Shown here piece after piece: positions 1 to 29,156 of a stretch of 29,156 nucleotides of DNA. Under the pieces are notes generated by a model that did not search any database, had not been told where the DNA came from, and saw nothing but the letters and a program-made list of their open reading frames with translations. The position numbers and the translations under genes are program-made. Source of the DNA: a virus. The DNA lies in IMG/VR virus record IMGVR_UViG_3300032360_000039, positions 1 through 29,156 of that record. One strand, 5' to 3'. Position 1 is the stretch's first letter; every line of letters starts with the position of its first letter.

Positions 1-600
1 ATAAAGGTAACCATAAGAAGTAGTATTGGTAGTGTTGGGAATAACAAAAGTCCATCCATCAGGAGTAGCTACAGCGCGTGTCCAATTGATATCAGAGGCC
101 TTAGATTTTCCTTCTCCTAAAAGAACAGCATTTAAAGGATTGTCGAGCATTGTATAGTCTTCCCAATTAGTTATATGTCTACCGCGACAATCAAAAATAT
201 AGTCTGAATCAATTTGTTCATAGTTATCAATATGTTTTTCTCTCACCTTAAAATATTTAGATTTTAAAATAGTATCTTGTAATTTAGCAGGATGGTATTG
301 AAGACCGACTGAATGGAGGCTAAAAGGATGAAAGACTTTATCGTTTTTCTTTCCCCAGTTTTCGTATAAAATTCCAAATTTAGGAGTAGCATTAATAGGG
401 TTATCATACCAATTGATCCCAAGAGCTGCCCATAAAAGTTGAGGGGGTTCTAAGAGAGTGGCTTGTCCTACCTTTTCAGGAGGAATATTAGGATCATAAA
501 GTAGTTCAATGGAAATATCTTTTCTTTTACGAGCATAATAAGCATAATGCAAAGCGGTTAAACAGCCTGCATTTCCTCTTCCTAAAATAGTAATTTTCAT
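1..600 (-). CDS. Flavin-dependent (tryptophan-type) halogenase, C-terminus cut off by window edge
   Basis: The frame is open for 200 codons from the ATG at 600 to the window edge, so only the N-terminal part is present. Seen: an N-terminal FAD-binding Rossmann motif GRGNAG (residues 7-12); KVGQAT (43-48), matching the family GVGEAT motif; Lys74 in the context KFGILYENW, which lines up with PrnA Lys79 (KAAIKFVNW); IFDCRG near 155-160, matching the family FIDCSG; and GWTFVIP near 182-188, the GWxWxIP halogenase signature. Members use reduced flavin, O2 and halide to form HOCl or HOBr, which the active-site lysine directs onto an aromatic or other electron-rich substrate. A cyanophage-encoded halogenase, VirX1, is known. 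The gene overlaps the upstream dioxygenase by ATGA, so the two are probably translationally coupled. The substrate cannot be read from the sequence. Confidence 0.9.
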   Translation of the reverse strand, partial: MKITILGRGNAGCLTALHYAYYARKRKDISIELLYDPNIPPEKVGQATLLEPPQLLWAALGINWYDNPINATPKFGILYENWGKKNDKVFHPFSLHSVGLQYHPAKLQDTILKSKYFKVREKHIDNYEQIDSDYIFDCRGRHITNWEDYTMLDNPLNAVLLGEGKSKASDINWTRAVATPDGWTFVIPNTTNTTSYGYLY

Positions 601-1223
601 TTATAAGGCTGTCCTAAATTCCAGATTACTAAACTATGTCTTGATCCTTTTGTAACTGGACATACTCTATGCCACACAAACCCAGGAAACACTACTAAAG
701 ATCCTTTAGGAAGTATCTCTTTGCATTTATGTATGTTAGGTTTTTTATCAGGATCTGAGTTTCTAAAATCAAATTCTAATTCACCACCTTTATATTCTTT
801 AGGATCGGATAAAGAAACAGTTACAGATAGTTTTCTAATTTTTCCATGACTAGGTTGATTAGGTGCATGATAAGGTTTATCCCATCCATCACAATGCCAA
901 TCATAATACTGACCTTTGTTATATTTTGTAAATTGACAAGATTCGGAGTAATCCCACTCAAAATTCCAACCCGCACTTGCATTAGCTTGATGAATATAAG
1001 GTTGAACTTCTCTATAAATCCAACGATCACTCATCCAAACAACATCTGAATCTCTTTTCTTTTTTAAATCTTTAATTTGTTTTTGATTTAATTTTTTTGG
1101 ATCTCCAAAACCCCCCGTAGTAGCCAACTGATCTTGTAAAGATTTTCCATAACGTACAATATCATTACAGATCCTTTCAGGAATGGCTGATTGAAAATAC
1201 CAATAATAGTTAGTTAAGTTCAT
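597..1223 (-). CDS. 2-oxoglutarate/Fe(II)-dependent dioxygenase, PKHD/prolyl-4-hydroxylase type
   Basis: 208 aa, a normal length for single-domain phage 2OG oxygenases. The double-stranded beta-helix iron triad is visible: His110 and Asp112 in YYDWHCDGW, and His185 in FPGFVWHRV. Arg195 in KGSRHSLVIW is the expected 2-oxoglutarate carboxylate ligand. Such enzymes hydroxylate protein side chains, nucleobases or small molecules while decarboxylating 2-oxoglutarate. Many marine phages carry one near the tail genes. It lies directly downstream of the tail adhesin and overlaps the halogenase start by four bases. The ATG at 1223 sits inside a 7-bp inverted repeat (CATATGT/ACATATG, 1221-1240) and lacks a strong Shine-Dalgarno sequence. 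The substrate is unknown; a virion protein is one possibility. Confidence 0.9.
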   Translation of the reverse strand: MNLTNYYWYFQSAIPERICNDIVRYGKSLQDQLATTGGFGDPKKLNQKQIKDLKKKRDSDVVWMSDRWIYREVQPYIHQANASAGWNFEWDYSESCQFTKYNKGQYYDWHCDGWDKPYHAPNQPSHGKIRKLSVTVSLSDPKEYKGGELEFDFRNSDPDKKPNIHKCKEILPKGSLVVFPGFVWHRVCPVTKGSRHSLVIWNLGQPYK

Positions 1224-1240
1224 ATGTCTTTATACATATG
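1221..1240 (-). promoter_or_regulatory. Inverted repeat overlapping the dioxygenase start codon
   Basis: CATATGT (1221-1227) and ACATATG (1234-1240) are exact reverse complements around a 6-base loop. In minus-strand mRNA the hairpin would hold the start codon of the dioxygenase. The stem is AU-rich and weak, so regulation of initiation is only a possibility. Confidence 0.35.
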
Positions 1241-1271
1241 TTTTATCTTAATTTAAATAGAGAGTAAAGAG

Positions 1272-1289
1272 AATTGATCTAGATCAATT
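1272..1289. repeat. Perfect 18-bp palindrome at the end of the tail adhesin gene
   Basis: AATTGATCTAGATCAATT is a perfect palindrome with two GATC sites. It starts at the adhesin stop codon and lies within the 64-base gap before the dioxygenase. The minus strand beyond it is pyrimidine-rich but has no run of T, so it is a poor intrinsic terminator. A protein-binding site is equally possible. Confidence 0.5.
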
Positions 1290-3123
1290 ATGAAACAGTT
1301 AAAGTTCCTGTAACAGTAAAGGTAGCAACTTTTTCTCCACCTGGGGCTGTTGAAGTTGCATTAGATCCAGGCGCTACTGCTAAAGTAGAAGCAGAAGGAA
1401 ATCTTACAATAACTACACCACCACCTCCAGATTGTAGACCTGAGGCACCTCCACCTGTTCCTGGTGCACCCGCATTAGCCGGTGTATTTCCAGATCCTGT
1501 ACCTCCACCACCACCTGGTACAGCTGGTCCTTGACCACCAGTATTTCCATGCGCTGCACCACCACTTGCTCTTGTTACTGACGCTCCTGTTATTGAAGTA
1601 GCAATTCCCGCACCTGCTGTTCCATAACCTTCACCTGGTGTAGAGGGAGTTCCTGCGCCACCAGCACCACCGCCACCACCACCGCCGTATGTACCAGGCC
1701 ATGTTCCACTATTACCTCCAGGATTACCTTGAGGTTGAGGACTTATAGGAGGCGTATTTCCTGCACCACCAGTATTACCACCACCGCCAGCTCCACCACC
1801 AGATCCTCCAGCCGCACCATTAGGTAATGAACCGCCAGGGAATTGAGATCCTCCGGATCCACCGCCACCATCCGATGTTATTGTATGAAAAGTTGAATTC
1901 TGTCCGTTAGCTCCAAGTGGAAATCCAGTAGCACCACCTGCACCAACAGTGATTGTATAAGCTCCTTCGTAGAATACTGGAAAACCAGCTACTCCTGATC
2001 CTAATGGAGAGGTAGCATAAGAACCAGTATTTGTTCCATCTGATTCTCTATAACCTCCAGCTCCACCACCACCAAAAGTACCGCTCCAGTTACCATTACT
2101 ACCACCGCCACCACCACCGGCAATAACTAAATAATCCATTGCATAAGTTAATAAAAATTTTGGCCACGTTCCAGCTTCTCTTGCTTCAAATTGTGATTTC
2201 ATTGACCACACACCATCTGCTTTATCTAATTCTTTTGTAACTACTACACCTTTACCACCATTTCCACCGGGCTGGATTGCTCCTGGCCAATTAGCAGAAC
2301 CACCTCCGCCACCACCAGTGTTTTCTGTTCCTGCTTCACCTGCTCCACTTCCGGGAGTTCCGCAACCACCACCTCTGCCGCCACCACCATTAGCTGTTCC
2401 GCCTGGTCCATTAGTTATTGATCCACCGCCACCACCGCCAGCGTAAACCCCACAATTAGGATAATCTGATCCTGATCCTCCGAAAACCGGAGTAATATCT
2501 TTTCCAGCACCAGCTGGTCCACCTTTACCAGTTGGAGGAGAACCTTTAGTTCCGACTGCACTTGCTCCACCACCTCCACCACTATGTCTGACTGGTGAGT
2601 TTCCACCGGCTCCGCCAGCATATCCAAACCCATAAGTTCCAGAATCCCCTGGTTCAGCAGATTGATTTGAAGGTCCACCTGTCATACCTGGTGAATCAGT
2701 TGCTCCAGCGCCACCTCCCGAACCTCCAGTAGTTCCTGGACCAACGGGTGCACTAGGATTACCTATTCCCCCACCGCCACCACCTTTAGCTGTTAAAGTA
2801 AAACCTGTTGTATCTGTTCCGGTACATCCTTGAGCGCAGTTATTAGTTCTTCCGGCTCCACCGCCACCAACAACCATTGAATAAGCTGTAGATGTACAAA
2901 CTGCTATTCCGGGGTGTAGAATGAGTCCACCGGCACCGCCGCCACCACCGTTATCTCTTCCACCGCCACCACCGCCAGCTACAACAACAGCCGCAAGCAC
3001 TCTTGTTCCTGATCCTGTAGTAAAACACCCTGTGCAAGTTGTAGTTGTAACTATGCACTTTCCGAAGGAAGTGTTATTTGTTTTTCCGATTATGCCGCCG
3101 TTAGTGGAAGAAATTGTGGCCAT
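1288..3123 (-). CDS. Poly-glycine tail fibre tip / adhesin with two tandem glycine-rich domains
   Basis: 611 aa, extremely glycine-rich. Two similar domains are visible. The first runs from about residue 42 (AAVVVAGGGGGG) to about 296 (GGNGGKGVVVTKEL). The second runs from about 329 (YLVIAGGGGGGS) to about 575 (GGGGVVIVRFP). They are joined by a linker at 300-328 containing GVWSMKSQFEAREAGTWP, a motif I associate with marine phage fibre proteins. Residues 1-41 are Thr/Cys-rich, and about 580-611 forms a short C-terminal cap. Long runs of glycine between hydrophobic turns recall the polyglycine-helix adhesins of T-even-like phages (gp38 type), where exposed loops bind the receptor; that comparison is by composition only. 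It is the last gene of the tail block and lies next to the two modifying enzymes. Host recognition is the likely role. Confidence 0.75.
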   Translation of the reverse strand: MATISSTNGGIIGKTNNTSFGKCIVTTTTCTGCFTTGSGTRVLAAVVVAGGGGGGRDNGGGGGAGGLILHPGIAVCTSTAYSMVVGGGGAGRTNNCAQGCTGTDTTGFTLTAKGGGGGGIGNPSAPVGPGTTGGSGGGAGATDSPGMTGGPSNQSAEPGDSGTYGFGYAGGAGGNSPVRHSGGGGGASAVGTKGSPPTGKGGPAGAGKDITPVFGGSGSDYPNCGVYAGGGGGGSITNGPGGTANGGGGRGGGCGTPGSGAGEAGTENTGGGGGGSANWPGAIQPGGNGGKGVVVTKELDKADGVWSMKSQFEAREAGTWPKFLLTYAMDYLVIAGGGGGGSNGNWSGTFGGGGAGGYRESDGTNTGSYATSPLGSGVAGFPVFYEGAYTITVGAGGATGFPLGANGQNSTFHTITSDGGGGSGGSQFPGGSLPNGAAGGSGGGAGGGGNTGGAGNTPPISPQPQGNPGGNSGTWPGTYGGGGGGGAGGAGTPSTPGEGYGTAGAGIATSITGASVTRASGGAAHGNTGGQGPAVPGGGGGTGSGNTPANAGAPGTGGGASGLQSGGGGVVIVRFPSASTLAVAPGSNATSTAPGGEKVATFTVTGTLTVS

Positions 3124-3135
3124 GTCTTAAGTCTC

Positions 3136-3603
3136 CTACGCGGACACCCAAGTTAGTCCGGATGCGTCCCAGTTGAAATTATTTGTTGGATCTGTGATGT
3201 CTATTGCAGTCCATTGTTGATTGTCTTCATCCCAACCAATATGTTTATCTGTAGTATCAGTTGGAAAAGGAACTGGTGCTTGCCAATCATCATTTCCATC
3301 TAATGCCCAAGATGCGAATGGTTGAGGTTGAATAAATATATCTTTTGCAGAGTCATAAGTAAAACCTCTCCCTGCATATTGTTTTCTAAAATTATGATTA
3401 TAAGAAGTTTGTTTCCAAGTTCCACCTTTGAAAAAATCAATACACCATGATTCTCCATCAATATGCATATCATTATCTACAAGGGTTCCACTACCGGCAG
3501 GAATATCATTGCCTACAACAATTACTCTTTCTACTACTTGTAGTGTGTTAGCAGTATGTCCTGTAGGATCGACTTTTGATTTAAGTTCTGCGAAATGGGC
3601 CAT
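3136..3603 (-). CDS. Conserved marine-phage virion-associated protein (MAHFAEL type)
   Basis: 155 aa. The N-terminus MAHFAEL, the central GGTWKQTSYNHNFRKQYAGRG, the aromatic/proline segment FIQPQPFASW and the final DEDNQQW pattern are features I associate with a small protein often found beside tail-fibre genes of marine cyanophages and related viruses. No catalytic motif is visible. It lies between the adhesin and the 131-aa structural protein, with AGGAGG nine bases before the ATG. A fibre-attachment or fibre-assembly role is inferred from position only. Confidence 0.6.
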   Translation of the reverse strand: MAHFAELKSKVDPTGHTANTLQVVERVIVVGNDIPAGSGTLVDNDMHIDGESWCIDFFKGGTWKQTSYNHNFRKQYAGRGFTYDSAKDIFIQPQPFASWALDGNDDWQAPVPFPTDTTDKHIGWDEDNQQWTAIDITDPTNNFNWDASGLTWVSA

Positions 3604-3615
3604 AATTTAAACCTC

Positions 3616-4011
3616 CTAAGCGTCGTCTAAAACTTCATATGATATGAATAAATCTAATTTATTAAGTGTAGAACCACCGCCTTTTAGAATATCGCCTTCC
3701 ATTAAATAAATTGGTGTGTCTGATACAACTAATGAAGCGTCTGCGGGAATTGAAATTGTTTTTGCTAGATATACTGTTGCATCTGCGGCAGTTGGAGTTA
3801 ATCCATTAGCTGCTGCTGTTCCCAGTCCATCAATAAATAAATCTAAATCATACGCTGTTGAACCATCAACATTTGTACATACGATTCTATTTATTTTTAA
3901 TAATTTTTCTGCATCTACTGTAAGTAATGTATCCGTTAAACCAGCAGTTAGGTTCCAACCGTAATTACCACCATAGATACTTGTTACTGCTACTATATTT
4001 GGGTTTGCCAT
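3616..4011 (-). CDS. Small putative virion structural protein
   Basis: 131 aa, beta-rich and Thr/Ala/Asp-rich, beginning MANPNIVAVTSIYGGNYGWNL and ending in an acidic tail (EVLDDA). There is no signal peptide, membrane segment or catalytic motif. The alternating hydrophobic/threonine pattern is typical of phage fibre or decoration beta-sandwiches. It is embedded in the tail operon, 12 bases upstream of the 155-aa gene in reading order. The function is not recognised beyond a probable structural role. Confidence 0.55.
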   Translation of the reverse strand: MANPNIVAVTSIYGGNYGWNLTAGLTDTLLTVDAEKLLKINRIVCTNVDGSTAYDLDLFIDGLGTAAANGLTPTAADATVYLAKTISIPADASLVVSDTPIYLMEGDILKGGGSTLNKLDLFISYEVLDDA

Positions 4012-4031
4012 AATTTAATTCCTTTTGTTTT

Positions 4032-4655
4032 TTATCCGAAAATCATTGCCATTGCAATAGCTTTCCCTGTTGATATTCCTGCTGCCGCAGGAGTTACAAA
4101 ACTCATCTCTCCTGAGCCGTCTGTTGATAATATTTGATCTGCTGATCCATCAGCTGCGGGTAAGGTATATGCTGCTTGAGCCGCTACTGCTCCAGCACCA
4201 CTTCTAGTACCTACCAATCCGGAACTACGAATATCTGTTCCATCATGATAACAGAAAACACTACCATATTTAGGAATAAGTATCCCTGTTGCTCCTGTGA
4301 CTTTAAATGTAATTGTGTTTCCAGCCGCTCTAGTTGTTTTATCTATAACTAAGAATGGTTTTAAAATATCAGCTGTTCCACCAGGAGAAGATCCAGATCC
4401 TGCTTCATCAGCAATATCTAAAATTCTGTTTCCAGCAGTCGATCCTGTAAGTTCTATGATCATCGCTCTACCATCATAAGTTCCAGTAGAGTTATCAGGT
4501 ATAGTTAAAGTTCTGTCGGCAGTTAATGCGATAGATACCCACCCAAACATGTCTCTTAGATAATTTAAATTTAGATTAGTATTTGTTCCCCATGTACCGG
4601 CGTTTTCACCAGTAGTCATTAAGTTGAAACCTAATGCATTATAATTTGATGCCAT
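4032..4655 (-). CDS. Putative tail fibre / structural protein (ENAGTWG N-terminus)
   Basis: 207 aa. The N-terminal LMTTGENAGTWGTNTNLNLNYL and the C-terminal GKAIAMAMIFG are motifs I associate with a marine phage fibre-protein type. The middle has collagen-free beta repeats (LTIPDNSTGTYDGR, ITFKVTGATG) and a late segment AAYTLPAADGSADQILSTDGSGEMSF typed as 'YTLP-x-DGSxxQxLxTDGxGxxSW', common in phage distal fibres. No enzyme motif is seen. A short fibre or fibre-base component is the likely role. Confidence 0.6.
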   Translation of the reverse strand: MASNYNALGFNLMTTGENAGTWGTNTNLNLNYLRDMFGWVSIALTADRTLTIPDNSTGTYDGRAMIIELTGSTAGNRILDIADEAGSGSSPGGTADILKPFLVIDKTTRAAGNTITFKVTGATGILIPKYGSVFCYHDGTDIRSSGLVGTRSGAGAVAAQAAYTLPAADGSADQILSTDGSGEMSFVTPAAAGISTGKAIAMAMIFG

Positions 4656-4665
4656 ATATTTTCTC

Positions 4666-5589
4666 CTAAGCTACGTGATCTACATCTGTATAAGACGTAT
4701 TTCCCGTTATGTCAACATCACTATATGATGTATTGCCGGTAATATCAATATCTTTATAAGCCCTAATACCTAATATACCAAGTGAGGCCGTTGCTGATAA
4801 TCCCAGTCCTACTAAACTGCCATTCGTAAGTTGGGTTGTAGTAACCGTTCCAACAGATGAGGCAGCTGAAATGCCTGTTAAAGTTTGTAAAGTTACTGGT
4901 AAAGCTGAGACAGTACCTAAAGAAGAAGCAGCTGATATACCTGTTAAAGCTACGAAGGGATTTGATGAAATAGTTATTGATCCAACATCTGATTCAGCTT
5001 CAATACCTGTTAAACTAGCAACCGTAAGTTGAGTAGTAGTAAGGGTTCCAGGAGTACCTGTATCAGCTGAAAGGCCTGTGAGACCCATAACATCTGCAGG
5101 AGTTAAAGCTCCAACATCTGATGCAGCTGGAATACCTGTTAAAGTAAATGTAAGACTTGAGCTTACGGTAAGTGTACCAGGAGTACCGGTATCAGCTGGA
5201 AGACCTACGAGAGTCATTATCTGATCTGGAATTGTAAAACTTCCAACCGATGAAGCTGCAGATAAACCTACTAAAGTTTCTGTGGCACTTTCAACAGAAC
5301 CCCAACCATTTTCACCCCAGTTAAGTGTACCCCAACCAGGTTTTACTTCTGTTGTTAAAGTTCCAACAGCTGTTGCTGCTGATAAACCAGTTAGAGTTAT
5401 ATCAATTCCACTTTCTCCCCAGTTTTCAAAGCCCCATGTATCACGGCCCCACCCGACAGCATTGTAAGCTACCACCGTACCTAGCGTAGAAGTTAAAGAT
5501 TGACCTGTTAATGTAAGAGTGACATCAGCTTGTTGACCCCAAGTATTCTGACCCCAGGTTGTTAAGGCTTGATTCCAAGTATTAGCCAT
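4666..5589 (-). CDS. Repeat-built putative tail/fibre protein (WG and LTGxxA repeats)
   Basis: 307 aa with three layers of repetition. At residues 4-97, pairs of tryptophan-glycine motifs occur (TWGQNTWGQ, GWGRDTWGFENWGE, GWGTLNWGENGWG). At 26-274, about ten copies of a 20-30 residue unit L[TV]G[LI]xAxxxxGTxT occur, two of them carrying the variant ADTGTPGTLT. At 281-304, the tandem pair DITGNTSYSDV / DITGNTSYTDV occurs. Such periodic beta units suggest an elongated or trimeric fibre shaft. There is no catalytic motif. It is embedded in the tail operon with short spacers on both sides. The repeats give an obvious substrate for length change by recombination. Confidence 0.6.
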   Translation of the reverse strand: MANTWNQALTTWGQNTWGQQADVTLTLTGQSLTSTLGTVVAYNAVGWGRDTWGFENWGESGIDITLTGLSAATAVGTLTTEVKPGWGTLNWGENGWGSVESATETLVGLSAASSVGSFTIPDQIMTLVGLPADTGTPGTLTVSSSLTFTLTGIPAASDVGALTPADVMGLTGLSADTGTPGTLTTTQLTVASLTGIEAESDVGSITISSNPFVALTGISAASSLGTVSALPVTLQTLTGISAASSVGTVTTTQLTNGSLVGLGLSATASLGILGIRAYKDIDITGNTSYSDVDITGNTSYTDVDHVA

Positions 5590-5602
5590 AAGGAAGAGCT
5601 CC

Positions 5603-6070
5603 TTATGTTATTTCAATAATTGCGTTGCCCGCTGTTTGTGCTGGAAATTCAATTGTAAAAGTTCCAGTTGTTACAGTTTTATCAGCACCAAAATTTATTG
5701 AACATACGGATTTGTCAGATGCTGTTTCATTATAAATTAAACAACCTCTCGCTGTGAACGACGCAGTTGATCCCCAACTTGTAGTTGCAAATAAACAACA
5801 TGCACTGTCACCATTTACTACTGGTGTTGTACTTGTTAAATCGTTTCCGCCACTTGTATAACCTGAACCTGTTGTTGTAACTTCGTATGTATTTGTAGGG
5901 TCTGCAGTTGGATCAGATGCTACTGTCCATTGAGTTGTTGCTTTACCTAAACTTGCTGAATTACTTGAATACAAAGCTAATTTAAATTGATCTGTACTAC
6001 CAGTAAAATTGTGACCTTCTACTAAAATTTCTTGTTTAAAACTGTTACAAATTTCCGATGCTATTGCCAT
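5603..6070 (-). CDS. Putative virion structural protein
   Basis: 155 aa, beginning MAIASEICNSFKQEILVEGHNF, then Ser/Thr-rich beta strands (FKLALYSS, YTSGGNDL, FTARGCLIYNET, FTIEFP). I associate this pattern with marine phage structural proteins of unknown function. It has a good ribosome binding site (AGGAG in reading direction, just upstream of the ATG at 6070). No membrane or catalytic features are present. It probably belongs to the tail or fibre base given its neighbours. Confidence 0.55.
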   Translation of the reverse strand: MAIASEICNSFKQEILVEGHNFTGSTDQFKLALYSSNSASLGKATTQWTVASDPTADPTNTYEVTTTGSGYTSGGNDLTSTTPVVNGDSACCLFATTSWGSTASFTARGCLIYNETASDKSVCSINFGADKTVTTGTFTIEFPAQTAGNAIIEIT

Positions 6071-6084
6071 AAAAATCTCCTATA

Positions 6085-6837
6085 CTACGGGCTGGGTGAT
6101 TTGATAGGGATCCGAACAGTACCATCTGTATAGTCATCTCTTCGTCTTCTACCAATTTGTACACCCGCAAATTTTGCTACCTCTTGTTTATATTTATTCT
6201 CGTATAATGTCAACATATCCATAGGACCTTTTAAAAATCCATATGCTTCTACGAGAGTAGCATATAAAAGTCCATTTGGGAAATACTGACTTACATAGGT
6301 TCCACTTGTCTGTGTTGCTAGGCTCTTAGGTACTTTATCAACATATATTCTAAATCTATAGGCTAGATCAGGAGTGGGAGCTATATATATCCCGCCTGAA
6401 GTAGTGTCTAAGGTACCTGTAGCACCCCCAAACATAGCATAATATTTAGGTAATCCAGTAACATCTTGAGCTGTTAAATTTCCTTCTGGCCCAGTTAATC
6501 TATCAGTATATTCTGACAGATAAGTTTGATCTTTTTTAATAAGCCATGTTCCTTTACCTTCTGTATTAGCGGTACTATTAAAAACTTCTATTCCTCTTAC
6601 AAATACTGTTCCAGTAAGTCCATGGGTTCCGGCACCAGGAACATTTAAAGTATTGTCATCAGCTGCAAATTGACCTTCTTTTACATATCTATATGCATCT
6701 ATTGGAACATCATAAAAAATTCTATATTCTGCATTTTCTATAAATCTGCCTAGAATAGCACCAGTTAAAACAGTACTGCTTACTTCAGTATAACTTCTAA
6801 CGTCACCTTCTAATGCTGAGAGTGTATATCCAGCCAT
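6085..6837 (-). CDS. Putative head-tail connector / tail tube-associated protein
   Basis: 250 aa. A mainly helical N-terminus (YTLSALEGDVRSYTEVSSTV, FIENAEYRIFYDVPIDAYRY) is followed by beta strands, then FYLKG-like helices and a basic C-terminus (QIGRRRRDDYTDGTVRIPIKS). The shape resembles phage adaptor/nozzle-side components and I associate it with marine podovirus gene blocks near the adaptor. The ATG at 6837 shares its A with the TAA of the 60-aa gene (TAATG). The precise role is uncertain: connector, stopper or tail protein. Confidence 0.45.
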   Translation of the reverse strand: MAGYTLSALEGDVRSYTEVSSTVLTGAILGRFIENAEYRIFYDVPIDAYRYVKEGQFAADDNTLNVPGAGTHGLTGTVFVRGIEVFNSTANTEGKGTWLIKKDQTYLSEYTDRLTGPEGNLTAQDVTGLPKYYAMFGGATGTLDTTSGGIYIAPTPDLAYRFRIYVDKVPKSLATQTSGTYVSQYFPNGLLYATLVEAYGFLKGPMDMLTLYENKYKQEVAKFAGVQIGRRRRDDYTDGTVRIPIKSPSP

Positions 6838-7019
6838 TATTTAATAGCCTCCTGACAATTAAAACAACTTTTTTTAAATCTGTTGTGTGACAGACAATGT
6901 GTGGGCTTCGGTTTTGGTTTAAGTATTACTACAGGCATAGCATCTGGAGTATTTTTAATCCTAGAATCTCCCATACCACCAAAACATTTCTTCCATAAAA
7001 ATTTTAAAAATTTAATCAT
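6837..7019 (-). CDS. 60-aa basic protein with Cys/His cluster
   Basis: MIKFLKFLWKKCFGG at the N-terminus is an amphipathic, basic-aromatic stretch. The C-terminal half carries His41, Cys42, His45, Cys52 and Cys55 in THCLSHNRFKKSCFNCQ, an arrangement that could bind one zinc ion. A KPKPKP spacer separates the two halves. The gene is joined to both neighbours by TAATG junctions (at 7019 and 6837), so it is almost certainly translated as part of the tail operon. No function is recognised. Confidence 0.6.
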   Translation of the reverse strand: MIKFLKFLWKKCFGGMGDSRIKNTPDAMPVVILKPKPKPTHCLSHNRFKKSCFNCQEAIK

Positions 7020-7810
7020 TACGGTCTATCGTTTACGGGTCCGCCGAAAACGAAAAAGCCTCCTCCTGTTGCTGTACCTGTTGCAGCGTTAACTAATGTA
7101 CAGGTAAAACTGTTACTATAAGTTTCAACACTATTAGCATCATTTGTAAATGATGATTCCACGATAGTTATTATATACGATCCATAAACTTTTGCACCTG
7201 AAGAATGAGAACCTGCTGTGGTACTTATTGGAGTGGTGCCATAAGAAGGAGCCGCTGTTCCTCGTGTGCATCCAGTTAAATCATTACTGGACTTCCCAGT
7301 ATATTCAATAGTTTCACTTACCATAGCTCCTGTCGTACTATCTACTTTTTCAATCACAATGTACCCACTGGTAGGAAATTCTGATGCATCGGTTAAAGTA
7401 ATTGTTGTAGCTGTAGAAGTAATATTTCCATTTAAAGTTGTATTCAGTTCTAAAGCTGCCATTGAAACCCCACCAACAGGTTCCTTAACCTGATAAAATC
7501 TTACCGCATCTCCAGTTTTTCTGTGATGTCTGTTTTCATTAACCGTTAGGGTTGTAGTTCCAGCAGTTGAAAATGGAACAGTGTCCAGCGGTGCTGGAGT
7601 TGGTAAAGCTGTTCTTGACGGTCTTGCATGTTGCAGCGCCTGTGGATCAGCACTTGTAGGTTTAGGTTGAAGTTGAGGCTGTTTAGGTTCAAATTCAGAA
7701 GTATGAACCCATGCCCCATTCCACTCTCTCACCATTTCGTTATACGGAAATGCCATTCCAGAGCGGTCTGAAATCATTAATGCAAATTTACCTTGTGAAA
7801 ATGAAGTCAT
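7019..7810 (-). CDS. Structural protein with N-terminal SDRSG/HTSEFEPKQPQL motif and C-terminal beta module
   Basis: 263 aa. Residues 6-50 (KFALMISDRSGMAFPYNEMVREW and HTSEFEPKQPQLQPKP) form a block I associate with uncharacterised marine phage virion proteins. A proline-rich linker follows (50-85). The second half holds a beta module with ITLTDASEFP, ETIEYTGKSSNDLTGCTRG and GSHSSGAKVYG, which recurs in the adjacent adaptor protein. The gene is linked to the adaptor and to the 60-aa gene by TAATG junctions. A connector or tail role is inferred from position. Confidence 0.55.
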   Translation of the reverse strand: MTSFSQGKFALMISDRSGMAFPYNEMVREWNGAWVHTSEFEPKQPQLQPKPTSADPQALQHARPSRTALPTPAPLDTVPFSTAGTTTLTVNENRHHRKTGDAVRFYQVKEPVGGVSMAALELNTTLNGNITSTATTITLTDASEFPTSGYIVIEKVDSTTGAMVSETIEYTGKSSNDLTGCTRGTAAPSYGTTPISTTAGSHSSGAKVYGSYIITIVESSFTNDANSVETYSNSFTCTLVNAATGTATGGGFFVFGGPVNDRP

Positions 7811-8757
7811 TATGTTCCTGGGTAATAAATTTTAGGTGCTATATAAGTACTAGTTGAAGCGCCATCTTCTGATAAAGCTCTCGCTAATTCATCTTCATAT
7901 AACAGTTTCATTTCTTGTACTTTTTGAGGAGCAACCGGATTTTTTTGTGATAAAAAAAATGCTAAACCAGAAACCATACAAGGTACAAACCTGTAGGGAA
8001 CATTTGTCGCATTTGTATACGCATCCCCAACATCTTGAATTCTTCTTGTGTAATAAAAATTAATGTAATTACCGTCTTGAGCCGCACCGGGAGTTAAATA
8101 AAAAGTCATAGTAACTTTATCTATAAATCTTTGGACCCAGTATTGAGTAGGAAGGCCTTTAGCAGTTTTATTAGAAAAAGCTTGATACTGAGATCGGTTA
8201 ATCTGAGTCATTGGAGTATCAACAGTAGTAGCTTTTACTCTATAATTTGCTTCTAAGACATCATCCATTCCTCTTATAAACTGTAAAACAGCATCACTTG
8301 TACTATGAGTTGCGGCAGTTGTGCTATTAACACCTCGGACACACCCAGTTAAATTCAAAGAAGATATTGCTGCGTAAGTAATTTCTTCAGAGTTAATAAT
8401 AATAGTTCCTGAAGGAGGCAGTCCTGTAACAGACGCCACTGGAATAGTTGCAACGGAGGCATTAATTCCTGCTGTTAAAGTAGTATTAATACCATCAGAA
8501 GTACCATCAGCAGCGGTACGATAAAAAGTATATGTGGTTTGAGAATCAACTAATGGAAGATTTTGATTTTCAACTTCCCAATAATGAAGTCCTCTATTAC
8601 CCCATTCTTGAAATAAAATATTTAAAGATCTTTTGGCAGTTCTTAATTGATAACCTGAAACGTTTTGTAAACCTATTCTCTCGTAAGCATCTTCGATTAT
8701 TTCGTCAATCGAAAAAGTTTTGTCGAAAGTATAAGAGCCTGAAGTAGTGTTAGCCAT
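7810..8757 (-). CDS. Head-to-tail adaptor protein (P22 gp4 / T7 gp11-like)
   Basis: 315 aa. The N-terminus FSIDEIIEDAYERIGLQNVS, then YQLRTAKRSLNILFQEWGNRGLHYW, is the helical signature of podovirus adaptor proteins that bind below the portal. A beta insertion follows (about residues 88-165: PVASVTGLPPSGTIIINSEEITYAAI, LTGCVRGVN, ATHSTSDAV). The segment GLPTQYWVQR, the strand region and the C-terminal helix (PQKVQEMKLLYEDELARALSED) are also as expected. The adaptor dodecamer would extend the portal channel into the tail. The insertion module is shared with the next gene downstream. This is one of the better supported tail calls. Confidence 0.75.
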   Translation of the reverse strand: MANTTSGSYTFDKTFSIDEIIEDAYERIGLQNVSGYQLRTAKRSLNILFQEWGNRGLHYWEVENQNLPLVDSQTTYTFYRTAADGTSDGINTTLTAGINASVATIPVASVTGLPPSGTIIINSEEITYAAISSLNLTGCVRGVNSTTAATHSTSDAVLQFIRGMDDVLEANYRVKATTVDTPMTQINRSQYQAFSNKTAKGLPTQYWVQRFIDKVTMTFYLTPGAAQDGNYINFYYTRRIQDVGDAYTNATNVPYRFVPCMVSGLAFFLSQKNPVAPQKVQEMKLLYEDELARALSEDGASTSTYIAPKIYYPGT

Positions 8758-8763
8758 CTAACC

Positions 8764-9366
8764 CTACCCGTCATAGTAGACTGTTACACCTGTTACAGAA
8801 GTTGCTGGTACGGTTATATAAGCTCCTGCATCAAACAATACCCCATTATCAGGAATATAAGGGTCTATAGAAGACACTGCGCCAGTTGTAGGAATCGTTA
8901 ATAAAGCAGTTCCTGTTATTGAAGTATTTGTAAAGCTTATATTTCCAGCAACAGCTTTACTTGTACCTGTTATTCCTCTGATTCTCGTTCTTCCTGCAAA
9001 TACAACTCCAGTAAGGTCTCCTGTTCCCAGTATTCCAGCTGAAATAGAAGTTGTAATACCTCCTGAAGCAGTAATACTAGTTACTGTTTTATATTTATCT
9101 GTAAAAGATACTGTCAGTCCTGCTCCCGGTCCTGTTACTCCAGTCTCTGTTTGAGCATCCCCATTACCATCAGTTCCCACTATTGAGAAAGTGATCCCAG
9201 TGTTATTACCACTAGGGGATGTAACAGTTATTGTTTCCGTAAGATTTCCGTAAGGTCCTGCGTCAGCTATAACTAAAGATGTAGCTGAAGCTACTGCTGA
9301 TACTATATCCGTATCAGCACCTTGCGGTTCAAAAAATTTGGCTTTTACCGCCGATACATTTGGCAT
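8764..9366 (-). CDS. Putative virion structural/decoration protein sharing a domain with its neighbour
   Basis: 200 aa with no Trp, Thr/Gly/Ile-rich and beta throughout. Residues about 45-116 contain ETITVTSPSGNN, IVGTDGNGDAQTET, KYKTVTSI and SAGILGTGD, which match the equivalent block of the 311-aa protein encoded immediately upstream in reading order (ITVTSGSS, GTDVLGNAQTET, TYKTVTSI, VGILEAG). The ribosome binding site AGGAG lies just after the UUCG hairpin at 9387-9408. A capsid decoration or tail-sheath-like surface protein is possible; the function is not recognised. Confidence 0.55.
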   Translation of the reverse strand: MPNVSAVKAKFFEPQGADTDIVSAVASATSLVIADAGPYGNLTETITVTSPSGNNTGITFSIVGTDGNGDAQTETGVTGPGAGLTVSFTDKYKTVTSITASGGITTSISAGILGTGDLTGVVFAGRTRIRGITGTSKAVAGNISFTNTSITGTALLTIPTTGAVSSIDPYIPDNGVLFDAGAYITVPATSVTGVTVYYDG

Positions 9367-9386
9367 AATTTTGTTCTCCTAATTCT

Positions 9387-9408
9387 CTAAGCTCCCGAAG
9401 GAGCTTAG
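9387..9408 (-). terminator. cUUCGg hairpin between two structural genes
   Basis: CTAAGCTCC (9387-9395) and GGAGCTTAG (9400-9408) are perfect complements around CGAA, which reads UUCG on the minus-strand RNA closed by C-G. This is the extra-stable cUUCGg tetraloop. It follows the 311-aa gene by about 10 bases and precedes the ribosome binding site of the 200-aa gene. No U-run follows, so it may be an attenuator or an RNase barrier rather than a complete terminator. Confidence 0.7.
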
Positions 9409-9417
9409 AATAATTTA

Positions 9418-10353
9418 TTAGTTAGTTCCGTTTACTTTTTGTAGCCATTCAACACTCAACACACCACTACCAGCGCTTAAGATGTCGTCAGTTGAAGCAG
9501 TAAAGATAACAACTTTATCTATTTCATAGCCACTCGCATCATCATCAGAAACATTCATACAGTTTGTCATTTGAGCTGCTGTCTGTTCCATAACAAGTGG
9601 AATATGATGACTCGCAATAGTTCTAACATCATTGTCAGCTGCACCTGCAAAATAATCTAGATCGTGACTGTTTAAAGTAGCACCTGCTGCTTGCGCGACG
9701 TTGGCACCAATTTGAACGTCAAATCCAGCTGTATCGAAAGCTGTATTTACAATCCAATTAATATTTGTAATTCTAGAAAATGGTGGAATCACAATATTGT
9801 TTGCTAAGTTCTTATCAGTTGTAGAAGATGTTTGAGACAACGGATTTTCGTTGAACAATGATCTGCATGCCCAAGAAATTAATCCAGCTTCAAGTATTCC
9901 TACAGCAATAGTTCCTGCTGAACCAGCATCGAGAACAATAGATGTAACAGTTTTATAAGTTTTAACTGAAGATACTAATGTACTTAAAGCTAAAGTTTCT
10001 GTTTGTGCATTACCAAGAACATCTGTTCCCGTAATAACTGCATTTGTTCCTGAATCAGAACTACCTGATGTAACTGTGATAATAGATGCGGCTTCAAAAC
10101 CTCCCGAAGCAGTAATGCCCGGAACATTTTGAGTAGCGTCTACTAATGTAACAGTAGTTGTTGATGATGGGTTAGATGCAGCTAGTGCTAATCTATCCGC
10201 ATCAGTCGTAACTATAAAGTCATTGAAGTCAAATGGAAAAGACATTTTGTTCAAAACGAACGCAGCATCTCTAACATTTGTCCCAACAGTTGTACCCGTA
10301 TTTACTTGTATCGGTCCTGTTGTAATAGGTCCCGAAAAGTTTGTTTTTGCCAT
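9418..10353 (-). CDS. Putative virion structural protein (311 aa)
   Basis: Begins MAKTNFSGPITTGPIQVNTG, a start I associate with marine phage capsid-proximal proteins. Residues about 95-160 carry the module ITVTSGSSDSGTNAVITGTD, LGNAQTET, YKTVTSI, VGILEAG that recurs in the downstream 200-aa protein. The second half (NPLSQTSSTTDKNLANNIVIPPFSRI, DVQIGANVAQAAGATLNSHDL) is beta-rich. There is a good ribosome binding site (CTAGGAGGATTATAATT before ATG). It comes soon after the capsid gene and before the adaptor, so a capsid decoration or head-completion role is plausible but not shown. Confidence 0.55.
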   Translation of the reverse strand: MAKTNFSGPITTGPIQVNTGTTVGTNVRDAAFVLNKMSFPFDFNDFIVTTDADRLALAASNPSSTTTVTLVDATQNVPGITASGGFEAASIITVTSGSSDSGTNAVITGTDVLGNAQTETLALSTLVSSVKTYKTVTSIVLDAGSAGTIAVGILEAGLISWACRSLFNENPLSQTSSTTDKNLANNIVIPPFSRITNINWIVNTAFDTAGFDVQIGANVAQAAGATLNSHDLDYFAGAADNDVRTIASHHIPLVMEQTAAQMTNCMNVSDDDASGYEIDKVVIFTASTDDILSAGSGVLSVEWLQKVNGTN

Positions 10354-10376
10354 AATTATAATCCTCCTAGTTAATG

Positions 10377-10419
10377 TAGATATAGTCTCTAGGCCGTCGA
10401 CTATACGCGTCTATATCTA
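10377..10419 (-). promoter_or_regulatory. 9-bp inverted repeat in the leader of the 311-aa gene
   Basis: TAGATATAG (10377-10385) pairs with CTATATCTA (10411-10419) around 25 bases. It sits just upstream of the ribosome binding site of the 311-aa gene, in the 162-base gap after the 70-aa gene. The rest of the gap is AT-rich. A weak promoter could be drawn there (TTGCGC, 17 bases, TATATT on the minus strand), but the match is poor. Attenuator, operator or leader hairpin are all possible. Confidence 0.4.
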
Positions 10420-10515
10420 ATTAATAATTGTATAGTGATTAAAATATATATTAAATTTGAGTAGAGCGCAAGAGGGCGTGTAAGAAATATAGAATTTCAG
10501 CGATGTGGCGTTTAT

Positions 10516-10728
10516 CTAAGTAGCCACAGAAACTTCGGGTGCAGAATCCCTAATTGCATTTTCTCTATCTGCAATCTTCGACTCCTCGGCTTTGATCTCA
10601 GTAATAACGTCTTTAATAGCGTTATCAATTTGGACCATGTTAAGAGTATATTTGCCACTTTGCTCATACTCCAACTGCCACTTCAACTCCAAGGACCGTT
10701 TCGTACTGTACAGGTCTAGTATCATCAA
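10516..10728 (-). CDS. 70-aa hypothetical protein, overlaps upstream gene by 65 bases
   Basis: Residues 1-70 begin MMILDLYSTKRSLELKWQ and are mostly charged and helical (NAIKDVITEIKAEESKIADRENAI), ending SAPEVSVAT. The start at 10728 is supported by GAGGAG six bases before the first of two ATGs. That start lies inside the 81-aa gene in another frame. It is placed after the capsid gene and before the leader inverted repeat. A small coiled-coil structural or head-completion protein is possible; there is no recognised family. Confidence 0.6.
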   Translation of the reverse strand: MMILDLYSTKRSLELKWQLEYEQSGKYTLNMVQIDNAIKDVITEIKAEESKIADRENAIRDSAPEVSVAT

Positions 10729-10909
10729 CTAACTCCTCGTATGTTATGCGACGGGTTTCTCTAAACATTCCCGTTGATTCCCATTTTATACTCTTTTCTC
10801 CAATTTTGTCAAGGACTGCTTTTTCAATAGACTCAGCATTATCTTCAGCTAAAACTTTAAATTTAGCGTGATGATCGTAAGCCCAGATATTTACTAGAAA
10901 TTGTCGCAT
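10664..10909 (-). CDS. 81-aa hypothetical protein
   Basis: MRQFLVNIWAYDHHAKFKVL followed by a helix (AEDNAESIEKAVLDKIGEKS) and strands (IKWESTGMF, TRRITYEEL) gives a compact alpha/beta pattern. It starts about 20 bases after the post-capsid hairpin. The ribosome binding site is a weak purine run (AGAAAGAAAA). Its last 21 codons overlap the 70-aa gene in another frame. No function is recognised. Confidence 0.6.
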   Translation of the reverse strand: MRQFLVNIWAYDHHAKFKVLAEDNAESIEKAVLDKIGEKSIKWESTGMFRETRRITYEELVDDTRPVQYETVLGVEVAVGV

Positions 10910-10928
10910 TTTTCTTTCTAAAATTAAA

Positions 10929-10955
10929 TTGTGGCGAGACTATGTCCCGCCACAA
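10929..10955 (-). terminator. Hairpin terminator/attenuator after the capsid gene
   Basis: TTGTGGCG (10929-10936) and CGCCACAA (10948-10955) are perfect complements. The inner GAC/GTC pair, past one mismatch, closes a TAT loop. On the minus strand the stem is followed by TTTAATTTTAG. It lies 11 bases after the capsid stop codon and would terminate part of the transcription from the strongly expressed capsid gene. Confidence 0.75.
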
Positions 10956-10966
10956 AATTTTATTGA

Positions 10967-11878
10967 TTACGCACCTTCGACACCGAAGATACCTCTATAG
11001 TCAGATACGCCAAAAACGTATCTTTCTCTAGCTTTGTATCTAACGTTGCCAGTATCAAAGTCCCCTTCCATCTTAGTAGTAAGAGGAGCTCTGTTAAAGT
11101 GTTTCATCCCATTGGGAACATCTGTAGTAATGTACCAAGAGTCAGTATCAGTTAAGAAATTGTTCACTCTATAACCTTGAGGAATCATTCCCATAGATTT
11201 GACTGCATTGATATCATTGTCAGCCGTACCAACTCTACCTTGAGATTTCATCAATCTCTCAGCAGTAAATTGGTTAGCAGGTGGCACAATCATTTTTACA
11301 CCCTTAGCTGCAATTTTTAAACCTCTTTCATCAGTCATAGCAGCGATATCTATCAATGCTTGTTCTAATGAAGTTTCGTTTAAGTCAGCTTGTGTAGCTA
11401 AAGTATTTGAAACTGTGCCAGCAATAGTTACGTGGCTCGTAGCAAATAATTGTGAACCGTCCCCTGAAGTGAATCCCGTCAATGACGGTAATCCAGTATT
11501 CAAAGGTACAGCACCTTTAACTTGTTTTGTTTGTGACATCGATCTCGCTAACGCTTTTGTATATCTAGAAGCCAGTCTGTCATACAAATTATCTTCAATT
11601 GCTTCCTCAGTGATAGCAAAAGCGAGAGAAATTGTCTCGTTAGTGTATCTAGCTGTGAAAGTTTCTTGAGCGTTATCGTATGTAACACCGGAACCTTCTG
11701 GTTTTACTTGTGCTTGAGCGAAACCTGACAACATAACTTCCTCTTCGAAAGCTCTGTCAGATGATTCAGTAACGTAAATCTCACTTGCTTGATTTTCGTA
11801 CTGTTTGTATTCCAGGCCGAATAGTGCATTCAAACCCGGCTCTAGTTCTTTAACTAGTTGATTACGTGATATAGCCAT
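10967..11878 (-). CDS. Major capsid protein (HK97 fold)
   Basis: 303 aa. The order of elements fits HK97-fold phage capsid proteins: an N-terminal arm (AISRNQLVKELEPGLNALFG), an E-loop-like region (VTESSDRAFEEEVMLSGF), the segment YTNETISLAFAITEEAIEDNLYD, a spine helix (LASRYTKALARSMSQTKQVKG), A-domain strands (MIVPPANQFTAERLMKSQGR) and a C-terminal KARERYVFGVSDYRGIFG strand. The position agrees: after the scaffold and decoration genes, before a strong hairpin. AGGAG lies 9 bases before the ATG. No prohead protease was recognised nearby, so maturation may be cleavage-free, as in P22. Confidence 0.85.
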   Translation of the reverse strand: MAISRNQLVKELEPGLNALFGLEYKQYENQASEIYVTESSDRAFEEEVMLSGFAQAQVKPEGSGVTYDNAQETFTARYTNETISLAFAITEEAIEDNLYDRLASRYTKALARSMSQTKQVKGAVPLNTGLPSLTGFTSGDGSQLFATSHVTIAGTVSNTLATQADLNETSLEQALIDIAAMTDERGLKIAAKGVKMIVPPANQFTAERLMKSQGRVGTADNDINAVKSMGMIPQGYRVNNFLTDTDSWYITTDVPNGMKHFNRAPLTTKMEGDFDTGNVRYKARERYVFGVSDYRGIFGVEGA

Positions 11879-11893
11879 AATTTAAATCTCCTA

Positions 11894-12466
11894 TTATACC
11901 CCTGAAGTATCAGCAAAGAAAGTCTGATTAAGAATAACTCTCCAAACAACGTTTGCAGATGTTAAATCCTTATTAGCAGGATCTTTTGATACTCCGATTA
12001 CTTTGACTTGTTGAACACTAGTCGTTAACGTACTGTCATCTAGAGTAGCTCTAGAAACCCAGTTAGGTGTTACCCCAGCTGAGTACGCTAAATCAGCAGT
12101 CAGTCCAACGTCAGTCTGTGCCGATGCACTCGAGTTATTACTTCTAACTTCGTACTGAAGTAACGGGCTGTCATTAACCAGCGCAGTTATATCAGAAGCG
12201 GCGTTACCATCGTAATAGTTCTTCCATGTCGGCTTACTAGTAGTAGGATCAGTGTAGAAAACACCGTTTAGTGAACCGATAAGGTCTTCGACCCCAGCGC
12301 CACCTACAACCACGTATCCAGTTGCTGCTTGAGCTACTAAATCTTGAAAGTAGATCGCAGTTGAAGACGCGTCAATAGGATATTCACCTAAACCCATGTT
12401 CTCGTAATTGTTCCCGTACTGTTTGATGGGTTTGAATCCAAACCCAGTCGATGACGAGTTAGCCAT
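11894..12466 (-). CDS. Possible capsid decoration / head protein
   Basis: 190 aa, beginning MANSSSTGFGFKPIKQYGNNYEN. It is beta-rich with Ser/Thr/Ala and contains GYVVVGGAGVEDLIGSLNGVFY, LVNDSPLLQYEVRSNN and VVWRVILNQTFF. It is immediately upstream of the capsid gene, with 15 bases between, and preceded by a GAAA hairpin and the ribosome binding site GTTAAGGAG. I do not recognise a family. The position next to the capsid gene suggests an abundant head protein. Confidence 0.55.
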   Translation of the reverse strand: MANSSSTGFGFKPIKQYGNNYENMGLGEYPIDASSTAIYFQDLVAQAATGYVVVGGAGVEDLIGSLNGVFYTDPTTSKPTWKNYYDGNAASDITALVNDSPLLQYEVRSNNSSASAQTDVGLTADLAYSAGVTPNWVSRATLDDSTLTTSVQQVKVIGVSKDPANKDLTSANVVWRVILNQTFFADTSGV

Positions 12467-12480
12467 AGTTTTCTCCTTAA

Positions 12481-12500
12481 CAAACTATTTTCATAGTTTG
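12481..12500 (-). promoter_or_regulatory. GAAA-tetraloop hairpin in the decoration/capsid leader
   Basis: CAAACTAT (12481-12488) and ATAGTTTG (12493-12500) form a perfect 8-bp stem. On the minus-strand RNA the loop is GAAA, a GNRA tetraloop. It sits just 5 prime of the ribosome binding site of the 190-aa gene in an 83-base gap. A 5 prime hairpin here could stabilise the capsid mRNA or mark a processing site. Confidence 0.55.
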
Positions 12501-12549
12501 CGGTTAATTTAATCGCTGGTAGGGAATTGGTTGTTATCCCGAGAAGTAA

Positions 12550-13002
12550 TTACTTCTTTGTACCACCGAAGGTTGTACGAGACTGTCGATCAATTTCGAT
12601 CGGCATACTCTTATGCTGTTCCTTCAATAAATCGTTATCCATTGCAGTCATTTGATCTTTTGCTTGTTGAGCAAAATATTCTTGTCTTGACTGCGCGATC
12701 TCTTCCGGTACTCTAGTCAGCACTAGGCCTCCGTGTCCGATCACCCCTGTGTATTTGCCATCCTGGATTACTGGGAAATCACCTTCTGGATATTCGTCTG
12801 CTCTCACTAATTCGTACCCGGATCTTAAGCGACCTTGTACGTTTTTCGTGTCAACGAATCCCAAAATTTCAATCCTGACCCATCTGTGTCGGAATCCATT
12901 TGGCGCGTTGGGTGTATCTAAATACGACGGTGGAGTCCAAACTCTCTTACGCGTTTCTTTTTTGGTTTGGCTCGCACGGGAAGTGTTTTTTTCTTTTTTC
13001 AT
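12550..13002 (-). CDS. 150-aa conserved phage protein of unknown function
   Basis: A very basic N-terminus (MKKEKNTSRASQTKKETRKR), a W/P-rich core (VWTPPSYLDTPNAPNGFRHRWVRIEILGFVDTKN split by short turns) and the helical C-terminal half (VPEEIAQSRQEYFAQQAKDQM). It lies between the scaffold and the possible decoration protein. I associate it with marine phage head modules. A head-assembly role is plausible; no enzymatic motif is seen. Confidence 0.6.
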   Translation of the reverse strand: MKKEKNTSRASQTKKETRKRVWTPPSYLDTPNAPNGFRHRWVRIEILGFVDTKNVQGRLRSGYELVRADEYPEGDFPVIQDGKYTGVIGHGGLVLTRVPEEIAQSRQEYFAQQAKDQMTAMDNDLLKEQHKSMPIEIDRQSRTTFGGTKK

Positions 13003-13006
13003 ATGC

Positions 13007-14038
13007 CTACGCCTCCTGCGTGTTTATAAGTTGTTTCGCATATTCTTCTAGTGGCACACCTAATTTTTTAGCAATTGCTACTTGGGAAGGTGTGAGTCTT
13101 ACCGTTTTGCGACCTGCCGTTCTTGAACTACGCGTTGCAGAGGCAACGTTTTGTGTAGGTTTGCTAGTCGTTTTTTCTACTACATTCTTATTACCAAATT
13201 TGTGGGGAAATTCAAGTCTTATTCTTTTATCAACTTCCTCATAATATTCATCAGATTTAGGGTCAATCCCTTCCTCTTCAGTAAGTTTTCTATGTAGATC
13301 AAAAGCAGTATATGTCATGGCATTATCTTTACCAAACCACTCATTTTTCTCCGCCCAGGCTTCCGCTTTAGGATCTGGTGGAGGGGTTTGTGGGGCTCTG
13401 ATAGGGCGATCTAGTTTACTAGTCTCTTTTTTAGAAGCTGTCTCTTCCATTTTATGCTGGGTTTTGAGTTCTGCTAATTTGCCTTGTTCATAACCTAATT
13501 GAGAAATTGCGGTTAAAGCCTCTACTTCAGCTTTAGCATCGCTCTGTTCTCTAGCTGCTCCTAATTTAGCTTGTGCTGCCGCTAATGAAGAAGAAATTCT
13601 TCCTTCCATTTCATCTGCGTAGTTTTTATCTAAATCTGTAGCAACTCTAGTTAATTGGTCTCTTTCTCCTTGAACACGTTTAGCATAAGACACAGCTTCT
13701 TCTCGTTGTCTTTCAGCTTCACGCATACGTTTAGTAAGCTTGGCTATTCTTTTCTTAACCCCCTCAGAATATTCTTCAATTGGGCTACTGTCGTCTGTTG
13801 GCTTACTACTCCCTTCTTCTGGAGTTTCTTCCTTAGTTTCTGGTTCGCTCGGTGTAGCATCCAACTGCTCATCAGATTTCTCAGATGAATCATCGGACTT
13901 ATCACTGTCTTTATTATCAGTTTCTGCATTTGTTTCCTCCTGTGTTACTGATTGTTCTTTCTCTTCTGGTAAAGCTACATCTACTTCAGGTCCTGAAGTA
14001 TCTATATCTACTGTTTTTTCTTCTTTGTCTTCTGGCAT
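13007..14038 (-). CDS. Capsid scaffolding protein
   Basis: 343 aa. The N-terminal 90 residues are strongly acidic and disordered (runs of Glu, Asp, Ser and Thr). Residues 90-200 are a long charged coiled coil (KKRIAKLTKRMREAERQREEA, ELKTQHKMEET). The C-terminal region is basic (TSKPTQNVASATRSSRTAGR), followed by a helix-turn LTPSQVAIAKKLGVPLEEYAKQL. This acidic/coiled-coil/basic-tail architecture, directly upstream of capsid genes, is that of podovirus scaffolds, whose basic C-terminal helices bind the capsid protein. The call rests on architecture and position, not a sequence motif. Confidence 0.75.
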   Translation of the reverse strand: MPEDKEEKTVDIDTSGPEVDVALPEEKEQSVTQEETNAETDNKDSDKSDDSSEKSDEQLDATPSEPETKEETPEEGSSKPTDDSSPIEEYSEGVKKRIAKLTKRMREAERQREEAVSYAKRVQGERDQLTRVATDLDKNYADEMEGRISSSLAAAQAKLGAAREQSDAKAEVEALTAISQLGYEQGKLAELKTQHKMEETASKKETSKLDRPIRAPQTPPPDPKAEAWAEKNEWFGKDNAMTYTAFDLHRKLTEEEGIDPKSDEYYEEVDKRIRLEFPHKFGNKNVVEKTTSKPTQNVASATRSSRTAGRKTVRLTPSQVAIAKKLGVPLEEYAKQLINTQEA

Positions 14039-14052
14039 AGTTTCTCCTATGG

Positions 14053-14493
14053 TTAAAATTCGTGGAATATATCTTCAGGGTTTTCCACGGTCGCTAAAAC
14101 TTCATCATCATTTAGAAGTCTTATCTCACCCCCATCTATTTTAATTCGTGATCCGGCATATCTTGCAAAGATAATCCAATCACCTTTCTTGCACCAGGGA
14201 CCTTCTGGAAATTTTTCCTTATCATAACAATGTGGTCCTGTCGCAAGAACTAAACCGCAAGTTGATGCTACTTGAGATTTTTCTATTGTACTATCAGTAA
14301 TTATAATTCCACCCTTCGTTTTGTCTTTTTGTTTAAAAGGTAAAACTAAAATTCTCCATCCTGTTGGTGTGGGAAGCTTTGCTGATTCTGAGGTTAAATC
14401 TTGTTCTTTTTTAGAAGGTTCAACTCCAACTAAACCCTTAGGGGGTAAGTGGATCTTTGTTGTTCCCTTTGATACTGACAATTTTTCCGCCAT
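14053..14493 (-). CDS. Phage-encoded GroES-like co-chaperonin (Cpn10 family)
   Basis: 146 aa. Residues 41-137 follow the Cpn10 fold: PTPTGWRILVLPFKQ (first strand), KTKGGIIITDSTIEKSQ at 58-74 (mobile loop, with GGIII matching the GroES GGIVL contact to GroEL), VASTCGLVLATGP, CKKGDWIIFARYAGSRI and a final EIRLLNDDEVLATV. Residues 1-40 are an extra N-terminal extension. Such proteins cap the host GroEL chamber and help fold phage capsid proteins, as T4 gp31 does. The gene lies beside the scaffold, which fits that role. The start is supported by AAGGAG ten bases upstream; it overlaps the 82-aa gene by 56 bases. Confidence 0.85.
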   Translation of the reverse strand: MAEKLSVSKGTTKIHLPPKGLVGVEPSKKEQDLTSESAKLPTPTGWRILVLPFKQKDKTKGGIIITDSTIEKSQVASTCGLVLATGPHCYDKEKFPEGPWCKKGDWIIFARYAGSRIKIDGGEIRLLNDDEVLATVENPEDIFHEF

Positions 14494-14686
14494 CTTCTTT
14501 TTGCTCCTTTTTTTCTAGCAGGCTGGATATTTCCTGACTTAAATATTGATACGTTCGTATCTGTCCTAACATATACTGATATTTTTCCATATTGTCAACA
14601 CCGCCTGAAACCATAGCAGCAATAACATCATCATGACGCATTTTGATAATTCTCTGTACCTTACTTATAAATACTAGATCCTCCAT
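14438..14686 (-). CDS. 82-aa conserved phage protein
   Basis: MEDLVFISKVQRIIKMRHDD, then GGVDNMEKYQYMLGQIRTYQYLSQEISSLLEKKE, a helical protein I associate with marine podovirus head modules where it sits near the portal and scaffold genes. The last 19 residues (GKIVSIKGNNKDPLTP) overlap the GroES-like gene. The start forms a TAATG junction with the small 40-aa gene and has GGAGG upstream. The function is unknown. Confidence 0.7.
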   Translation of the reverse strand: MEDLVFISKVQRIIKMRHDDVIAAMVSGGVDNMEKYQYMLGQIRTYQYLSQEISSLLEKKEQKEDGGKIVSIKGNNKDPLTP

Positions 14687-14808
14687 TATTTTTTCCTCCT
14701 TTTTCCTTTTTTCACGGGTTTACTTCCGTACTTTTTCGTCCACTTTCTAGCTATCGCCGGTTCTTTCTTCCAGAGATATCTTCTTTGTTTTTCTGATTTA
14801 AATGGCAA
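14686..14808 (-). CDS. 40-aa basic protein, TTG start directly after an in-frame stop
   Basis: The frame reads TTG CCA TTT AAA TCA from 14808 and ends TAA at 14688-14686. The product is M/L-PFKSEKQRRYLWKKEPAIA followed by RKWTKKYGSK and a Lys/Arg tail. The PFKSEKQRRYLWxxEPxIAxxW pattern is one I associate with small marine phage proteins, usually starting MPFKSE. The TTG abuts the TAA of the 171-aa gene in the same frame, so suppression of that stop would make a fusion. The downstream junction is TAATG. Below the usual ORF length cutoff, but well supported by the conserved pattern and coupling. Confidence 0.75.
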   Translation of the reverse strand: MPFKSEKQRRYLWKKEPAIARKWTKKYGSKPVKKGKRRKK

Positions 14809-15324
14809 TTAGCCCTTTCTTTTTTTAGCCATCTTTTTAAATGTCTTTGCTAAAGCTTTTGCTCTTCCTGTACAACCTGGTTTAGTAATAGGTGTACACT
14901 TTCCTTTAGTTCCACGTTTTTTGATTGATTTGTTAACGTCTTGAATCCAATTTTTATCAGAGCCACCTTTTTTAAGCCCAATTCTTCCACCACTTTTATA
15001 ACCTCTGTTTAATTCACCATGAACTCTACTTATTTCAGCTCTTCTATTTGCATTTGAAGGTTCAGCTTCAACACGACCAAGTTCTTCCAACAAGTTAGTT
15101 CGTCCACCTGTTTGTTTTCCAATTCTGCCACCATGTTTTAAAGCAACACCAATGCTGCCTTTTTTCTTAACGACTCCGCCACCACGATACATTTGACCAC
15201 CACGCATTCCCATATCAGGTTGATAATATCCATGAGTCATATCTCTACGAGCAGTACTCATAGGACCACCTAACTGCTTACGAACTCTAACTATTCCTTT
15301 TCCTCTTTTAGATATATCACCCAT
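14809..15324 (-). CDS. Strongly basic glycine-rich protein with repeated GGRIG motifs
   Basis: 171 aa with very high Lys/Arg/Gly content. Segments: N-terminal ISKRGKGIVRVRKQLGG; KHGGRIGKQTGGR near 63-75; SGGRIGLKKGGSDKNWIQDV near 111-130; CTPITKPGCTGRAKALAKTF near 142-161; MAKKRKG end. The GGR-[IV]-x-[LK]-K pattern recurs in several other proteins of this window. There is no catalytic motif. The basic charge suggests contact with DNA, RNA or the acidic scaffold, and the place among head genes suggests a packaged or assembly role, both inferred. Confidence 0.6.
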   Translation of the reverse strand: MGDISKRGKGIVRVRKQLGGPMSTARRDMTHGYYQPDMGMRGGQMYRGGGVVKKKGSIGVALKHGGRIGKQTGGRTNLLEELGRVEAEPSNANRRAEISRVHGELNRGYKSGGRIGLKKGGSDKNWIQDVNKSIKKRGTKGKCTPITKPGCTGRAKALAKTFKKMAKKRKG

Positions 15325-15325
15325 C

Positions 15326-15547
15326 TTATTTATTTATTTTTCCAGATTTTTTAGCTGAAGAACCCCATTTGCCGTAAGACTCATCTCTGCTCGCTTTCAA
15401 CTGAGCAGGAGTTCTTTTCTTTTTAATTCTCATTGCAATGGATTCATCTTTTCTATCTGTGTAACCTTGTTTCTTAACTTTGCCACCTTTTTTCATTCCT
15501 TGAGAATAAGGAAATCTTACTGGTGATCTTACTCCATTTTGTCTCAT
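15326..15547 (-). CDS. 73-aa basic protein
   Basis: Residues MRQNGVRSPVRFPYSQGMKK, GGKVKKQGYTDRKDESIAMR, then IKKKRTPAQLKASRDESYGK. The DRKDESIAMR and SRDESYGK segments are two copies of an R-[KD]-DES-x-[AG]-[MK] pattern I associate with marine phage small proteins. It is joined to the 159-aa gene by TAATG at 15547. Function unknown; it belongs to the same series of basic proteins. Confidence 0.6.
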   Translation of the reverse strand: MRQNGVRSPVRFPYSQGMKKGGKVKKQGYTDRKDESIAMRIKKKRTPAQLKASRDESYGKWGSSAKKSGKINK

Positions 15548-16026
15548 TATTTTTTCCCCTTCATTAAGGCTCTACCAAAACCACGTTTTGCAATTCCAGT
15601 AACTCTTCCACCTTTTTTATATCTTCCAATTATACTTCCTCTGGCAGATCTAGGATGGACTCCTGTTCTTGGCATTGGAACACTACCTGGAGGATATATA
15701 CCTTTAGGTGCATTCATTCTTGCAATATTAACCATTTTGTTTGTACTTGGAATAGTATTACCCGCTGAATCTGTGATTCTATGTCTAGTTCTAAATCTAG
15801 TATCGTTGATTGCTGGAGTGTCTTCAACTACTTTCTGTTCAACAGGAATATGATCAGTTCCATGTATAGGAGGAGTGGATAACCTAGCACCACCTGCTGC
15901 TGCAGATTTTAAAAATCCTGCATCAGTTCCAAACTTCTTTTTACCTCTTCCCATCAAAGCTGCGCCACCTGCTAATGCCGCTAGCATTAATAATCTTTTA
16001 TTTCTTCGTCTTGATTTTTTAGACAT
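15547..16026 (-). CDS. 159-aa basic protein with N-terminal hydrophobic helix and GGRV tail
   Basis: After MSKKSRRRNKR comes a short hydrophobic stretch LLMLAALAGGAALMG (residues 12-26), possibly a membrane-inserting or amphipathic helix. The middle is Pro/Thr-rich. The C-terminus GRYKKGGRVTGIAKRGFGRA (then LMKGKK) is a pattern I associate with many marine phage proteins. It is coupled by TAATG to the 73-aa gene. No function is known; it may be a minor virion component. Confidence 0.6.
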   Translation of the reverse strand: MSKKSRRRNKRLLMLAALAGGAALMGRGKKKFGTDAGFLKSAAAGGARLSTPPIHGTDHIPVEQKVVEDTPAINDTRFRTRHRITDSAGNTIPSTNKMVNIARMNAPKGIYPPGSVPMPRTGVHPRSARGSIIGRYKKGGRVTGIAKRGFGRALMKGKK

Positions 16027-16065
16027 AATATCTCCTTATATGTTTTTTACTACTTAGTGTCCACC

Positions 16066-16455
16066 TTATTTTTTCCCTTTACCGTTCCTGAATATTTGAG
16101 TCCCCTTAATACCAAAAATGCTGGCGCAGACTAAAATCCATAAATTAGTAAACCATGATGGCAACGCCTGGAAATGCTCGAAGAACACTTTTATCTTGGT
16201 CATAGCGGCCGGATCGTCCGACCAAACCCCCCAGGCCAAAATTATTATGGGGAGTGTGAGAATCGCTAAAACGACCTCGTCCTTGTAGTCGTTTTGACGG
16301 GCTTCTAAAAGTTTGCCCTGGTAAGCTTCCTCGCCGCGAGACATTTTAACGGCGTGCATGTGCTGTGCATCAGCCATAGCCATCTTTGTCTCTTGACGCT
16401 TTTTGTATATATGCGTACCTGCGTTTAAAGCAAGTTTAATTGCACTGAACCACAT
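16066..16455 (-). CDS. Holin-like membrane protein
   Basis: 129 aa. The N-terminal amphipathic region (MWFSAIKLALNAGTHIYKKR) and a charged helix (EAYQGKLLEARQNDYKDE) are followed by two predicted membrane segments, about residues 61-78 (VVLAILTLPIIILAWGVW) and 102-117 (FTNLWILVCASIFGIK). The short basic tail is RNGKGKK. Two membrane spans, small size and a charged tail fit class II holins, and I associate this type with lysis annotation in marine podoviruses. A virion membrane-contact protein is the alternative. No endolysin was recognised nearby. Base composition is visibly richer in G+C than the flanking genes. Confidence 0.5.
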   Translation of the reverse strand: MWFSAIKLALNAGTHIYKKRQETKMAMADAQHMHAVKMSRGEEAYQGKLLEARQNDYKDEVVLAILTLPIIILAWGVWSDDPAAMTKIKVFFEHFQALPSWFTNLWILVCASIFGIKGTQIFRNGKGKK

Positions 16456-16456
16456 A

Positions 16457-16645
16457 TTAGAACCACTTGGCTTTAACTGGTTTTTTATCTGCTCTCATAC
16501 GTTTTGTACCTTTAACGGTAACCGTTTGAGTTTCAGTAGGATCAGTAGCTTCAATTTTAATACCACCAGTTGAATAACCATCTTTGCCCACTCCCAGTAC
16601 TTTTCCGCTAGTGTGTAATGTTTTCTCAGTAGGTTGTTTTGTCAT
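16457..16645 (-). CDS. 62-aa hypothetical protein
   Basis: MTKQPTEKTLHTSGKVLGVG, then GYSTGGIKIEATDPTETQTV and a basic end (KRMRADKKPVKAKWF). The beta-like core and the basic tail ending in WF are seen, but no family is recognised. A single base separates it from the holin-like gene. The ribosome binding site AAGGAG precedes the ATG. Confidence 0.55.
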   Translation of the reverse strand: MTKQPTEKTLHTSGKVLGVGKDGYSTGGIKIEATDPTETQTVTVKGTKRMRADKKPVKAKWF

Positions 16646-16669
16646 ATTTTCTCCTTGTTTAATTGTATA

Positions 16670-19183
16670 CTATCTTCTAGGACCTTTCAAGATTCTTACG
16701 TCTCTTTGTTTAAACCGATCTTGTTCCCTTTTGAAGTCATTAGACATTTCCTGTTTTGTCAGGGATGTCTCAGCTCTCAGTTCAGCCAGCTCTTCATTTT
16801 GTTCTAATTTTTCATCAAACTGATCTTGACCCATCATTTGCTTAGATCTGTCCAAATTAATTTTTTCTTGGTCTTGTTCTCGTTTTTTAGAATCATCCAT
16901 AGCTCTTAAATCTAGTTCTCTTGCTTTTAATTTAGCAATTGGGTCATTTCCAAATTGTCCCATGATTTTATTTTCTTCTTCCATGAATTCTTGCATCATT
17001 TCGGCAATTAATTTAGCTTTTCTAGACTCTAGCGCCATTGACATCTGCATTAATTGTTGTTGAACTTGCGGATTTTGCTGCATCATTGGGTTCGCTTGGA
17101 GTTGTTGTTGCAATTGTGTCAATTGAGCAATTTCTTCTCTCATTTCTACTTCTAACTGCTCTTGTGCCATCATAGAAATGTGTTCAAAAATGTTTTTTTC
17201 AAGTGCACCGAGTACAACAGGATTATTTCGAGCTAAATTTGTCGACATAAAATTTAAATGGGTTGTAATATGCGCCTGATGGTCCTGACCTTTAAAAGCT
17301 TGAAAAGGTTTATTAGACATTGCCAAAATATTTTCAACTGCCGGGTCCATTGGAGACGGTGGTTGAGGTGGAGGAAGTATTTTATCAACATCTTTCACTC
17401 CAATTGCTTGATACATGTCATGAAACGCTTCATATAAATTATGTAATTGTGGATTTGCCATTGCAAGCTGTAATTCTGTTTGGGCCATAGTAATTCTTTG
17501 TGTTTGAGAAAATATATTAGGATCTGCAATTGGGATAATATCCACTTTATCATCAAAATCTGAAACTTTAATATTCCTGTTTGCTCCTACGACATCATAA
17601 GGATATTCTGGTGGTAAATAAGTTTTAAAAACTCCAGCTAGTAACTGAAATTCCTGCTTCATCGCCACATACAATCTTTTATGTATGGCTGACATGACCC
17701 GTGAGCCTCGCTCTAACAGGGCTATGGTCGTCCCAACAGCGGCCTGCTGGTTGCCGTCCCCGACCTGCATGTCAGCTATGGCGGCAAATCGTTGCCCTGC
17801 CTGTACGACAATACCCATTAATGAGAGTAATGTTTGCGAGGGCTCCTTAAAAGGAAGAGGCATAAATGCATCTCTGATGTTTCCACCAGGAGCATCCACA
17901 TCTCTAAATTCACCAGGTTGTATTGCTTGGGCTTCGTCTCTTACACGAATGCCTCTTTGCTTAAACCCTGCAGGTAAATTACTTAATGTACCTGCGTCCA
18001 ATAGTTGACGTAACGCGGTTGTTGCGGTTCTTGATAAACCACCAATCATATGAATTAAACCTAATCCATAAAAACCTAGACCCGGTAAAAATTTAAAGTG
18101 AACAAAATATTCAATTTTTAATTTTTGCGGATCTTCAATTTGGTAATTTCTTCTGATTGATAAAACTTCTCTGGAAGCTATTTCTACAGTTACAATATAA
18201 GGTAGTTTAATTCCAGTTGGTTCTTGAGACTCGGGATCCATGTCTTCAAATCCTTCTAAATCTAAATTTACATGACATTCAATTAAGGTAAAAACATCTT
18301 CGTCTCTAGTTTTTTTAAGTCCTTCTAATTCTCTTTCTTTTTTCTTAACTTCTGATTCTGTATCATAACCAGGTTTTAGTTCTATATCTCTATAAAATCC
18401 TGCTACCTGTTTTTTTCTTAAGTCATTTTCAGAAATTTTAATTGTATGCATAACTGCTTCTGCGTCTTGAAGTGAAGTTGCAGTGTATGGGACAACTAAA
18501 TCATCTGCCGGAACAAATTTTGATACGGCTCTGCCCAAAAGTTCATCGTAATAAACTTTTTTAAACGCAGAGCCGGCGAGAGGGAGATAAAAAAGCAGTT
18601 GATCGAACTCGGGTTCAAACTCCTTCATCACATCCATGAGCTGATAGTTCATGAAATTTTTTACTCTAACAGATTGATCTTCTTTCTGTCGGTCCGGTCT
18701 GCCCATTACTTGGGTATGAACAGGACCTGTTGCTGGCAGCAATTCTTTATAAGCTTGTGCTTGAAACTGTGTTACAGACTCTGCAAGGACCGGGTGCGTG
18801 GCACCGGAAGCTCCTTGAAAGGGTTGTGTTGGATTTTCATATTTAAATCCTAAAAGATCTAAACCTTTAGTATAAGTATCTTCCCAGTCTTTTCTGGAAG
18901 ATTTATACATCATATAATTTTCATTTAATTCAGAACCGAGTTTTCCTAAGACATCATCTGGAAGTAAATCTGCTAAATTGTCAAAATGGCCTTCTCCGCC
19001 CGGTTGATTAACCGCATTCGGATTAAAATTTATTTCAACGCTGCCATCATCTTGTTGCTCGACTTTAACATCATCAGGACTAACTTGAGTTATTCCCGTT
19101 TCTTTTTGAGCAATGATTTCTTCTTCAGGTGGAAGTGTTATCGTTTGCTCTACGTTAGGTAGAGCTTTGTCTATGTCTGCCAT
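16670..19183 (-). CDS. Portal protein (long P22-like type)
   Basis: 837 aa. After an acidic N-terminus the core carries YTKGLDLLGFKYENPTQPFQ, ASGATHPVLAESVTQFQAQA, LLPATGPVHTQVMG, SAFKKVYYDELLGRAVSKFV and the region GIRVRDEAQAIQPGEFRDVD, typical of portal proteins of marine podoviruses. The last 200 residues (from about 640) are a long Gln/Glu/Lys-rich helical barrel-like tail with QLQQQLQANPMMQQNPQVQQ. Portals form the dodecameric DNA entry/exit ring at one capsid vertex, binding terminase during packaging and the adaptor afterwards. The length is close to P22-type portals with a barrel. The region coding about residues 455-500 (17685-17815) is richer in G+C than the rest. Confidence 0.9.
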   Translation of the reverse strand: MADIDKALPNVEQTITLPPEEEIIAQKETGITQVSPDDVKVEQQDDGSVEINFNPNAVNQPGGEGHFDNLADLLPDDVLGKLGSELNENYMMYKSSRKDWEDTYTKGLDLLGFKYENPTQPFQGASGATHPVLAESVTQFQAQAYKELLPATGPVHTQVMGRPDRQKEDQSVRVKNFMNYQLMDVMKEFEPEFDQLLFYLPLAGSAFKKVYYDELLGRAVSKFVPADDLVVPYTATSLQDAEAVMHTIKISENDLRKKQVAGFYRDIELKPGYDTESEVKKKERELEGLKKTRDEDVFTLIECHVNLDLEGFEDMDPESQEPTGIKLPYIVTVEIASREVLSIRRNYQIEDPQKLKIEYFVHFKFLPGLGFYGLGLIHMIGGLSRTATTALRQLLDAGTLSNLPAGFKQRGIRVRDEAQAIQPGEFRDVDAPGGNIRDAFMPLPFKEPSQTLLSLMGIVVQAGQRFAAIADMQVGDGNQQAAVGTTIALLERGSRVMSAIHKRLYVAMKQEFQLLAGVFKTYLPPEYPYDVVGANRNIKVSDFDDKVDIIPIADPNIFSQTQRITMAQTELQLAMANPQLHNLYEAFHDMYQAIGVKDVDKILPPPQPPSPMDPAVENILAMSNKPFQAFKGQDHQAHITTHLNFMSTNLARNNPVVLGALEKNIFEHISMMAQEQLEVEMREEIAQLTQLQQQLQANPMMQQNPQVQQQLMQMSMALESRKAKLIAEMMQEFMEEENKIMGQFGNDPIAKLKARELDLRAMDDSKKREQDQEKINLDRSKQMMGQDQFDEKLEQNEELAELRAETSLTKQEMSNDFKREQDRFKQRDVRILKGPRR

Positions 19184-19319
19184 TTATTTTCCTCGAGTTC
19201 TCCAATGTTTTAGCTTGTTTTACAGGAACATTCAACCCTTGTGAATTAGGTCCTTTTACAGGTGGAATTTCCTTCCATTTCACATGTTTCATGTTTTTAG
19301 TTAATGTTTTATTTATCAT
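19155..19319 (-). CDS. 54-aa ORF between the 175-aa gene and portal
   Basis: It starts ATG at 19319, overlapping the TGA of the 175-aa gene (ATGA), and ends TAA at 19157-19155, inside the portal start by 29 bases. The product contains MKHVKWKEIPPVKGPNSQGL and NVPVKQAKTLENSRK; KWKEIPPxKGPNxQG is a pattern I associate with tiny marine phage proteins. It fills what would otherwise be an unusual 132-base gap in a packed operon. No strong ribosome binding site is visible, but coupling to the upstream gene could supply ribosomes. An internal ATG (Met10) is an alternative start. Confidence 0.55.
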   Translation of the reverse strand: MINKTLTKNMKHVKWKEIPPVKGPNSQGLNVPVKQAKTLENSRKINGRHRQSST

Positions 19320-19843
19320 ACATTCAGAATCTGCGCGAGACCTCCATCTTTAAGACCTCTTTTACCAATAGCTTTATAAAAGTTAGTAATAAAAGTTTGT
19401 AAGTAATCTGTTTTTGCTCTTGGGAGTGCTCCTTTAGGAACAACAAGTCCATATCCTCTTTGGCCCCTATCTTCAACGTTATGTAATTTTTTACTAAGTT
19501 TTTCAGCTATTTTTAATTCTTTAGGAGATAAAACAAGTTTTTTAATCCGACCTGGTTCTGCTAGTCCAGCATATAGTCTTGCACCTTTAGGATTACGTGT
19601 AAACCATCTTCCCGTTGCTCCAAACCTCAAAGGATTATTAGATTGTCCCCCTGTTCCTGTACCATACATCATCTTTGCCATCTGATCTAACGTCGATCTA
19701 GTTTTCCATGGCTCTCCACGATACACGGCAATGCCTTTAGGTTTTTTATTAAAAAGACTAAGTAAATTTTTTCCAAGTCGAGGATTTCTTGCAATCATTC
19801 GACTGGCTAAACTTGCTATTCCTCTTGCAACTATCGGTAGCAT
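19316..19843 (-). CDS. 175-aa protein with possible ADP-ribosyltransferase-like signature
   Basis: Residues 39-45 AVYRGEP and 76-93 ATGRWFTRNPKGARLYAG resemble the YRG and G-x-WFT-x-A-x-x-YA blocks of ADP-ribosyltransferase-fold proteins. A following strand KKLVLSPKEL and YGLVVPKGAL fits the same fold. I cannot identify the third, catalytic ExE/QxE motif, so activity is doubtful. The N-terminus is basic/amphipathic. The C-terminus GGLAQILNV nearly repeats the end of the 642-aa protein. It lies among putative ejected virion proteins, where an injected host-modifying enzyme (as with T4 Alt) would make sense. It could equally be a structural protein. Confidence 0.5.
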   Translation of the reverse strand: MLPIVARGIASLASRMIARNPRLGKNLLSLFNKKPKGIAVYRGEPWKTRSTLDQMAKMMYGTGTGGQSNNPLRFGATGRWFTRNPKGARLYAGLAEPGRIKKLVLSPKELKIAEKLSKKLHNVEDRGQRGYGLVVPKGALPRAKTDYLQTFITNFYKAIGKRGLKDGGLAQILNV

Positions 19844-19845
19844 AA

Positions 19846-22332
19846 TTATTCCTCATCCCGTGCAAAGAAGCCTCTTTTCTTTTTATAATCTTTCCATAAA
19901 TCATAACCCGATAGTCCTGCTGATAGTGCAAGTCCCGGCATTCCGAATCTTCTTGAAACTGTTTTTAACATGGGTCTACTCATTCCTAAACTTAGAGCTC
20001 TAGCTAATTTAGAACCTGGTTTCATTCCAGCAGTTGCAATTTTTGTCATCGTATCAGCGAATGCTGGTCCCATCCATAACGTTGGACTCTTAGCTATTTC
20101 TCCCCAGCTCTCTCCTTCTCTTCTCATTTGTGCAATTCGTAATGGTTCATGAGCAAGGAGTCCTGCAGGAGTATACATCCCTGAAATGTATTTCATTATT
20201 GGACCCATGGCTGCTCGAGGTACGCCGTATCCTTTTCCTCTAGGCCCTATCGTAGTAGAGCCTGGACCAATACCTTTTTCAGTAAACGGACCCGCTTTAG
20301 GTATTTTTTTCTCTAACAGGCCTCTTCGATATTTGTACATAGCTCCGGTACCAGGGACCGTGGCTGCTGTAGCACCTACCATTCCTGCTGTACTACCCCA
20401 GTCCAAAATTTCACTTGGAGGTTTTGGTCTTTCTCCTTCGATCAATGCTTCTAGCATTCCTGCTTGTTGATCCGGATCTGTTAAATAAGTAAAAGGATCG
20501 TCGTTCATGAATTGTTTAACGAGTGGCTGAGCAACTGCACCCAATGCAGCTATTGCTCCATACTTACCGGCTGTCGGGCCAAATCTTCCGAGTGCCCCTA
20601 AAAATCCCCTGGATATATTTTTTAATTTACCTAACGCGCCACCAACTTCTTCAGGGAGTGCTGCAATTTTCTCCATAGCCCCAGGTTGTTTTAATTTTGT
20701 ACTTACACAAGCTTCAAGACCTTGTCCTCCTGCTTGCAGTCGAACTCTTCCTCCTTCCTCATAAGATTTAAAAGTTCGTGGACACCCAAACATATCGCCT
20801 ATCATCCTTAACTGTTTAGGATTTAAAGCAACATCCTCCATAGCTTTGGTTAATGAGTTTGCAAGTGTACGATCTTTAAGTAACTCGCTCCATTTTAGGC
20901 CCGTACTTCTCTGAATAGCTTGTCTCCATGAATTAACTACTGTATCTCGATATCCTGGTTTAATTTCTATTTCTCTTCCTCTCCATTTTCCCCCAGCATA
21001 AAAACGATGACCAAGATTAGCCATCTCTTTACTTAAAGCATCGATCTGAGTGGTTTTGTGTGCATTAAGTGGACTTTCTATCCAACTAGTCAAATTTCTT
21101 TTTAAGGATTTATTATATTGACCAGTATCTAGTGATAAGTTATGGCCAAACTCTGCATCAAATAATAATCTATTTTTAGCATTAATTTTACCGTCCTTGG
21201 TAAGGTTTTTCCAATAATCCCCAATCGCTCTATTATGCTCAACCTCAAGCTTAAGATTCTGTCGAAGTTTGGATAGGTCCATCTCTTTTAATTTATTTAT
21301 GTCAGCATAAATAATTCTACCGCGCCCAGAATCGAACATTGCAGTTGCATTTTTAAATAGTTTTGGATGTTCTGTTAAAAATTTTCTAAGTCCTTTATCA
21401 TTGTAACCTTCAATTGTTGTATTAATATTTTTTTTGGCCGCCTCAAGAAATTTTCTAAAATTTCTACCAGTATCTTCATAAAGCGGATGATCTTTTGAAA
21501 GCTGGACCGCTTGATTTCTTATCTTCGAAGAAGGAATTTGACCTAAATTTAAAAAACCAGTTAAAGCCTTTAATTTAGCTTTATTCTTTGTTACATCCGT
21601 AAAAAAAATGTTTCCGGCTCTTTCATCCCCTTTAATCAAACCGGGTTTTTTAGTTACATATTTTGGTTTTCTAAAAACTTCAATATTATTATCTTTAAAA
21701 AATTCCTTAAAATCCTTCGCCCTTGCAATAAGCTGTATTTCCCTCAGATTACTACCATCCGCCTTAAGTTTAGGAAAAGGTTTATCCCACATGTTTATCA
21801 TCTGCAAAAGGTGCTGCCTTTTAAAATTTGTTAGAGGAGCAAATTCACTCATAGAAATCCTTCCTCCTCTTACGAGCTTGGCGTCAACAGCTTTTCTTGC
21901 AGTGGTTTTTTGCCAGTGGTCCAAGGCATTATATTTATCTTTTAAAGGAATTTTCTTTTTAGCAATAGCCTGTACTCCAGCACTCTCACTTCTTTTTAAA
22001 TAACTTTCAAACTCGTTCTTAAAACCAGGTTTTTTAACTAGCACATCCCATTTAAGTTTTGGATCTATATTGATACTCTTATAGCCTATTCCTGGTGCAA
22101 ATTTTCCCTTATTAGCTTTTAAATTTAATTGAATTAAATTAATAATCCGGCTTAATTGAGCTTTTTTAGGCAGGTTTTTATATTGAATCTTTTGGTGTGT
22201 ATCACCCGAACGCCATTTGTTAATATAATAATCAAAAGCTTTTTTATATTCTGTAGAATTGGCTATTATCGGACTTTCTCCTGTGGTCCTCGAAGCTCGG
22301 TCTAATAAGTCTTGCCATGTTATTAATGCCAT
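19846..22332 (-). CDS. Large putative internal/ejected virion protein (828 aa)
   Basis: The N-terminal two thirds are Lys-rich and helical. Residues about 505-540 hold KQLRMIGDMFGCPRTFKSYE, then GGRVRLQAGG. Residues 560-830 are Gly/Ala-rich with several hydrophobic amphipathic stretches (YGAIAALGAVAQPLV, AGMVGATAATVPGTGAM, LALSAGLSGYDLW) that could enter or cross a membrane. Around 362-415, LEVEHNRAIGD, KNRLLFDAEFGHN and QYNKSL resemble a degenerate HNH/His-Me arrangement. Size, position between terminase and portal, and the membrane-active-looking C-terminus suggest an ejection protein like those of P22 or T7. The start overlaps the 642-aa gene by TAATG. Confidence 0.6.
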   Translation of the reverse strand: MALITWQDLLDRASRTTGESPIIANSTEYKKAFDYYINKWRSGDTHQKIQYKNLPKKAQLSRIINLIQLNLKANKGKFAPGIGYKSINIDPKLKWDVLVKKPGFKNEFESYLKRSESAGVQAIAKKKIPLKDKYNALDHWQKTTARKAVDAKLVRGGRISMSEFAPLTNFKRQHLLQMINMWDKPFPKLKADGSNLREIQLIARAKDFKEFFKDNNIEVFRKPKYVTKKPGLIKGDERAGNIFFTDVTKNKAKLKALTGFLNLGQIPSSKIRNQAVQLSKDHPLYEDTGRNFRKFLEAAKKNINTTIEGYNDKGLRKFLTEHPKLFKNATAMFDSGRGRIIYADINKLKEMDLSKLRQNLKLEVEHNRAIGDYWKNLTKDGKINAKNRLLFDAEFGHNLSLDTGQYNKSLKRNLTSWIESPLNAHKTTQIDALSKEMANLGHRFYAGGKWRGREIEIKPGYRDTVVNSWRQAIQRSTGLKWSELLKDRTLANSLTKAMEDVALNPKQLRMIGDMFGCPRTFKSYEEGGRVRLQAGGQGLEACVSTKLKQPGAMEKIAALPEEVGGALGKLKNISRGFLGALGRFGPTAGKYGAIAALGAVAQPLVKQFMNDDPFTYLTDPDQQAGMLEALIEGERPKPPSEILDWGSTAGMVGATAATVPGTGAMYKYRRGLLEKKIPKAGPFTEKGIGPGSTTIGPRGKGYGVPRAAMGPIMKYISGMYTPAGLLAHEPLRIAQMRREGESWGEIAKSPTLWMGPAFADTMTKIATAGMKPGSKLARALSLGMSRPMLKTVSRRFGMPGLALSAGLSGYDLWKDYKKKRGFFARDEE

Positions 22333-24260
22333 TAGACCTCCAGAATCTTAGCTAGACCACCAGATGCACTTGGCTTTCTTCCCCAGGAATCTTTAAGAGT
22401 TTGCATAATTGTTTCTGGGCCCATGCCTCGTTCCTGCATTAACAACGCTTCATCGATCGTTGCTAAAATTTCTGCTACTCTTTGAGGATCATTATCTGCC
22501 AATATCTTATCTAAAAGCTCATCATCAATTTTACCTTGATAGTATGCTTTTATCTTTTCTCTATTTGGTGAAAAGGTTCTGTTTCTTGTTTCAAAATCTT
22601 TAACAGCTTCTAGAGTTTCATATTTAGTTCCTTTGGGTAAATCGGATGCTCTTTGAAGTGTTCCTTCACCAAATTTTTCATCAACACCTTTTATTAAACT
22701 TTTGATTCCCATGTTTTTTCTAACCTGCAACCCAAACCTCATCTGGACTTCGTCTAATACTAAACCATAAACATCCGTCTGAGCACGATCAGTAAGATCA
22801 TCCAGAAGTTTACCGCCAAAAAGTTTAGGATTATTTTCAACTAAAGCTTCTGCCGCCATTGATGCATCATATTTATAATCACCCGTTGGAAAAATATCGT
22901 CGACAGCATCTTTAATCACTTTTTTATTAATTTTTCTTAGTAAAGTTTTAGATAAACCTGATCCCCATTTAAAACCAGCTCTGCCACCGCTTGCAAAAGG
23001 AATATCGTCAGTACCCAAACCATAAGGTCTGTTAACCGTAAATTCTGAAAAATCTATAGCTTCTCTGTCAAAAAACGGATCGTTAATGCCTCTTCCACGT
23101 GAATCTTTAGCGTTTACAATAAAATCGGTAAATGCGTCGATATTTTCCTTAGTCGCATTTTTCGGCAAATTTTCTGTAGCATTTTTTCCAAAATATTTTA
23201 CAAATAAATTAATCGGATCACCTTCTCGGCCTCCTCCGCCTTCAGTAATGTATTTAAAGTCTATTTCCTTTACAAAATCTCTTAAACCGCTCCCTGTTTG
23301 ACCTTCTTTTTTCATCAATAGTAGTAATGCGTCTCTAGCAGATGCTCTCATCTGCGGAATATTGTGCCCCTCCTGCTCTAAAAGCCTCGCAACGTCTACA
23401 TGGCCCTTATCAAAATGAGATTGGTACAAACCTTCAAAATCATAAGCGTTTTTTACTTCTGCTTCGGTATAAACACCTTTGATTTGCGGATCTTTTAAAA
23501 GTGCTTCTGCTTTTTGAACATGAACTTCATTTTTTGGATTAAATCTGCTTGCATAGGACGCTTTTTCAGCGGTAGGATCTATAAATTCATACGTTCCAGC
23601 TTTGTCAACCTCGCCTTTACCAACTTGTCCTAACTCATCGGACATTTGTTGAATTTTTTTCATCCGATCGCTAATACGAGTCATTAAACCACCCGTCGGT
23701 AAAAGATTTTCTTCTGCATCTAAATCATCAGAAATTGATCCCACCCCTCTACTTTTTTTAATTTCTTCCCATTTAAAAAAATCAGCTTGCTTAGAAGGAT
23801 CTAGTCCCGCTTTTCTCATAGCAGCACTTTCTGCTTCGGCTAGTTTTCCTACTTGATCAAATAAAGGTCTCTGTTGTTCCAACATTTGAGTTGTTCTTAA
23901 AGATCCTAAACCCTCTTGTGTCAGATCCCCGGTTCTTGATGCCATATCTGTGATGTTCGCAGGTGGATTATAAGCTTTTTGAAGCGTAATTAAATTGTCT
24001 TTTAGACGTTGTAGTTGAATATCGTTTAATTTGTTTGCAACCGCGTAGCCTCCAGCCGTTTCCGCTTCGCCAATAACTCTTTCTAGAGGAAACCCGGAGT
24101 TCATTAAGCCATCTATGTCTATCTGACCCTGGAACAGGGCTTGTTTCGGTCCTTTTCCTAAAAAATTAATATTGGTTTTAGTTCCCATAAATTTTTGGGG
24201 ATTTCCACCAAGACCTTTAATGAGATTTAAAATTTCTTCGATAATAATTCGTCTAGCCAT
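22332..24260 (-). CDS. Large putative internal virion protein (642 aa)
   Basis: A mostly helical, charged protein. Landmarks: N-terminal RIIIEEILNLIKGLGGNPQK; AEAESAAMRKAGLDPSK near 141-157; ASGGRAGFKWGSGLSKTLLR near 423-442; KNMGIKSLIKGVDEKFGEGT in the last quarter; and a C-terminal end SASGGLAKILEV. The GGR and GGLA motifs are shared with neighbours. No catalytic site or signal peptide is seen. It overlaps terL by 8 bases and is joined to the 828-aa gene by TAATG. The position between terminase and portal, in a podovirus-like order, suggests an ejected or internal head protein; not a recognised family with known function. Confidence 0.6.
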   Translation of the reverse strand: MARRIIIEEILNLIKGLGGNPQKFMGTKTNINFLGKGPKQALFQGQIDIDGLMNSGFPLERVIGEAETAGGYAVANKLNDIQLQRLKDNLITLQKAYNPPANITDMASRTGDLTQEGLGSLRTTQMLEQQRPLFDQVGKLAEAESAAMRKAGLDPSKQADFFKWEEIKKSRGVGSISDDLDAEENLLPTGGLMTRISDRMKKIQQMSDELGQVGKGEVDKAGTYEFIDPTAEKASYASRFNPKNEVHVQKAEALLKDPQIKGVYTEAEVKNAYDFEGLYQSHFDKGHVDVARLLEQEGHNIPQMRASARDALLLLMKKEGQTGSGLRDFVKEIDFKYITEGGGGREGDPINLFVKYFGKNATENLPKNATKENIDAFTDFIVNAKDSRGRGINDPFFDREAIDFSEFTVNRPYGLGTDDIPFASGGRAGFKWGSGLSKTLLRKINKKVIKDAVDDIFPTGDYKYDASMAAEALVENNPKLFGGKLLDDLTDRAQTDVYGLVLDEVQMRFGLQVRKNMGIKSLIKGVDEKFGEGTLQRASDLPKGTKYETLEAVKDFETRNRTFSPNREKIKAYYQGKIDDELLDKILADNDPQRVAEILATIDEALLMQERGMGPETIMQTLKDSWGRKPSASGGLAKILEV

Positions 24261-25731
24261 AATATTTCAATTGATTACTCCTTACAATTTTTTCCTCTTT
24301 GTAATCTTCGGGATGCGGAACGAGTCCTCCCTGTCTTACACGCATGATCGCTTGTGTCGTACTATCGACGTAGTCATCATGATCGCCATATGGAAACGAC
24401 GCACACTCCTCGATCACTTCCTGCGCAAAGTGTTCGTGTTTCGGTGCCCAAATCTTCCCCGCCTCAAAAAGAGGAGCGATTGAGTTCACTCTTACGTGTT
24501 TATCATTGCCTCTCGACGGTGTAAAGTTAATTACAGGTATATCCATTTGCCGAAGCTCGTGAGTCAGAGGAATCCCTGATGCCTTGGCCTCGATTATAAC
24601 CATGTCCGGACGCCAGTACATGTACTCTTCCTGAGCAACTCTCCGTAGTTCAGGGAACTCGTACCTGTCTTTAAACGCACTTAGTAAAATTATATTATGA
24701 CCAGTGTCCTCTCTATGAAAAACACCCCAAGTGGTCACTGCCGAAAAGTCGGCTGTTTCTTTTTTCATAAAAGCGGTATCGTAGCTTTGAATTGTATATT
24801 CTATTTTAGGTGGCTCTTTATGTGTCCAGTCTTTCCACCATTCACGCTTGATAATGGCTCCTTCTTCAGCAGTCGGTTGCTGCATATATTGGGCATTCCA
24901 ATTGGAAACAGGGATCGAGGCTTTTGTTTTTTCTAATTCTTCCAATTTCCAATAACCGGGCCATACGGGTTCGCCGCTTGGCATGATAGCTGGAAGTTCA
25001 ACCACATCCCATTTATCACCATCTTCAGAGGACATTGACTGAACAAGTTGACCAGTTAGGTCCTTAGTAGACCAACGAGTCATTACAATAACAATTTTAC
25101 CACCAGGTTGAAGACGTTGTCTTGGACCTGCCATATACCAGTTCCACGCCTTATCAAAAGACTTACCATCTGCTCTTACATCTTGTTCTTTGTGGGGATC
25201 ATCAATAATTAAAAGGTCAGCACCACGACCTGTGATCGCTCCGCCGACACCAGCTGCGAAATACTCTCCGCCCTGCTGGGTTTTCCATTTTCCAGCTGCC
25301 TGGGAATCTTCTTGAAGTCTAGTGTTAAACATTTCTCCGTACTTTTGCTCATCAATAAGATTCTTTGTCTTACGACCAAAGTCAATTGCAAGATCTGCTG
25401 TATGAGTTGCTTGAATAATTTTGTAAGCTGGGTTTCTACCTATCATCCATGCTGGTAGTAAATAGGACGCAAATTCAGATTTCGTATGCCTTGGAGGCAT
25501 GTTCACGATTAATCTGTTAATTTTACCGGAAGCCAGGGCATTAAACTTTTCACCAATGAGTCTATGATGTTCACCTTCAATAAATTCAGGCCACATATAT
25601 TTTACAAAATTTAAAAAATCATTTTTAACCAAATCCTGCATTTGGTCCAATGCTTCGTCAAGTTCTATGCTGGCTAATTCGTTGGCTTCTTCTGTCGATA
25701 AATTTTTTATAATATTTTTTGCATTATTCAT
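24253..25731 (-). CDS. terL: Terminase large subunit (DNA-packaging ATPase and nuclease)
   Basis: 492 aa, the usual length. ATPase domain: Walker A variant MPPRHTKS (78-85), Walker B LLIIDDP (173-179) and coupling motif VIVMTRWS (214-221). The RNase H-like nuclease domain has YDTAFMKKETADFSA with Asp318, DMVIIEAKASG with Glu381, and YGDHDDYVDS with Asp453, the three expected metal ligands. The enzyme docks on the portal, pumps DNA into the prohead and cuts the concatemer. No small subunit was recognised; it may lie outside the window or be one of the small genes at 26024-27409. The ATG at 25731 has no clear ribosome binding site. The following gene overlaps by 8 bases. Confidence 0.95.
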   Translation of the reverse strand: MNNAKNIIKNLSTEEANELASIELDEALDQMQDLVKNDFLNFVKYMWPEFIEGEHHRLIGEKFNALASGKINRLIVNMPPRHTKSEFASYLLPAWMIGRNPAYKIIQATHTADLAIDFGRKTKNLIDEQKYGEMFNTRLQEDSQAAGKWKTQQGGEYFAAGVGGAITGRGADLLIIDDPHKEQDVRADGKSFDKAWNWYMAGPRQRLQPGGKIVIVMTRWSTKDLTGQLVQSMSSEDGDKWDVVELPAIMPSGEPVWPGYWKLEELEKTKASIPVSNWNAQYMQQPTAEEGAIIKREWWKDWTHKEPPKIEYTIQSYDTAFMKKETADFSAVTTWGVFHREDTGHNIILLSAFKDRYEFPELRRVAQEEYMYWRPDMVIIEAKASGIPLTHELRQMDIPVINFTPSRGNDKHVRVNSIAPLFEAGKIWAPKHEHFAQEVIEECASFPYGDHDDYVDSTTQAIMRVRQGGLVPHPEDYKEEKIVRSNQLKYYG

Positions 25732-25907
25732 ATAAAACCCGAAATGAAAAAAACCTTACCATAACCGTCTGAATTAAGCAATAAAGGGTAAGATTGGGAC
25801 CCCTTTTTTTTGGTTTGGGGGGGTGGGCCCGATAGTTTTCAAGCTGTGCACAACCTGAAGTGGTACCTCTATTAAGAAAAAAAATTCAACCTATACTTGA
25901 TGATTAA

Positions 25908-25931
25908 ACTGCATAGCTTTAGGTATGCAGT
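25908..25931. repeat. 8-bp inverted repeat upstream of terL
   Basis: ACTGCATA (25908-25915) and TATGCAGT (25924-25931) are exact reverse complements around GCTTTAGG. It lies just past the terminator in the terL upstream gap. It could be an operator, a packaging-related site or a transcript hairpin. Confidence 0.45.
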
Positions 25932-25955
25932 ATTTGCATAGGATAAGCTAGGATT

Positions 25956-25987
25956 AAAAAAAAAACGAGGCGTCGCAAGACGCCTCG
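25956..25987 (-). terminator. Strong intrinsic terminator ending the small-gene block
   Basis: CGAGGCGTC (25966-25974) and GACGCCTCG (25979-25987) form a perfect GC-rich 9-bp stem with a 4-base loop. On the minus strand it is followed by ten T (25965-25956). This is a textbook rho-independent terminator separating the 28461-26024 block from terL and the structural genes. Confidence 0.92.
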
Positions 25988-25998
25988 TCACAGGTAAC

Positions 25999-26016
25999 AC
26001 TCTTATTGGTAAGAGT
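25999..26016 (-). repeat. Second hairpin just before the terminator
   Basis: ACTCTTA (25999-26005) and TAAGAGT (26010-26016) pair perfectly around TTGG. It lies between the 95-aa stop codon and the strong terminator. No T-run follows, so it is more likely a 3 prime end protecting hairpin than a second terminator. Confidence 0.5.
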
Positions 26017-26023
26017 TCTTTAG

Positions 26024-26311
26024 TTAGTTTAAAGTTTTAATCCTAGATTGTTGCCAAGTTTTATATTCATCTGATTGTTGCATATTATTCATTAGAGTTG
26101 GCAACACTAACAAAGCCATTGCATAACTCATGCACTCGTCTCCGATTTCTTTTGCACAATGTTCAACTCGTTTAATTGTTTCTTCTTTGCAATCTGCATT
26201 ATGAATAAACAAAGCCGAGTGGATTATCTTCGGTGTTAAATGTTTTGGAAATAAAATATCTTTGCCAAAAGATTTTGAATTGCCAAATGCTTTTTCTTTT
26301 TTTGTTTTCAT
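26024..26311 (-). CDS. 95-aa hypothetical protein
   Basis: A basic N-terminus (MKTKKEKAFGNSKSFGKDIL) is followed by a helical segment with Cys residues (IHNADCKEETIKRVEHCAKE, GDECMSYAMALLVLPTLMNN) and QSDEYKTWQQSRIKTLN. It has a good ribosome binding site (CAGGAG, 6 bases before ATG) and is the last gene before the strong terminator. There is no recognised family; a small terminase subunit cannot be excluded from its position but nothing in the sequence shows it. Confidence 0.6.
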   Translation of the reverse strand: MKTKKEKAFGNSKSFGKDILFPKHLTPKIIHSALFIHNADCKEETIKRVEHCAKEIGDECMSYAMALLVLPTLMNNMQQSDEYKTWQQSRIKTLN

Positions 26312-26335
26312 TATTCTCCTGTATTTAATATATAA

Positions 26336-26364
26336 TTATTATCATTGTACTGTTCTTCGGTCAA
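26336..26364 (-). promoter_or_regulatory. Possible promoter before the 95-aa gene
   Basis: The minus strand reads TTGACC (26364-26359), then GATAAT after 15 bases or TAATAA after 17, ahead of the ribosome binding site at about 26320. The -35 is good but the -10 spacing or match is imperfect, and it overlaps the end of the 120-aa gene. Confidence 0.35.
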
Positions 26365-26723
26365 GTGTTCTTTAATGTGATTGTTGTTGCTGTTGATGTG
26401 AATGGTACTTTTTCATAATCATTGCCATTGTATCTCATTCTATAATCTTGCGACTTTGTTGTAACAACTTGAATTGGAGTTTCACTTGGTTTCTTAACAG
26501 GGGCAATATTTACTACCTCTTGATAATGTACTTTCATAAATTGAAAAAAACAACTAACATTACAGAAATGGTTTTCCCAACCTTGAAACCAATGATAACC
26601 AGAAAAATCTCTTACTCTTATTTTTCTAGTTCTTAAAACTTTATTGTCGCCAGTTCCTCGCACCCTTGATTGAGTTTCAATCTTATGGCAATCTGGATTA
26701 TGACACCAATTATAATCACTCAT
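26361..26723 (-). CDS. 120-aa protein with zinc-finger-like Cys pairs
   Basis: Cys7 and Cys12 (YNWCHNPDCHK) and a second pair in NHFCNVSCFFQF near 53-60 give a CxxxxC...FCxxxC...F pattern like treble-clef or TRASH/MYM-type zinc folds. Arg-rich strands between (RVRGTGDNKVLRTRKIRVRD) could contact nucleic acid. The C-terminal 50 residues are Thr/Lys/Pro-rich. The start is supported by AAGGGAG upstream; it overlaps the 63-aa gene by 8 bases. A DNA- or RNA-binding regulator is possible; the family is not certain. Confidence 0.6.
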   Translation of the reverse strand: MSDYNWCHNPDCHKIETQSRVRGTGDNKVLRTRKIRVRDFSGYHWFQGWENHFCNVSCFFQFMKVHYQEVVNIAPVKKPSETPIQVVTTKSQDYRMRYNGNDYEKVPFTSTATTITLKNT

Positions 26724-26907
26724 CTTTTTTCTCCCTTATTTCTCCAATTACTTTTGCATGGCTCTGCAAAACTTTTTCAAGTGTTGCAATTCTTTGTTCT
26801 AACTTGTCCACTACTTTGTATAAGTTTTTTTTATCTTCTTGTAAGTTTTCAATTATTCTTTCATTAGTAATAATTCCAATGTTGCCCTCATCATTATTTA
26901 ATTGCAT
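26716..26907 (-). CDS. 63-aa coiled-coil protein
   Basis: After NNDEGNIGIITNERIIENLQ the sequence is a regular heptad pattern (KKNLYKVVDKLEQRIATLEK, VLQSHAKVIGEIREKKDE), so a short dimeric or trimeric coiled coil is likely. The start at 26907 has AGAGAGG four bases before the ATG. Overlaps on both sides show operon coupling. No function is recognised. Confidence 0.6.
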   Translation of the reverse strand: MQLNNDEGNIGIITNERIIENLQEDKKNLYKVVDKLEQRIATLEKVLQSHAKVIGEIREKKDE

Positions 26908-27016
26908 TTAACCTCTCTTGTTTTTTTATTTCTTTTTTGTTTTTATAATCTTGCCAATAAAAATAGGCGTGAGAAATTATCACGCCTAAAATTATCAAAA
27001 ACAAATCTTTAAACAT
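26894..27016 (-). CDS. About 40-aa single-pass membrane protein
   Basis: From the ATG at 27016 the product is MFKDLFLIILGVIISHAYFY, then WQDYKNKKEIKKQERLNAIK: one membrane span followed by a basic cytoplasmic-type tail. This start overlaps the 56-aa gene by 8 bases (ATGTTTAA) and is preferred to a longer frame opening with GTG at 27106; ATG 27043 is an alternative. A perfect 9-bp hairpin with a following T-rich run lies inside the coding region (26964-26988). Small membrane proteins in phage early blocks often act in lysis timing or superinfection exclusion; which applies here is unknown. Confidence 0.5.
   Translation of the reverse strand: MFKDLFLIILGVIISHAYFYWQDYKNKKEIKKQERLNAIK
26964..26988 (-). 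terminator. Terminator-like hairpin inside the small membrane gene
   Basis: TAGGCGTGA (26964-26972) and TCACGCCTA (26980-26988) form a perfect 9-bp stem with a 7-base loop. On the minus strand TTTTTATT follows (26963-26956). It looks like an intrinsic terminator but lies within the ORF, so it would give partial termination. Confidence 0.6.
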
Positions 27017-27179
27017 TAAGTTGATTTGCTTTCCATTTTTCATACTCTTGTTCGTTCTTATCTTCCAACTCACACTCTCTTGAAATTGCGTCACAAATAT
27101 TCTCACGCATATTTTTAACTTCTTTAAGAGTATCTAACATCATAACTTTTTTTATGATTTCTAGTTTTAGTTTTTCCAT
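27009..27179 (-). CDS. 56-aa charged helical protein
   Basis: The start is placed at the ATG at 27179, which forms a TAATG junction with the 76-aa gene and has GGGAG eight bases upstream. An upstream in-frame TTG at 27194 is less likely. The product (MEKLKLEIIKKVMMLDTLKE, NMRENICDAISRECELEDKN) is helical and charged. The last codons overlap the membrane protein. No function is recognised. Confidence 0.6.
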   Translation of the reverse strand: MEKLKLEIIKKVMMLDTLKEVKNMRENICDAISRECELEDKNEQEYEKWKANQLNV

Positions 27180-27409
27180 TATTTTATCTCCCAATTATCT
27201 CTAGCACATCTGTATCTATCTCCACCCATTGCACTAGACTGGTCAACATCAAAATATGTAAAAAGTTTGTGTCCTGTTTTAGAAACCCACTCACCACATT
27301 TACCAATGATGAATTTGCCATTTCTAACAACTTCCTCTCCATCTAGTTTAGTGTATTTGATTATGAAAGTTTGATTGTCTTTCATGTTGTATATGTTTTT
27401 TATTGTCAT
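27179..27409 (-). CDS. 76-aa conserved phage protein (YRCARDNW end)
   Basis: A compact beta-rich protein: FIIKYTKLDGEEVVRNGKF, then WVSKTGHKLFTYFDVD and YRCARDNWEIK. I associate the YFDVD...YRCARDNW pattern with small marine phage proteins of unknown function. It has the strongest initiation signals of the block: AGGAG five bases before ATG and a near-consensus promoter 27 bases upstream. The ribosome binding site is one arm of a 12-bp inverted repeat (27411-27450). Confidence 0.65.
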   Translation of the reverse strand: MTIKNIYNMKDNQTFIIKYTKLDGEEVVRNGKFIIGKCGEWVSKTGHKLFTYFDVDQSSAMGGDRYRCARDNWEIK

Positions 27410-27410
27410 G

Positions 27411-27450
27411 TTTCTCCTGTATGTTAATTAGTGGGAGTATACAGGAGAAA
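27411..27450 (-). promoter_or_regulatory. 12-bp inverted repeat joining the promoter -10 region to the ribosome binding site
   Basis: TTTCTCCTGTAT (27411-27422) and ATACAGGAGAAA (27439-27450) are exact reverse complements around 16 bases. One arm covers the ribosome binding site of the 76-aa gene and the other covers the spacer and part of the -10. A read-through transcript from the 327-aa gene would fold and hide the ribosome binding site. A transcript starting at the local promoter would begin inside the loop and leave the site free. Confidence 0.75.
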
Positions 27451-27464
27451 ACAACTACAGTCAA
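27436..27464 (-). promoter_or_regulatory. Near-consensus sigma-70-type promoter
   Basis: On the minus strand, TTGACT (27464-27459), a 17-base spacer and TATACT (27441-27436) match TTGACA/TATAAT at five of six positions each. The expected start is near 27430, giving a leader of about 20 bases to the ATG at 27409. It would drive the small genes at 27409-26024. Confidence 0.85.
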
Positions 27465-27477
27465 TAGTTAGAAAAAA

Positions 27478-28461
27478 TTAATTTGCAACTTCTGATTGTG
27501 CCATATAAGCCATTCTCTCGGCTATTTTTTCTGCTTGAGTTTTAGGTCTATTGTTCTTCATTCCTTTTATTCTATCTGCTAGATTTTTAGGATTATAGAT
27601 TACAAGCCCAGTTGAGTTTGTTCTGATTATTTCTGCGTCATTCATATTCAAACCAAGTTCTTTTGATAACTCAATCGCCTCGTCTAAATATTTATAACCT
27701 TTTAAACCGATTTTAATTTCTTTCATCTGGTTTAAAATAGATTTAATCCATTTACCATGTGCAATTACAAATTTACCTTTTGCAATTTTCCAATCTTGCA
27801 ACATCATAAACTCTTGTTCTGAACAAAGTAAAGTTCTATCTCGGCAATACTCCCTACCGATTAAATCTAATTGATACTTCTCATTCCATTCTTTGCCATA
27901 ACCCTTGTCATCATCTCCAAGATATTTGTCATTTGCGTCTTTAAATTTTGTTAAATGTGGGTTATTTTCTTTGCCCTCTTGTTCAATCAAAATATCTGGG
28001 TTGCAATTATCTTGTGCTTTTAACTCGTCTCTAAACAAAGCATAACCATATTCATTGTCGCCTCTTGAATGAGAAGAATTATTTTCAGTATCAATGCTCC
28101 CACTTAATCGGAAGTCAAAATGTTTTTCTATTGGTACATTCTCCTCAATTTTAAGATTATTGTCATAATCTCTTGTTTCCTTTTTGCCTAAATAATGAAA
28201 ATGAAAACAACTATCTTTTGCAATAGTGTTCACATTCTCAAATTTATTTTGTAGGTAGTATGCTTTTTCAACATCACTTGGTGTATAATGTCGTCTAACT
28301 ATTTCTTCAGCAATTCTCCAAGCATTGTCATTTATGTCAATTTGGTCGCCTTTTAAATTGTCATAAGTTTCTTTTTCGTGAGTATCTTCTGCCTCTAAAT
28401 GTACTCTCATTCTATTGGCAATCTTATTTCTATACTCTTGATTTAATCGTATTCTACTCAT
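27478..28461 (-). CDS. 327-aa hypothetical phage protein
   Basis: N-terminus MSRIRLNQEYRNKIANRMRV with a helical region (NAWRIAEEIVRRHYTPSDVE), a His/Phe-rich strand (CFHFHYLGKKE), an acidic low-complexity middle (GDDDKGYGKEW) and a helical C-terminal third (YLDEAIELSKELGLNMNDAE). The opening RIRLNxxxRxKI resembles uncharacterised marine phage early-region proteins; a relation to the Nmad5 nucleotide-modification-associated group occurred to me but is weak. AAGGAG lies before the ATG. It is the first gene after the inverted-repeat array and reads away from it. Confidence 0.65.
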   Translation of the reverse strand: MSRIRLNQEYRNKIANRMRVHLEAEDTHEKETYDNLKGDQIDINDNAWRIAEEIVRRHYTPSDVEKAYYLQNKFENVNTIAKDSCFHFHYLGKKETRDYDNNLKIEENVPIEKHFDFRLSGSIDTENNSSHSRGDNEYGYALFRDELKAQDNCNPDILIEQEGKENNPHLTKFKDANDKYLGDDDKGYGKEWNEKYQLDLIGREYCRDRTLLCSEQEFMMLQDWKIAKGKFVIAHGKWIKSILNQMKEIKIGLKGYKYLDEAIELSKELGLNMNDAEIIRTNSTGLVIYNPKNLADRIKGMKNNRPKTQAEKIAERMAYMAQSEVAN

Positions 28462-28507
28462 GTATTCTCCTTTTTATTTTTATTTTGCATTATTTTTAAT
28501 TTACACT

Positions 28508-28526
28508 ATTGACATTCTTTGTCAAT
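28508..28526. promoter_or_regulatory. Palindrome carrying -35-like elements on both strands
   Basis: ATTGACA (28508-28514) and TGTCAAT (28520-28526) are exact reverse complements around TTCTT. The plus strand offers TTGACA, 17 bases, TATATA (28532-28537), pointing into the repeat array. The minus strand offers TTGACA, 16 bases, TAAATT (28503-28498), pointing to the 327-aa gene. Both -10 matches are only moderate. Confidence 0.5.
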
Positions 28527-28581
28527 GGGATTATATATTATTTTATATTATTTAAAAAAACTTAATATAACATTTAAGCAT

Positions 28582-28617
28582 ACTTGCAGTTGGCAGTAAA
28601 AAAACGCAACTGCAAGT
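28582..28617. repeat. 11-bp hairpin in the noncoding region
   Basis: ACTTGCAGTTG (28582-28592) and CAACTGCAAGT (28607-28617) are exact reverse complements around a 14-base A-rich loop. No T-run follows on either strand, so it is not a typical terminator. Confidence 0.7.
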
Positions 28618-28644
28618 TGCAGAAAGAAGATACAACCTGAGATT

Positions 28645-28675
28645 GAAAAAAAATTTTTTTATATTTATATAAAAT
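28645..28675. other. AT-rich tract next to the repeat array
   Basis: An uninterrupted run of A and T, beginning with eight A and seven T and continuing TATATTTATATAAAA. Such tracts melt easily and are typical of unwinding elements beside replication initiator sites; here it sits directly before the first large inverted repeat. Confidence 0.5.
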
Positions 28676-28696
28676 GTAAGGGTTCAAGCTACAAGC

Positions 28697-28794
28697 TCTG
28701 ATCTCAGATCTATTGGCACAGGTGCAACTGTGATTGGCGGGAGGCCTCTGTTAACACCCAGAGAAAGCCACATTCCAATAGATCTGAGATCAGA
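28697..28794. repeat. Array unit A: 20-bp perfect inverted repeat with two inner hairpins
   Basis: The arms are 28697-28716 and 28775-28794, exact reverse complements over 20 bases (TCTGATCTCAGATCTATTGG). The 58-base interior contains CACAG/CTGTG (28717-28721, 28728-28732) and CTCTG/CAGAG (28746-28750, 28759-28763), so the whole folds as a cloverleaf. Each arm has two GATC sites 7 bases apart. Confidence 0.9.
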
Positions 28795-28825
28795 TGTTGT
28801 AACTGCGGGAAATTAACCGCTATAG

Positions 28826-28886
28826 TACAGGTCTTACGCTGGGAATTCTACATGGTATGTAATCGCTTGCGTCATGCCGACCTGCA
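28826..28886. repeat. Array unit D: nested hairpin between units A and B
   Basis: CAGGTC (28828-28833) pairs with GACCTG (28879-28884), with flanking GT/AC beyond one mismatch. Inside, ACGC/GCGT (28836-28839, 28869-28872) and TACAT/ATGTA (28849-28853, 28857-28861) nest in the same order. The sequence is unrelated to units A-C. Confidence 0.6.
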
Positions 28887-28897
28887 CAGGACAGCAA

Positions 28898-28958
28898 CTG
28901 ATCCCTGATCCATTGTACTAATACGGCCGATGAGACTGTTCAATGGATCTGGGATCAG
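28898..28958. repeat. Array unit B: 18-bp inverted repeat
   Basis: The left arm 28898-28915 (CTGATCC twice in tandem, then ATTG) pairs with the right arm 28941-28958 at 17 of 18 positions; the exception is a T/T mismatch. The loop is 25 bases. The arms match units A and C in sequence and in the 7-base spacing of GATC. Confidence 0.9.
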
Positions 28959-29004
28959 GTTGTGTGATGCTTACTCTGGTTAACGCGGGAGAATAGCAAT
29001 TACA

Positions 29005-29092
29005 CCTGATCCCTGATCCAATTGATTCGTACTATGCATAGTGCGTATTTTGTAAGAGTACTCTTACATAGACAGTTGGATCTGGGATCAGG
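29005..29092. repeat. Array unit C: 20-bp inverted repeat with two inner palindromes
   Basis: The left arm 29005-29024 pairs with the right arm 29073-29092, with one T/G wobble and the same T/T mismatch as unit B. The 48-base interior contains the perfect palindromes ACTATGCATAGT (29031-29042) and an 18-mer TGTAAGAGTACTCTTACA (29051-29068), again giving a cloverleaf as in unit A. Confidence 0.9.
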
Positions 29093-29156
29093 AATATGAA
29101 TAAAAATCACGCGCTCTGCGGCCGGCCTATACATTGCGCCAGGTTTTGCTCATATG

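Follow-up and report, generated by a model that had tools for sequence, protein, structure and literature searches.

The window analysed here, the whole stretch of 29,156 bases, ends in a gene-free region of 695 nt (28462-29156) that reaches the contig end, opens with an AT-rich tract (22% G+C at 28462-28680) and carries an array of three related inverted repeats, units A, B and C (Table 1). These features had been described in the original prediction and were borne out, as were the inner hairpins of units A and C and the 12 GATC sites of the array, which lie two in each arm and 7 bases apart. The compensatory change claimed between units was also found: stem positions 7 and 14 are T-A in unit A and C-G in unit B, on both arms. 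At stem position 9, units B and C both keep the T/T mismatch that had been noticed, where unit A has an A-T pair. The + strand has stops in all three frames across 28544-29156, with no long open frame. A protein-coding reading of the array, from an ATG at 29096 whose frame is open to the contig end, was rejected, as relatives show a 3′ RNA module there.

The region adjoins a divergent gene, and a single-sequence structure prediction of its 327-aa product gave a pLDDT of 36. At its edge the contig carries a tryptophan halogenase-like gene (1-600, - strand), adjoined by a 2OG-Fe(II) oxygenase gene (597-1223, - strand); the oxygenase gene has 82% DNA identity to pelagiphage HTVC033P.

Table 1. 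Features of the window; loci of relatives are numbered with the prefix L.
Feature	Position	Strand	Remarks
Divergent gene, 327 aa	27478..28461	-	Function unknown; locus marker in all relatives
P1, sigma-70-type promoter	28509..28537	+	-35 TTGACA 28509-28514, 17-nt spacer, -10 TATATA 28532-28537
Dyad TTGACAttcttTGTCAA	28509-28525		Overlaps P1; probably an operator
5′ hairpin of the RNA	28578..28620	+	Predicted fold; equivalent sequence in L311 and L312
Unit A	28698..28793	+	Core CTGATCTCAG/CTGAGATCAG, fully paired variant
Unit A tip			Two inner hairpins; loop palindrome TGTTAACA at 28749
Backbone domain between units	28794..28897	+	Conserved; own variable inner hairpins
Backbone stems			UGUUGUA...ACAACAA closing stem; CUGYGGG...CCGCUAUAG hairpin; CAGGU...CCUG stem
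Unit B	28898..28958	+	Core CTGATCCCTG/CTGGGATCAG with U·U
Unit B tip			CATTGTACTAATACGGCCGATGAGACTGTTCAATG; near-identical copy on a different stem in L005 and L057
Linker hairpin, B to C	28960..29005	+	GTTAAC in loop
Unit C	29006..29091	+	Core with U·U; tip consists of two hairpins
Unit C tip hairpins			Perfect 12-nt palindromes, ACTATGCATAGT at 29031 and AAGAGTACTCTT at 29054
Start of 3′ module	29092..29156	+	GGAATATGAATAAAAATCACGCG...CAGGTTTTGCTCATATG; cut by contig end

The last part of the window (29072-29154) matches L311 and L312 at 91.7%. In L311, a complete relative, the 3′ module runs on to a second promoter, P2 (CTTGACA-N17-TAGGAT). L311, which shares 87% protein identity, has one unit compared with three in the window, with matching flanks. 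The 29,156-base virus record is most likely a fragment, and the element is therefore cut at 29156.

The array recurs at one place in related phages

We fetched relatives through the divergent 327-aa protein alone, to guard against circularity. The resulting set consists of the 80 relatives closest to the window protein, mostly on contig fragments, and results from it apply to this clade. The hairpin core CTGATCCCTG...CTGGGATCAG was present within 1500 nt in 61 of the 69 protein-selected loci with enough sequence, and had no occurrence in 453 kb of control sequence, both strands counted. Since the core is found at the same place in relatives and never in the control, the array is not a product of chance. 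The original prediction had held that relatives lacking the array, or arms drifting without compensation, would speak against a selected structure; the relatives came out the opposite way. The absence of the core from 8 of the 69 loci indicates that this form is not indispensable. In three of four core-less relatives inspected (L316, L357 and L367), the same slot behind the promoter is occupied by a single short, conserved hairpin, GGTGTTGCTATCAGTGTGATG, which is possibly a minimal form.

The GATC sites had been presented as a conserved feature of the arms, and this has to be corrected. The inner GATC is often GGTC/GACC or another complementary pair in relatives, and what is conserved instead is CTGATCCCTG/CTGGGATCAG with the T/T mismatch. 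We also rejected a function as GATC (Dam-type) sites, because the inner site is replaced, with compensation, by GGTC/GACC and others. GATC is in excess across the window as a whole (122 against 80.5±8.8 expected), also outside the array.

The exact arms of units B and C occur in 82 stretches of viral contigs, and the GGTC/GACC arm variant gave at least 120 matches in viral contigs. Loci selected by the pattern reach divergent-protein identities down to about 23-25%. Among 84,980 bacterial and archaeal genomes there was one match, to a 6.5-kb Flavobacterium single-cell scaffold with a phage GP88 gene. Wherever the flanking genes are present, the element has the leftward gene on one side and a rightward GP88 gene (PF17338) on the other, and its orientation is the same. 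Comparison of the whole region with cultured phages at the DNA level gave short chance matches only, and cultured relatives were reached through the protein. The cultured phage HTVC027P (host Ca. Pelagibacter HTCC1062) carries the element in an unannotated gap (17671-18218) between the small and large terminase genes, where, together with gp34-gp32, it forms a block inverted against the surrounding genes. The environmental genome 023Pt_psg01 carries a unit directly before the GP88 gene; HTVC033P lacks the element. HTVC023P-type phages are described as globally widespread on SAR11.

Covariation and folding on the + strand

The stem was analysed in 92 distinct units from the protein-selected loci, detected with one mismatch allowed per arm. 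Stem positions 1-10 hardly vary, in part by construction of the detection, and position 9 is T/T (U·U) in 89 of the 92 units. At positions 11-16, Watson-Crick pairs make up 79-93%, compared with 31-77% expected. At the same positions G·T outnumbers A·C by 30 to 4 (73 to 4 in a larger set); G·U so far above A·C indicates that the structure is formed on the + strand. Covariation, calculated over all 68 distinct arms, was 0.376, compared with 0.123 after shuffling and 0.05-0.09 after sliding, and none of 500 shuffles reached the observed value. Cells with double changes numbered 162 (56 shuffled, 14-47 slid), revealing compensatory change.

The + strand gave the better fold in 297 of 357 units (Wilcoxon p about 1e-43). 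Folding of the window array on both strands, as had been suggested, produced structures far stabler than shuffles (z of -8.7 on the + strand and -10.2 on the - strand), and for 12 whole loci z was -3.6 to -9.8, compared with -3.3 to +1.0 for control stretches. The 110-nt backbone domain (28794-28897 in the window) covaries as well, 9 of its 22 predicted pairs having changed on both sides among 20 sequences. We consider it nearly certain that the RNA is real.

Two promoters delimit a probable transcription unit

A TTGACA-N17-TATATT/A-like promoter with a similar dyad precedes the first unit on the + strand in most of 64 loci. The mean best mismatch score for P1 was 1.6, compared with 3.4 in shuffles, and the dyad across it is typically CTTGACAATAGGATWGTCAAG, followed by TATATT. 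P2 (CTTGACA-N17-TAGGAT or similar) follows the array in 50 of 60 loci. From the positions of the two promoters, the length of the RNA is estimated at 256-1000 nt. Short heptad repeats, CAAGCTTCAAGC, lie upstream of P2 in most loci (for example L002, oriented 3260-3300) and at 28684-28697 in the window; the small low-complexity ORFs (KLQASS...) that can be read from them are probably not genes. A 31-nt match (93.5%) of the AT-rich promoter side of L005 (oriented about 2779-2809) to sequence that lacks annotation in 43 Lactococcus phages was set aside as probably due to chance.

In HTVC027P, gp33 and gp34, directly downstream of the RNA, are grouped in a temporal cluster of their own (6-9 h) in the published RNA-seq study, which gives genes only (PMC12753301). 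This supports separate regulation of the unit, as a result that concerns the genes and not the RNA itself. Positions 28509-29156 of the window comprise the promoter of a modular structured RNA found in HTVC023P-type pelagiphages and the greater part of that RNA, which is truncated by the contig end.

Hairpin tips are exchanged and carry palindromic loops

The closed hairpin ends of 471 units, which we call tips, fell into 270 clusters. Among 109 recurrent tips, 73 are each found with two or more left flanks and two or more right flanks, and nine different tips share a single flank pair. Tips at least 85% alike are common to phages whose divergent proteins are 25-35% identical (21 locus pairs). 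In L005 the unit B tip of the window is found on a GATCATTATTTGCTGGACC stem. The same tips also occur on a second socket stem, ACTGATCATTATTTGCTGGACC...GGTCCTGCTAATAATAGTATCAGT, which has CUG/CUG U·U mismatches and is present in many loci, among them L005 (at about 3088-3170, oriented). Tips outside the core units keep the + orientation in 65 of 67 placements (2 minus), and the two inner hairpins of the backbone domain recombine independently. To our knowledge, hairpin ends swapped as interchangeable parts between distant viruses have not been described for any RNA.

The apical loops of the tips are enriched in palindromes. A 6-nt self-complementary stretch occurs in 34 of the 154 loops of at least 6 nt (10.1±2.8 shuffled), and the rate of self-complementarity is 0.050 in tip loops against 0.022 elsewhere in tips. 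In the family CTATTA[GC]TG...GTGAAGAG the centre is palindromic in 21 of 23 non-redundant members (6.7±2.2 shuffled), mostly with different sequences, and spans at least 8 nt in 12 of them (1.8 shuffled). The palindromes of the window array are TGTTAACA, GAATTC, CGGCCG, GTTAAC, ACTATGCATAGT and AAGAGTACTCTT. When all 5-bp hairpins of the locus were scanned, the excess was modest and weaker than in tips, which limits the support for kissing to a subset of the tips. In OLE and GOLLD, changing palindromes at one loop position have been taken as evidence of intermolecular kissing (PMC12286853). The self-complementary tip loops appear as would be expected for symmetric kissing loops.

Relation to known RNAs and elements

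No known family fits the whole RNA, and RF02976 fits one module of some members. Rfam covariance models, those of GOLLD, ROOL, OLE and HEARO included, gave no match in the window at the gathering score; at a relaxed threshold there were chance matches only, and none in the array approached a gathering score. No tRNA or tmRNA was found in the 29-kb window, no tRNA is annotated around the locus in HTVC027P, and our literature search returned no marine phage structured RNA. RF02976 (Flavobacterium-1, 121-nt model) was the only Rfam family matched by relatives. It matches the 3′ domain of the RNA in L005, L086 and HTVC027P with 90-106 bits, and 30 loci hold both RF02976 and the core; the window, which lacks the 3′ end of the RNA, gives no match to it. 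The 3′ module is of several types, namely RF02976 (in the three loci just named), the module starting at 29092 in the window, or others, and RF02976 covers one such module in a subset of loci only.

In 80 other loci (including L125, L121 and L090) the RF02976 module is present but core units are not, and the module seems to exist as a small stand-alone RNA too; several of these core-less modules are on the strand opposite to the GP88 gene, at a distance of a few kb. L086 (KB911123.1, 364-771 and 1377-1973) is the Flavobacterium single-cell scaffold mentioned above. Since this sole cellular scaffold carries a phage GP88 gene, the name Flavobacterium-1 probably misstates the host and reflects co-sorted or infecting phage DNA.

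Like the present RNA, GOLLD and ROOL are large (about 0.6-0.9 kb), ornate and phage-encoded, with a biological role that is unknown (PMC12286853). They are phage and prophage nanocage RNAs in which kissing loops join copies of one RNA (PMC12286853); the self-complementary, changing loops of the present RNA, which is known from sequence, may do the same. In GOLLD the 3′ part is conserved and the 5′ part variable, and changes of its palindromic loops have been read as intermolecular pairing (PMC12286853). Unlike GOLLD and ROOL, the present RNA has no Rfam match to either and no adjoining tRNA genes, its peripheral hairpins are shuffled between phages, and its palindromes are far more diverse.

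Two other kinds of element resemble the array in part. The HK022 put sites and the T7 early RNase III sites are repeated hairpins with a conserved stem sequence behind an early promoter, as in the present RNA, which, however, differs from them in sequence, has exchangeable tips, and is followed by genes with their own P2. Integron attC sites form arrays in which conserved arms with mismatches surround a hypervariable terminal structure, again as here. Unlike attC, the units have no RYYYAAC/GTTRRRY core at the arm ends (the arms end in CTGATC/GATCAG in all units read) and no cassette genes between them, and their structure is selected on the transcribed + strand.

Discussion

We propose, with a probability of about one half, that these phages encode an untranslated modular structured RNA of about 0.26-1.0 kb, with exchangeable tips, that self-assembles in trans; its function would most likely be that of a self-assembling RNA scaffold. 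Transcription of the RNA on the + strand would start at P1, a regulated promoter of its own with early-to-middle timing, and proceed divergently from the 327-aa gene; the RNA would lie just upstream of P2 of the small GP88-containing operon. Its frame may be a chain of socket stems, with the near-invariant CUGAUCCCUG/CUGGGAUCAG and its U·U, together with the backbone domains. Interchangeable hairpin tips would plug into the sockets, and phages would exchange them by recombination at the conserved arms. We infer that the RNA is made and that it acts in trans. Palindromic loops could allow symmetric kissing between copies of the same RNA, giving homo-oligomers as in OLE, ROOL and GOLLD, and the variable palindromes might serve as interchangeable self-recognition codes during host takeover. 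More tentatively, the RNA may be combinatorial, its socket stems drawing tips from an ocean-wide pool and its loops forming a self-recognition code, so that it would multimerise with its own kind and not with the RNA of a competing phage.

The main rival, possible though rather doubtful in our view, is a cis-acting leader of the GP88 operon, the hairpins of which would act on their own transcript or on the polymerase, with the U·U core as recognition element. Such a leader could work by antitermination like HK022 put, provide RNase III processing sites, or be regulatory. It would account for an array that is always upstream of the GP88 operon and co-oriented with it, in 1-4 copies behind an early promoter, and directly before the GP88 gene in 023Pt_psg01; the near-invariant core sequence is as expected of a protein site. 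However, in the 50 loci where P2 follows the array it separates the RNA from the genes, so these need not be read through the RNA, and a simple leader explains neither the tip shuffling nor the palindromic loops; the length of up to 1 kb also speaks against it.

Two further readings are weaker than the leader. The tips may be decoys or aptamers, each binding a different host factor (toxin, nuclease, sensor or RNA-binding protein), as counter-defence cargo exchanged on a common scaffold. Hypervariable, horizontally exchanged tips on constant sockets would suit this, as would the inverted, separately transcribed island in HTVC027P and the early-to-middle expression of the neighbouring genes (PMC12753301). 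We nevertheless consider decoys unlikely: no tip matched a known RNA in Rfam, and loops that are ever-changing yet self-complementary are not expected of them.

An element acting as DNA, be it a replication origin, a packaging or recombination site, a mobile cassette of hairpins or a by-product left by template switching at quasi-palindromes, is very improbable despite the inverted repeats, the AT-rich tract, the cassette-like exchange and the position between both terminase genes in HTVC027P, as it is opposed by the G·U over A·C asymmetry and stabler + strand, the orientation fixed relative to flanking genes and kept by stray tips, the promoter reading into the array, and the mismatch, which template switching should erase. 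Of the options offered in the original prediction, nothing supports the origin. The GC-skew change suggested as its sign did not appear: cumulative skew over HTVC027P 1-50000 makes no turn and climbs steadily with the gene strand, with only a local dip over the inverted island, and the invariant part of the array is a stem with a kept mismatch, not a direct iteron. Nothing points to a packaging site, an option kept because the RNA of HTVC027P sits between the small and large terminase genes. The multi-domain noncoding RNA is the option that stands, supported by the co-oriented upstream promoter, the constant orientation, the covariation, the G·U preference and the more stable + strand.

This RNA, which lacks annotation even in a member that has been cultured and RNA-sequenced, would be a new class among the large structured RNAs of phages. 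Its architecture would evolve by swaps of hairpin domains, much as proteins swap domains, and hundreds of natural variants would be on offer for tests of RNA self-assembly. The orphan Rfam family RF02976 would gain a context, and HTVC027P on HTCC1062 would provide a concrete cultured system.
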